A DNA stretch of 42,955 nt from a virus. The notes beneath the pieces were generated by a model that worked only from the letters and a program-made list of their open reading frames with translations, was not told the DNA's origin and did no database searches. The translations under genes and the position numbers were made by a program. Below, one piece after another: positions 1-42,955 of the stretch; positions within the stretch are counted from its first letter, which is position 1; each line of letters starts with the position of its first letter. The DNA lies in IMG/VR virus record IMGVR_UViG_3300045738_002441, positions 1-42,955 of that record. The stretch is one strand, 5' to 3'.

Positions 1-114
1 TCATTTGGCGTCCTCCTTTGTGGCTTCGTGTAAGTGCTGTCCAATCGTCCACTGCGCGACGGGGGCGACGACTATCAGGAAATACACCATCGCGGCGAAC
101 AGCTTCCCGCTCAT
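1..114 (-). CDS. 37-aa single-pass membrane microprotein
   Basis: This ORF encodes 37 residues. It begins MSGKLFAAMVYFLIVVAPVA and contains one hydrophobic segment (about residues 5-20) followed by a charged tail. Its ATG overlaps the stop of the upstream gene (ATGA at 111-114), so translation is probably coupled. It is the last gene of the leftward early operon inside the window, and its TGA is the first base triplet of the window. I do not recognise a family. A role at the inner membrane is inferred only from hydrophobicity. Confidence 0.55.
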   Translation of the reverse strand: MSGKLFAAMVYFLIVVAPVAQWTIGQHLHEATKEDAK

Positions 115-470
115 GCCTCCCCTCCCTGTACCCCGAAGGCCGATAGGATGCGGCTGGCGCGATGCTTGGCGACTGCCGCCTTGGCTGAGTCCACATCCTT
201 TACATGTTCCCCGTGGTGGTATGCGTCTTCATCATCGTGCGACCATGCGACAAAGGGTTCCCCCGTTTCAGGGTGGTTGCCTCCGACTTCGATGTAATAC
301 CACCCTACCTCGGTTCCCGCGTAGTAGCTTACCCCGCAATGGTCGTTCCACTCCAGCGGGCGCACCATATCCGGCAGCGCGGCAATGATGGCGTCTGCGG
401 CGTCTGTCGCGCCACAAAATTCAACGTGTGTGCCGATAATTTCAATCATCGTTTCTCGCATATCACTCAT
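111..470 (-). CDS. hypothetical early phage protein (119 aa)
   Basis: Acidic 119-residue protein rich in Trp, Tyr and His in its middle (about residues 40-90, with stretches such as GVSYYAG and AWSHDDEDAYHHGEH). I recognise no family. The start overlaps the 3' end of the 85-aa gene by 8 nt, and a GGAG motif lies upstream of the ATG. The His/Asp cluster could bind a metal, which is inference only. It is part of a tightly packed leftward operon of small early genes. Confidence 0.7.
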   Translation of the reverse strand: MSDMRETMIEIIGTHVEFCGATDAADAIIAALPDMVRPLEWNDHCGVSYYAGTEVGWYYIEVGGNHPETGEPFVAWSHDDEDAYHHGEHVKDVDSAKAAVAKHRASRILSAFGVQGGEA

Positions 471-720
471 GGGGTGTCTCCTGTGTGGTGGTTAGGGCGG
501 CGCGGGCAAGCGCTCTCAAGTCTCCGGCGAACGATCCGCCAAGGCCAGCGTGCGGCGAGTAACAATTCATCGGCTTCGATATGATTTCCAGCGTGTTTCG
601 TGCGGCGTCCCGCTCCGCCCGCAACTGCCGCACAATCCCCGCCTCCGGGCTGTCTGGCCCGTGCCTATGCTCCCACAGGTGCAAGTGGCGGTCTATCTGG
701 GCTTCGGTCCATGTGGTCAT
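463..720 (-). CDS. hypothetical early phage protein (85 aa)
   Basis: 85 residues beginning MTTWTEAQIDRHLHLWEHRH. A predicted helical segment (about residues 22-45, rich in Arg, Glu and Ala) is followed by an Ala-rich C-terminus. No family is recognised. The start ATG overlaps the stop of the preceding 125-aa gene (ATGA), the usual sign of translational coupling in this operon. Confidence 0.65.
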   Translation of the reverse strand: MTTWTEAQIDRHLHLWEHRHGPDSPEAGIVRQLRAERDAARNTLEIISKPMNCYSPHAGLGGSFAGDLRALARAALTTTQETPHE

Positions 721-1094
721 GTCGTGGGTTCCTTGATCATCTTTCGTATGTGGTCAGCCACAAATTCTGCGCCCTTTCCCTTCATCGCCGCATCATGTCT
801 ATGCTCTCTGTCGATGGAGTTTAGGAACGGCTCAGACCGCGCCCGCATCCTTTCAAAGTGGGCTGCGCATGATGCTGCTGTGTCCGCCGCCTCGCGCAGC
901 GCGTCATTGCGGGCTTGCGTCGTGTCGGGCATTGCTGAGATAGCGGCGCGGGCTGCGGTCTTCCACGTATGCTTTGTTAGGTCGCCGGTATGCTTCCAAT
1001 ACTCCTCAGCATCCGCGCTGGCGTCGTTTGGCTGCATAACGCTGAAAGCCATAGCCTTCGCCACGCGCTCTACTGTCTGTTCATCTGGTGTCAT
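717..1094 (-). CDS. hypothetical early phage protein (125 aa)
   Basis: I place the start at base 1094 (MTPDEQTVERVAKAM) because that ATG forms an ATGA overlap with the stop of the gene before it. A longer in-frame extension upstream would run over that gene. The opening helix, of the type Q-T-V-E-R-V-A-K-A-M, is common in small phage early proteins. The remainder is predicted helical, with an Ala/Arg-rich centre. Function is unknown. Confidence 0.7.
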   Translation of the reverse strand: MTPDEQTVERVAKAMAFSVMQPNDASADAEEYWKHTGDLTKHTWKTAARAAISAMPDTTQARNDALREAADTAASCAAHFERMRARSEPFLNSIDREHRHDAAMKGKGAEFVADHIRKMIKEPTT

Positions 1095-1294
1095 GCTATC
1101 TCTCCGCAGGTGTTGCACGCTACGCCATCCTCGAATGCGTAAGCCTTTATCATCACGCCCTTGCACGGCTTGGGCTTGTACCCGCGCGGCGCATCCTCGT
1201 CAGGCTCAGGGTAGCGCCCGCAGGTGTCGCCGTCCTCGGTGCCAATCTCGTTCGGTTCGTCGGGTCCGCGCAGGATCATTTCGTCGTTGCTCAT
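1091..1294 (-). CDS. small Cys-containing acidic protein (67 aa)
   Basis: The start at 1294 (MSNDEMILRGP) is chosen because an AGGAGAG Shine-Dalgarno lies just upstream; in-frame codons further upstream lack one. The protein is acidic in its first half and has cysteines at CGRYPEP, PCKG and a terminal CNTCG pair, suggesting a small zinc-binding knuckle. No family is recognised. The stop overlaps the next start as ATGA. The 158 nt upstream (1295-1452) show no convincing gene, only an imperfect inverted repeat (1311-1320 with 1342-1351). Confidence 0.6.
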   Translation of the reverse strand: MSNDEMILRGPDEPNEIGTEDGDTCGRYPEPDEDAPRGYKPKPCKGVMIKAYAFEDGVACNTCGEIA

Positions 1295-1452
1295 GCTCTC
1301 TCCTATGTTGCCCGCCGATCCCCTCATGTGGAGGTGGCGCGGATCGACGGGCGGGTGACGTAGCGCGTCAGTTTGGTTACAATAAACGCCCATCGGGCTT
1401 CTTGTCGCCACTAGTTCGCTGTGGCCGCGTTATCCCCAGAGCGGGAATGTCG

Positions 1453-1800
1453 TTAGGCCATGCACTCAATCTTGTCTTGCGTGGCCGAAATATATTCGTA
1501 ATCGGGGCCATATTCTGCGGCCCAGCTTTCCTTTCCTTGGTGGATCGCCAGCTTGCTCTTATCGCGGTCAAATTGCAGACCTTGGTGGTGACAGCGGCAA
1601 AGAGGTATAGCCATTCGATCCGGTGTCCGGTGGTTACCATACCGCCCGCAAATGACGTGATGTGCCTCTGTGATGCTGGTCTGCGTTAGCCCGAAGGCGT
1701 CACACACGCAGCAAGGCAGGTTGCGGACGTAGCGCAGATATTGCGGGTCTTTCCCCAGCTCGTCGGCTTCGAGAAAATCGGAGTATCGCAGTTCGCTCAT
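1453..1800 (-). CDS. HNH-type nuclease, Ref/recombination-nuclease-like
   Basis: 115 residues starting MSELRYSDFLEADELG; the start overlaps the ninB stop as ATGA. A His-Cys pattern is visible: PCCVC (residues 29-33), EAHHV (46-49) and LCRCHH (67-72). This matches a ββα-metal HNH core with structural Cys pairs, as in the P1 Ref/DUF968-like phage nucleases placed beside NinB/Orf proteins. By family and position it probably acts on recombination or replication intermediates. The fold assignment is fairly secure; the exact substrate is inference. Confidence 0.75.
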   Translation of the reverse strand: MSELRYSDFLEADELGKDPQYLRYVRNLPCCVCDAFGLTQTSITEAHHVICGRYGNHRTPDRMAIPLCRCHHQGLQFDRDKSKLAIHQGKESWAAEYGPDYEYISATQDKIECMA

Positions 1801-2183
1801 GCCTTGGCCTCCTCTGACCATTCAATGCCTACTTCGTCGCCCCATTGCTGAATGAAGGTAATCAGATCCGCCATCTGGCCTACGCTCATATGGCTGGACC
1901 GGAACCCAACGGGGAAAGGCTCGTCGTCAAGACCCATCGCAAACTTCACTTCATGGCCGCACGCCTTCATAAACGCGGCTTTCCAGATATCCGGCGTCAT
2001 GCTGCGCCCATGCTTTTCGGGCTGTTTGATAATGTCGCCAATCATGGCCCACATCTTGTCATTCTGCATGTTGGTGCGGGTGGGCTTGCGGAAAACGACG
2101 CTAACGCCATCCCCCGCAATGTTGACCCAATGCTTGGCCCTTGCCCGCGTCTCCGCGTTTATGAGGCGAACGATTGCGGGCAT
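1797..2183 (-). CDS. ninB: NinB/Orf family recombination mediator
   Basis: 128 residues matching the lambda NinB (Orf) pattern: TRTNMQNDKMWAMIGDI near residues 35-53, D-I-W-K-A-A-F near 65-71, a G-F-R-S-S-H-M-S segment near 93-100 and a W-G-D-E-V-G-I-E-W tail. In lambda, Orf binds SSB and DNA and helps load recombination proteins, replacing RecFOR. Length is close to the lambda protein. It sits in the ERF/YqaJ/SSB module, which fits the role. The start overlaps the upstream HNH gene stop (TAATG). Confidence 0.85.
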   Translation of the reverse strand: MPAIVRLINAETRARAKHWVNIAGDGVSVVFRKPTRTNMQNDKMWAMIGDIIKQPEKHGRSMTPDIWKAAFMKACGHEVKFAMGLDDEPFPVGFRSSHMSVGQMADLITFIQQWGDEVGIEWSEEAKA

Positions 2184-2716
2184 TAGGTTCGCGCCCCATC
2201 GCGGTGGAAGTCGCCATTAACCGTGTGCAACTTTCCATGACATGAGGTGCAAAGCCAAAATACGTCCAAAGGCTTTGAGTAATCATGGTGATGCGCCTGC
2301 AACCCGTCGCTGGCCCCGCAGAAAAAACATTCGTCATGCTTCTTCAACTGACCTTTGGCGATAGCCCGAGAGACCTTCTGTCTCGCATTGTGGCGAAGGT
2401 ATCCGTCTGATTTCCGCTTTTGGCGCTGCTTTTCAACGCGAACAGACATAGGGGTTCTCTTGCCCGCCGCGTGACAATGAGCTTTGCGCTCGTCGCTTTC
2501 ACGGTAGCGCATCCGATCATATGACCGGTAATATTCGGCCTTGTCGTTGCGGTTCTGGCGAACGCGCTTACATGTGCACTCCTTGCACTCGCCAGAACTC
2601 CTATCTTTCTTTACCTGCTGGGGGTAGTATTCGGTTGTGAGCTTGCTCTCGCCACATACGCGACAAGGTACGAGTTGCGAATCCACAACGGGTTCTGTAA
2701 CTGAAACATCAGCCAT
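2183..2716 (-). CDS. zinc-finger HNH endonuclease, free-standing homing type
   Basis: 177 residues. The start at 2716 (MADVSVTEP) is set by a near-perfect AGGAGG seven bases upstream; an upstream in-frame extension would cover the leader hairpin. An N-terminal Cys finger (CxxC at 18/21 and 44/47) precedes a basic linker, then a C-terminal nuclease core: CxxC 130/133, AHHHDY 141-146, CxxCH 156-160 and H164. Phage HNH endonucleases of this form are often mobile. It lies between ssb and ninB with its own promoter and a 5' hairpin shared with two other nuclease genes. Confidence 0.8.
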   Translation of the reverse strand: MADVSVTEPVVDSQLVPCRVCGESKLTTEYYPQQVKKDRSSGECKECTCKRVRQNRNDKAEYYRSYDRMRYRESDERKAHCHAAGKRTPMSVRVEKQRQKRKSDGYLRHNARQKVSRAIAKGQLKKHDECFFCGASDGLQAHHHDYSKPLDVFWLCTSCHGKLHTVNGDFHRDGART

Positions 2717-2740
2717 CTTCAGCCCTCCTACGGCTAGATT

Positions 2741-2781
2741 GGTTAGGCGGAACGGGGTGCTGGAAACACCCCGATCTGCCG
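2741..2781 (-). ncRNA. 5' leader hairpin C of the HNH gene
   Basis: Read on the minus strand, an outer arm GGCAG (2780-2776) faces CCGCC (2750-2746) with one mismatch. The inner stem CGGGGTG / CACCCCG (2773-2767 / 2759-2753) closes a TTTCCAG loop, and TAACC follows. It starts about seven bases after a TATAAT box, so it should form the 5' end of the RNA. The same architecture occurs upstream of the GIY-YIG and HNH-AP2 genes (15398, 17080) with altered stem pairs. Function is unknown. Confidence 0.65.
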
Positions 2782-2785
2782 TTTT

Positions 2786-2814
2786 ATTATACCAATAAGC
2801 CATTGAACTTACAA
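2786..2814 (-). promoter_or_regulatory. promoter of the HNH cassette
   Basis: On the minus strand, TTGTAA (2814-2809), a 17-nt spacer and a perfect TATAAT (2791-2786) sit just after the ssb stop. The predicted transcription start is at the base of hairpin C. This gives the HNH gene its own transcription inside the long early operon. Confidence 0.65.
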
Positions 2815-2815
2815 C

Positions 2816-3295
2816 CTAAAACGGTATTTCTTGGTCGATATCACGGTCACGCGACCCGCCGGAGTTGCCCCCGCCGTACCCGCCACCAGACGCGCCGCTG
2901 TCATAGCCCCCGCCAGACTGACCGCCGCTATCGGAGCCGCCGCCGTTGCCGTCCAGCATCGTCAGGGTGCCGCCAAAGCCTTGCAGCACAACCTCGGTGC
3001 TGTAGCGGTCGGAGCCGTCCTGAGCCTGATACTTGCGCGTCTGAAGCTGGCCCTCGATATAGACCTTGCTGCCCTTCTTGAGGTATTTCTCCGCGATGGA
3101 GACAAGGCCCTCGTTGAAAACTGCCACCGAATGCCACTCGGTCTTTTCGCGGCGTTCGCCTGACTGCTTGTCTTTCCACGTCTCGGAAGTGGCGATGCGA
3201 AGGTTGGCGACTTTGCCCCCGTTAGGGAACGAGCGCACCTCAACGGCGCGGCCTAAGTTGCCGATTAGAATAACTTTATTGACTGATCCGGCCAT
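2816..3295 (-). CDS. ssb: single-stranded DNA-binding protein
   Basis: 159 residues. The N-terminal OB fold (residues 1-110) is clear: [55 protein letters not shown] Gly/Ser-rich linker (about 115-150) leads to the acidic tip DIDQEIPF that recruits partner proteins. It coats ssDNA in phage replication and recombination and would contact NinB and the exonuclease/annealase pair. It closely resembles Rhodobacterales chromosomal SSB, so host origin is likely. Confidence 0.97.
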
Positions 3296-3308
3296 TTTCT
3301 AAGCCTCC

Positions 3309-3629
3309 TTAGTGGAAATGCGTGAAAAGATATGTTGCGAAATTCGCCTCTTTCGCGGCGGGTACAGCTTCCCGCACAGCGACCATCAGGCCCATTTTGT
3401 CTAGCGCCTCAATCGGTGCGTCTACCTCTATAAACTCGATGCCTTCGTATGGGTCACTGCGTGCGATAACCTTGCCCACCATCGCGTAAGCCCCAGACAT
3501 AAAGTCATAAACGATGTCAAATCGAGCATTGGGAGCGCCGTAAATTTCGTCCTCAAACTCGTCATACTCAATGTCATCTGTTGATAGCTTCACGCCCCAG
3601 AACAGATAATCAACGCGGTCAACCCCCAT
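3309..3629 (-). CDS. hypothetical acidic protein (106 aa)
   Basis: The start at 3629 (MGVDRVDYLFWGVK) has a GGAGGG Shine-Dalgarno eight bases upstream, inside the end of the gapR-like gene; longer in-frame starts would overlap that gene fully. The sequence is acidic and aromatic, with a D-D-I-E-Y-D-E-F-E-D-E run near residues 20-30, and ends FATYLFTHFH. No family is recognised. Its place between ssb and the recombination genes suggests an accessory DNA-metabolism role, unproven. Confidence 0.7.
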   Translation of the reverse strand: MGVDRVDYLFWGVKLSTDDIEYDEFEDEIYGAPNARFDIVYDFMSGAYAMVGKVIARSDPYEGIEFIEVDAPIEALDKMGLMVAVREAVPAAKEANFATYLFTHFH

Positions 3630-3630
3630 A

Positions 3631-3900
3631 TCATTTGCCCTCCAAGGCTTTTTCGTACATCTCTTGGACGGCGCGTTCTTCTGACAGCGCGTCACGGTCT
3701 TTCTTGCGGTCGGCAATCACCCTGCGCAAAATCTTGGTGTCATAGCCTGCCGATTTCGCAGCGGCGTAGGCTTCGCGTTCCCCCTCTGCGGCGTCGGCCT
3801 TTTCGGAGTGCCAGCGTTCAATCGTCTCGCAGAACTGGCGCAGCTCTCCGGCTGTCACGCGGTATGTCGCGTCGCCTGCAGTGTCTGTTTCGTCGGTCAT
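3631..3900 (-). CDS. GapR-like DUF2312 nucleoid-associated protein
   Basis: 89 residues with the DUF2312 pattern: V-T-A-G-E-L-R-Q-F-C-E-T-I-E-R near residues 15-29, E-A-Y-A-A-A-K-S-A-G-Y-D-T-K-I-L-R near 43-59, and K-K-D-R near 66-69. In Caulobacter, GapR binds overtwisted AT-rich DNA as a dimer of dimers and stimulates type II topoisomerases. A phage copy could manage supercoils ahead of phage forks. It is coupled to the exonuclease gene (ATGA overlap). The family call is firm; the phage role is inferred. Confidence 0.85.
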   Translation of the reverse strand: MTDETDTAGDATYRVTAGELRQFCETIERWHSEKADAAEGEREAYAAAKSAGYDTKILRRVIADRKKDRDALSEERAVQEMYEKALEGK

Positions 3901-4514
3901 GCTGCCTCTTTCTTCTGATACGTTTCGATTAGGTGCTTGGCTGTGGCGTCCACATCCGCAAGGAAAGCGGTCACAGCCTTGGCAATCTCGGCCTGCAATT
4001 CACGGTCGGCTTCGACGCGCTGGCAGTGCATCTGCATTTCGTGGGGTAGGGATGGGTTGAACGTCACAAAGTCGCACCACTCGCGCCCGGTGCACTCCAT
4101 CTGCCATTGCATCTGCAACAGGTAGTTGCGCTTGATATCGCCCCCGCTCAATACGCGGATATGCTCTGCGGGCTGTGGGCACTTGATTTCGACAAGGCCC
4201 AATTCACCCACCAGCCCGTCAGGGCTTGCGCCGCTCATGGGGATAGAGGCGTTTGGGATGAAGCCGACCTCGGCCACGTCTAGGCCAGTCTCCATTTCAT
4301 AGAAGGCCCGTGCCTGTGGTTCAGTGTCGGTCCCGTGCTGCATTGCAGAACTGGTGAAGCCCTCAGTTGCAACGCCGGTCAGGCGCTCACAGACAAGCTG
4401 CGCTTTGTAGTTGGAATAACCCGCCGTTGTCGGCTTCATCATCACATCGGCAATGCGGCTGGCGGTGACGCAGGCCAAGCGGGCCGCGAACCATTCTTCT
4501 GTGCGCTGTTCCAT
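3897..4514 (-). CDS. YqaJ-family viral recombinase exonuclease
   Basis: 205 residues of the lambda-exonuclease/YqaJ fold. MEQRTEEWFAARLACVTASR opens the domain. The PD-(D/E)xK site is visible as GTDTEP (E65), SPDG (D99) and V-E-I-K (E109, K111). A downstream Q-M-Q-W-Q-M-E-C segment is typical of the family. It degrades the 5' strand of duplex ends to give 3' tails for the adjacent ERF annealase. The start overlaps the ERF stop by one base, so the two are coupled. Confidence 0.93.
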   Translation of the reverse strand: MEQRTEEWFAARLACVTASRIADVMMKPTTAGYSNYKAQLVCERLTGVATEGFTSSAMQHGTDTEPQARAFYEMETGLDVAEVGFIPNASIPMSGASPDGLVGELGLVEIKCPQPAEHIRVLSGGDIKRNYLLQMQWQMECTGREWCDFVTFNPSLPHEMQMHCQRVEADRELQAEIAKAVTAFLADVDATAKHLIETYQKKEAA

Positions 4515-5263
4515 CAGGCGTTCACTTTCTTGCGTTCGAGTTGTGCCTTAGCCTTTTCAAACAGGTTTGCGGGGAACTCGCGCAGGTCAGCTTGCGACGG
4601 GTTCTTGTGCCCGTATGCGGTGTGGAATTTCACCTCGTCGGTGCCTGTTTCTTCGATCAGGTCGCGCAAAATGGTGAACTGTTCAGCGCTGACAGTTTCG
4701 ACGTGGTTGCGGTTGTTCGCCGCGTCGTTGTCGTCACCAATCGCAATGTCAAAGACCGCACAGAACAGGTAACGGCGACCGTAAGAGGTGGTGCTGCCGT
4801 ATGCGTGGGTTCCGGTCTTGTTTGCGGTCCCTTTCATGCCCTTGTCGTCAAGGGGCACTTCGGAAACGTCGCTTTCAATGTGAGCGCCGCGCCGGAGGGT
4901 CCATTTCATGTTCATAAAGCCGTCACGCCCGCCCGCTACGGGGATCACGTTAAAGCTGAACCCGTGCTGTGCTGCGATAGGTTTGCAAGCCTCGTAGATA
5001 TCGGCCAGCTTGGCATACTTGCTGCGCGTCTGGTCGTTGTTGTGCTTCGCGGCGACTGACGGCATTTCAGCTTGAGCCGCTGCAAGGGCTTCGTTGAAAG
5101 AGGACTGCGCGGCGGTCGCTTCCAGGCGCTCCTTCATAGCGAGCATACGTTCGAGCTTGTCCAGATCCGCGTTGGGGTCCATTGCCACGCGCTCAATCAT
5201 GCTAACCATTGGGTCGGCTGGAAGGTATTGCCCTTGGGCTTCGGTTTTGGTCACGGCGTTCAT
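4514..5263 (-). CDS. erf: ERF-family single-strand annealing protein
   Basis: 249 residues. The ERF core spans about residues 40-180: YAKLADIYEACKPIAAQHG (83-101), a G-T-H-A-Y-G-S-T-T-S-Y-G-R-R-Y-L-F block (151-167) and the closing acidic IGDDNDAA. P22 Erf-type proteins anneal complementary single strands in RecA-independent phage recombination and help circularise the genome. It is coupled to the YqaJ exonuclease and close to ssb, making a standard exonuclease-annealase-SSB module. Confidence 0.93.
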   Translation of the reverse strand: MNAVTKTEAQGQYLPADPMVSMIERVAMDPNADLDKLERMLAMKERLEATAAQSSFNEALAAAQAEMPSVAAKHNNDQTRSKYAKLADIYEACKPIAAQHGFSFNVIPVAGGRDGFMNMKWTLRRGAHIESDVSEVPLDDKGMKGTANKTGTHAYGSTTSYGRRYLFCAVFDIAIGDDNDAANNRNHVETVSAEQFTILRDLIEETGTDEVKFHTAYGHKNPSQADLREFPANLFEKAKAQLERKKVNA

Positions 5264-5457
5264 GCTGTTAGCCTCCGTTGGATTTCACTGCGCATCTTGA
5301 AATGCGGGTAGTTGCGGGATAGCCGATCCACGGTGTCATGCGCCTTCTGTAGGCTCTGGACGGTCAGGTCCGGCAAGTCGGGGTCGGCCTCTGCGGCAAG
5401 CATCACGTCGGCCAGCGCTTCATTCGCGGCGTTCAGGGCGGCTTCCAGGTCTAGCAT
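5260..5457 (-). CDS. small helical protein (65 aa)
   Basis: 65 residues, MLDLEAALNAANEALADVM, predicted as two amphipathic helices with a loop rich in Asp and Pro near residues 25-32. The stop overlaps the erf start (ATGA). No family is recognised. It may act with the annealing protein because of the coupling, but nothing in the sequence proves that. Confidence 0.65.
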   Translation of the reverse strand: MLDLEAALNAANEALADVMLAAEADPDLPDLTVQSLQKAHDTVDRLSRNYPHFKMRSEIQRRLTA

Positions 5458-5636
5458 TTGGCATCCCCCTTGCAGTCGGGGTGGATCGCCTGAGCGCTCA
5501 CGAACTGCGAACCGGCTGTGGAATACGACGCGGCAAACACGGCGATTGCGATAACGGTCAGGCCGATGATGCCAAGGAACACGTCGCGGATGTTCTGGCG
5601 TCGGATGGCGCGGGGGCTGCGTAGGTCAGGGCGCAT
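5451..5636 (-). CDS. single-pass membrane protein (61 aa)
   Basis: The start at 5636 (MRPDLRSPRAIRRQN) overlaps the previous stop as TAATG. A basic N-terminus (residues 1-19) precedes a clear membrane span, FLGIIGLTVIAIAVFAA (about 21-37), then a short outside tail with a C-x7-C pair at the end (PDCKGDAKC includes two Cys). This is a positive-inside topology. Small membrane proteins in early operons may act in exclusion or host takeover; no family is recognised. Confidence 0.65.
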   Translation of the reverse strand: MRPDLRSPRAIRRQNIRDVFLGIIGLTVIAIAVFAASYSTAGSQFVSAQAIHPDCKGDAKC

Positions 5637-5839
5637 TATTCGGCCTCCGGTGCAGCGGGCAGGGGCATCCAATGCGTCACGAAGCGGGCCTTGATCGTGA
5701 GCAGCTTGCCGCTTGGACGGCTTGTTCTCCACTCGTCGCAAATGCGGTCGTAGTAGCATTCACACCAGCGCACACCATCAGCCAGCCAAATGTCTATAAG
5801 CTGGTCCTTCGGCGCGGTATCAATCGGTTGCCATGTCAT
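5636..5839 (-). CDS. DUF551-like small phage protein (67 aa)
   Basis: Starts MTWQPIDTAPKDQLIDIWLADG. This W-Q-P-I-D-T-A-P-K-D opening, and a C-terminus with a T-H-W-M-P-L-P motif, are typical of DUF551-like phage proteins of unknown function. The start at 5839 makes an ATGA overlap with a 49-aa gene upstream; the longer in-frame version would start inside two other genes. The family call is good, the function unknown. Confidence 0.75.
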   Translation of the reverse strand: MTWQPIDTAPKDQLIDIWLADGVRWCECYYDRICDEWRTSRPSGKLLTIKARFVTHWMPLPAAPEAE

Positions 5840-5985
5840 GTCACATTCTCCTCGTGGAACTCTGCGCTGTGTTCGGCGTCTCGGATGGCCTTGCGCTCTA
5901 TCCGGTCGAACTCGAATTTCAGGTCGTTCATGTATTGGGCATCGGTCTTGATGCTGCGAAGGCTGGTGAGGATGCGGCGGATCAT
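5836..5985 (-). CDS. 49-aa charged helical microprotein
   Basis: 49 residues, MIRRILTSLRSIKTDAQYMN followed by a charged helix with E-F-D-R-I-E-R-K. Both ends overlap their neighbours as ATGA (5982-5985 and 5836-5839), which strongly supports real translation despite the short length. No family is recognised. It looks like a small coiled-coil or DNA-contacting protein. Confidence 0.55.
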   Translation of the reverse strand: MIRRILTSLRSIKTDAQYMNDLKFEFDRIERKAIRDAEHSAEFHEENVT

Positions 5986-6152
5986 GCTGCACCTGTCGCG
6001 GCGCGGTACTCATTGTACTGAGAGCCGATCAAGATACCCGCCGCGCCATGTGGATAAACGACGCGATATTGTATCACCTTTAGCCAAACCATCCTCCCGC
6101 CAACCCGCCTTGGAAGGATGCAAAACATGTTTCTCCAGTCGGTGGCGTCCAT
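5982..6152 (-). CDS. 56-aa basic microprotein
   Basis: The ATG follows the stop of the PAPS-reductase-like gene directly (TAG-ATG), with a GAGGA Shine-Dalgarno seven bases upstream. The stop forms ATGA with the next gene. The 56 residues (MDATDWRNMFCILPRRVGGR at the start) are basic and Gly/Tyr-containing. No family is recognised. Spacing and overlaps support it as a real gene co-translated with the PAPS-reductase-like enzyme. Confidence 0.55.
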   Translation of the reverse strand: MDATDWRNMFCILPRRVGGRMVWLKVIQYRVVYPHGAAGILIGSQYNEYRAATGAA

Positions 6153-6938
6153 CTACTTTTCCTCACAAAATATGCCGCAGTCAGGCATGGATTTCAGCGC
6201 CCTGCCTTTTGCTTTGGGGTCTAGTTCATCCAAGAAGATCCGCTCGTTATTGACGCGGGCCAGCTTCGCGCCAAGCCGGCGTGATTGCTCGGCGCGCTGG
6301 CGAAACACTTCCGGGTGCGTTTTGCGGACAAGATTCCAATATGTCGGGCTGGTTGCCTTGACGCACCCGATGCAGTTGGCATTTGGATACCCAAGGCGGT
6401 ACATCTCAGGCAACTCAATGCCCTCGCGCCGAAGCATGTCCCAGCAGTCTTCCTTAGTCATCCCAGCATCAATCAGGACTGGCAGGACGTTCTCACGCTC
6501 GGTTAAAACGAACCGCTCATGGCGCTTCTTTTCGTCGGCTGTGAACCCGAGAACATGCCAGTCAGCGTGGTTCGTTTTTTCCCACTCGTATCGGGCGTCT
6601 TTTTTGAGTTTGTCAGTACACGGGGCGACAGACCCTTTGCCGGGAACGATGATTGACATAGCGCCGCGATGATCCCAAACGTCTACGCAATCGTTTGTGG
6701 GGTATTTTGGGTTTTGGGCGTCCTCTATTTCGACCCCGACCCATTCAGCCACATCGATTAAAAAGCGTCGGTTGTCCTCGTGCTCGTTCAAAATGGGGTT
6801 ATTGACAGCCCGAACACGATCCGCCCCGTATTTATCTACGGTTAGCTTCAGCGCGACGGCGCTGGCGGCACCACATGAAAACCATACTGCGATTATACCT
6901 TTGCTGTTGTCTGCTTTGATTTGCTCGATCATGCTCAT
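6153..6938 (-). CDS. phage PAPS-reductase/adenine-nucleotide alpha hydrolase-like protein
   Basis: 261 residues. An N-terminal P-loop-like motif WFSCGAAS (19-26), a variant of the SGGKDS pyrophosphatase loop, marks the PAPS reductase/ATP-PPase superfamily found in many phages. Cysteines at 107, 189 and 192 (NANCIGCVK) and at 254 and 258 (PDCGIFC) could hold a metal or Fe-S cluster or act in sulfur transfer. Family members include sulfonucleotide reductases and DndC-like enzymes; the substrate here cannot be read from sequence. Its ATG overlaps the preceding stop (ATGA). Confidence 0.8.
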   Translation of the reverse strand: MSMIEQIKADNSKGIIAVWFSCGAASAVALKLTVDKYGADRVRAVNNPILNEHEDNRRFLIDVAEWVGVEIEDAQNPKYPTNDCVDVWDHRGAMSIIVPGKGSVAPCTDKLKKDARYEWEKTNHADWHVLGFTADEKKRHERFVLTERENVLPVLIDAGMTKEDCWDMLRREGIELPEMYRLGYPNANCIGCVKATSPTYWNLVRKTHPEVFRQRAEQSRRLGAKLARVNNERIFLDELDPKAKGRALKSMPDCGIFCEEK

Positions 6939-7267
6939 GTCGCCACCCCGTCTGCGATTGCCTGCGTCTGTACGTTCTCAATCCGGTTCACCGTCTCCCA
7001 GCCAAACCACGCAACCGCGCCGTCGTAGCTGTAGATCAGCGCAGATGTGTTGGTCAGGACGCCAACCCCGATAAGGTCAGCGTAAAAGCCGCCGTGGTCG
7101 TCGCTGGTGTGCCGGAAATACGCGGTCACGATTGCGCCCTCTTCGTTCTCAACCTCGTCAGCCCAGACATCGGAGATATCAGCGGTGCTGTCCTCTGCGG
7201 GCATCTTGTCGAGGCGTAGGCGAGGGGGCCGAGATAGAGGCGGGGATATTTGCGTTTGGAAGCTCAT
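6935..7267 (-). CDS. hypothetical early protein (110 aa)
   Basis: 110 residues. The first 25 are Pro/Arg-rich and disordered (PPLSRPPRLRLDK). The rest looks like a compact beta-rich domain (V-T-A-Y-F-R-H and A-V-A-W-F-G-W-E segments). A later in-frame Met (residue 22) could be the true start. No family is recognised. It is coupled upstream and downstream by ATGA. Confidence 0.65.
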   Translation of the reverse strand: MSFQTQISPPLSRPPRLRLDKMPAEDSTADISDVWADEVENEEGAIVTAYFRHTSDDHGGFYADLIGVGVLTNTSALIYSYDGAVAWFGWETVNRIENVQTQAIADGVAT

Positions 7268-7641
7268 GACCGATACCCCGCAAAATCCTCAAAGTGCTTT
7301 TCGTATTCACGTTCCAAGAGCCAAAAGACTTCTGCGTGTTCACCGCCCCGCAGGTAGTCCCTGACGATGGGCCAGATGTGTTCACTCGCATAAAGCGACG
7401 TTCCATCGTGCCAGCACTGACCGCCTGTTACATGGCAGTTGGTGTGATGGGGCGCTTGATTGCCGCCCGATGGGTCAAAGCAGTGATGGAACTCAAGACC
7501 ACACGAAGGTTCGTATTCATCATTGCGGGACAGAGAGGCATGGAAGTTGATGCCGCCGATTGGCCCGCGCAACTCCCAGCTATGCCGAACCGATGTGAAT
7601 GGTTTCGTCCATGTGTATTTGTGACCTGCGAAACGGCTCAT
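7264..7641 (-). CDS. conserved-looking His/Cys-rich phage protein (125 aa)
   Basis: 125 residues with many aromatic, His and Cys residues: FHHCFDPSGGNQAPHHTNCH near residues 51-70, then QCWHDGTS. The pattern suggests a metal-binding surface. The N-terminus, SRFAGHKYTWTKPF, and the segment R-G-P-I-G-G-I-N-F-H-A-S-L look like a folded beta domain. No family name is recognised. ATGA overlaps at both ends support translation. Confidence 0.7.
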   Translation of the reverse strand: MSRFAGHKYTWTKPFTSVRHSWELRGPIGGINFHASLSRNDEYEPSCGLEFHHCFDPSGGNQAPHHTNCHVTGGQCWHDGTSLYASEHIWPIVRDYLRGGEHAEVFWLLEREYEKHFEDFAGYRS

Positions 7642-7901
7642 GACGTGGCCTCGCGGGCCTTAAGCATGGCGTCGGCATGAGCGAACTTATATTCAGCAGT
7701 CAGCTGGAAATCGTCACGTGGTGCGGGTTTGTGGGGCTCGTTGTGCGGGTTCCTATTCCGGTCGATCCCACGCTGCACACTGATCCACGCCTCGGAAGGC
7801 TCAGGCGATTTTGATGCGAAGTAGTCGCGCAGGGTCATACCCCAGTCGGTGTCAACTCCGTTTGATACGGGGAACGCGCTGCCGCTTGTATCAACGCTCA
7901 C
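7638..7901 (-). CDS. small phage protein with GMTLRDYFA motif (87 aa)
   Basis: 87 residues. The segment G-M-T-L-R-D-Y-F-A-S-K (about 21-31) recurs in many short phage early proteins of unknown function, and the C-terminal Y-K-F-A-H-A-D-A-M-L-K-A-R helix fits the same group. The middle is polar and Pro-rich. It is coupled to its neighbours by ATGA overlaps. Function is unknown. Confidence 0.75.
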   Translation of the reverse strand: MSVDTSGSAFPVSNGVDTDWGMTLRDYFASKSPEPSEAWISVQRGIDRNRNPHNEPHKPAPRDDFQLTAEYKFAHADAMLKAREATS

Positions 7902-8095
7902 GACGCACCGCCGATCACCGCGTCGATAACATGCGGCTCAATTACCCATGAGGGCGTGATAAGCTTAGAAGTGGGGGCGGGGCAGGGCGCAGCGGTGCCC
8001 GCCAGAAGGCCGGTAGCGAAGGGCTTGACCCGCGCCACGATCTGTTGGGGCGTGGCCGTCTTGCCTGCGCTGTTGCTGTAGAAATGCGGGGTCAT
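7898..8095 (-). CDS. hypothetical protein (65 aa)
   Basis: 65 residues, MTPHFYSNSAGKTATPQQIV, with a short Ala/Pro-rich centre. An AGAGGA motif nine bases upstream supports the start. No family or function is recognised. Confidence 0.6.
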   Translation of the reverse strand: MTPHFYSNSAGKTATPQQIVARVKPFATGLLAGTAAPCPAPTSKLITPSWVIEPHVIDAVIGGAS

Positions 8096-8117
8096 TGTCG
8101 TTCATCCTCTCTCAGGG

Positions 8118-8312
8118 TTACGGGTAAGTTGCGTTGAACGTCGCGATAGCTTCGCGCTTCGCGGTGACTTCAACTGCCGTGATTACTGAGGATGCGCCGG
8201 TTGCAGCGATCAGGGCCAAAGCGCCCTTTGAGGTCTTGGCCAAATCGCTAGCCGCCTTGTAAGCGGCTGCGTAGATCGGTGCCATTGCCTGCATTTTTTC
8301 GTTGGTGGTCAT
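8118..8312 (-). CDS. first gene of the leftward early operon (64 aa)
   Basis: The start at 8312 (MTTNEKMQAMAPIYAAAYKA) is chosen for its GAGGA Shine-Dalgarno seven bases upstream; an in-frame upstream Met would lie in the operator region. The 64 residues are Ala-rich and mostly helical, with one moderately hydrophobic stretch (A-L-A-L-I-A-A-T-G-A). As the first gene after the repressed promoter, it should be among the earliest expressed. No family is recognised. Confidence 0.65.
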   Translation of the reverse strand: MTTNEKMQAMAPIYAAAYKAASDLAKTSKGALALIAATGASSVITAVEVTAKREAIATFNATYP

Positions 8313-8343
8313 TGGTTCATCCTCGTGTTGTTGTTGAGGATAG

Positions 8344-8400
8344 ACTAAATTAGACAAAAGGCTAACACAACCCCTAAAATAGACATGTGTCTAATTTAGT
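8344..8400. repeat. 13-bp inverted repeat around the leftward promoter
   Basis: ACTAAATTAGACA (8344-8356) is matched by its exact reverse complement TGTCTAATTTAGT (8388-8400), with 31 nt between. Both arms contain the TTAGAC half-site of the operators, and TAGAC is also directly repeated at 8341-8355. This would suit cooperative repressor binding or a DNA loop over the leftward promoter. Confidence 0.65.
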
Positions 8401-8407
8401 TTGTCAG
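8376..8407 (-). promoter_or_regulatory. candidate leftward early promoter
   Basis: On the minus strand a CTGACA -35-like box (8407-8402) and a TATTTT -10-like box (8381-8376) flank the operator. The 20-nt spacing is longer than ideal, so the exact boxes are uncertain. The position between repressor gene and early operon, with an operator in the middle, supports a repressed promoter here. Confidence 0.4.
8380..8393. promoter_or_regulatory. operator, TAGAC-N4-GTCTA (leftward promoter)
   Basis: TAGAC ATGT GTCTA is a perfect dyad with a 4-nt centre. The same dyad (TTAGAC-N4-GTCTAA) lies at 8903-8918 in the rightward promoter. Matching sites at the two divergent early promoters around a repressor gene are the expected layout of a phage immunity region. 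Confidence 0.75.
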
Positions 8408-8468
8408 GTAACCTTACGGTTGCAAAGAATCGCAACCTTGCTCAATATGGAACAAAGGGAGTACCGAA

Positions 8469-8654
8469 TTGCACGAATACAATGATTTTCTAGAGATTTT
8501 GAAAGACGCGCCTGACGGCATCGCAAGAGCAATTATCGCTGATCTTAGCCGACAAGGCCACGAACGCTTGCTATCAGAAACTTGCGCTGTTCTTCGTCAA
8601 GCTGGTAAAACAGTTCGCGAAGTTCCTCGTATGCCTGATCATCGTCAACACTAA
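8469..8654 (+). CDS. possible TTG-start gene antisense to the repressor end
   Basis: A 61-codon frame opens with TTG (LHEYNDFLEILKDAPDG), seven bases after a good GGGAG Shine-Dalgarno (8457-8461). It covers the gap left of the repressor gene and runs 110 nt into its 3' end on the opposite strand. The first 25 residues look protein-like; the rest is constrained by the repressor coding strand. A 6-bp hairpin, GGTTGC / GCAACC (8418-8437), precedes it. It may be a real short gene or chance. Confidence 0.35.
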   Translation: MHEYNDFLEILKDAPDGIARAIIADLSRQGHERLLSETCAVLRQAGKTVREVPRMPDHRQH

Positions 8655-8832
8655 GGCCCAGCACATTAGCAAGTGCCCGCGCGTTGTCGGCGTTGGTGCT
8701 TGCGCCCTCACGTTTCAGAAACTTATCTATAGCGTGATACGGTACACCCGACCTGCGCGACAGGTCGGCCTTAGAAATGTTTCGTTCTTTGATTTCAGCG
8801 AGAACCCGGTCTCTAAATGATTTTCCAGCCAT
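8545..8832 (-). CDS. CI-like HTH repressor without peptidase domain
   Basis: 95 residues from the ATG at 8832 (MAGKSFRDRVLAEIKERNIS). The HTH (about 18-45) reads K-A-D-L-S-R-R-S-G-V-P-Y-H-A-I-D-K-F-L-K. The short C-terminus, E-E-L-R-E-L-F-Y-Q-L-D-E-E-Q, is probably for dimerisation. There is no S24/LexA-type autocleavage domain. A longer start at 8886 has a GAGGT nine bases upstream but would put operator half-site sequence into the protein. A CATTAT box seven bases before 8832 suggests a leaderless mRNA. It should bind the TAGAC-N4-GTCTA sites. Confidence 0.8.
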   Translation of the reverse strand: MAGKSFRDRVLAEIKERNISKADLSRRSGVPYHAIDKFLKREGASTNADNARALANVLGLSVDDDQAYEELRELFYQLDEEQRKFLIASVRGLVG

Positions 8833-8892
8833 AGCCAGATAATGGCACGGCGGAAAATATGGGGCTACAAGCCGATTGTCTAACATCTGTTG

Positions 8893-8921
8893 TTGACCTC
8901 ACTTAGACATAAGTCTAAACA
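8893..8921 (+). promoter_or_regulatory. rightward early promoter
   Basis: TTGACC (8893-8898), a 17-nt spacer and TAAACA (8916-8921) precede the cro-like ATG at 8927. The predicted start of transcription falls at or beside the ATG, and no Shine-Dalgarno is at a normal distance, so the mRNA may be leaderless. The operator fills the spacer, so repressor binding would block polymerase. Confidence 0.6.
8903..8918. promoter_or_regulatory. operator, TTAGAC-N4-GTCTAA (rightward promoter)
   Basis: A perfect 6-bp dyad with ATAA at the centre lies between the -35 and -10 boxes. It matches the site at 8380-8393. A single half-site, TGTCTAA, is at 8877-8883, which may help the repressor control its own gene. 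Confidence 0.8.
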
Positions 8922-8926
8922 TAGGT

Positions 8927-9139
8927 ATGCAGCATTCAGAAGTTATCAAGGCCATCGAGGCCCACGCCGCCGACTTTAACATTGGCGAGCCGACAATTGG
9001 GCAGATGGCGGTGCAGAACCGCCACGCCTGCGAACGTATCCGAAAAGGCACTGCAAGCATCGGGACTATGCAGCGCGTCTTGGACTTCATCAAAGATGAT
9101 CGGCAAGCACGAAAGCGCTCGAAGCGGGGTGCAGCATGA
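8927..9139 (+). CDS. Cro-like small DNA-binding protein
   Basis: 70 residues. T-I-G-Q-M-A-V-Q-N-R-H-A-C-E-R-I-R-K-G (about 23-41) reads as a short helix-turn-helix, with a basic tail (QARKRSKRG). It is the first gene after the rightward promoter, divergent from the repressor, the position of Cro. Role by position: repress the early promoters and favour lytic growth. Direct homology to known Cro proteins is not obvious. Confidence 0.6.
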   Translation: MQHSEVIKAIEAHAADFNIGEPTIGQMAVQNRHACERIRKGTASIGTMQRVLDFIKDDRQARKRSKRGAA

Positions 9140-9363
9140 AGTTCCGCAACCCCAAGGGATACCAGCGCTGCAAGAAGTGCCGCGAACTGGTCACCGACGC
9201 CGCCAACTGCGCGAATTGCGCCAATCGGAACCCGCTGAGTCTTACGGGCAAGGTGGACACGTCCCGCGACCGCGCCCCGCGTCTCACGCTTGATATCATC
9301 GAAGGCAACTCCGAGGAAGCGCTTGGTGGCGTGTCCTTTGCGCAAAAGGCGTATCGAGCATGA
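9136..9363 (+). CDS. small zinc-ribbon-like protein (75 aa)
   Basis: 75 residues with CKKC (12-15) and CANCANC (24-30) pairs, as in a compact treble-clef or ribbon finger. The remainder is polar. The ATG overlaps the cro-like stop. It may bind nucleic acid or protein through the zinc knuckle; no family name is recognised. Confidence 0.65.
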   Translation: MKFRNPKGYQRCKKCRELVTDAANCANCANRNPLSLTGKVDTSRDRAPRLTLDIIEGNSEEALGGVSFAQKAYRA

Positions 9364-9506
9364 CCCCCTTCCCCCCATTCAGCCGTCCTCCCGTCGGCTG
9401 GGTATCCGCGCCTGTTCTCCCCTCCTGTTGGGGCGCGGATCAACTAGCAGAGGTTGAGCTTCCCACGGCTCCCTCTGCGCTTTTCTTCTCACGAGGTGAC
9501 GCATGA
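9360..9506 (+). CDS. 48-aa Pro-rich microprotein
   Basis: 48 residues (MTPFPPFSRPPVGWVSAPVL at the start). Both ends overlap neighbours as ATGA (9360-9363 and 9503-9506), which bridges what would otherwise be a 139-nt gap. The composition is Pro/Ser-rich, and no family is recognised. The exact double overlap is the main support. Confidence 0.5.
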   Translation: MTPFPPFSRPPVGWVSAPVLPSCWGADQLAEVELPTAPSALFFSRGDA

Positions 9507-9706
9507 CGCAAAGCCACCAGATCCTCGCCGCCCTCAAGGCAGGCCAGCACATCACGCCTATCGACGCGCTGCGGGACTTCTCCTGCTTCCGCCTCGGCGC
9601 TCGTATCTATGAACTCAAACAGGCAGGCCACCAGATCCACACCGCCCGCGTAGAGACGCCCTCCGGCGCTCTCGTGGCGTCCTATTCGATGGAGGCGCAG
9701 GCATGA
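9503..9706 (+). CDS. helix-turn-helix domain protein (HTH_39-like)
   Basis: 67 residues: Q-I-L-A-A-L-K-A-G-Q-H-I-T-P-I-D-A-L-R-D-F-S-C-F-R-L-G-A-R-I-Y-E-L-K-Q-A-G (about 6-42) is a small winged HTH typical of phage HTH_39-type proteins, followed by a wing I-H-T-A-R-V-E-T. ACGAGGTG precedes the ATG. Probably a DNA-binding accessory early regulator; the target is unknown. Confidence 0.8.
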   Translation: MTQSHQILAALKAGQHITPIDALRDFSCFRLGARIYELKQAGHQIHTARVETPSGALVASYSMEAQA

Positions 9707-9969
9707 ACCGCGCCGACATTCTCAGCACCGCAGCCCATGCCGTAACCGTAGACCGTGACGCCACACACGGCAGCGTAGAGGACAACTTCGCCAGCATCGC
9801 GGCGATCTGGTCCTCACGTCTCGGCCAGACCGTCACCGCAACGCAGGTTGCCATCATGCTTGTGGACCTCAAGACGGTTCGCGCATGGGGCAACCCTGCC
9901 CATGACGACAACTGGGTTGATATCGCAGGCTATGCGGCTTGTGGCGGCGAAATCGCGGGGCGCAGCTAA
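9703..9969 (+). CDS. DUF6378 phage protein
   Basis: 88 residues matching the DUF6378 pattern: R-D-A-T-H-G-S-V-E-D-N-F-A-S-I-A-A-I-W (about 18-36), V-A-I-M-L-V-D-L-K-T-V-R-A and H-D-D-N-W-V-D-I-A-G-Y-A. Genes of this family are common in phage early regions; no function is established. It is coupled at both ends (ATGA in, TAATG out). Confidence 0.85.
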   Translation: MNRADILSTAAHAVTVDRDATHGSVEDNFASIAAIWSSRLGQTVTATQVAIMLVDLKTVRAWGNPAHDDNWVDIAGYAACGGEIAGRS

Positions 9970-10286
9970 TGGGGATGCGCGGTCAGCACAAAAACAAGCG
10001 CGACCTGAACGAGGCGGATATTTTCGCAGAGCTTCGCGCCTATGGCCTGTCCGTCTATTCGATGGATCGCCCTGCTGACGCGCTCGTGGGCTACATGGGC
10101 CGCTCGTATCTGATCGAGGTCAAGGGCCTCAAAGGCACGCTGACCACGCCCCAAGAGACGTTCCTGGAGGGCTGGAAAGGCGACTTCACAATCCTACGCA
10201 CCATAGAGGACGCGGCGAAATTCGCCCGTGCCGTGCGGGCTGGGGAACCTGTCAAATTCGTAGAGCATCGCGGGGTAATTTCGTGA
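9969..10286 (+). CDS. PD-(D/E)xK / VRR-NUC-like nuclease
   Basis: 105 residues. The start at 9969 (MGMRGQHKNKRDLNEADIF) overlaps the previous stop as TAATG. The core has A-D-A-L-V-G-Y near residues 38-44 and Y-L-I-E-V-K-G near 49-55, a D…ExK nuclease signature of the small phage Holliday-junction or VRR-NUC-like proteins. It lies next to the replication genes, so resolving branched replication DNA is a reasonable role. Active-site reading is from sequence; activity is inferred. Confidence 0.75.
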   Translation: MGMRGQHKNKRDLNEADIFAELRAYGLSVYSMDRPADALVGYMGRSYLIEVKGLKGTLTTPQETFLEGWKGDFTILRTIEDAAKFARAVRAGEPVKFVEHRGVIS

Positions 10287-11068
10287 GCATAGTCCACATC
10301 CCATTCTATCCGTCTGACTGGCTGGCCGGTACTGCCGCGCTCTCCGATGCAGAGAAGGGCGTCTACATCACGCTTGTTGCCCGCATGTACGAGATGGCGG
10401 GGCCTATCGAGCGCGACGACAACCGCCTGTATCGCGTGTGCGGTTCCAAGTCGAAAGCATCGTTCGTCAAGGCGCTCAATTACCTCATTTCCGAGGGCAA
10501 AATCATTGAGACGCCAGACGGCCTAATCAACGAAAAAGCTGCAAAAGTCATCGAACAAACGACCGAAAAGTCATCGAAAGCTAAAGCAGCAGCGCAATCA
10601 CGTTGGGACAGAAAACCCAATAAAAACAATGGGGGCAGTGATGCGGACGCATCCGCTGAGCATATGCCCAAGCAATGCCAACCAGAACCAAAGCCATATA
10701 AAGAGGTTACTAGCGTAACCTCTAAAGGCGATTTGCCTTCTAAGCATCATGGCTTTGACGAGTTCTGGGAGGTGGTCCCAAACAAGCTGGCGAAGCAAGC
10801 GGCGAAGAAAGCTTGGGGCGGTTTATCAATCGAAGAAAAGCGATCCGCGTACTCAGCGGTGAAGGCGGGTTGGTTCTCAGACTGGCAGAACCGCTACCCC
10901 GACGCCAACCCTCTGCACCCTGCGTCGTTCCTGAACGGCAAGCGGTGGGAGGACCAGCCAGCCCAACCCAAACTCAAAGCAATCGACGGAGGCCACAATG
11001 GCGAACGAACTAGCAAATCAGAATTCAAACAAAACGCCTTCATTGCAGGCGCGTCAGTCTCATCGTGA
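10283..11068 (+). CDS. DUF1376 replication initiator-like protein
   Basis: 261 residues from a GTG that overlaps the preceding stop (GTGA). The N-terminal DUF1376 domain (about 5-85) has H-I-P-F-Y-P-S-D-W-L-A-G-T-A-A-L-S-D-A-E-K-G-V-Y. A low-complexity linker (85-150) and a C-terminal helical domain (F-D-E-F-W-E-V-V-P-N-K onward) follow. This two-part form is usual in phage replisome organisers related to lambda O and YdaU. The linker-coding DNA has iterons and palindromes (10543-10723), a likely origin. Confidence 0.8.
   Translation: MSIVHIPFYPSDWLAGTAALSDAEKGVYITLVARMYEMAGPIERDDNRLYRVCGSKSKASFVKALNYLISEGKIIETPDGLINEKAAKVIEQTTEKSSKAKAAAQSRWDRKPNKNNGGSDADASAEHMPKQCQPEPKPYKEVTSVTSKGDLPSKHHGFDEFWEVVPNKLAKQAAKKAWGGLSIEEKRSAYSAVKAGWFSDWQNRYPDANPLHPASFLNGKRWEDQPAQPKLKAIDGGHNGERTSKSEFKQNAFIAGASVSS
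10543..10723. other. candidate replication origin within the initiator gene
   Basis: Two perfect 13-bp direct repeats, AAAAGTCATCGAA, lie at 10543-10555 and 10566-10578 (23-bp period, about two helical turns). A GATGCG / CGCATC dyad follows at 10640-10653, then a 9-bp dyad AGAGGTTAC-TAGC-GTAACCTCT at 10702-10723 next to an AT-rich stretch. As in lambda, the repeats fall in the linker region of the initiator gene. They look iteron-like, but only two copies are perfect. Confidence 0.45.
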
Positions 11069-11429
11069 GTGGATCGCGGGCCGGTCGTTCACCCTTCTAA
11101 GCCACTACTGGCGCGAGGACGACAGCGAAGCCCTGACGGCTGCAATGGGCAAGGATTGGGCCGACGTGCTGGAGGGATTGCCACAAGACGCCATCCAGAA
11201 AGCCTGCATCCAGTATCAGCGCGACGAGCCGCGCCGCAAGCCGACGCCGGGGGCTATCTACGCGCTGGCCCGTGAAGCCATGCCGCGCCCTACGCTGGTG
11301 CGCCCCGAGATGCCCGCAGAACCCGAGCGCCCCGAACCAACCGCCGAGGAACGCGCCCGCGTTGCCGAATACGTCAAGCAGGCGGGCTTTGCCGTTCGCC
11401 GCGCCAACCCCAAAGGAGAAACAGCATGA
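10998..11429 (+). CDS. probable helicase-loader or replication accessory protein
   Basis: 143 residues. It overlaps the DUF1376 gene by 71 nt in another frame. The core, F-T-L-L-S-H-Y-W-R-E-D-D with later R-R-K-P-T-P-G-A-I-Y-A-L-A, is helical and resembles small alphaproteobacterial phage proteins that follow the initiator. The C-terminus is Pro/Glu-rich. By position it may load or recruit helicase; there is no ATPase motif, so it is not a DnaC-type loader. Confidence 0.65.
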   Translation: MANELANQNSNKTPSLQARQSHREWIAGRSFTLLSHYWREDDSEALTAAMGKDWADVLEGLPQDAIQKACIQYQRDEPRRKPTPGAIYALAREAMPRPTLVRPEMPAEPERPEPTAEERARVAEYVKQAGFAVRRANPKGETA

Positions 11430-11707
11430 ACTACCTTCAATGCGATGCGGAAGGTTGCGACCACCGCGAAAACACCCCCGACTATGGCCCGCACCTGATC
11501 GGCAAGCCATGCCCTGTCTGCGGCGCAAGCCTTCTGACGCAAGAGGACTTCGACGGGGCAGAGCCTTACCGGCTGTTCGTTGAAGAGCTGATTAAGGCGG
11601 GGATCGCGACCACCGACGACCGGCCCAAGAAGGACACCGAGGTCGCAATGGGCATCCACTTCCACGCGGGAAAGACGAGCGTGACGATTGGGGGCGACGA
11701 CGAATGA
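11426..11707 (+). CDS. zinc-ribbon protein (93 aa)
   Basis: 93 residues. CDAEGCDH (6-13) and CPVCG (29-33) form a zinc ribbon. The remainder, with R-L-F-V-E-E-L-I-K-A-G-I-A and a C-terminal beta segment, is of unknown type. The start overlaps the previous stop (ATGA). Possibly a DNA- or RNA-binding early protein. Confidence 0.7.
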   Translation: MNYLQCDAEGCDHRENTPDYGPHLIGKPCPVCGASLLTQEDFDGAEPYRLFVEELIKAGIATTDDRPKKDTEVAMGIHFHAGKTSVTIGGDDE

Positions 11708-11853
11708 CCGGTCAATTCGCCCACTGGACCCGCCCTGACATGAGCCGCGCCTTTGACGTGTACGGCTTCAACCTGTGTCGCATCGCCCGCATGACGGGCC
11801 GCACGGTCCCTGACGTTAAATCAATCTTGGGGGGTTCGACGTGCCCCAGATAA
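11704..11853 (+). CDS. 49-aa microprotein with helix-turn-helix look
   Basis: 49 residues: MTGQFAHWTRPDMSRAFDVY, then a helix rich in Arg, and V-P-D-V-K-S-I-L. The ATG overlaps the zinc-ribbon gene stop (ATGA), and the 3' end overlaps the next gene by 13 nt. R-I-A-R-M-T-G-R-T-V-P-D-V could be a recognition helix, which is weak. No family is recognised. Confidence 0.5.
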   Translation: MTGQFAHWTRPDMSRAFDVYGFNLCRIARMTGRTVPDVKSILGGSTCPR

Positions 11854-12119
11854 CTCCAAAGATACCTCGCGGCATTGTCGCGGCGGCGTGCCAGCTTGGC
11901 GGGCTTACCTTTTCGCTGCCCGCACCCGCCCGTCACCATGACGTTCTGCAATCAATGCACGTTCTAGGCGTCGAAGCCACGCAAGCCGACCAAGGGTTCC
12001 TAGACCATCGCGGCGTCTACGTCGGGCGCAAAGCGGCGATGATCGTAGCGTACCAGCATAAGCAGGTTACCGACGAATTCGAGGAAGGCGGGGATCTTTA
12101 CAGTGAACACCTTTGGTAA
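11841..12119 (+). CDS. conserved phage protein of unknown function (92 aa)
   Basis: Starts at GTG 11841 (MPQITPKIPRG) with a G-rich Shine-Dalgarno upstream. The pattern A-P-A-R-H-H-D-V-L-Q-S-M near the middle, A-D-Q-G-F-L-D-H-R-G-V-Y-V-G-R-K-A-A, and the closing L-Y-S-E-H-L-W is shared by a widespread group of phage proteins with no known role. The family look is good; the function is unknown. Confidence 0.75.
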   Translation: MPQITPKIPRGIVAAACQLGGLTFSLPAPARHHDVLQSMHVLGVEATQADQGFLDHRGVYVGRKAAMIVAYQHKQVTDEFEEGGDLYSEHLW

Positions 12120-12147
12120 TTCAGACGCAGAAAATGGGGGGTTCCCA

Positions 12148-12612
12148 ATGAACGAGCAAGACGCCCGCGCCCGCATGGTGGCTGACATCACGGCCAGCTT
12201 TTCGGAGGACATGCCGTTGCCGAAGCTGATGCAGTTGCACAAGGCACGCGGTTTCGACGCAATCCAGATCGACGGCGAGCACCCGACGCACCCTGTCGGG
12301 GCAGACTTCCGCCGCGATTGGGAGGCTGGTGTCTACGTTGGCGAGATGGGCCGCAAGTACGGCGTGACGGATCGCACGATTTGCACATGGGCCGAGAAAG
12401 CGGGCTACCCAAGCCGCCCACGCGGTTCCAATCCCCGCATCAAGGTTACGCCGGAGTTTCGCGCCGTATGGCTGCGCGGCGTGCCCACAAAGAAGATCGC
12501 CGCATCGCTTGGCGTGGCGCAGTCAACCGTTCTTCGCACAGCGCGGATCGCAGGATTGCCCCGCCGTCGCCCAGGAACCCCGCATGATATGTCTCAAGGA
12601 GCCGCAGAATGA
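12148..12612 (+). CDS. double helix-turn-helix protein (154 aa)
   Basis: The start at 12148 (MNEQDARARMVADI) follows a GGGGGG Shine-Dalgarno; an upstream GTG would overlap the preceding gene without one. Two HTH units are visible: V-G-E-M-G-R-K-Y-G-V-T-D-R-T-I-C-T-W (about 70-87) and T-K-K-I-A-A-S-L-G-V-A-Q-S-T-V-L-R (about 114-130), each followed by an Arg/Pro-rich turn. Likely a transcription regulator of phage genes. The target is unknown. Confidence 0.75.
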   Translation: MNEQDARARMVADITASFSEDMPLPKLMQLHKARGFDAIQIDGEHPTHPVGADFRRDWEAGVYVGEMGRKYGVTDRTICTWAEKAGYPSRPRGSNPRIKVTPEFRAVWLRGVPTKKIAASLGVAQSTVLRTARIAGLPRRRPGTPHDMSQGAAE

Positions 12613-12989
12613 CTGAACACACCGACATTTTAGGCCGTCCCCCCGTGATGCGCTTTATTCCCAAGCAACCGCAGATCGACGCGGTATCCGACGACTGGCG
12701 CGGCGAACACATCATGCGGAATATACCCCGCAGCGCCGCCAGCACGGTAAACGTGGCGACCGCGAAGAAAAGCAAAGCCCGCCGCGTGAGAAAGCCCACC
12801 AAGCCGACGCGGTATTGCGCCGTTCCATCGTGCAACAACGCCCTAAGCTCACAGAACAAGATGGGGGTCTGCAACGGTCACCGCCACACCGATCTGTGCC
12901 AGTGCCCGCCGTGCCTCAACCGTCGCGGCCACATGACCACATCCGACCGCCTAGCGATGGCGATTGCAGAAGCGGAGGGCGGGGTATGA
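12609..12989 (+). CDS. Cys-rich zinc protein (126 aa)
   Basis: 126 residues. The first half is basic and disordered (K-K-S-K-A-R-R-V-R-K-P). The second has CAVPSC (70-75), C88, a His pair and CQCPPC (97-102), an arrangement fit for two zinc ions. ATGA overlaps at both ends. The family is not recognised; a nucleic-acid-binding role is likely from charge and zinc motif. Confidence 0.7.
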   Translation: MTEHTDILGRPPVMRFIPKQPQIDAVSDDWRGEHIMRNIPRSAASTVNVATAKKSKARRVRKPTKPTRYCAVPSCNNALSSQNKMGVCNGHRHTDLCQCPPCLNRRGHMTTSDRLAMAIAEAEGGV

Positions 12990-13780
12990 AGGCGATGAGA
13001 TGGAGCGATAACGACAAGTACGCCGGGCCGTTCACGTTCTCGCGGGATACCTATTACAAATCTACAGCCGTTCTGTTGGGGTCTGGTGATGGCGACGAAT
13101 ATGCTGGATGCCGCCTGCGCATGAGCGCTTTCGGTGTCACGCTGATTGTCGCCCTGCCGCAGATCATAAAGCCGTGGCGCAAGTGGGTTGATACATCCAA
13201 ATACGATTGGTCTACCGGCCCGAATAACGGGTTTTGGGATACTGGTTCGCGAGAATATGGATTCAGCCTGAGCGAGGGGTTTCTGAACCTTTCTTTGGGT
13301 CGCGTCACAAACGACAGCAGCACTGAGCAGCGCAAGGGGTACTTCCTGCCGTGGACAGAATGGCGCTGCACCGCTCATCGCTTCTACGACGACAAGGGCG
13401 GTTTAGCGTTCACAGACACCAGCAGCGGTCCACAGCCAATCGAGGCTTCACGGGCGCGTTGGGCCGCGCAGGACGCAGTTCCAACCGTTGACTTCGCTTT
13501 CGATGACTTCGACGGGGAACAGCTTACCGCGAAAACCCGCATCGAGGAGTATGAGCACAAGTTAGGCACAGGCCGGTTCAAGTGGCTTTCCTTGTTCCGC
13601 AAAGCGCGAGTGCGCCGTTCCTTGGATATCAAGTTTTCCGGCGAAACGGGTAAGCGCAAAGGGTCTTGGAAGGGCGGCACATTGGGCCACGGCATTTCTA
13701 TGGACCCCGGCGAAATGCACGAAACGGCTTTCCAGCGATATTGCAAGGAAAACGACATGACGTTTGGCGGTGAAGCATGA
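12986..13780 (+). CDS. widespread phage hypothetical protein (264 aa)
   Basis: Starts MKAMRWSDNDKYAGPFTFSR at 12986, in an ATGA overlap; the longer open frame upstream lies inside the previous gene. Motifs D-S-S-T-E-Q-R-K-G-Y-F-L-P-W-T-E-W-R (middle), F-K-W-L-S-L-F-R-K and F-S-G-E-T-G-K-R-K-G-S-W-K-G-G-T-L-G-H (C-terminus) recur in phages of many proteobacteria. The C-terminal Gly/Lys segment and E-T-A-F-Q-R-Y-C ending are well conserved. No function is known to me. Confidence 0.8.
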   Translation: MKAMRWSDNDKYAGPFTFSRDTYYKSTAVLLGSGDGDEYAGCRLRMSAFGVTLIVALPQIIKPWRKWVDTSKYDWSTGPNNGFWDTGSREYGFSLSEGFLNLSLGRVTNDSSTEQRKGYFLPWTEWRCTAHRFYDDKGGLAFTDTSSGPQPIEASRARWAAQDAVPTVDFAFDDFDGEQLTAKTRIEEYEHKLGTGRFKWLSLFRKARVRRSLDIKFSGETGKRKGSWKGGTLGHGISMDPGEMHETAFQRYCKENDMTFGGEA

Positions 13781-13851
13781 CCTCCCAACAAACCCGCGAC
13801 ATGAACTACGCAGAGGCCGCGATCAGGGCGGCGATGGAGGCGAGCAGATGA
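13777..13851 (+). CDS. 24-aa coupled microprotein
   Basis: A frame of only 24 residues (MTSQQTRDMNYAEAAIRAAM at the start) links two genes by ATGA at each end (13777-13780 and 13848-13851). The peptide would be one amphipathic helix. It may be a real microprotein or merely a translational relay that carries ribosomes to the next gene. Confidence 0.4.
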   Translation: MTSQQTRDMNYAEAAIRAAMEASR

Positions 13852-13997
13852 GCGACGAACAGAAACTAGTCGCAGAGATTGCAACGCGGCTGATGCTGGC
13901 CTGCGTTGAGAAAGGCGGCATTGGTAAGGATTTGGCATACGCCAACCGCTGTCTCAGCCATGCAAAACGGATCGTTGAGGGGGCGAAAGAGGCATGA
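13848..13997 (+). CDS. small helical protein (49 aa)
   Basis: The start at 13848 (MSDEQKLVAEIATRLMLACV) is set by the ATGA overlap. The 49 residues look like two helices, the second with A-N-R-C-L-S-H-A-K-R-I-V-E. The stop overlaps the next ATG. No family is recognised. Confidence 0.6.
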   Translation: MSDEQKLVAEIATRLMLACVEKGGIGKDLAYANRCLSHAKRIVEGAKEA

Positions 13998-14377
13998 GCG
14001 ATAACCGCAGAGAGGCGCTAGAGGCGCTGCGCGATAAGGTGAGGGCGGGGGATATAACGAAAGCCGCGTTTTGGAAGGTATGGGTTCCCGAAGAAGATGG
14101 CGGGGAACTTGCCTATGTTGCTGACCGCGCCGCGAGGGGTTCAATAGATGCGGCGAAAGAACTGCACGACGCGGTGCTGCCAAGCTGGCTCGTTCACAGC
14201 ATCGACCAAGACAGCCGCAAGTATTGGTATGTCACCATTGCGCACATATCCACCGGAGGGGCCAGTCGCAGCAAGGGCCTCTGGTCACATGAGGCCGACG
14301 CGTCACTGTCCCGCGCATGGCTTCTAAGCATCCTCTCAGCCCTTATCTCAGAAACCCCCAAGGGAGAGACGCCATGA
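13994..14377 (+). CDS. common phage DUF protein (127 aa)
   Basis: 127 residues: E-A-L-E-A-L-R-D-K-V-R-A-G-D at the start, R-G-S-I-D-A-A-K-E-L-H-D-A-V-L-P-S-W in the middle and S-R-A-W-L-L-S-I-L-S-A-L at the end. This three-part pattern is common in phage early regions of Alphaproteobacteria, function unknown. The stop forms ATGA with the next gene. Confidence 0.75.
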   Translation: MSDNRREALEALRDKVRAGDITKAAFWKVWVPEEDGGELAYVADRAARGSIDAAKELHDAVLPSWLVHSIDQDSRKYWYVTIAHISTGGASRSKGLWSHEADASLSRAWLLSILSALISETPKGETP

Positions 14378-14583
14378 ACCGCGCATTGATGAACGTGGCC
14401 GCAATGGCCGTGATCGGTGGGATTGCCGCAAGCGACTATGAAATATCGGACCTCGAAGATATCGGAGACCGCCCGAAAAAGGCGAAAGGCAAGCGGTATG
14501 CGCCTATCGTTGAGGCGCGCCAGAAGCCGAAGGACAAGAGCAAGTCGCTCAAGCGCCTCCTACGCAACAAGGGGCGCAGATAA
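14374..14583 (+). CDS. small basic protein with hydrophobic N-terminus (69 aa)
   Basis: 69 residues. MNRALMNVAAMAVIGGIAAS is hydrophobic and could be a membrane anchor or buried helix. An acidic patch (S-D-L-E-D-I-G-D) and a strongly basic tail (K-D-K-S-K-S-L-K-R-L-L-R-N-K-G-R-R) follow. The topology would leave the basic tail free to bind nucleic acid. No family is recognised. Confidence 0.6.
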   Translation: MNRALMNVAAMAVIGGIAASDYEISDLEDIGDRPKKAKGKRYAPIVEARQKPKDKSKSLKRLLRNKGRR

Positions 14584-14792
14584 TGAACCTCTCGGCCCGC
14601 AACGCCACCCAAGCCGAGACAATCGACCGCATCCGCCTAGAGCGCGGGGAGCTTCGCGTGAAGGCCGAAGCGCAGGCGGTCCGGATCGATAAGCAGCAGA
14701 AGATGATCGACTGGCAGCGCAACCGCATAGCCGAGCTAGAGGCGCAGACAACACCGCAGGCAATCGCAGAGAGGCTATTCAATGGCGAGTAA
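14583..14792 (+). CDS. coiled-coil protein (69 aa)
   Basis: 69 residues, almost wholly a charged helix (E-T-I-D-R-I-R-L-E-R-G-E-L-R-V-K-A-E). The heptad-like pattern between about residues 10 and 55 suggests dimerisation. TAATG overlap in, 11-nt overlap out. Function is unknown. Confidence 0.6.
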   Translation: MNLSARNATQAETIDRIRLERGELRVKAEAQAVRIDKQQKMIDWQRNRIAELEAQTTPQAIAERLFNGE

Positions 14793-15354
14793 AGCACAAC
14801 AACGGCGTCTGAAAAACGGCGCACACAGAAACGGCAAGCCCGCATCTTCTGTGAGCGTGTCCACCCCCCGTTGGGATCAGGGCGCAACGGGGCCAGCCAA
14901 CCGCGTAGGCCTTGTCACGGAAGGGCGCGGCGATATTGACCCTACCACGGGCAGCAAGGTGAACCCCAACGATGTACACGGCGCACGGCGAGTGGACATG
15001 CTGGAGGTGTACCACGGGCGGGGCTGGATTAGCGACCGTGGGTATTCAGCGGGGGAGGTTCTGCGGGACGCCTGGACAGCCACTCAGCGCAGCAAGGGCA
15101 TGGATTACAGCGCAGTCCGCGTGGACAGCAGCCCGAAGCCTGACGCCAACATTGATATGCAGATAGAGCGGGTTTCTCGGTACCATGCCGTCGCAAGTCG
15201 TATTGCCAAAGGCGATGAGCGAATTCTTGACGCGGTAGTGGGTGAGGGCAGGGCGCTTTCACACCTTAAGGAATATCGGCACTTGAACCATGACAAAGGC
15301 AAAGCGCATCTGCGGGAAGCCCTTGATAGATTGGCCGATGCGATGGACAAATAG
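14782..15354 (+). CDS. DUF6456-like protein, last gene of the rightward early operon
   Basis: 190 residues. The N-terminal 75 are basic and disordered. The second half has S-A-G-E-V-L-R-D-A-W-T-A-T-Q, then R-I-L-D-A-V-V-G-E-G-R-A-L-S-H-L and a closing L-R-E-A-L-D-R-L-A-D-A, which matches the helical DUF6456 arrangement. DUF6456 proteins are common in alphaproteobacterial chromosomes and phages, with no settled function. Its position at the end of the early operon would suit a late-gene activator, which is inference. Confidence 0.7.
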   Translation: MASKAQQRRLKNGAHRNGKPASSVSVSTPRWDQGATGPANRVGLVTEGRGDIDPTTGSKVNPNDVHGARRVDMLEVYHGRGWISDRGYSAGEVLRDAWTATQRSKGMDYSAVRVDSSPKPDANIDMQIERVSRYHAVASRIAKGDERILDAVVGEGRALSHLKEYRHLNHDKGKAHLREALDRLADAMDK

Positions 15355-15364
15355 CCTTATTTCA

Positions 15365-15393
15365 TTGACCCAAACGAAGAAATATGACATAAA
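15365..15393 (+). promoter_or_regulatory. promoter of the GIY-YIG cassette
   Basis: TTGACC (15365-15370), a 17-nt spacer and CATAAA (15388-15393). The predicted transcription start lies at 15399-15400, the first base of hairpin A. The layout matches the HNH cassettes at 2786-2814 and 17045-17074. Confidence 0.6.
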
Positions 15394-15397
15394 TAAC

Positions 15398-15437
15398 GGG
15401 CCAGACGCGGTGGTTGCACACCGGCTGGCCCTGACCG
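15398..15437 (+). ncRNA. 5' leader hairpin A of the GIY-YIG gene
   Basis: Outer stem GGCCAG / CTGGCC (15399-15404 / 15425-15430), extended by one G-C pair. An asymmetric bulge (ACG against G) follows, then inner stem CGGTG / CACCG (15408-15412 / 15419-15423) around loop GTTGCA, and CTGACCG after. It is nearly identical to hairpin B at 17080 and has the same plan as hairpin C at 2741. The GGAGG ribosome site lies further downstream and is not in the stem. Confidence 0.7.
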
Positions 15438-15462
15438 AAATCGAACCATAGGAGGGTCCGAT

Positions 15463-15978
15463 ATGGCTAATCGGCCATTTACACCGATTCCAAGTTTAAA
15501 GCCAGCGCCAAGGCGAAAGAAACCTAGAGGGAACAGCGTGCGTGCGGATGCGGGGCACATTTTCCTTTACGTGGTTGGCACAGAGGATGAAGCCTTTTCC
15601 AAGGTGGGAGTTTCAACCCGCCCTTATGAGCGCATGAAGGACTTGCAGCACAGGTGTCGCGGCGAACTTCGGATGTGCTACATGGCTGAGTTTGAGAGGG
15701 CCGATGGGTTCCGTGTCGAGACCGCAATTCACCGCATGTGCCGTGAAGAAGATAGGCGGATCGAAGGCGAGTGGATTAAGTATAAGCGTGGTGAGCTGAC
15801 AGGACTCATTCGGCGGATGGCAGAGGTGGAGTCCGCATCTATATTGTCTGAGGTCGGTGATACTGGCGAGGTGCGCGAAGATGGCGGCGGAAGCCCTATT
15901 GAGGGTTCGCTGAGCGGTGCCGGAACTATTGGGATTAAGCGCCCCCAGCCTGTTGACAACTTGCCAAAATTTTCGTAG
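15463..15978 (+). CDS. GIY-YIG-type endonuclease (T5orf172/MUG113-like)
   Basis: 171 residues. A basic tail (1-30) precedes a GIY-YIG-like core: I-F-L-Y-V-V-G-T (33-40), S-K-V-G-V-S (46-51), R-P-Y-E-R-M-K-D-L-Q (53-62), and catalytic Glu E103 in E-G-E-W-I-K. The C-terminus (115-171) is low-complexity. GIY-YIG proteins of this size in phages are often free-standing homing endonucleases. GGAGG precedes the ATG. It has its own promoter and the leader hairpin shared with two HNH genes. Confidence 0.75.
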   Translation: MANRPFTPIPSLKPAPRRKKPRGNSVRADAGHIFLYVVGTEDEAFSKVGVSTRPYERMKDLQHRCRGELRMCYMAEFERADGFRVETAIHRMCREEDRRIEGEWIKYKRGELTGLIRRMAEVESASILSEVGDTGEVREDGGGSPIEGSLSGAGTIGIKRPQPVDNLPKFS

Positions 15979-16235
15979 GTACCTGATAATGAGTTATTGC
16001 GTCTGATCGAAGGGTTAGGCGCAATTTTGATTCAAGCGCGGCGCTCCAGCATTCGGCCCGGTCCGGCCAGCGAAAGCCAATAGGACGCAGCCCCCGTCAC
16101 TCAACATGTCCGCCACTGCTGCACCTGATCGCGGCATGGCATCTACCCAACAGATCAGGCACAGGCGCTGACCCCGTACAGGCAGCGCGAAAACTGCATA
16201 GCCGTTGCGTTTCGTAGTGATGGCTATGCAAATTG
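15979..16235. other. non-coding region before the tRNA, with stacked inverted repeats
   Basis: I see no convincing gene in these 257 nt. Three inverted repeats are present: CCTGATC with GATCAGG (around 16125-16160), GCGCTG / CAGCGC (16165-16170 / 16183-16188), and a 9-bp TGCATAGCC / GGCTATGCA (16195-16203 / 16222-16230) ending five bases before the tRNA. It could hold a tRNA promoter or leader, an RNA, or the remains of an insertion. Confidence 0.4.
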
Positions 16236-16311
16236 GGGGCGTTAGCTCAGTTGGGAGAGCACCTGCCTTGCAAGCAGGGGGTCGCGAGTTCGAGCCTCGC
16301 ACGCTCCACCA
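16236..16311 (+). tRNA. tRNA-Ala (anticodon UGC)
   Basis: A 76-nt cloverleaf. Acceptor arm GGGGCGT / ACGCTCC, D arm GCTC / GAGC, anticodon arm CCTGC-CTTGCAA-GCAGG with TGC anticodon, five-nt variable loop, and T arm GCGAG-TTCGAGC-CTCGC. CCA is encoded. All arms pair (one G-U in the acceptor). It reads GCA codons and lies in the middle of the phage, so it is cargo, not an attachment site at an end. Confidence 0.95.
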
Positions 16312-16335
16312 TTTCCTTAGCCCATGAGGCCGCGC

Positions 16336-16494
16336 ATGAAGAGCATACCCACCAGAAGCCTAAAGGACGCGATCTGCTGTACTGCGATGGTCGCTTTCGT
16401 TGCAAGCGTTTCAGGTTACGACTTTCATTGGTGGCAGATACTGGGAAGCCTTGGCATCAACGCTCTGTATTTCTCGGTGGCCTCGAGCTACTAA
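16336..16494 (+). CDS. 52-aa two-helix membrane protein
   Basis: 52 residues: MKSIPTRSLKDAICCTAMVA, then two hydrophobic stretches (about 12-27 and 33-50) separated by Y-D-F-H-W-W. TGAGG sits seven bases before the ATG. The basic start and two spans give a hairpin topology. It resembles small membrane proteins of holin or exclusion type in form only; no family is recognised. Confidence 0.5.
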   Translation: MKSIPTRSLKDAICCTAMVAFVASVSGYDFHWWQILGSLGINALYFSVASSY

Positions 16495-16565
16495 ATGTAG
16501 TGGCCACGCATTTTCTCAGCACATGAGACACAACGCGGCGGCGATACGCAGCAAGGGAGTGAGAC

Positions 16566-16787
16566 ATGGCAAATTACAACATCGGTTCAGTCTATCACGC
16601 TCTCCCATGCAGATGCGGGTGCGCGGATGTTACACTGTGGACCGATACTGGCACGAATGACTTCTTCATTGAGTGCGATAACGACGGGTGTGATCTGGAA
16701 GGGCCAGAGGTTTGCATTACGGAGCGCGGTGAAAGCATGTTCGGCTTGGTCAATATGTGGAACGCTATGCAGGTCGGCGAGGCTTAA
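16566..16787 (+). CDS. Lar-like zinc-ribbon protein (restriction alleviation family look)
   Basis: 73 residues: H-A-L-P-C-R-C-G-C (about 11-19), V-T-L-W-T, then F-I-E-C-D-N-D-G-C-D-L-E-G-P, and a closing L-V-N-M-W-N-A-M. This CxC / C…C knuckle plus terminal W-N is the layout of Lar-type phage proteins, some of which moderate type I restriction. GGGAG precedes the start. The zinc fold is well supported; anti-restriction activity is only suggested by the family. Confidence 0.65.
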   Translation: MANYNIGSVYHALPCRCGCADVTLWTDTGTNDFFIECDNDGCDLEGPEVCITERGESMFGLVNMWNAMQVGEA

Positions 16788-16795
16788 AGGCCACA

Positions 16796-17002
16796 ATGGG
16801 CATACACAACTACGTCACCCTAGCCGGACTGGAGCGCCAGCTGGTGTCCCGCGATGAATCGCACCGTGAGTTTCAGGTGATCGACATGCCCGTTGGCAGC
16901 GTGATTGAGCTAGAGGACTGGCATTTGCAGCAGGACTGCACCTTCAAGCGCACGGCAGCAGGCTGGCAGCAGATTGGCGCGGCGGCTTGGCCTGCCGAAT
17001 AG
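16796..17002 (+). CDS. small hypothetical protein (68 aa)
   Basis: 68 residues starting MGIHNYVTLAGLERQLVSRD. AAAGG lies five bases upstream. Predicted to be beta-rich in its second half (V-I-E-L-E-D-W, F-K-R-T-A-A-G-W-Q-Q-I-G). No family is recognised. The promoter of the next cassette begins 40 nt after it ends. Confidence 0.6.
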   Translation: MGIHNYVTLAGLERQLVSRDESHREFQVIDMPVGSVIELEDWHLQQDCTFKRTAAGWQQIGAAAWPAE

Positions 17003-17044
17003 TCGCATATGTGAAAGAACGCGCCCCGAAAGGCTCCGTTTTGG

Positions 17045-17074
17045 TTGGCAAGTCCAGGAACATAAGGGTATAAT
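17045..17074 (+). promoter_or_regulatory. strong promoter of the HNH-AP2 cassette
   Basis: TTGGCA (17045-17050), an 18-nt spacer and a perfect TATAAT (17069-17074). Transcription should start at about 17080, exactly where hairpin B begins. This is the clearest sigma-70 promoter in the window. Confidence 0.75.
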
Positions 17075-17079
17075 AATCA

Positions 17080-17118
17080 GGCCAGACGCGGTGCTTCCAA
17101 CACCGGCTGGCCCTAACC
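17080..17118 (+). ncRNA. 5' leader hairpin B of the HNH-AP2 gene
   Basis: GGCCAG / CTGGCC (17080-17085 / 17107-17112), bulge ACG against G, inner stem CGGTG / CACCG (17089-17093 / 17101-17105), loop CTTCCAA, then CTAACCG. It differs from hairpin A in the loop and a few flank bases only. Loop TTCCA is shared with hairpin C. The stem would cap the mRNA 5' end. Confidence 0.7.
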
Positions 17119-17144
17119 GCAACGGATCGAACGGAGATCACGTC

Positions 17145-17729
17145 ATGGCTGACAAGCCTTTACCCGCGCCTGCATTGGTGCGTCAACTACTCGAATATAA
17201 TCATAACACTGGAAAGCTTTACTGGAAGGCCCGCGATGCATCGTGGTTCGAGCCGTGCGAAAGGCTAACAGTTGAGAACAAGAAGAATGCTTGGAACGCC
17301 CGTAACGCTGGGCGCGAGGCTTTTACTGCAAGCGATGGCAAGGGATACAAGCAAGGGCAGGTGATGAAGTATCACACCATGGCTCACCGGGTGGCGTGGG
17401 TCGTTATGAATGGCGAATGGCCTAACCACATAGATCACATCAATGGTCTCAAGGATGACAACAGGGCCGTTAATCTTCGTTCTGTGACGCGACAAGAGAA
17501 CCAACGGAACCTGCCCGCGCCTGTAACAAATAAGTCTGGCGTTGCTGGCGTAGTGCGCAGGAGCCGAGTTGGGAAGCTGCTTGGATGGGAGGCGAACATC
17601 CGTGTGTCCAATAAGCAGGTTTACCTTGGGACGTTCCGATGCGTGACTGCCGCCGCCATCGCAAGGAAGGCTGCGGAGGTAAGATATGGCTACCACGAGA
17701 ACCACGGCAGAGCACAGGGCGTCAGATGA
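17145..17729 (+). CDS. HNH endonuclease with AP2-like domain
   Basis: 194 residues. The HNH core is clear: M-A-H-R-V-A-W (about 81-87) and H-I-D-H-I-N-G-L-K-D-D-N-R-A-V-N-L-R (about 97-114). An AP2-like DNA-binding domain follows: K-S-G-V-A-G-V, W-E-A-N-I-R-V and Y-L-G-T-F-R. This is a standard free-standing phage homing endonuclease. GGAG precedes the start. Its 3' end overlaps the terminase-linked HNH gene by 44 nt, so it is inserted directly beside the packaging genes. Confidence 0.9.
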   Translation: MADKPLPAPALVRQLLEYNHNTGKLYWKARDASWFEPCERLTVENKKNAWNARNAGREAFTASDGKGYKQGQVMKYHTMAHRVAWVVMNGEWPNHIDHINGLKDDNRAVNLRSVTRQENQRNLPAPVTNKSGVAGVVRRSRVGKLLGWEANIRVSNKQVYLGTFRCVTAAAIARKAAEVRYGYHENHGRAQGVR

Positions 17730-18048
17730 CAAGCGCAAGCCATACCGATGGGGTGGCAAGACAAGGCACGAACGAGGGTATGGCAGTAATTGGGACAGGC
17801 TGCGTAAGGTCATACTGAAGCGCGACAACTATCTATGCCAGCGCTGTCTATCCAGAGACAGAACAACTGAACTGATGGTTAAGCCATACGACCACGCAGT
17901 TGACCACATCATACCGAAGGCTAAGGGCGGCACAGACGGGCACAGCAACCTGCAAAGCCTGTGCGCCCCATGCCATGAGATCAAGACGGAAGAAGACAAG
18001 GCCCCTAGAACCGACCGGTTGCAACGCCCTGATGGATGGAACCCATAG
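17686..18048 (+). CDS. terminase-associated HNH endonuclease
   Basis: 120 residues. R-G-Y-G-S-N-W-D-R-L-R leads into an HNH core with C-x2-C (CQRC, about 51-54), D-H-I-I-P-K-A-K-G-G-T-D (about 73-84), N-L-Q-S-L-C-A-P-C-H. HNH proteins of this type sit next to terminase in HK97-like phages and are needed for cos cleavage with the terminase in some of them. GGAGG lies six bases before the start. It is distinct from the homing-type HNH gene upstream. Confidence 0.9.
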   Translation: MATTRTTAEHRASDDKRKPYRWGGKTRHERGYGSNWDRLRKVILKRDNYLCQRCLSRDRTTELMVKPYDHAVDHIIPKAKGGTDGHSNLQSLCAPCHEIKTEEDKAPRTDRLQRPDGWNP

Positions 18049-18162
18049 CAACTAGGGGGGGGTATGTCGAAAGTCTGAGGGGGTAGTATCGGGACCGTAT
18101 CCCGCTCCTTCGTGTGCGAAAAATCCTGTGGGGAAACGGGGTAGGGGCCAAGGGATTAGAGC
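18049..18162. promoter_or_regulatory. cos-like region before the small terminase
   Basis: Non-coding 114 nt with an unusual G8 run (18055-18062), TATGTCGAAAGTCTGA, another G5 run, and a CGGGA / TCCCG hairpin near 18089-18103. G-runs followed by a GTCGAAAGT-like element between HNH and terS are a feature I associate with HK97-type phages, and cos sites lie in this interval in several of them. The nick positions cannot be read from sequence. Confidence 0.4.
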
Positions 18163-18558
18163 ATGACAGTCAAAATCATCCAGCCAAGATACAAAACGGT
18201 GTTTAAAAACAACGACGAAAAGGCTGAACTAGCCCGCCTATTCTGGGCAGAGGCTGTTGAGCATCTTGAGCAGAATGGTTTCACGACAAAGACAAGGCTG
18301 GCGACTGCGGACAGGTATGTCCGGGCGCGTGTCGAGTTCGAATTTCTCTCTCCTATCGCTCTTGAAGAGGGGCCGGTGAAAGAAGGCCCGAACGGCGGCG
18401 ATGTTTTCAACTTCAACTGGTCAGCGGTTAAGAAGCTGGGCGACGAAATACTGAAGTATGAAGAATCGTTGCTAATCTCGCCCAAAGCAGCGGGCGGCGT
18501 AATCATTAACAGGCCACCAACGAAACCAGCCGCAGCCGATGAGTTTCTTGAGGACTGA
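18163..18558 (+). CDS. terS: terminase small subunit, P27 family
   Basis: 131 residues: A-R-L-F-W-A-E-A-V-E-H-L near 23-34, T-A-D-R-Y-V-R-A-R-V-E-F near 48-59, E-G-P-V-K-E-G-P-N-G-G-D-V-F-N near 69-83, and S-A-V-K-K-L-G-D-E-I-L. This is the P27-type TerS form. It recognises the packaging site and recruits TerL. The 3' end is close to or overlaps terL depending on its start. Confidence 0.85.
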   Translation: MTVKIIQPRYKTVFKNNDEKAELARLFWAEAVEHLEQNGFTTKTRLATADRYVRARVEFEFLSPIALEEGPVKEGPNGGDVFNFNWSAVKKLGDEILKYEESLLISPKAAGGVIINRPPTKPAAADEFLED

Positions 18559-18574
18559 CCGACAGGCGGCATTC

Positions 18575-20341
18575 ATGGATCAGACAACGGACTATGCGCG
18601 GCGGGTTGTCTCGGGCGAGATTGTCAGCGGCGAGTTTGCCAGATTGGCGGCAAAACGGCACCTTGATGATTTAGAGCACGGGCATGAACGCGGTTTGAGG
18701 TGGGTTCCCGAAGATGCGGAACGGTTTTTCCGCTGGTGTGAATCGGTTCTGGCCGTGACCGAGGGCGCGAAAGAAGGCCACCCTTTTAAGCCGCTTCCTT
18801 GGCACATCTTTGCAACGGGTTCGCTGTTCGGGTGGAAGAATAAAAACGGGCATCTTCGGTTCCGCCAAAACTGGTGGGAGACAGGCAAGGGTCAAGCTAA
18901 AAGCCCCATGATGGCGGCGATTGGTATCTACCTGCTGGGCTTCTACAATTTGAAGCGGCCCGAAGTTTACATGATTGGCGAAGTGAAAGACACGGCGCGA
19001 GTGATGTTCAAGGACGCGTGCGGCATGGTGCGTGGCCCGATCCCGAACAAGGGCGGCGAAAGGTTGCTTGACCGTGGGTTTATTATTCGCGGCACGGGCG
19101 ACAACGCCTATAAGATTGAATGTCCTAAAACGAGCGGCTTTATGCAGCCCGTTGCCAACGGTGACGCCATATCAGGGCCTAAGCCTTCGGCGGTTCTTGC
19201 TGACGAGATCCACGAACTGAAATCAGCCAAGGGGCTGAACATGTGGCGGGCGTCCGTTGCTAAGAAGCACGGCGACAGTATCATGGTTTTGGGCACGAAT
19301 ACGCCCTCAGTCGATCAGCATGTTGGGACGGAGTATAGCGAGAAGTTCCAGAAGATTTTGCGCGGTGAGTTCACCGACGACAGCGCGTTTGCATACATTG
19401 CCCGGGTAGATGTTGGTGATAACCCGTTTGAAGATGATACGTGCTGGATCAAATCCCTTCCCGCTTTGGGGATTACGTTCCTGAAAGAGAATGTTCAGGC
19501 AGAGGTCAATTCTGCCAAGCAATCTATCAGCACGTCTCTAACGACCAAACGCCTTTATTTCGGCATCCCTGTAGGTGTGGCGGGGTTCTGGATCGATGAA
19601 GCCGCATGGATGAAGGTCCAGGGCGAAGTTGACGAAGAGGCGATGAGCGGGCGCAAGTTGCATTTGGCTTTGGATCTGGCTGATAAAAACGACCTTACGG
19701 CGCTTTCTGGGTGCTGGGAAGGCGACACGCTGGCGGTCAAAAGTTGGTACTGGACCCGAGAAACAAACATAGAAGACAGAAGCACGGCGGATCAGATTCC
19801 ATACCGCGAGATCGAAGCGGCGGGGCAGATTACGATAACGCCGACCCCGACAATTGATTTTGAGTTTGTCGCAGCACAGGTGCAAGACCTTTGTTCGCGT
19901 CATGATGTGGCGCAGCTCGTCTTTGACGTCACCAAGATTGATGATTTTATCAAGGCATGTGGAAAGATCGGCTTTGATGTGTGGCGGTATGCTGGGCCGG
20001 ATGAACCCTCTGGGGTTGGCTTAAAGCTGGTGGCACACGCGCAGGGGCCAAGAGTGATCTTTGAGGGTAAACAGCTTTGTATGCCCGTTTCTATCAGGCA
20101 CTTTGAAGACCACATTCTAAAGGGCACGGTCGAGATTGATCGGAGCCGATTGACGGACATTTGCGCATCCAATGCGGTAATTGTGGCGGATGCTCAGAAG
20201 AACAAGTTTTACGACAAGAATAAGAGCCGGGGCCGGATTGACGGGCTTGTGACCATCGCCATGGCGGTGGGTTCAGCGACCTCCGAAATGGAAGATAGAG
20301 GCCCGTCTGTTTATACAGAGCGCGGCCTTTTGGTAATGTGA
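18575..20341 (+). CDS. terL: terminase large subunit (HK97-like)
   Basis: 588 residues. The ATPase domain has a Walker-A-like E-T-G-K-G-Q-A-K-S (102-110) and Walker B A-V-L-A-D-E-I-H-E-L (D210-E211). The C-terminal nuclease begins L-H-L-A-L-D-L-A-D-K-N-D near 360, with D-V-T-K-I-D-D later. It translocates and cuts DNA during head filling. The start at 18575 is preferred because AGGCGG precedes it; ATG 18539 is in frame but lacks a ribosome site. Confidence 0.95.
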   Translation: MDQTTDYARRVVSGEIVSGEFARLAAKRHLDDLEHGHERGLRWVPEDAERFFRWCESVLAVTEGAKEGHPFKPLPWHIFATGSLFGWKNKNGHLRFRQNWWETGKGQAKSPMMAAIGIYLLGFYNLKRPEVYMIGEVKDTARVMFKDACGMVRGPIPNKGGERLLDRGFIIRGTGDNAYKIECPKTSGFMQPVANGDAISGPKPSAVLADEIHELKSAKGLNMWRASVAKKHGDSIMVLGTNTPSVDQHVGTEYSEKFQKILRGEFTDDSAFAYIARVDVGDNPFEDDTCWIKSLPALGITFLKENVQAEVNSAKQSISTSLTTKRLYFGIPVGVAGFWIDEAAWMKVQGEVDEEAMSGRKLHLALDLADKNDLTALSGCWEGDTLAVKSWYWTRETNIEDRSTADQIPYREIEAAGQITITPTPTIDFEFVAAQVQDLCSRHDVAQLVFDVTKIDDFIKACGKIGFDVWRYAGPDEPSGVGLKLVAHAQGPRVIFEGKQLCMPVSIRHFEDHILKGTVEIDRSRLTDICASNAVIVADAQKNKFYDKNKSRGRIDGLVTIAMAVGSATSEMEDRGPSVYTERGLLVM

Positions 20342-20349
20342 GGAAACGA

Positions 20350-21633
20350 ATGGACCTTTTAGGAATGTTCCGGCGCGGGTCGGGTGCGCCAGAGCAGCCG
20401 AAAGCGTCGTATCAAGATAACGGCGGGGGTGTAGTTATTAACACGCCGCAAGATTTAGCCGATGCTATCGCGGGCGGTAATGAAAGCCGTTCGGGGGCGG
20501 TGGTGACGGCGAACAATGCAATGAAGGTTGCAACTGTTTACGCCTGTGTTCGTCTTATTTCCGGAGCGGTGGCAACAATGCCACTTCACATCAAGCGGCG
20601 CGTAAATGACCGCGTGCGCGAGGATGCTTCGGACTCAAGCCTATGGCGTGTTCTGCGGAGAAAGCCGAATAGCTGGCAAAAGCCCGCTGTTTTCCGTCGA
20701 ATGATGCAGACGCACATGCTCCTTCGCGGCAACGCTTACGCGCTGATTGTTCGGTCGCGCGGCGAAGTGGTGGCACTCCTTCCGATGCACCCTGATCGTG
20801 TAGAGTGCAAGCAAAACGACGATATGTCGCTAACGTATACTTTCACCCGCAAGAATGGTGCGCGGGTTATTTTGCCGCAATCTGACGTTTTCCACCTTGT
20901 CGGGCTGACGCTGGACGGTGTGAACGGCGTCACGCCTATTACGTTTGCCCGAGAGACAATCGGGCTTGCCATGAGCATGGAAAATCACGGCTCAAATGTC
21001 TTCCGCAACGGTGCGCAGGTTTCCAGCGTTCTAAAGCACCCTCAGAAATTGGGGATTGAAGGCCAAACCGTTCTTAGGTCCAGCTTGGACGCGTTTAGAT
21101 CGGGCGGCGAGAACGAAGCTAAGACGCTCATTCTTGAGGAGGGCATGGACTTTGCCCCTATGGCAATGACCGCACAGGATGCGCAGTGGATTGAAAGCCG
21201 CAAAATGTCGCGCTCTGAGATTGCGATGTTCTTTGGCGTTCCGCCTTCGATGATCGGCGATAACACTGGCAGCGATTCCAATTGGGGCACCGGCCTAGAG
21301 CAGAAATCAAACGGCTTTGTCGCCTACGGTTTGGAAGACCACTTGACGATGTGGGAAGAGGCCATCGGCTTTGACCTGATCGGCGATGATAGCCCTGATT
21401 TATACGCACGTTTTAACCGCTCTGCGCTTGCGCGTGGCGATATCAAGACACGAACTGAGGCAATGACCAAGCGTTTACAGTGGGGCGTAACATCGCCTGA
21501 CGAGGAACGCGCCCTAGAGGATTGGAACCCGCGCTCCGATGGCGGCGGCGGGATCTACTATGACCCGCCAAACACGGCAGGCGGGACAGAAAAGGAGACG
21601 GCCAATGAGCCTGATGAAACTTCCAGAGATTAA
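20350..21633 (+). CDS. portal protein, HK97 family
   Basis: 427 residues: MDLLGMFRRGS, then V-A-T-V-Y-A-C-V-R-L-I-S-G-A-V-A (about 60-75), L-R-G-N-A-Y-A-L-I, and F-G-V-P-P-S-M-I-G-D. It forms the 12-fold ring at the head vertex for packaging and tail joining. GAGGA lies five bases before 20350, better than the GTG at 20338 that overlaps the terL stop. The 3' end overlaps the protease start by 29 nt. Confidence 0.95.
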   Translation: MDLLGMFRRGSGAPEQPKASYQDNGGGVVINTPQDLADAIAGGNESRSGAVVTANNAMKVATVYACVRLISGAVATMPLHIKRRVNDRVREDASDSSLWRVLRRKPNSWQKPAVFRRMMQTHMLLRGNAYALIVRSRGEVVALLPMHPDRVECKQNDDMSLTYTFTRKNGARVILPQSDVFHLVGLTLDGVNGVTPITFARETIGLAMSMENHGSNVFRNGAQVSSVLKHPQKLGIEGQTVLRSSLDAFRSGGENEAKTLILEEGMDFAPMAMTAQDAQWIESRKMSRSEIAMFFGVPPSMIGDNTGSDSNWGTGLEQKSNGFVAYGLEDHLTMWEEAIGFDLIGDDSPDLYARFNRSALARGDIKTRTEAMTKRLQWGVTSPDEERALEDWNPRSDGGGGIYYDPPNTAGGTEKETANEPDETSRD

Positions 21634-22441
21634 AGGGCTATCAGAGCCCAAAGGCTATAGCTGGGACGTTCCTTCTGACGCCTTGGCCCGTTGGTCTGAT
21701 GTATCGGCGCAAGAGAGCGACGACCCTCAAACGATCACGATTTACGATGTGATCGGAGAGGATTCTTGGACGGGCGGCGGCTTCACTGCAAAGCGCATGA
21801 ACGCGGCACTGCGGTCTATCGGCCCAAAGGACGTTACCGTGAAGGTAAACAGCCCGGGCGGGTCTGTCTTCGAGGGCTTCGCGATCTACAACGAACTGCG
21901 CCAACACAACGCCAAGGTAACCGTCGAGGTTATGGGTATCGCGGCAAGCGCGGCTGCATATATCGCGATGGCCGGCGATGAAATCAAAATGGGCCTTGGT
22001 TCATTCATCATGGTGCACAACGCTTGGGGCGGCGTGATCGGCAACCGAAACGACTTGGCAGATGCGATTTTGACGCTCGGCAAGATCGACGGTGCGCAAA
22101 TGGATATCTTCGAGGCCCGCACAGGTTTGCCCCGTGCCGAGATTGAGAAATATATGGACGCTGAGACATTCTTCACCGCGAAAGATGCGGTTGAGAAAGG
22201 TTTCGCTGACGAGGTTATTGACGCGCCCAAATTGGACGCGCAGGCGAAGCGCACCCCAGATGTGAGCGCCAAGATTAAATTAGATGTGCTACTTGCCAAA
22301 GCCGGTGAACCGCGTTCCGAGCGGCGCAGGCTTATCAGGGAAGCAACGGGGGGCACGCACGACGCTGCCCCAGCGGTCACGCATGACGCTGACCTAGACG
22401 CGGCTGCACTTTCGCAGCTTCTTTCTACAATCAGGTCATAG
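21605..22441 (+). CDS. ClpP-like head maturation protease (S14)
   Basis: 278 residues. The serine protease core has V-N-S-P-G-G-S-V-F-E (81-90), nucleophile S115 in G-I-A-A-S-A-A-A-Y, H138 in M-V-H-N-A-W, and M-D-A-E-T-F-F-T-A (184-192) where the third residue is expected. It cleaves the capsid delta domain during assembly. AGGAG is seven bases upstream of 21605. The C-terminal tail is disordered. Confidence 0.93.
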   Translation: MSLMKLPEIKGLSEPKGYSWDVPSDALARWSDVSAQESDDPQTITIYDVIGEDSWTGGGFTAKRMNAALRSIGPKDVTVKVNSPGGSVFEGFAIYNELRQHNAKVTVEVMGIAASAAAYIAMAGDEIKMGLGSFIMVHNAWGGVIGNRNDLADAILTLGKIDGAQMDIFEARTGLPRAEIEKYMDAETFFTAKDAVEKGFADEVIDAPKLDAQAKRTPDVSAKIKLDVLLAKAGEPRSERRRLIREATGGTHDAAPAVTHDADLDAAALSQLLSTIRS

Positions 22442-22450
22442 GAGAAAATC

Positions 22451-23728
22451 ATGACCCACGTAAATCAATCCCGCTTTCGCGGGCTGTCTGGTGTTGTCAA
22501 AGCGGATGCTTCTGACCCCAAGGCTCTAATCGGCCAGATCAATGCCGCCTTTGAGGAGTTCAAGACTGAACACAACAAAGAGCTTGCCGATGTAAAGGCT
22601 GGCATGGCTGATGTTGTGCAAACCGAAAAGGTTGACCGGATCAACGCCGACATTACCAAGATGAATGGTGAATTCGACAAGCTGAACGCGCAAATTGCCG
22701 CGCTCAAGTTGGGCGGCGCTGGTTCCGATGTTGACCCCGCGCAGACAGAGCACGCGCAGGCGTTCAACAAGTTCTTCCGCAAGGGCGTTGACGCGGGTTT
22801 GTCGGACCTGGAAGTCAAGGCGAAGCTGAACACGCAATCCGACCCCGATGGCGGCTATCTTGTACCGGTTGAAATGGAAGCGGGCATTGACCGCGTTCTG
22901 GGCACCGTTTCGACGGTTCGCCAGTTGGCCCGCAAGGTCAACGTGTCGAGCGACAGCTATAAGAAGCTGATCAACGTCGGTGGCGCAAGCTCCGGTTGGG
23001 TTGGTGAAACTCAGGCGCGTCCCGAAACGGGCACACCAACACTGCGCGAAATCGTGGTCAACACCGCTGAACTGTACGCAAACCCTGCGGCCACTCAGAA
23101 GGCTCTTGACGACGCGGCGATTGATATCGCTTCTTGGCTGGCTGACGAAGTTTCGATTGAGTTCGCCGAGCAAGAGGGCGCTGCGTTTGTGTCCGGCAAC
23201 GGCGTGAACAAGCCTCGCGGCATCCTGGCATATGACACCGTGGCAAACGGTTCTTACGAATGGGGCAAACTTGGTTTCGTCACGTCCGGCAAGGCGGCGG
23301 GCTTCGCGGATGCTTCCGCAACGGCATCGCCTGCGGATGCGTTCATTGACCTGCACTACGCCCTTAAGCAAGGCTATCGTGCCAACGCTTCTTGGCTCAT
23401 GTCCGACGCGACAATGGGCAAGGTTCGCAAGTTCAAGGACGCTGACGGTGCATTCATCTGGGCTGCGCCATCCGGCACCGCAGAAGTTGCCACGATCCTC
23501 GGCAAGCCTGTCTATACCGACGACAACATGCCAGCGGTCGAAGCGAACGCGCTTTCGGTGGCCTTTGGTGACTTCAACCGTGGCTACCTGATCGCGGATC
23601 GCGTCGGCATTCGCGTGCTGCGTGACCCCTTCACCAGCAAGCCCAACGTGTTGTTCTACACGACCAAGCGTGTCGGTGGCGGCGTTGTGAACTTCGAGGC
23701 AATCAAGCTGATGAAGGTCGCGGCCTAA
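22451..23728 (+). CDS. major capsid protein, HK97 fold
   Basis: 425 residues. A charged coiled N-terminus (about 20-95) is the delta/scaffold domain removed by the protease. The mature shell protein follows, with S-D-P-D-G-G-Y-L-V-P-V-E (about 134-145), V-G-E-T-Q-A-R-P-E-T, L-Y-A-N-P-A-A-T-Q-K and W-L-M-S-D-A-T, standard for HK97-type capsids. AGGAG lies six bases upstream. Confidence 0.97.
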   Translation: MTHVNQSRFRGLSGVVKADASDPKALIGQINAAFEEFKTEHNKELADVKAGMADVVQTEKVDRINADITKMNGEFDKLNAQIAALKLGGAGSDVDPAQTEHAQAFNKFFRKGVDAGLSDLEVKAKLNTQSDPDGGYLVPVEMEAGIDRVLGTVSTVRQLARKVNVSSDSYKKLINVGGASSGWVGETQARPETGTPTLREIVVNTAELYANPAATQKALDDAAIDIASWLADEVSIEFAEQEGAAFVSGNGVNKPRGILAYDTVANGSYEWGKLGFVTSGKAAGFADASATASPADAFIDLHYALKQGYRANASWLMSDATMGKVRKFKDADGAFIWAAPSGTAEVATILGKPVYTDDNMPAVEANALSVAFGDFNRGYLIADRVGIRVLRDPFTSKPNVLFYTTKRVGGGVVNFEAIKLMKVAA

Positions 23729-23733
23729 ATCTA

Positions 23734-23761
23734 GTGGGGCGGCTTCGGTCGCCCACTTTCC
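23734..23761 (+). terminator. hairpin after the capsid gene (weak terminator)
   Basis: GTGGG(G)CG pairs with CGCCCAC around a GCTTCGGT loop (23734-23755), followed by TTTC. The stem is stable with a UUCG-like loop, but the T-run is short. It may damp transcription or protect the capsid mRNA 3' end. Confidence 0.5.
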
Positions 23762-23789
23762 CCAATTTACATTGTGAAAGGATGGTCTA

Positions 23790-24191
23790 ATGAAAGACCT
23801 ACATTCAAAGCTTGGGCTGGTTCAATCTATCGCCGCCCAAGCCGTTACTGGTGCAGTAAGCGGCGCAGGAGCCGACTTGCAGGGCTACAATTCCGCCTTG
23901 TTCGTTTTGGATATCGGTGCAGGCTCTGGCACCAGCCCGACTGCCACGGTCGTTTTGCAGGAGTCCGATGACAACACGACCTTTACGGACATCGCTGCGG
24001 CTGACCTGATCGGAGGCGACCAGATCGCACAGATCACAGGGTCAACCGATGAGGCGGTGTACAAGCGTGGCTATGTCGGCACAAAGCGGTATCTGCGGGC
24101 GCGGGTATCCGCGACAGGCGGCACCAGCCCCAGCTTCCCTATGGCCGCTCAAATTATTTTGGGCCACCCAACGGACGCACCTGTAGCCTAA
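23790..24191 (+). CDS. head-module protein, probably beta-rich (133 aa)
   Basis: 133 residues: S-A-L-F-V-L-D-I-G-A-G-S-G-T-S-P-T-A-T, V-V-L-Q-E-S-D-D-N-T-T-F, then V-G-T-K-R-Y-L-R-A-R-V. Proteins of this type sit between capsid and connector genes in many Rhodobacterales prophages. It could decorate the head. AAAGGA is upstream. Flanked by two hairpins, so its transcript level may differ from its neighbours. Confidence 0.7.
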   Translation: MKDLHSKLGLVQSIAAQAVTGAVSGAGADLQGYNSALFVLDIGAGSGTSPTATVVLQESDDNTTFTDIAAADLIGGDQIAQITGSTDEAVYKRGYVGTKRYLRARVSATGGTSPSFPMAAQIILGHPTDAPVA

Positions 24192-24203
24192 TCGGCTTTC
24201 TGA

Positions 24204-24226
24204 GGGGGCGGGGTTCTGCCCCCTTT
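24204..24226 (+). terminator. GC hairpin after the head-module gene (weak terminator)
   Basis: GGGGGC (24204-24209) pairs with GCCCCC (24218-24223) around GGGGTTCT, followed by TTTC. Strong stem, short T-run. It separates the head genes from the connector operon and may cause partial termination. Confidence 0.5.
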
Positions 24227-24255
24227 CATAAGCTGATCTAATGAGAGGCAACGCG

Positions 24256-24789
24256 ATGCTTTACCCGACGCTAATAACACCCCCGACAGTTGAGGCGTTG
24301 ACGCTTGATGAGGCGAAAGACCATCTGCGTGTTGAGCGTGATCTGACTGAGGAAAACGCAGAAATCCAAGCTATGATTGACGCGGCTGTGAAGCATATGG
24401 ACGGGTTCACCGGCATTCTTGGCCGCGCTCTGATGCCCCAAACATGGTCGCAAGAATACGAGTGTGCGCGTGGTGATTTAGTGCTCCCGTTCGGTCCGGT
24501 TTCTTCGGTGTCGAGCGTAACATTTGATAGCGGGGCATTCACTGAATACCGACTATTGCAAGATGGGCGAGGGCCGTTCTTGCGCGTTAATAAGGGTTAT
24601 GGCTGGCCGAGCGGCGCTGTCGTTGTCGAGTTCGTGGCGGGCTATAGCGCTTGCCCTGATGATCTGAAAAGCGCCCTAAAATTGCACGTTGGTTCGATGT
24701 ATGAGTTCCGCGAAATGGAAGCGGAAAACGTCAAGCCGACGCTTGCCTATGAGGCTTTAACCGACAAATACCGCAGGACTGTCGTATGA
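24256..24789 (+). CDS. head-tail connector (gp6-like)
   Basis: 177 residues. The start at 24256 (MLYPTLITPPTVEALTLDEA) has GAGAGG seven bases upstream. D-E-A-K-D-H-L-R-V-E, I-Q-A-M-I-D-A-A-V-K-H and G-R-A-L-M-P-Q-T-W define the gp6/Phage_connect fold. It forms the first adaptor ring under the portal. ATGA overlap with the next gene. Confidence 0.88.
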   Translation: MLYPTLITPPTVEALTLDEAKDHLRVERDLTEENAEIQAMIDAAVKHMDGFTGILGRALMPQTWSQEYECARGDLVLPFGPVSSVSSVTFDSGAFTEYRLLQDGRGPFLRVNKGYGWPSGAVVVEFVAGYSACPDDLKSALKLHVGSMYEFREMEAENVKPTLAYEALTDKYRRTVV

Positions 24790-25121
24790 GAGGCGCGGGG
24801 AAGCTACGCCATCGCGTCACGTTCAACCGGCAGACGATGATTGACGACGGCTACGGCAACGTAACGGGCGAGTTTGAACCGCTGTTCACTGTCTGGGGCA
24901 ACGTGCGCGAGACGACCGGCAAAGAGCGCGTTGAGGCGGCTTCTGTCGAGAATAACCGCACGGCCACGATCCGCGTGCGCAAGAGTACGCAGACAGCGGG
25001 GCTGACCGAGGCCGACCAAGCGGTAGCGCGTGGCGAGACATGGAATATTCGCGGGATTGCCAACGTAGGGATCAGCGACGCGATGCTTGATCTGCTCGTG
25101 GAAGCGGGCGCGGCACAATAA
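24786..25121 (+). CDS. head closure / head-tail joining protein
   Basis: 111 residues: L-R-H-R-V-T-F-N-R-Q (8-17), D-G-Y-G-N-V-T-G-E-F, V-W-G-N-V-R-E-T-T-G-K-E-R and G-E-T-W-N-I-R-G-I-A. This is the SPP1 gp16/HK97 gp7-type joining family. It plugs the portal-connector channel after packaging. Confidence 0.88.
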   Translation: MRGAGKLRHRVTFNRQTMIDDGYGNVTGEFEPLFTVWGNVRETTGKERVEAASVENNRTATIRVRKSTQTAGLTEADQAVARGETWNIRGIANVGISDAMLDLLVEAGAAQ

Positions 25122-25145
25122 CCACTTAATCAAGGAATACCTGAA

Positions 25146-25493
25146 ATGGCTACAATCACGGCAACAAATGCGAAAGTAACTGGCGGCGTAACGGCTACAG
25201 AGGTCACGCTTACTGGCACAGACACCTTCACATATACCAAGAACAAAAGCGCCTTGCTTATTCTGCGCAATCCAACGGCGGGGGCGCTTACGCCTGTTAT
25301 TGACGGTGACGGCGCGACAACGGTTGGCGTTGCTGGTGTTGGCCCAATTGATATCAGCGCTGGTTTTTCGGTTGGTTCAATTGCGGCGGGAGCGGTGGAG
25401 GTAATTCGCCTAGACACGATCAGCGAATACCTAGCAGGGGCAATTGCTGTAACTGGCGGCACTGGTCTAGTAGCGACACTCCTTGAGTTCTAA
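25146..25493 (+). CDS. small beta-rich structural-region protein (115 aa)
   Basis: 115 residues, rich in Thr, Gly and Val with alternating beta pattern (V-T-G-G-V-T-A-T-E-V-T-L, T-F-T-Y-T-K-N-K-S-A-L-L-I-L-R-N). It ends G-L-V-A-T-L-L-E-F. No family is recognised. Its place between connector and gp10-like genes suggests a minor virion protein, perhaps a decoration. Confidence 0.65.
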   Translation: MATITATNAKVTGGVTATEVTLTGTDTFTYTKNKSALLILRNPTAGALTPVIDGDGATTVGVAGVGPIDISAGFSVGSIAAGAVEVIRLDTISEYLAGAIAVTGGTGLVATLLEF

Positions 25494-25496
25494 GCT

Positions 25497-25835
25497 GTGA
25501 AGAAATCCGGCTTCGAGGCGACGCAATCCATGCTCAAGCGGATCACGCCTGAGATTCAGGACCAGTTCGCCCGCGCCAACCGCGAAAACGCGGAATCGGT
25601 GGTGGATATGGCAAAGGTGCTTATTCCGCAGCGATCCGGCACGAACCGGGCGCTTATCCGCAATATCGCCGGAGACGATGGGTCACAGCTTATCGACTTC
25701 GGGCCAAAAGCGAAGGTGATCGAGGGCAATCGCGGGCCACGTCCGTTTGTGAACCCTGCGCTGAACGCGACGAAGAAGAAACGGGCGGCGCGGAATCGCA
25801 AGGCCATCAAAGATGCAATCAAGGCGGTGAAGTAA
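25497..25835 (+). CDS. HK97 gp10-like tail completion protein
   Basis: 112 residues from GTG 25497 (MKKSGFEATQ). L-I-P-Q-R-S-G-T-N-R-A-L-I-R-N-I and G-N-R-G-P-R-P-F-V-N-P-A-L are marks of the gp10 family, here shorter than usual. The C-terminus is very basic. It helps close the tail-head joint. The stop overlaps the next ATG (TAATG). Confidence 0.8.
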   Translation: MKKSGFEATQSMLKRITPEIQDQFARANRENAESVVDMAKVLIPQRSGTNRALIRNIAGDDGSQLIDFGPKAKVIEGNRGPRPFVNPALNATKKKRAARNRKAIKDAIKAVK

Positions 25836-26245
25836 TGGCAGACGGTTACGCTCTGGCGCTGCAAGCGGCGCTTGTCACGGCCCTCAAGGCTGACGCTGGC
25901 GTTTCTGCGCTTGTCAGCACGCGGGTTTACGACCAGCCCCCACAGAACGCCACGCGGCCATATATCCGCATTGGCGGGATTGAGCCTCGCCCCCTACGGA
26001 CGGACGGCAAGCAAGCGGCCAACCTGACGTTTGGAATTGAGGCGCACAGCCGACCTGTCACGTCTGGGCGTGTCGAGGCCACCAGATGCGCGGAGGCTAT
26101 CACAGCGGCGCTAAATGAGGCTGCTTTGACGGTCACGGGCTTTGACGCCGTGCAGGTGCATTGGCAGACGCAGACGGTGGATCAGGACAGCGACGGGCAA
26201 AGCTATACCGCAATCGTCGCGTTTACCGCGCTACTGGACGGTTAA
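25835..26245 (+). CDS. DUF3168 tail terminator protein
   Basis: 136 residues: L-Q-A-A-L-V-T-A-L-K-A-D-A-G-V-S-A-L-V near 9-27, R-V-Y-D-Q-P-P-Q-N-A-T-R-P-Y-I-R-I-G near 30-47, and a C-terminal A-I-V-A-F-T-A-L-L. DUF3168 proteins cap the tail tube at its head-proximal end. The last 15 nt overlap the opposite-strand gene at 26231. Confidence 0.88.
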   Translation: MADGYALALQAALVTALKADAGVSALVSTRVYDQPPQNATRPYIRIGGIEPRPLRTDGKQAANLTFGIEAHSRPVTSGRVEATRCAEAITAALNEAALTVTGFDAVQVHWQTQTVDQDSDGQSYTAIVAFTALLDG

Positions 26246-26539
26246 TCGGCACGCGCTGGATAAACGCTTTATATACTCGATGTTTTCCCGAGACGATTTG
26301 ATTTCGTACAGGGTGACGCGGCCCATAGATACTGAAACATCTGCATACCATTGCTGCGCTTCTTCTTCATCAAGCATCGGGATGCCAAGAGACAATGTGT
26401 CTCGCACATCCCCGAAACGATTTGAGCGCTCAAGCCGCTGTTCATTGACCAAATTCACATAAGCAAGTGCCGCTTCACAGGGCGTATCTGCGGAAGCTGT
26501 CGAGCCTAAAAGCATCGCTGCAATGGCTGCGTATTTCAT
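26231..26539 (-). CDS. secreted moron protein, reversed within the tail operon
   Basis: 102 residues from ATG 26539, with AGGA seven bases upstream. MKYAAIAAMLLGSTASA is a classic cleavable signal peptide (cut after A-S-A, about residue 17). The mature part is helical and charged, with one Cys near each end (T-P-C-E-A and S-A-C-R), able to form a disulfide. It runs opposite to the tail genes between DUF3168 and the tail tube, as morons do. Likely periplasmic and expressed in the lysogen; function unrecognised. Confidence 0.75.
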   Translation of the reverse strand: MKYAAIAAMLLGSTASADTPCEAALAYVNLVNEQRLERSNRFGDVRDTLSLGIPMLDEEEAQQWYADVSVSMGRVTLYEIKSSRENIEYIKRLSSACRLTVQ

Positions 26540-26627
26540 AGAATTTCCTTTGTGCAATCCGCGCAAGGGTAAGCCCTCAACATCGCCTTGGGCAAGCGAT
26601 AGTTCACCCCACATAGGAGCCTAAACA

Positions 26628-27074
26628 ATGGCAAAGCAACAAGGCCGACTTCTGCTTATCAAAATTGGTGACGGCGAAGTAGCCGAAGCATTCACCACAC
26701 TTTGCGGCATTCAGTCGAAGACGCTGACCGTGAATAACAACAACTTCGACGTGACCACGATTGATTGCACGGCCCCCGGCGGGCAACTGTGGCAAGAAGT
26801 CATGACGGGGATGCGTTCGGTTGAGGTTTCCGGCAACGGCATCTTCGAAGGCGGCACATCGCTGACGCGATTTAAGGAGATCGCTTTCGGCACGGGCGCG
26901 ACTGACACTGCCGACGCAATCGGTAATTTCGAGGTGATTGTGCCTGACTTCGGCACTTTCGCGGGCGCGTTCCATGTCAACAGCGTTGAGTTTGGCGGCG
27001 AACAAGAGGGCGCAGCGACCTATAGCTTCTCGCTGGCATCTTCCGGCGCGGTCACCTTCACTGCGGCTGCATAA
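26628..27074 (+). CDS. major tail tube protein, TP901-1 family
   Basis: 148 residues: G-R-L-L-L-I-K-I-G-D-G, N-N-N-F-D-V-T-T-I-D-C-T-A-P-G-G, M-R-S-V-E-V-S-G-N-G-I-F and a closing G-A-V-T-F-T-A. It is the standard TP901-1-type tail tube fold. AGGAGC lies upstream. The stop overlaps the next ATG (TAATG). Confidence 0.92.
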   Translation: MAKQQGRLLLIKIGDGEVAEAFTTLCGIQSKTLTVNNNNFDVTTIDCTAPGGQLWQEVMTGMRSVEVSGNGIFEGGTSLTRFKEIAFGTGATDTADAIGNFEVIVPDFGTFAGAFHVNSVEFGGEQEGAATYSFSLASSGAVTFTAAA

Positions 27075-27499
27075 TGCCGATCACAGCAGACGCCCCGTTG
27101 GGCGGCACGCTGGAACAGTTGGGCGGTGAAAGCCGCCCGCTGATCCTTCGCAATGGCGAGATTGAGCGCTTTGAGCGGCAGCACGGCCTAGGTATCTTTG
27201 CCATGCTTGACCAATTGCTAGGCAAGGGCGAACCGCAGGCGCGTCACTGCCGTGATCTGGTCGCCTTGGGGCTGGTAGGCGGCGGGCTGAATGACAAGAC
27301 CGCTGACAAGCTGGTTGACGACATGCCCCCAAGCGAAAACCACAAGATCCGCGCAATGGCGCAGGACTTGCTTTTGGCCGCGTTCCTGCCGCCAGAGGAT
27401 AAAAAAAAAGCCGACGATTTAGTTGGATCGTCCGCACCGAACGCCCCGACAAATACGAAGCGCAAGCCAAAATCAAAAGCGCAATCAGCGCCGGTCTAA
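27074..27499 (+). CDS. tail assembly chaperone, GTA-type (gpG analogue)
   Basis: 141 residues: R-P-L-I-L-R-N-G-E-I-E-R-F-E-R-Q-H-G-L-G-I-F near 22-42 is the GTA-family (TAC_11) signature. Codons 110-112 are AAA AAA AAA (27401-27409), a slippery run. A -1 shift here enters a frame that stays open to 27636, giving a fusion of about 187 residues. Unshifted translation ends in a basic tail. The pair should guide tail tube assembly around the tape measure. Confidence 0.9.
   Translation: MPITADAPLGGTLEQLGGESRPLILRNGEIERFERQHGLGIFAMLDQLLGKGEPQARHCRDLVALGLVGGGLNDKTADKLVDDMPPSENHKIRAMAQDLLLAAFLPPEDKKKADDLVGSSAPNAPTNTKRKPKSKAQSAPV
27401..27409 (+). promoter_or_regulatory. A9 slippery site for -1 ribosomal frameshift
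   Basis: Nine A residues lie in frame as AAA-AAA-AAA. A heptamer A-AAA-AAA allows both tRNA-Lys to slip back one base. The new frame, from AGC at 27409, has no stop before TGA at 27636 and passes through the start of the small downstream chaperone gene. Transcriptional slippage on A9 would also make the fusion. Confidence 0.75.
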
Positions 27500-27501
27500 G
27501 C

Positions 27502-27636
27502 ATGTCCGATTGGCGGCTCATGACGCCCGCCGATTGGTCCCTTTTTGTCGAGGGTTGGAACGAATCCCACGCAGGCGAAACAACTGCCCCGCCCACTTGG
27601 GAGCAGTTCGAGGAATTGAAGGCAAAGCATGGCTGA
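27502..27636 (+). CDS. tail chaperone second part (T domain), 44 aa
   Basis: From ATG 27502: MSDWRLMTPADWSLFVEGWN, ending E-Q-F-E-E-L-K-A-K-H-G. This W-R-L-M-T-P-x-D-W form is the short GTA-type chaperone partner. There is no clear Shine-Dalgarno, but the frame is continuous with 27409 upstream, so it is probably made as the frameshift fusion. Its end overlaps the tape measure start. Confidence 0.8.
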   Translation: MSDWRLMTPADWSLFVEGWNESHAGETTAPPTWEQFEELKAKHG

Positions 27637-29974
27637 ACCAACTGAACGCATTGCCATCCTGCTTGAACTTGAGCAGCAGGCATTCGAGAAGAAAGCCAAG
27701 TCGGCAGGCGCGGCCATTGATCGACTTGAGCGCAAGTTCACGCCCCTTGCGGCGGCAGAGGCGAAGCTGGAAAAGCAGCAACTCCGCTTTAACGCGGCGC
27801 TTGAAGCTGGCACGATTGACGCGGCACAGCACGCTAAGGGCATGGACCTTGTGCAGCGTGAGTATGACCAGACGATTGCAAGATCCAAGAAGGTCACCAG
27901 CAATGTAGTTGCGATGAATAGCGCAGTCGCGGCGCAAACAGGCTTCATGGCCCGAAATCGCAACCTCTTTCAGCAGGGTGGCTATCAGGTCGGTGACTTC
28001 GCTGTGCAGGTTCAGGGTGGCACATCGGCGCTCACGGCCTTCACGCAGCAAGGTTCTCAGTTCCTCGGCATCTTCGGCCCTTGGGGCGCAGTGATGGGCG
28101 CTATATTGGCGGTTGGTGCGCCGTTGGCTGGGGTTCTGTGGAACCTTGGCGACGCAACAGAGGAAACCAAGGAAAAGGCCAAGACCTTTACGGAACGCCT
28201 GGGCGAGGCAGACGCGGCGCTGGCTGCTATGTCGTCAACAGCGGCCAACGTCTCGGACCTCGAAACGCTGCGCCAGAAATACGGCGAACTGACGCAAGAA
28301 GTGCAGGACATGGCCTTGGCCCTGCTCGATATTGACAGGCGCGAGGCCGTGGCGAAGGTCAGCGGCGTTATCACCGAAGTTACGGCGCAGATCGCCAAGG
28401 CGGCGGAATCGACGGCAGGCACGGTGTCCGCCGCTCTTGCCAGTGCGGGCACCGACGCGGGCATTGAGGCTGCGGAGGAAGTCAAGCGCGAGATTGAACG
28501 TCTGGAACTGGATATTTCGCTGTTTGAGAACACGGGGCAACCCGTGCCGCAAGCACTTCTGACACAACTTGTGGAAATGAAAGAAGAACTAGCCGCTGTT
28601 GAGGGCCGGTTTGAAGGCATCGGCACGCTGGTTAATGAAATCAACGTATCGCCAGACTTGCTGAAACAAATCTCCGAAGCTCAAGCGGGACTGGAAGCGG
28701 CTCGAGATGCTGGCGACTTCTCTGCGATGGCTGATCAGCTTGGCGCAATCCGCGATCTACTGATTGAAGCGGGCGATACGGTAAACCAAGACGTGCTTGA
28801 CGGCGTGACGAATGCCGAAGCTGTAGCCCGTGAAATGGCGACTCGACTGGATGAAGGCAAGGAGGCGGCGGAAGGGATAGCCCGTGTTGACCTTGCTGGG
28901 GGGATTTCAGCGGGGGTCGATGAGGCGGCGAAGCTGGCAAAGAACTTCGGCATAGCTTTGAATCTAGCGCGGCAGATTGCAGCAGAGCAAGCAGCACCGG
29001 AAAAGCCTAAACTTGGCTACAACTTAGATGGTGGCGGTCGCAACCCAATCCCCAATGATGTGACTAACGCCAAGCTCGGATTTGGCAAGCTTGGCGTTAA
29101 AAACCCACCGACCACGCGGTTTGACGTGCCTAACCTTTCTGGTTCGGGTGGTGTCGCCGATTTGGCAAGCGGTGGCGGGTCGTCTGGTGGTGGCCGGTCC
29201 CGTTCTGGATCTGGGGGCCGCTCTGGTGGGCGCGATCAAGAGCCACTGTTCAGCATCGCAGAAGACGAACTGGAAAAGCTCAAGCGTTCTATGGAAATGC
29301 TGGGCAAATCCAAGGGCGAGGTTGCGGCGCTTACCGTCAAGCACAAGCTGCTAGACGAGGCAAAAAAGCGCGGCCTTGATATCACCGAAGAACTGACTGC
29401 TCAGATTGACGCGGAGGCGGGCGCGGTTGGCAAGCTGGCCGAGGAATACGACCTTGCCCGCGACAAGATCGCCGCAATGGAGAAAATCCAAGGCGAGTTC
29501 AAGGACAGCGTGATTGACGCGGCTATGGGCGGCGTTGACGCAATGGACGCCTTCACAAACAGCATCAAGCGGGCGGCTTTGGAATATCTGCTGTTCGGTG
29601 AGGGCATGTTTGCGGGCGGCGGCAGTAAGTCGGGCGGCGGCTTCGGCGGTCTGCTTGGCGGCGTCTTCGCTGGAATGTTTGACAAGGGCGGCAAAATTCC
29701 GTCCGGCAAGTTCGGCATTGCGGGCGAGAACGGCCCCGAAATCGTGCGCGGCCCCGCTATGGTCACATCGACCAGAGCAACGGCTGCTGCAATGCAGAGC
29801 GGCGGCGGTCAAATGGACGTGCGCGTGTACGTCGATGATGATGGCAACTGGCAAGCCAAGGTTGAGCAAATCAGCGGCGGCGTGGTGCAGAACGCGGCCC
29901 CCGGCATTGTCGGCCAATCCGTCAACGCTTCGCAGCGATCCTTCAAGAACAGCAAATCGGGGTGGTCACCATAA
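27629..29974 (+). CDS. tail tape measure protein
   Basis: 781 residues. A coiled N-terminus, a hydrophobic stretch (W-G-A-V-M-G-A-I-L-A-V-G-A-P-L-A-G-V-L, about 152-170), long helical regions, a Gly/Ser-rich linker (about 505-540) and a second coiled region. The C-terminus has G-G-G-F-G-G-L-L-G-G-V-F-A-G-M-F-D-K-G-G and F-G-I-A-G-E-N-G-P-E-I-V, usual in lambdoid-type tape measures. It sets tail length and passes DNA. Confidence 0.95.
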   Translation: MAEPTERIAILLELEQQAFEKKAKSAGAAIDRLERKFTPLAAAEAKLEKQQLRFNAALEAGTIDAAQHAKGMDLVQREYDQTIARSKKVTSNVVAMNSAVAAQTGFMARNRNLFQQGGYQVGDFAVQVQGGTSALTAFTQQGSQFLGIFGPWGAVMGAILAVGAPLAGVLWNLGDATEETKEKAKTFTERLGEADAALAAMSSTAANVSDLETLRQKYGELTQEVQDMALALLDIDRREAVAKVSGVITEVTAQIAKAAESTAGTVSAALASAGTDAGIEAAEEVKREIERLELDISLFENTGQPVPQALLTQLVEMKEELAAVEGRFEGIGTLVNEINVSPDLLKQISEAQAGLEAARDAGDFSAMADQLGAIRDLLIEAGDTVNQDVLDGVTNAEAVAREMATRLDEGKEAAEGIARVDLAGGISAGVDEAAKLAKNFGIALNLARQIAAEQAAPEKPKLGYNLDGGGRNPIPNDVTNAKLGFGKLGVKNPPTTRFDVPNLSGSGGVADLASGGGSSGGGRSRSGSGGRSGGRDQEPLFSIAEDELEKLKRSMEMLGKSKGEVAALTVKHKLLDEAKKRGLDITEELTAQIDAEAGAVGKLAEEYDLARDKIAAMEKIQGEFKDSVIDAAMGGVDAMDAFTNSIKRAALEYLLFGEGMFAGGGSKSGGGFGGLLGGVFAGMFDKGGKIPSGKFGIAGENGPEIVRGPAMVTSTRATAAAMQSGGGQMDVRVYVDDDGNWQAKVEQISGGVVQNAAPGIVGQSVNASQRSFKNSKSGWSP

Positions 29975-30726
29975 TGACAGACGTTATCGCATGGCCCCCG
30001 TTCCAGCTTACCGGCTGGGAGTTGGCCGAGGTCTATCCGCAATCTCGCTCTGTCGGGCTGATCGAGGGCAGGCCACGCACATCATCTGCGCAGCGGGCGC
30101 GGCGCGTGGCGACAGCCAACGTGACGGGCATCGGCACAGATCACGCGGGCGCTGGCTATGTGCGGATGCTCAACCGCATGTGGGCGGGCAAGCCTAACCT
30201 CGTGCGCGTCGAGGCGTGTTCAACGCTGTGGCATCTTGCACGCGGCGGCTATGACCTGCGCAACAACGTGCTGGAATGGACCGACGACGGAACGGACCTG
30301 CTATGGACGGCGGGCGGCGTGGGTCTGCTATGGGGCGACGGGGCGTATGCGCTGCAAGGCGAACCGGCAACGGATGGCGGATGGCATAGCCTGACCGTCT
30401 CCGGCCTGCCTCCTTCGCGTATCGTGGCGCGGCCATCTGAGCTTATCAGCGTGACCGATGGCACAACGACCGAAAGCGCGTATGTGTTGACGGTTGCGCG
30501 TTCGGATGCGTCCGGCGTGGCGACGATCCGCACAGACAAGCCCGAAGCGTTCACCCTGACGGGGCTGGTAAGCATCGGGCAGCGCGAGAATATCGTGTTT
30601 GAAGCGGCGGGCGTTCCCCGTTCGGTGCAGGGTGTGACGGGAACCTTTGGCTACCAGTGGGACTTCCGCGAGGTGTTCGAGGACGAATACAGCGACGGAT
30701 GGACGGAGGTGAACCCGTGGGCTTGA
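29974..30726 (+). CDS. distal tail protein (250 aa)
   Basis: Starts MTDVIAWPPFQLTGWELAEV at a TAATG overlap with the tape measure gene. S-R-S-V-G-L-I-E-G-R-P-R-T-S-S-A-Q-R-A-R-R-V near 24-45 is a recurring opening of alphaproteobacterial tail proteins at this position. It ends with an acidic W-D-F-R-E-V-F-E-D-E-Y tail. By position it corresponds to Dit-like proteins that start the tail tip. Confidence 0.75.
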   Translation: MTDVIAWPPFQLTGWELAEVYPQSRSVGLIEGRPRTSSAQRARRVATANVTGIGTDHAGAGYVRMLNRMWAGKPNLVRVEACSTLWHLARGGYDLRNNVLEWTDDGTDLLWTAGGVGLLWGDGAYALQGEPATDGGWHSLTVSGLPPSRIVARPSELISVTDGTTTESAYVLTVARSDASGVATIRTDKPEAFTLTGLVSIGQRENIVFEAAGVPRSVQGVTGTFGYQWDFREVFEDEYSDGWTEVNPWA

Positions 30727-31298
30727 CGCGCGGAGCCACGGCGGGTCTGATTGACGACCTCAAGGGCCACTTCCACCCCGTTCTCCTGACGTATGCCGAT
30801 TGGCCGGGCGAGGAAATCCGCTTGCACACGGGCGCGGGGAACCTGTCATGGGATGGGGAAACGTGGATGGGCGCGGGCAAGCTCGTGCAATTCACGGCCC
30901 CGATGGAGCAAGGCGGGCTGGCAACGTCTGAGGCAACGGTACGGGTCGCGGCAACCGTCGAGGATATGCTGGGCGAACGCGGCAAGATTATCCGCAACCG
31001 CGATTTAACCGTCTGGTTTGCGACCACGACGACAGCAGGCGGCAACGTGCTGAAAGCTGACCCCGTGGAACTGTTCACAGGCTACTTCGACAGCCGCACA
31101 GGGGCGCTGACACGCTCAGACGGTGGCTTGGCGCATGACATGGTGCTGGGGCTAGGCATTGGCCCCTCTGCGCGGTCTTCGGCGTCGATCACACACAGCT
31201 ATGAGGACCAGATCGCCAAATATCCCGGCGATACGGCGGGGCGGCACGTCCAGAACGCCAACAAACTGCGGTTCAACCCTCAACAGTGGCCCGAATAA
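30717..31298 (+). CDS. DUF2163-like tail tip protein
   Basis: 193 residues from GTG 30717, after a GGAGG. L-I-D-D-L-K-G-H-F-H-P-V-L-L-T-Y-A, L-S-W-D-G-E-T-W-M-G-A-G-K-L-V and F-T-G-Y-F-D-S are the visible motifs. Proteins with this layout between distal tail and peptidase genes are tail hub components in siphophages and GTAs. The DUF2163 assignment is moderate because the C-terminal half is short. Confidence 0.7.
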   Translation: MGLTRGATAGLIDDLKGHFHPVLLTYADWPGEEIRLHTGAGNLSWDGETWMGAGKLVQFTAPMEQGGLATSEATVRVAATVEDMLGERGKIIRNRDLTVWFATTTTAGGNVLKADPVELFTGYFDSRTGALTRSDGGLAHDMVLGLGIGPSARSSASITHSYEDQIAKYPGDTAGRHVQNANKLRFNPQQWPE

Positions 31299-31690
31299 CA
31301 GAACGGGCGGCTTTCAACGCTGCCTTTGATAGCCTGCGCGATCCGTTCGCGTGGGGCCTTCGGCGCGACTGTACGGCAGCTTGTGTGGCCTTCGAGGCAT
31401 TGCACGGCGCTGACCCCCTTGAGGGGTGCGCAGACGACTACAGCACCGCCATAGGCGCGGCGCGGATACTTAAGCGGGCAGGCGGCTATCTCGCATGGTG
31501 CGAGGCGACGTTTGACCTACCGCACACCACCACACCCAAGGCGGGCGACCTAGCCCTCATTGCAAGCGCTGACACGTTCGGCGCGGCCTTGGCGATCTGC
31601 ATTCAATCCGGCGAATACGCCGCGAAGACGGAGGCCGGAATGGCAATAGTGAAGGCCGATATTCTGGGGGCGTGGACATGCCGTTTGTAG
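31286..31690 (+). CDS. DUF6950 / NlpC-P60-like tail protein
   Basis: 134 residues: D-P-F-A-W-G-L-R-R-D-C-T-A-A-C-V near 18-33, with Cys in the position of the NlpC/P60 nucleophile region. The segment T-P-K-A-G-D-L-A-L-I and a closing G-A-W-T-C-R-L follow. This is the DUF6950 pattern of phage tail proteins. In related tails the position is held by a peptidoglycan peptidase used in entry. The catalytic His is not obvious, so activity is uncertain. Confidence 0.75.
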   Translation: MARITERAAFNAAFDSLRDPFAWGLRRDCTAACVAFEALHGADPLEGCADDYSTAIGAARILKRAGGYLAWCEATFDLPHTTTPKAGDLALIASADTFGAALAICIQSGEYAAKTEAGMAIVKADILGAWTCRL

Positions 31691-33876
31691 CTCCAGCATT
31701 TGCCGCGATTGGCGGCGCTTTGGCCACTGCTGGTGCCGCCATTGGTGCCTTTACAGGGTTGGGCGCGGCGTTTGGGGCGGCAGTTGTCAACTTCGGCGTG
31801 TCATTTCTTATCAACACAGCCGTGTCGGCCATCTTCGGCAAGACGCCGAGCATGAAGGCGCAGGACGTTTCCCGCGATCTGGCGCAGCCCTCTTCGGCCC
31901 CCGCTTATCGTTTTGTCTACGGCGAGACGCGGGCGACAGGCACGCCGGTAGGTACGCCCGTGAAGGGGAATTACATCTGGGGTGCTTGGCTGCTCAATTC
32001 ACGGCCATCTGATCTGTCTACGTTCACGCTGTACCTAGATAAGCGCGAAGTTGTTCTTCAGGGTGACGCGTTTGATATGGACGGTCCGGGCGCTGAGGCA
32101 ACCGAAGAGCCGTTCCGCAAGGATATCGGTCTGTTCCTTGGTGCTTTGGGTATCAACCACGTCAACGCTTGGATAAGCCGTGGCGACCAAACATCGCCCC
32201 CCGCCGAGTTCCTGGAAGATGCGGCGTATGAAGAAGGGGAGCGCGACGACCTTTGGAAGGCGACCGACGCATGGCGCGGCTGCACCATCATCTGGCTAAA
32301 GCTACGCGCAGGGGAAAGCGGAAGCCGTCAAGAGCGTTGGCCGTCTACGCCGCCAATGGTAGAAGTTGAGGGTCGCTTCTCACTGATAGAAGACCCGCGC
32401 ACGGGCGTCACCGGATGGAGCGAAAACCACGCGCTTTGCGTTCGTGACGCGCTGATGAATAACCCGATCCGAGGCTACCGCGCTGGGCAGTTGCATGAGA
32501 GCCTGAGCGTCGGTGGCCCGAACGCATGTGATGAAAACGTAGCGCTCAATTCAGGCGGCAGCGAAAAGCGGTATGTTTGTGCGGGAACGCTGGTTTTCAA
32601 CGAAGGCGAGATCGAGGACCAGCTCAACCCGATGATGATTAGCGGCGCGGCTGACTTTATCCGCGTGGGTGGAAAGCTGGGCTATGCTGCGGGCGTCTAT
32701 CGTGAGCCTACCGAAACGCTGAACTACCTACTTGGCGAGGGCTTCGAGTTCCCCGACATGCTTCCGGGGGCTGAGCTGGTGAACCAATTGCGCGTTAGCT
32801 ACCTCTCGGCATCGCGCGGCTACGAGACAGCCGATCTGACACCGTGGGACATTCCAGGCGCTCTGGCTGCTGACGGCGGGGTTCCTGCGGTCAAGACCGT
32901 TGATCTGCCGTTCTGCCCTTCGGCAACGCAAGCAATGCGGGTGCGTAAAATCACCGGCCTACGCCAACGCAGACAAGAGCGCATACAGGGCGGCACGCTG
33001 CCCCCAGAAGCGTTTAACCTTGTGGGCGGGGCGACGGTCACCATTGCGCTGCCATCGCCATATGACGCGCTTGACGGCGTTTATGAAATCGAAGGCATCC
33101 ACCCCGGCCTAGACCCGATTGGCGAAAGCGGGGAAGTCGCCATGCGCCTGCCTGCGTCCTTGGTCAAGCATGACGCGGCTATCTATGCGTGGACGCCCGC
33201 GACCGACGAAGAGGAGGTCTTTGACGAGGAGTACGACGGCGAACGGAAGGGTACGGCTGAACCCGGCGCGATCAGCGTCACAACGGGAGACGCGGTAAAC
33301 CTAGACACGGGCGGCACGATCATTCCCCGTATCCGCTTTGCGTTTCCACCGTCCACCTCAAGCGTCACGGGATATGAATGGGAATACCGCCCTGATGGCG
33401 GAGATTATCAGTCAGGCGGGCTGATCGGCAAGGACGTGAGCGACGGCTCAGGGCAGGCGTTTGGCTATCTCAGCGGCACGCCGGGGCAGTTGTACGATAT
33501 CCGCGTCCGCGCAATCGGCGTGAACGGGACATCTGATTGGGTGGATATCACGGGCGTTACCCCCGTTGTCGATATCGTCATTGATATCCCGATTGAGGGC
33601 GCAGCGGTTGGCGGTGCTGGCGAAATCACGGTCAGCTTCCGCACGCCAAATGATCCCGACTTCCGCGCTATCGAAATCTACGGCAGCGACACAGACGACA
33701 GCGGCGCGGCCAGCCTGATCGGCACCGCCATTTACACCAGCCAGAATACAATCGTGAGCATTAACGAGGGCAGCTTAGGCACCTCCGTTACCCGCTATTA
33801 CTTCGCCCGCTCTCGGGGCGAATACGCCAGCGCATCGGCATTCACCGACAGCGTTTCAGCCACAACTGACCCCTAA
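31678..33876 (+). CDS. tail tip attachment protein (J-like)
   Basis: 732 residues from ATG 31678, chosen because GGGGG lies seven bases upstream (GTG 31672 is an alternative). A Gly/Ala-rich hydrophobic start (about 5-45), the hub domain (A-Y-R-F-V-Y-G-E-T-R-A-T-G onward), and a fibronectin-III-like part (about 530-640: Y-E-W-E-Y-R-P-D-G-G, Y-D-I-R-V-R-A-I-G). It should form the tail tip and contact the host. Confidence 0.9.
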   Translation: MPFVAPAFAAIGGALATAGAAIGAFTGLGAAFGAAVVNFGVSFLINTAVSAIFGKTPSMKAQDVSRDLAQPSSAPAYRFVYGETRATGTPVGTPVKGNYIWGAWLLNSRPSDLSTFTLYLDKREVVLQGDAFDMDGPGAEATEEPFRKDIGLFLGALGINHVNAWISRGDQTSPPAEFLEDAAYEEGERDDLWKATDAWRGCTIIWLKLRAGESGSRQERWPSTPPMVEVEGRFSLIEDPRTGVTGWSENHALCVRDALMNNPIRGYRAGQLHESLSVGGPNACDENVALNSGGSEKRYVCAGTLVFNEGEIEDQLNPMMISGAADFIRVGGKLGYAAGVYREPTETLNYLLGEGFEFPDMLPGAELVNQLRVSYLSASRGYETADLTPWDIPGALAADGGVPAVKTVDLPFCPSATQAMRVRKITGLRQRRQERIQGGTLPPEAFNLVGGATVTIALPSPYDALDGVYEIEGIHPGLDPIGESGEVAMRLPASLVKHDAAIYAWTPATDEEEVFDEEYDGERKGTAEPGAISVTTGDAVNLDTGGTIIPRIRFAFPPSTSSVTGYEWEYRPDGGDYQSGGLIGKDVSDGSGQAFGYLSGTPGQLYDIRVRAIGVNGTSDWVDITGVTPVVDIVIDIPIEGAAVGGAGEITVSFRTPNDPDFRAIEIYGSDTDDSGAASLIGTAIYTSQNTIVSINEGSLGTSVTRYYFARSRGEYASASAFTDSVSATTDP

Positions 33877-33890
33877 ATTTCGGAGGCACC

Positions 33891-36008
33891 ATGCCAGCAC
33901 CTATTTTCAGCCTGCCCGTAACGGGGTCGGACCCAAAAGCGACGACTAAGCAACTGCTTGAAAGCAATGTGAACGCTGTTCTTGCTGCGCTCTATGGAGA
34001 GATTGCAACCATTGCGACGGGGCTAAACCCACGCGGCGGCTGGGATGCCTCAAGCGGGGCGTTTCCTTCTGGCTCAAAGAAGGGCGACTATTGGATCGTA
34101 TCTGACGCGGGCACGACGGATGGACAGGGCTTTATTGTCGGTGATTGGCTTGTCGCTCTGGTTAACAACGCCTCGACCTCCGCTTACGCCGAAAACTGGT
34201 TCCGCGCCGATTATTCTACAGTTACGCCCAAGGAATACGCGACCATTGCTGACCTCGCTTTGGCGGATGATGCTATTGACGGCATGACGAAGGCAGTTGT
34301 GGACGGCTTCAACGGTGAACGCGAATACTTTACGTTCGTCGCAGGCAGCACCCTAACCGCAGACGGGGCGCTTGTCGTGGATGGCGTCGGCGGGCAGTGG
34401 GTGAGTAAGCGGACGGTGTATGCGGACTTTGCCGAGTTTATTGGGGATGCACGGACGTTCGCGGCGGGTACGGAGCTAGTCATTCCGTCTATTGGTTTTT
34501 ACCTTGCCAAGGCGTCAACGGGCAGCCTCGGACAGCCTAACGCGGGCGGGCAAGAATTTGATGTGGTACTTGGGCCAAACGGCTATAACGTTAAGCAATT
34601 CGGCGCTGTTGCTGATTACAATGTTACTACTGGGGTGGGCACGAATAACTCCCCATTCTTCCAACGTGCCTTGGACTTGGCAAATAATTCCGCCGATTTT
34701 GGTTCTGCACCCCAAGTAGTATACGCCCCTGCGGGCCGCTATCTGATCGGCACGTCGCTAAACGCCACCAACCGAATTTCGGGCTGCACTATTCGCGGCG
34801 AGTCCGGGTTTAAGATTTCGTCGGTACAAGTGGGTACGCGGCTTTACGGCAATACAGGTGACGTGCCTGTGATCGACATGATTGGCACACAGCACGGTCG
34901 CCTTGAAAACCTTGCCATCAGCACAGCGGACAACGCCGACAACCCATCCACAGTTGGCCTGTATAACGCTCGATCCACCACCAGTCAGTATGCGCAGTTC
35001 TGCGTTGTCGATAACTGCACCATTGATATGTCGTCTAACCCTGCGGCTAACGGCGGCATGGGTTCGGTGGGCATCTGTAACGTAGCCGCTGAAATTTTCA
35101 CGCTGCGCGATACTTACGCAAAAGGTGACACGGGTTTCTATTTTGGCAACACAAACATCTTTGGCATCGTGTCGGCATACCAGACGCAGGGCGGGCCTAC
35201 GTCCTGTTCGACCGTCTACTTTGAAGGCAGCACTGTAGTCCACAGCTATAACATCATCGGCGCTCCACTGGTTGCGCGCGGTGCGGCCTTCATGAATGGG
35301 GCGGTTTACACGGCAAACAGTTCAAACGGCGCAGGCTCACGCGGCTTTGACTTCATCGGCAAACAGTGGGGCCATAAGCTGCGCATCTTCGTTGAGTTCT
35401 CGCAACGGTTCGGTAAGTGCGAAAGCCTCGCTGACTGTCAGCTTGATATTCTCGGATCGGTGTCAAACAAAGAGCGCTACCTAGAATCCAGCGCCAGCTT
35501 TAACGGGTTCACCAATACCGAAATCAAGTTCCTCACTACATTTGACCACACGATTGTTGCGCCTGACTACTGGCTGAAGAACAACGCTGGCGATATTTGC
35601 CGGAACCTCAAAATCCTAGCCCCCGCTGCGCCTGCTATCCGGTTCACAGTCCCGACAGCCACAAGTACCAACCTGCTCAACTGTGAGTTCGTGTCGAACA
35701 GTAGCAACGGGAACAGCATTAGCCGGACGCAATTCATCACGCGGACCAGCGACTATACAGAGGTTCCTTGGCGCATGGGTTCGCAACGCTTTTGGGTCGA
35801 TGACTTTGGGATGCTCCGGCAGAAACCATCTGCTGACCCGGCCAGCGCGACGGACGGCTTGCCGCTGGCTAAGCTGGTGTCACCTCCTGCATCTGCTACG
35901 GCTGCGGGCGCACCCGGCCAGTGGGCACGTAGCGTAACCTATCTATACATCTACACCGGAGACGGAACCACCCATACATGGGTGCGGGCCGCTGTCGCGA
36001 CATGGTGA
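33891..36008 (+). CDS. tailspike with pectate-lyase-like beta-helix
   Basis: 705 residues. The N-terminal module (residues 1-110) has G-G-W-D-A-S-S-G and G-D-Y-W-I-V-S, common in virion-attached spikes. The beta-helix starts at N-V-K-Q-F-G-A-V-A-D-Y near 224. The C-terminal S-P-P-A-S-A-T-A-A-G-A-P-G-Q, with Y-L-Y-I-Y-T-G and W-V-R-A-A-V-A-T-W, is a known short capping motif. Such spikes bind or cut surface polysaccharide. It lies directly before an EpsG/Wzy-like gene. Confidence 0.88.
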   Translation: MPAPIFSLPVTGSDPKATTKQLLESNVNAVLAALYGEIATIATGLNPRGGWDASSGAFPSGSKKGDYWIVSDAGTTDGQGFIVGDWLVALVNNASTSAYAENWFRADYSTVTPKEYATIADLALADDAIDGMTKAVVDGFNGEREYFTFVAGSTLTADGALVVDGVGGQWVSKRTVYADFAEFIGDARTFAAGTELVIPSIGFYLAKASTGSLGQPNAGGQEFDVVLGPNGYNVKQFGAVADYNVTTGVGTNNSPFFQRALDLANNSADFGSAPQVVYAPAGRYLIGTSLNATNRISGCTIRGESGFKISSVQVGTRLYGNTGDVPVIDMIGTQHGRLENLAISTADNADNPSTVGLYNARSTTSQYAQFCVVDNCTIDMSSNPAANGGMGSVGICNVAAEIFTLRDTYAKGDTGFYFGNTNIFGIVSAYQTQGGPTSCSTVYFEGSTVVHSYNIIGAPLVARGAAFMNGAVYTANSSNGAGSRGFDFIGKQWGHKLRIFVEFSQRFGKCESLADCQLDILGSVSNKERYLESSASFNGFTNTEIKFLTTFDHTIVAPDYWLKNNAGDICRNLKILAPAAPAIRFTVPTATSTNLLNCEFVSNSSNGNSISRTQFITRTSDYTEVPWRMGSQRFWVDDFGMLRQKPSADPASATDGLPLAKLVSPPASATAAGAPGQWARSVTYLYIYTGDGTTHTWVRAAVATW

Positions 36009-36061
36009 CAAATTGCGGCTCGGCACTCTTGTATTTCGGGGCAAAAACAGCGAGGTAAAAT

Positions 36062-37120
36062 GTGATATCTTTGGGGGTGGCTTTGAATATTTACGTGGGG
36101 ATCTACGCTGCGGTCATTATTCTTGGCCTAAGCGTTCATCGGAAAGCTAAATTGCAGGCCGCTTGTGCAAGCGTATTGCTGTTATCTCTGTTCGCATTCT
36201 CTGCCTTTCGGTTTGAGGTTGGGTGCGATTGGTTCACCTACGAAATGCTGTTCGATTTATATTCAACCTTCCCCTTATGGGAGGCGTTGGCCACTCGGGA
36301 ACCTGGGTTCTATTCGATGCTGTCCATATTGGGGTGGATGGACATGCCATATGTTTGGGCGAACATTCTGACTACAGCGGTGCTGTGTTTGGGGGTCTAT
36401 ACGCTTTCAAAAACTCAGCCCAACCGTTTGGGGTTTGTCCTTCTATGCTTCCCTTTTCTGTTCATCGTCATGGCCATGTCTGGGATCAGGCAAGCCGCCG
36501 CTATTGGCTTCATTTGCATTGCGCTTTATCATGTATTCAACCGCAAACTTATGGTCGCGCTGATTTGGGTCATTCTGGCTACTGCGTTCCACAATAGCTC
36601 TGCGGTATTTTTCCTGTTCATCCCCTTCATATCAATTCAGAAAACGCGATATAAGATAATGTTCCTATCGGTGGTTGGGCCGATTGTAGCATAATTGATT
36701 TTACGGTCAGCCGCGTTTGATATCGCCTTAGATAGGTACGTTGACACTGGGTTTGACGCTGCTGGTGCTTATGCGCGTATTTCACTGCTAGGCATTTCAT
36801 CAGCCATGATGTTGTTCTACCGTAAGCGCTGGCGTTCCAGATTTCCCGAAGACTACAGGTTTATCGTAGTCGCGGCATTTGCGATGCTACTGCTGGTTCC
36901 GTTGACGGCCTTTTCGACCGTGATAGGCGACCGCATCGGGTACTACTTCACCCCGCTACAGGCCATCATTTTTTCTAGAATGGTTTACTTGGAAAAGGGT
37001 TTGACGCAAATTTATGTAGGTTCCCTCCCATACGTTATGATGGGGGCGGCGCTCTACGTTTGGACTACGCGGTCGTCACTTTTCCAATCGTGCTACCTGC
37101 CATATCAAACCGTATTTTGA
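36062..37120 (+). pseudogene. EpsG/Wzy-like polysaccharide polymerase, split by an in-frame TAA
   Basis: A multi-span membrane protein of about 352 codons from GTG 36062 (after GAGG). F-R-F-E-V-G-C-D-W-F-T-Y-E and S-G-I-R-Q-A-A-A-I-G with A-F-H-N-S-S-A are EpsG-family marks. A TAA at 36692-36694 breaks it into 210 codons and a 142-codon remainder in the same frame, which continues the membrane pattern. Without it the length fits the family. It is more AT-rich than the tail genes. Probably a serotype-conversion gene now disabled, unless the stop is read through. Confidence 0.8.
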
Positions 37121-37136
37121 TCGCATCAATTTTATA

Positions 37137-37182
37137 AGCCTCACGACGCTCCCTAAACCATTGCCTGCGACGCCGTGAGGCT
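37137..37182. repeat. 9-bp inverted repeat before the lysis genes
   Basis: AGCCTCACG (37137-37145) is mirrored by CGTGAGGCT (37174-37182) with 28 nt between. On the minus strand it is followed by TTATAAAATT. It may end antisense transcription or mark a regulatory site between the polymerase gene and the lysis cassette. Confidence 0.4.
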
Positions 37183-37226
37183 GCGCGCGGTGGCCGATCT
37201 CCTACCCCCCCCGAAAGGAACCCGAC

Positions 37227-37322
37227 ATGACCAATTCCAGCGCCTCGGCGTTGCCAATATCCGTGCGCGTTGCTCTTGAGGTGGCGCGTGCGGCCCATTC
37301 TGCATGGAGAAATCATGGATAA
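37227..37322 (+). CDS. 31-aa leader peptide of the endolysin gene
   Basis: MTNSSASALPISVRVALEVA and 11 further residues, with AAAGGA seven bases upstream. It ends inside the first codons of the endolysin gene (overlap 37315-37322). The peptide is polar-helical, with no signal. It may couple endolysin translation; this is a small frame, so chance is possible. Confidence 0.4.
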   Translation: MTNSSASALPISVRVALEVARAAHSAWRNHG

Positions 37323-37938
37323 TTCCAGCAAAGCAATCCCCAAAATCCTAGAGCATGAGGGCGGCTTCGTAAATCACCCCTCAGATCCAGGCGGCGCGAC
37401 GAACAAGGGCATCACGCTTGCCACGTTCCGCCGCTACATCAAGCCAAACGGAACCGTTGCGGATCTGAAAGCGCTGACGACGGCGCAGGCGGTGGCGGTC
37501 TATAAGCGGCAATACTGGGACGCGGTGAGCGCTGACCTCCTGCCGTCTGGCGTTGATTATGCCGTTGCAGACTTCGCGGTCAACAGCGGGCCATCGCGGG
37601 CGGCGAAGTATCTGCAAGCGGTGGTCGGCGCGACACAGGACGGGCAGATTGGCCCCGCGACTATCGCAGCCACAAAGACAATGCCCCCGCGTGAAGTGAT
37701 CGAACGACTGTGCGACGACCGGCTTGCGTTCATGAAGCGGATTCAGGGCGGCAAGCTGTGGCAGACCTTTGGCCGTGGGTGGCAGCGCCGCGTTGACGAC
37801 GTTCGCGCCGTGTCCCTGTCATGGGCCGCACAAGCGCCTGTGGACCACGTATCGCCACCGACCCCCGCAACACCCCCGCAACGCAGCGTATGGGCCGCTC
37901 TGGTCGCCGCGCTGCGCTCTCTCTGGAAAAGGACATAA
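37315..37938 (+). CDS. GH108 endolysin (N-acetylmuramidase type)
   Basis: 207 residues. I-L-E-H-E-G-G-F-V-N-H-P-S-D-P-G-G-A-T-N-K-G-I-T (about 11-34) carries catalytic E15 in the E-G-G-F/Y motif of glycoside hydrolase family 108. A peptidoglycan-binding part follows near 95-150 (G-A-T-Q-D-G-Q-I-G-P-A-T-I). There is no signal peptide, so it needs the holin. GGAGA is four bases before the start. The tail (180-207) is Pro-rich and basic. Confidence 0.92.
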   Translation: MDNSSKAIPKILEHEGGFVNHPSDPGGATNKGITLATFRRYIKPNGTVADLKALTTAQAVAVYKRQYWDAVSADLLPSGVDYAVADFAVNSGPSRAAKYLQAVVGATQDGQIGPATIAATKTMPPREVIERLCDDRLAFMKRIQGGKLWQTFGRGWQRRVDDVRAVSLSWAAQAPVDHVSPPTPATPPQRSVWAALVAALRSLWKRT

Positions 37939-37939
37939 C

Positions 37940-38137
37940 ATGGCACTTGCAATTCGAATGATCCTCTATGCCCTGTCTGCGTTTATCGCGGGCATGGGGT
38001 GGGCGTCTTTTGACGAAGGCGCGGGAACGCTGACCGTGAACCTTGACGACATCGCAACGATTGCCGCCGGGGCGGTCACCTTTGCCGGTACGTTCATCGC
38101 GTCCAGATGGGCCAAGGCGAGGGGCGGGAAGACGTGA
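37940..38137 (+). CDS. holin-like two-span membrane protein (65 aa)
   Basis: 65 residues: M-A-L-A-I-R-M-I-L-Y-A-L-S-A-F-I-A-G-M-G-W (span 1), acidic loop, I-A-T-I-A-A-G-A-V-T-F-A-G-T-F-I-A (span 2), basic end (R-W-A-K-A-R). Both ends inside would give a class II holin shape. It sits directly after the endolysin. The family is not named with certainty. Confidence 0.65.
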   Translation: MALAIRMILYALSAFIAGMGWASFDEGAGTLTVNLDDIATIAAGAVTFAGTFIASRWAKARGGKT

Positions 38138-38325
38138 AGCGCATAATTATCGCAGTCGCAATCATCTGCGCCTTGGGCGTGTTTCTCTACTGGCAGGGCG
38201 GGAAAGACACGCGGCAATCCGCCCGCGAAACCACAATCACCCGCGAAAAGGATATCGGACATGCAATTAAAGATACTGATGCTGCCCCTTCTTGGCGTGA
38301 ACAGCTGCATGAACGGAACAAGTGA
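38134..38325 (+). CDS. Rz-like inner-membrane spanin (63 aa)
   Basis: From GTG 38134 (GTGA overlap): M-K-R-I-I-I-A-V-A-I-I-C-A-L-G-V-F-L-Y-W, a single N-terminal membrane anchor, then a charged region. It is short for an Rz. The overlapping downstream frame encodes a lipoprotein, the Rz/Rz1 arrangement. Together they would fuse inner and outer membranes at lysis. Confidence 0.65.
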   Translation: MKRIIIAVAIICALGVFLYWQGGKDTRQSARETTITREKDIGHAIKDTDAAPSWREQLHERNK

Positions 38326-38461
38326 TACAGCATTTTGCGGCCCCGACTTCACCGGCGCAATCGAACGCCTTGCCGATGCACTACCAAACCCCCAGACGCC
38401 CGACGACGTGGGCAGGGCGGGCACTGCGGTTGTTCGCGGACATGACGCGGGGTGCGCTTAG
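38261..38461 (+). CDS. Rz1-like outer-membrane lipoprotein spanin (66 aa)
   Basis: 66 residues: M-Q-L-K-I-L-M-L-P-L-L-G-V-N-S-C, a short signal with a lipobox-like V-N-S-C (Cys 16). The mature part has D-T-A-F-C-G-P-D and ends G-H-D-A-G-C-A. It starts inside the Rz-like gene in another frame (65-nt overlap), as Rz1 genes do. The Asn at the -2 position is slightly unusual for a lipobox. Confidence 0.7.
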   Translation: MQLKILMLPLLGVNSCMNGTSDTAFCGPDFTGAIERLADALPNPQTPDDVGRAGTAVVRGHDAGCA

Positions 38462-38462
38462 T

Positions 38463-38885
38463 ATGGATGGGCGGATCTACCACAAGGACAGGCGGCTTGA
38501 GTGGTCCCTAGCAGCGGGCACGTTCGGCTTCGGCATCTGGCTTGCTGACGGGTCACGGTCGATGGACAGCGAAGCCTATCTGGTGCTGCGTTCCTGGATG
38601 TACGAAAGCGATTGGGCGCTGCTGTTCCTGATCACGGGGGCGCTGCATATGGTGGCGCTTGGCATTAACGGGCGGGCATGGTGGACGCCATTCATACGCT
38701 CAGCAGTCACCGCGATTAACGCGCTGGTGTACGCCAGCTTTGCAACGGGTTTCTGGCTTATGGACGCCTCGTCAACTGCGGTCTTCATGTATTCATGGGC
38801 CAGCACGCAGGCGCTTGTCTGCATCTACGGCGCTGTAAAGGACGTGTCCCGCGTTTGGAGGGCATGGCTAAATGAGCGCAAATGA
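38463..38885 (+). CDS. four-span membrane protein (140 aa)
   Basis: The start at 38463 (MDGRIYHKDRRLEWSLAAGT) comes just after the Rz1-like stop; an upstream GTG (38322) would overlap the spanin genes. Four hydrophobic segments can be seen (about 16-28, 50-68, 75-95, 100-125). The basic C-terminus, R-V-W-R-A-W-L-N-E-R-K, should be cytoplasmic. It lies in the lysis cassette and could be a second holin or antiholin. No family is recognised. Confidence 0.65.
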   Translation: MDGRIYHKDRRLEWSLAAGTFGFGIWLADGSRSMDSEAYLVLRSWMYESDWALLFLITGALHMVALGINGRAWWTPFIRSAVTAINALVYASFATGFWLMDASSTAVFMYSWASTQALVCIYGAVKDVSRVWRAWLNERK

Positions 38886-39069
38886 TTACGCCGCTATTCT
38901 AGGATCGGTTGCCGCCTTGATTATTGCAATCGGCGGTCTGGCGGTCTGGCGCGAAAAGAAAGAGCCGACACCCCCGGCACGGCCTGACGATAGAGCGCAG
39001 CGCATCGAAAGCACGTTGCAGCGCATCGAAAGCAAGATCGACATTCTCACAGATCGCATCCCCCGATAA
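38872..39069 (+). CDS. single-span coiled-coil membrane protein (65 aa)
   Basis: 65 residues: N-terminal span A-A-I-L-G-S-V-A-A-L-I-I-A-I-G-G-L-A-V-W (about 7-26), Pro-rich hinge, and a coiled-coil end (R-I-E-S-T-L-Q-R-I-E-S-K-I-D-I-L). This form is shared by XhlA-like lysis proteins and some i-spanins. Overlaps the previous gene by 14 nt. Confidence 0.65.
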   Translation: MSANDYAAILGSVAALIIAIGGLAVWREKKEPTPPARPDDRAQRIESTLQRIESKIDILTDRIPR

Positions 39070-39080
39070 GGAGCGCCCCC

Positions 39081-39272
39081 ATGCGTGACCGGATCGTTGC
39101 CGCCGTTGAAAGCCTGTCGTGGCGCTCCTGCTACCTAGTTACCGGCCTGCGTATCTCGTGGTGCGGCTTGGCGCATTGGGCGGGCAGGCGGCGCGTGGTG
39201 TGGGTGCTGGATAGGCTGTTCCATCGTCGGGAAACTAACCATTGCAGCCGTTCGTTTGAGCGGTGGTATTAG
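39081..39272 (+). CDS. last gene of the rightward late operon (63 aa)
   Basis: 63 residues: M-R-D-R-I-V-A-A-V-E-S-L-S-W, rich in Trp, Arg and Cys. AAGGAG lies seven bases upstream, a strong ribosome site. No family is recognised. Its stop abuts the terminator hairpin at 39271, and its 3' end overlaps a convergent gene by 38 nt. Confidence 0.6.
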   Translation: MRDRIVAAVESLSWRSCYLVTGLRISWCGLAHWAGRRRVVWVLDRLFHRRETNHCSRSFERWY

Positions 39273-39402
39273 CCGCGTCCTCTTGATTGGGGGCGCGGCT
39301 TTCGTCGTTCATGGGGCGCTCTGTTATGACCGCCTCTATCGTGCGTAGTTGGAAAGCAGCCTTGGCCTTTGCCAGATCGCGCAGAACGGCTGCGGCGTCC
39401 AT
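39235..39402 (-). CDS. 55-aa hypothetical protein
   Basis: MDAAAVLRDLAKAKAAFQLR, helical first half, polar Asn/Thr-rich end. The start overlaps the upstream gene's stop by one base (TGATG). Its 3' end crosses the late-operon terminator and the end of the convergent gene, so it marks the end of the leftward accessory operon. Function is unknown. Confidence 0.55.
   Translation of the reverse strand: MDAAAVLRDLAKAKAAFQLRTIEAVITERPMNDESRAPNQEDAANTTAQTNGCNG
39271..39303 (+). terminator. strong terminator of the late operon
   Basis: AGCCGCGTCCTC pairs with GGGGGCGCGGCT (39271-39282 / 39289-39300, 12 pairs with G-U allowed) around TTGATT, followed by TTTC. It lies at the end of the lysis genes and stops the rightward transcript before the leftward accessory genes. 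Confidence 0.75.
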
Positions 39403-39722
39403 CACTCTCCCCCTTCTGACAGGGCGCGTAAAGCGGCGGCCATAGCTGCGGGTGCGTCACGCTGGTCGGCTTCTTCCCAAAACGCATTCCAAACAGCCTG
39501 CCAGTCAATATCGCCTTTGTTCATTTCGGGGTGGTCGAATGGGTTTTCCATCTTATCCAGCAGCACCTTCGCCGCCTCTGCTACCGTAATAGGGCGGGCG
39601 TCAGCGCGGATGTATTCAACAGCGTCTGGACCGCCAGCGTCCGGCCAATCCCAAGGCCCCGAAGCCCAGTTGTCGTTTTGAGCAGAAACCAATGCCCATA
39701 TCCTGCTTGGCGCGTCTGTCAT
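39402..39722 (-). CDS. hypothetical accessory protein (106 aa)
   Basis: 106 residues. The opening I-W-A-L-V-S-A-Q-N-D-N-W with later D-A-V-E-Y-I-R-A-D is a motif found in many short phage proteins. The rest, D-I-D-W-Q-A-V-W-N-A-F-W-E-E-A-D, is helical, aromatic and acidic. ATGA overlap with the gene before it. Function is unknown. Confidence 0.7.
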   Translation of the reverse strand: MTDAPSRIWALVSAQNDNWASGPWDWPDAGGPDAVEYIRADARPITVAEAAKVLLDKMENPFDHPEMNKGDIDWQAVWNAFWEEADQRDAPAAMAAALRALSEGGE

Positions 39723-40234
39723 GTCGTCTCCTTTGCTGCGGCTAGGAAGGCCAAGTCAGATGTGTTGTCATAGCCATTAGATGCCATCCAATCTGCTATA
39801 GACTCTACATATTCCACCAGCGCCTTAATCTTGGCGTCTTTGGCGTCTTGGGCGTCGATGTGGGCGGAAGGTTCGCGGTGATTTGAGTAAACGGTCTTTG
39901 GTGAGATGGTGGCATCGGTATATCCTTTCCGCCATCCAAATTGACCGTTGGTAAATCCAGCGTCAGCCAAAGATTGCCTTGCGTCGCGCTCTGTCGTAAA
40001 CTCCCCAAAGTGAACGGCTGGACCGCGCAGTTCGTTTCCAGACGTGTATGTCGTGACGTTCCATACCTTCGCGTAGTCGCAAACCCCGTTTTCTGTCGCT
40101 TTGGCCCGTTCATTAAGGGGTCGGTATTCTTCGCGCAGCCGTGCGATCTCGGCGCACATTTCGCGAACCTCCTCATCATTTAGAACCATACCCCGTGCCA
40201 TTACTTCTAGCGGATATTTTGCCCAGTCTGTCAT
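39719..40234 (-). CDS. hypothetical accessory protein (171 aa)
   Basis: The start at 40234 (MTDWAKYPLEVMARGM) has a perfect AAGGAGG eight bases upstream. An N-terminal helical part (E-V-R-E-M-C-A-E-I-A-R-L-R-E-E) leads to a beta-rich centre (A-V-H-F-G-E-F-T-T-E-R-D-A-R-Q-S-L) and a helical end. No family is recognised. It is the largest gene of the leftward accessory operon. Confidence 0.7.
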   Translation of the reverse strand: MTDWAKYPLEVMARGMVLNDEEVREMCAEIARLREEYRPLNERAKATENGVCDYAKVWNVTTYTSGNELRGPAVHFGEFTTERDARQSLADAGFTNGQFGWRKGYTDATISPKTVYSNHREPSAHIDAQDAKDAKIKALVEYVESIADWMASNGYDNTSDLAFLAAAKETT

Positions 40235-40262
40235 CGTCTCTGCCTCCTTGGCGTGGTGGGGG

Positions 40263-40568
40263 TTAGGCGTCCAGTGACAGCTCACCGTATGAGCCTATGT
40301 GCCTCTCCATGCTGTCAACGCTCAGAAGCAGGCCGCGTCGTGTCAACTCCGCAATGAAATCGGTGTGCACGTCGCCATCATACCAGCCCGCCTTCGCTTC
40401 GGCCTGTGATTCCTTTTCCCGTATCTCGCCTGCGATATGCCGAGCGTCGCCAATTGTTAGGTTGTCCAGCGCAACGAAATCGCCAAACAAACTGTAGTCG
40501 CTGTATTCTCCGGTGGTGAAGTGTACCAGCTTGCCAGCGGTTAGAAACATCTCTGGGTTTTCGTCCAT
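40263..40568 (-). CDS. hypothetical accessory protein (101 aa)
   Basis: 101 residues, acidic: H-F-T-T-G-E-Y-S-D-Y-S-L-F-G-D-F-V-A-L near 16-34 and T-D-F-I-A-E-L-T-R-R-G-L-L near 69-81. AGGAG is upstream. The E-Y-S-D-Y motif appears in other small phage proteins. Function is unknown. Confidence 0.7.
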   Translation of the reverse strand: MDENPEMFLTAGKLVHFTTGEYSDYSLFGDFVALDNLTIGDARHIAGEIREKESQAEAKAGWYDGDVHTDFIAELTRRGLLLSVDSMERHIGSYGELSLDA

Positions 40569-40632
40569 CGTTCTCTCTCCTTTATCCGTTGAGCCTAGAC
40601 ATGCTCAGGTGTTGCGCCGGTAGGGCGGGGGT

Positions 40633-40803
40633 TCACGAAACCAGTTCGTCGGGGTCCAACCCGAACCGCTGGCAAAGATGGTGTGCGTTGGTCTTTCCAA
40701 TCGCAAATACATGCATCACCGCGACCCAGCGATAATGCTTTCCGCGCTTAAATTTATCGCGCGCCGCGTGGACTGCCCGCTCCAATAATTGTTCGTCGCT
40801 CAT
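40633..40803 (-). CDS. 56-aa small helical protein, HTH-like
   Basis: The start at 40803 (MSDEQLLERAVHAARDKFKR) has GGGAGG five bases upstream; longer in-frame starts overlap the upstream gene. The end, A-H-H-L-C-Q-R-F-G-L-D-P-D-E-L-V, looks like a single HTH-type helix pair. It may bind DNA and regulate this block, inferred weakly. Confidence 0.6.
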   Translation of the reverse strand: MSDEQLLERAVHAARDKFKRGKHYRWVAVMHVFAIGKTNAHHLCQRFGLDPDELVS

Positions 40804-40819
40804 GCTGGCCTCCCGGGGG

Positions 40820-41035
40820 TTACACGAATGCGCTATAGCCGGAAGCGCCTCCGCTCTCTTTGGCTTCCAGCAGCCGTAGTCCAGCCTCCATTTCCAGGAT
40901 CTTCTGCCGCAGAAAGTCGGGGTACGATGACCGACTGCTAAGCGGAGCAGAGCGGTTGATTTCATCACACTCCGCAATCTCTGCCCGACGCCTCGAAATT
41001 TCAGCTTTCAGCTTATTGATTTGCGTATCCATCAT
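40820..41035 (-). CDS. coiled-coil protein, first gene of the leftward accessory operon
   Basis: 71 residues: I-N-K-L-K-A-E-I-S-R-R-R-A-E-I-A-E, then a second helix, I-L-E-M-E-A-G-L-R-L-L-E. AGGAG is just upstream; the first or second Met may start. It follows the TTGACA promoter at 41080. Function is unknown. Confidence 0.65.
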   Translation of the reverse strand: MMDTQINKLKAEISRRRAEIAECDEINRSAPLSSRSSYPDFLRQKILEMEAGLRLLEAKESGGASGYSAFV

Positions 41036-41061
41036 TCATCTCCTATCTGCTGCTAAATCTT

Positions 41062-41107
41062 GGCATAAAGAATGCCCCTTGTCAACTGCCAATCGTTGGC
41101 GTAATAT
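41062..41107. promoter_or_regulatory. divergent promoter pair sharing one -35 box, with two palindromes
   Basis: Rightward: TTGTCA (41079-41084), 17 nt, TAATAT (41102-41107). Leftward: TTGACA (41085-41080), 17 nt, CAAGAT. The two -35 boxes overlap. A palindrome sits in each spacer: GGCAT-AAAGA-ATGCC (41062-41076) and GCCAA-TCG-TTGGC (41088-41100). These look like operators controlling both accessory operons. Confidence 0.65.
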
Positions 41108-41113
41108 AACCCC

Positions 41114-41287
41114 ATGACATGGCAAGAGAAACTGAGCGCGTCAGAGCGCCGTAAACTAGACGCAGCCCGCAATCGCCGCGATAAATTCGCGGGTGAATAC
41201 AAAGCGTTGCGACTGAAACTTAAGAGCAAGGCGGATGCGCTGATACGGGCCGAGAAAGCCAAGACGCCACCCCCTTCTAAGCAATAA
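41114..41287 (+). CDS. 57-aa basic helical protein, probably leaderless
   Basis: MTWQEKLSASERRKLDAARN, strongly basic throughout, ending T-P-P-P-S-K-Q. The ATG is about seven bases after the TAATAT box with no Shine-Dalgarno, so the mRNA should be leaderless. It may bind nucleic acid because of charge. No family is recognised. Confidence 0.6.
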   Translation: MTWQEKLSASERRKLDAARNRRDKFAGEYKALRLKLKSKADALIRAEKAKTPPPSKQ

Positions 41288-41299
41288 GGAGAACACCCC

Positions 41300-41485
41300 G
41301 TGAGATACGAGCCGAGCCTTTTACGCAAAGTGAACGAGACCCCCGCGCTTCTATCGCTGCTGCATGACGCGAACCTTTTGCCGGAACAGGTCAACAGCGA
41401 ACGCGACTTCACATGCTTGCAGGCCGTCGTGCTTGCCTACAGCGCTGGCGAACAGGCGTCACAGCCCGCCCGCCGCGAACCCTGA
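41300..41485 (+). CDS. small hypothetical protein (61 aa)
   Basis: From GTG 41300 with AAGGAG eight bases upstream: M-R-Y-E-P-S-L-L-R-K-V-N-E-T-P. Helical, followed by Q-A-V-V-L-A-Y-S-A-G-E. Belongs to the short rightward accessory operon. No family is recognised. Confidence 0.6.
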   Translation: MRYEPSLLRKVNETPALLSLLHDANLLPEQVNSERDFTCLQAVVLAYSAGEQASQPARREP

Positions 41486-41505
41486 CCATATCAAAGGAGA
41501 GAGAC

Positions 41506-41724
41506 GTGGGACTGATAGATGATCTGAGCGACGCGCAACTAAGCGCCTCGGCATCGTCGCTAAACAATGGCTGCGCGGGATGCGGTCAGGATAGCAACAC
41601 TCTTTCGGATGCGGTGGACACTATAGAGGGGCTAAGCCTTCTCGCTGCGGAATTGTGGGGGATGCTGACGCCGGAGCAAAAGCGCCGCCTAGAGGACCGA
41701 TATCATCTGGCGCAAGCGTTTTGA
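41506..41724 (+). CDS. small hypothetical protein (72 aa)
   Basis: From GTG 41506 with AAGGAG six bases upstream: M-G-L-I-D-D-L-S-D-A-Q-L. A C-x2-C pair (C-A-G-C) near residue 24 and a helical C-terminus (P-E-Q-K-R-R-L-E-D-R-Y-H) follow. It ends 40 nt before the convergent integrase gene end. No family is recognised. Confidence 0.6.
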   Translation: MGLIDDLSDAQLSASASSLNNGCAGCGQDSNTLSDAVDTIEGLSLLAAELWGMLTPEQKRRLEDRYHLAQAF

Positions 41725-41764
41725 CCCCACCCCATAGCCCCAAACAGGCGGTATAAGTTTCGCG

Positions 41765-42955
41765 CTACCCCCGCAGCTTGATTACCTCAGCGCTGGATTG
41801 CGTCACATGCGCGGCCCACTTGTCCATGACGATCCGGCGGCGGTCTAGCAGATCCGAGCGGGCATAGGCGCGTTCAACACGGCCCTTGATCTGGTGCCCC
41901 AATATGGTTTCGGCAACGTCCCAAGGCTGGTCTGTATCTTCGGCCCACGTTCGAAAGCTGGACCGGAACCCGTGCGGCCGGCCGGCCTCCCCCTGAGCGG
42001 CGAGTTCCTTGCGTAGCGCTGCCTCAGTGATATGACCGCCTCGCTTGCGGTAGGACGGGAACAAGTAGGTTTCATTCACCTTACGCGCCGTTTCGATGAT
42101 CTCTAGCGCCTCGTCGCCAAGGGGAACCCTGAACGGCTGAACCTTCCCCCGCATCCCTTTTATCCTGTCGGCCGGCACCGTCCATATGCCGTCCTCTATC
42201 TCGTCAAACCGCGCCCCAAGGCATCCGGCTTCCCGTACGCAGGTTAATATCATCCACCGCAAGCACAGCTTAGGCGATGACATGCCGGCCAGCTTGCCAT
42301 ACAGCGCCGGCACCTCTTGCCAGGGCGTCGAAGTCACGTTTTCGGTTTGGTGGTCTACCTTCCCCAGCATAACGCGGGCAGCATCAGCGACGAACGGCCG
42401 GCAGTCATACCCCATGAGTTCGGCTTGCTGAAATATGAAGCGGGTTCTCTGCCATGCCTTTACGGCCGTAGGGTGTTTGGTTTTCCAGATCGGCCGTAGG
42501 CAGGTGGCAATATCGGATTGGTGAATTTCGGATATGCGGCGCTGGCCTAGCTTCGGGATCACATGCACGCGCAACGGGCTGAACCATTTCCCTCTGTCGC
42601 CATCCCCGCGCAAGCCGGCCTTGTGTGATTCAAATACCAGTTCGGCAATATCGGCAAAGGTGGGGGCCTCTTTGTCCTGAGCGGCTTTCTCGGCGTCTCT
42701 CAGGCGGTTGCGCTCCGATATCGGGTCAACCCCCGACGCAAGGACGCCGGCCCACGTATCACGCGCCTTTCTGGCGTCGGCTAAACCGACGGCATCCAAG
42801 GTGCCAAGCCCCATTTCGCGGGTCTGCTTTAGGTGGGTGTAGCGCCATATCCAGTTGCCGCCCGCCTCCTTCTTAATGAGGAAAAGCCCGCCGCCATCAA
42901 AGAGCCGGCCGGGCTTTGAATTGCGCACGGCAATGGATGTTAGCTTGTTCTTCAC
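41765..42955 (-). CDS. int: tyrosine-type phage integrase
   Basis: 396 residues from the GTG at the window edge. DUF4102-like N-terminus (S-K-P-G-R-L-F-D-G-G-G-L-F-L), core-binding domain (about 98-190), and catalytic domain with R241, H328, R331, H354 and Y364 in place. It catalyses integration and excision at att. The family's usual N-terminus is only slightly longer, so the protein is likely complete, but codons beyond the edge cannot be excluded. Its 5' end points out of the window, where an att site is expected. Confidence 0.95.
   Translation of the reverse strand: MKNKLTSIAVRNSKPGRLFDGGGLFLIKKEAGGNWIWRYTHLKQTREMGLGTLDAVGLADARKARDTWAGVLASGVDPISERNRLRDAEKAAQDKEAPTFADIAELVFESHKAGLRGDGDRGKWFSPLRVHVIPKLGQRRISEIHQSDIATCLRPIWKTKHPTAVKAWQRTRFIFQQAELMGYDCRPFVADAARVMLGKVDHQTENVTSTPWQEVPALYGKLAGMSSPKLCLRWMILTCVREAGCLGARFDEIEDGIWTVPADRIKGMRGKVQPFRVPLGDEALEIIETARKVNETYLFPSYRKRGGHITEAALRKELAAQGEAGRPHGFRSSFRTWAEDTDQPWDVAETILGHQIKGRVERAYARSDLLDRRRIVMDKWAAHVTQSSAEVIKLRG

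Follow-up and report, generated by a model that had tools for sequence, protein, structure and literature searches.

What do nine small genes lodged between the lysis genes and the integrase of a temperate phage do, and how are the two operons into which they fall controlled? We addressed this in virus record IMGVR_UViG_3300045738_002441, analysed over its full 42,955 bp and referred to here as the window. At the DNA level it is related to the temperate Sulfitobacter phages pCB2047-A, pCB2047-C and NYA-2014a, of which the last is prophage D of strain CB-D (PMC4047441, PMC7305329), and to an IMG/VR contig (L012). The phage of the window is a temperate marine phage of the Sulfitobacter type, and from these relatives we infer an alphaproteobacterial host.

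Position and gene content of the block

The block spans 39235-41724, with rightward genes on one side and a leftward tyrosine integrase on the other. The accessory position between lysis genes and integrase is thus as the first-pass annotation described it, and the layout is kept in related phages. Because the lysis operon and the integrase both converge on the block, it needs promoters of its own. All nine predicted genes were found as open reading frames, six leftward (m1-m6) and three rightward (p1-p3), reading out of a 78-bp spacer, with starts refined relative to the longest frames. From left to right, the features are:

37270-37938, rightward: endolysin (Glyco_hydro_108), lysis-side neighbour of the block
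39271-39300, plus strand: terminator-like hairpin (-24.6 kcal/mol, z -4.8) that would end rightward lysis-side transcripts
39402-39235, minus strand: m6, 55 aa, phrog_26696; first 45 residues 89% identical to relatives
39722-39402, minus strand: m5, 106 aa, phrog_26860; 36% identity to relatives
40234-39719, minus strand: m4, 171 aa; C-terminal part related to phrog_23493
40568-40263, minus strand: m3, 101 aa; weak match to phrog_23902; relatives have another gene here
40569-40632, minus strand: linker between m2 and m3; about 98.5% identity to relatives despite differing genes on either side
40803-40633, minus strand: m2, 56 aa; phrog_15161 small helical protein
41035-40820, minus strand: m1, 71 aa; unrelated gene in the same slot in relatives
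41114-41287, plus strand: p1, 57 aa; no Shine-Dalgarno; predicted 41-residue helix
41300-41485, plus strand: p2, 61 aa, GTG start; most conserved gene of the block
41506-41724, plus strand: p3, 72 aa, GTG start; relatives keep its start region but have a different body
41765-42955, minus strand: tyrosine integrase, convergent with p1-p3

Searches of Pfam, NCBIfam and PADLOC named none of the nine proteins, and PHROGs placed block proteins in families of unknown function. The predicted fold of m2 gave no convincing match in the PDB; m2 is absent from the close relatives and present in other phages and on plasmids. No DNA-binding domain was recognisable in p1, which sits in the slot of the relatives' helix-turn-helix (HTH) regulator SUFP_003 and has its last eight residues (KTPPPSKQ) in common with it. 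For p2, 56 of 61 residues are kept in its relative and 10 of the 15 changed codons are synonymous, a pattern that fits a protein under selection. This gene (41300-41485; L003:6375-6560) is not listed in the NC_020858, NC_020856 or NC_027299 tables, where other open reading frames are annotated nearby on the opposite strand, making p2 a pointer to unannotated genes in reference records.

Most of the genes had been credited with strong ribosome sites. This holds for eight of the nine, each with a Shine-Dalgarno-like stretch 4 to 8 nt upstream of its start, but not for p1, which has none. The same 12-mer, AAAGGAGAGAGA, serves as a ribosome site in both operons (40572-40583, minus strand; 41493-41504, plus strand).

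The integrase has about 57% identity between the window and pCB2047-A/C/NYA-2014a. The window ends, at 42955, exactly with the integrase start codon, and the NYA-2014a integrase likewise lies near one end of its record, an arrangement compatible with a prophage boundary.

Overlapping divergent promoters and candidate operators

Promoter-like sites are seen on both strands of the spacer, bearing out the proposal of back-to-back promoters with a common -35 box:

41079-41107, plus strand: rightward promoter, -35 TTGTCA (41079-41084), 17 nt, -10 TAATAT (41102-41107)
41057-41085, minus strand: leftward promoter, -35 TTGACA (41085-41080), 17 nt, -10 CAAGAT (41062-41057)
41062-41076: palindrome GGCATAAAGAATGCC, in the spacer of the leftward promoter
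41088-41100: palindrome GCCAATCGTTGGC, in the spacer of the rightward promoter; candidate operator
41052-41064: GCTAAATCTTGGC, a one-mismatch copy of GCCAATCGTTGGC, on the leftward -10

The leftward site combines a perfect -35 with a weak -10 (3 of 6 matches). TTGTCA on the plus strand and TTGACA on the minus strand overlap at 41079-41085, both boxes coming from a single 7-mer, TTGTCAA. Scored with an approximate E. coli matrix, used as a proxy for the inferred alphaproteobacterial host, the rightward and leftward promoters reach 14.2 and 11.6. Counting overlapping opposed -35 boxes whose promoters score 10 or more on each strand, we found one pair in the 43-kb window (that of the block itself) and one in NYA-2014a (42 kb), at the corresponding place; pCB2047-A and pCB2047-C, which carry the same block as NYA-2014a, have the same single pair. 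Another 170 kb of fetched phage DNA held three such pairs (two places, one locus). Among random 110-mers, pairs with both scores at least 11.5 occurred in 0.25% at local composition and in 0 of 4000 at window composition. As the threshold and matrix were picked after the site had been seen, these counts are descriptive only.

The ATG of p1 lies 7 nt past the rightward -10, and the predicted RNA start (about 41113-41114) coincides with this start codon. The NYA-2014a counterpart, SUFP_003, carries an HTH_3 domain, likewise has no Shine-Dalgarno and begins about 7 nt past a -10. Since both genes are without a Shine-Dalgarno and start where the promoter should begin the RNA, p1 is probably leaderless. 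Leaderless mRNAs have been reported for the repressor genes of lambda and PY54 (PMC4488713).

The predicted RNA starts of the two promoters are about 64 bp apart. That polymerase should fire only one way at a time, as had been claimed, stands as a steric expectation; it is qualified by work on E. coli bidirectional promoters, where competition could be neglected at basal activity and became real only with one strong direction (Warman et al. 2026; PMC12825309). Competition between polymerases at the block promoters is plausible.

A different palindrome had been assigned to each promoter spacer. Both palindromes exist, but this description is incomplete, given the near copy of GCCAATCGTTGGC on the leftward -10, an arrangement that would fit one regulator for both promoters. 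Two such repeats per 78 bp are weakly unusual (P ~0.04), and the chance of the GCTAAATCTTGGC copy in that stretch is about 0.003, as one of several comparisons. The leftward -10 of NYA-2014a lies under an inverted repeat of another sequence, TTGTGTGTAAATATTGATACACAA.

Kept and exchanged parts in related phages

The layout, p2, m6, the gene junctions and the sequence of the hairpin at the left edge (39271-39300) are kept between the window and its relatives, with stretches at 86-98% DNA identity. Unrelated proteins occupy the slots of m1, m3 and p3, and replacement extends to the control DNA and most of p1; m4 and m5 are partly related to the relatives' versions and p1 only in its tail. The pattern is mosaic exchange at gene boundaries. 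Conservation of the block as a unit applies to its layout but not to its cargo. For the conserved m2/m3 linker (40569-40632), a stable RNA fold was looked for and not found (z 0.65). Nor was homology detectable between the control DNA of the window and that of the relatives: the NYA-2014a spacer, GTTGACCGTCAAC, is 92 bp long and does not align to the 78-bp spacer of the window. The predicted m1 leader in NYA-2014a is about 32 nt.

The blocks of phages A and D (NYA-2014a) are identical over 2,624 bp. One version is common to pCB2047-A, pCB2047-C, NYA-2014a and L012, which brings the independent versions found to just two. When viral contigs were scanned, p1, m1 and p3 returned no relatives, and p2 and m6 returned only the L012 contig, whose block is that of the cultured phages. 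An exact-pattern scan for the linker also found only this contig. A search of genome contigs with p2 gave nothing, and a profile search of genomes with m2 gave one weak match. Among 13 integrase relatives checked, none had block proteins except L020, which is the L012 contig. Aligned to NYA-2014a, the block of L015 (NC_020856.2; about 17957-20578) shows a single-base gap in the tail of the HTH gene and another in p3; both fall in C runs and may be sequencing errors.

Readings of the block and comparison with known systems

The reading we favour, to which we give about an even chance, is that the block is a self-contained, moron-like accessory unit whose own divergent control region is balanced by the product of the p1 slot. 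The rightward promoter would produce a leaderless p1-p2-p3 mRNA from the p1 AUG and the leftward promoter an m1-m6 transcript, with RNA polymerase holding one orientation at a time. The p1-slot product, an HTH protein in the relatives and a basic helical one here, would bind the spacer palindromes and set the balance. That regulator and operators differ together in the relatives would then reflect an exchanged control cassette, and the cargo would be small variable phage proteins. The regulatory role of p1 is carried over from the HTH gene in the same slot of a neighbouring phage. In favour of this reading count the -35 overlap, unique in the window and recurring at the corresponding place of NYA-2014a in control DNA with no detectable homology, the HTH gene of the relatives, the missing Shine-Dalgarno of p1 and its counterpart, one operator-like repeat in each promoter, the mostly synonymous changes in p2, the separate main immunity region and the conserved hairpin at the left edge. 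The weak leftward -10, the lack of a recognisable DNA-binding domain in p1, the failure to find a terminator-like hairpin between p3 and the integrase and the small number of independent block versions count against it. The architecture is read from sequence; from it we infer activity, competition and regulation.

The Sulfitobacter block (SUFP_003 to SUFP_008) is the closest comparison, matching that of the window in position, orientation, overlapping divergent -35 boxes, a first gene lacking a Shine-Dalgarno, p2, m6 and the linkers. It differs in control DNA, in most of the first gene, which encodes an HTH protein in that block, in m1, m3 and p3, and in having no m2. Phage moron and accessory loci similarly have their own promoters (predicted here), a place outside the main operons and variable cargo in a conserved backbone, but the block comprises two operons rather than one gene. 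A strong terminator-like hairpin at the left edge (39271-39300) serves the plus strand, and a search of the interval between p3 and the integrase found no terminator-like hairpin. The bidirectional promoters of Warman et al. also offer one sequence that polymerase can occupy in one orientation or the other, not in both at once. Those, however, share a -10, with starts 7-25 bp apart and usually about 18 bp (PMC12825309, PMC10268837), whereas the block shares a -35 and has its predicted starts much further apart.

These may simply be ordinary promoters that overlap through a short spacer, giving two side-by-side operons with no switch and no dedicated regulator, and we regard this as possible though on the unlikely side. 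The 78-bp spacer, leaderless p1 and short m1 leader fit two promoters only if their -35 boxes meet, one 7-mer supplies both boxes, and competition is slight at basal E. coli bidirectional promoters (PMC12825309). Against this, the longer NYA-2014a spacer and its leader leave the overlap unforced, yet it is present there in unlike DNA, and the relatives have an HTH gene in the p1 slot. A bolder interpretation, which we consider rather unlikely, makes the control region a second, exchangeable two-way switch, in which each version would have its own leaderless regulator and matching operators, swapped from phage to phage as a cassette under an unchanged -35 geometry, and the prophage would express either the leftward cargo or the operon of the regulator.

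Whether the block could instead be another lysis-lysogeny (immunity) switch, in which the p1-slot protein would be the prophage repressor, bears on the rest of the genome, which has a probable main immunity region of its own at 8350-9139, with an HTH repressor and operator repeats:

8545-8886: HTH repressor gene, divergent from a small gene at 8927-9139
8350-8365, 8379-8394 and 8903-8918: operator-like repeats TTAGACAT..GTCTAA, flanking the HTH repressor gene

Repeats of the TTAGACAT type were sought in the block and none was found, all lying at 8350-8918. Control of the block by the main repressor through operator TTAGACATNNGTCTAA was set aside, TTAGACATNNGTCTAA being absent from the block. 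The short divergent spacer, palindromes and leaderless gene in the regulator slot do recall the immunity regions of lambda-type phages and PY54 (PMC4488713), the relatives carry an HTH protein, and Basso et al. list SUFP_003 among putative regulators (PMC7305329). The block differs in not being the phage's main immunity region, in lacking paired cI and cro, and in that an HTH gene occurs just in the relatives and there on a single side, p1 here being without an HTH. Basso et al. also found strains CB-A and CB-D each susceptible to the other's phage (PMC7305329). Phages A and D share the block exactly and so, at least in the relatives' version and for these two phages, it confers no immunity and does not exclude that partner, unlike the immunity specificity of lambda-type regions. 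This separate divergent region and the mutual infection make a role as immunity switch very improbable.

The same infections weigh on the suggestion that these are defence, anti-defence or superinfection-exclusion genes, a proposal that fared poorly and that we likewise judge most unlikely. It draws on the location, on small variable genes and on one m2 relative near a Lar-type restriction-alleviation gene (L008). Against it stand a PADLOC search of the nine window proteins that returned nothing at E values up to 1, and the fact that phages A and D, for all the identity of their blocks, can each infect lysogens of the other (PMC7305329); other phages may still be targets. SUFP_003 of the relatives gave weak RmrA matches in PADLOC (best E 0.0005).

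The block is accordingly unlikely to explain who infects whom among these phages. If the favoured reading of a moron-like unit with its own divergent control is right, the block would be a compact natural case in which promoter geometry persists through the exchange of regulator, operators and cargo, within a phage family whose cultured lysogens (Sulfitobacter CB-A and CB-D) make direct testing possible. Elsewhere in the record, a tRNA-Ala (TGC) gene lies at 16236-16311, and a gene with a PAPS-reductase domain occupies 6153-6938 in the leftward early region.
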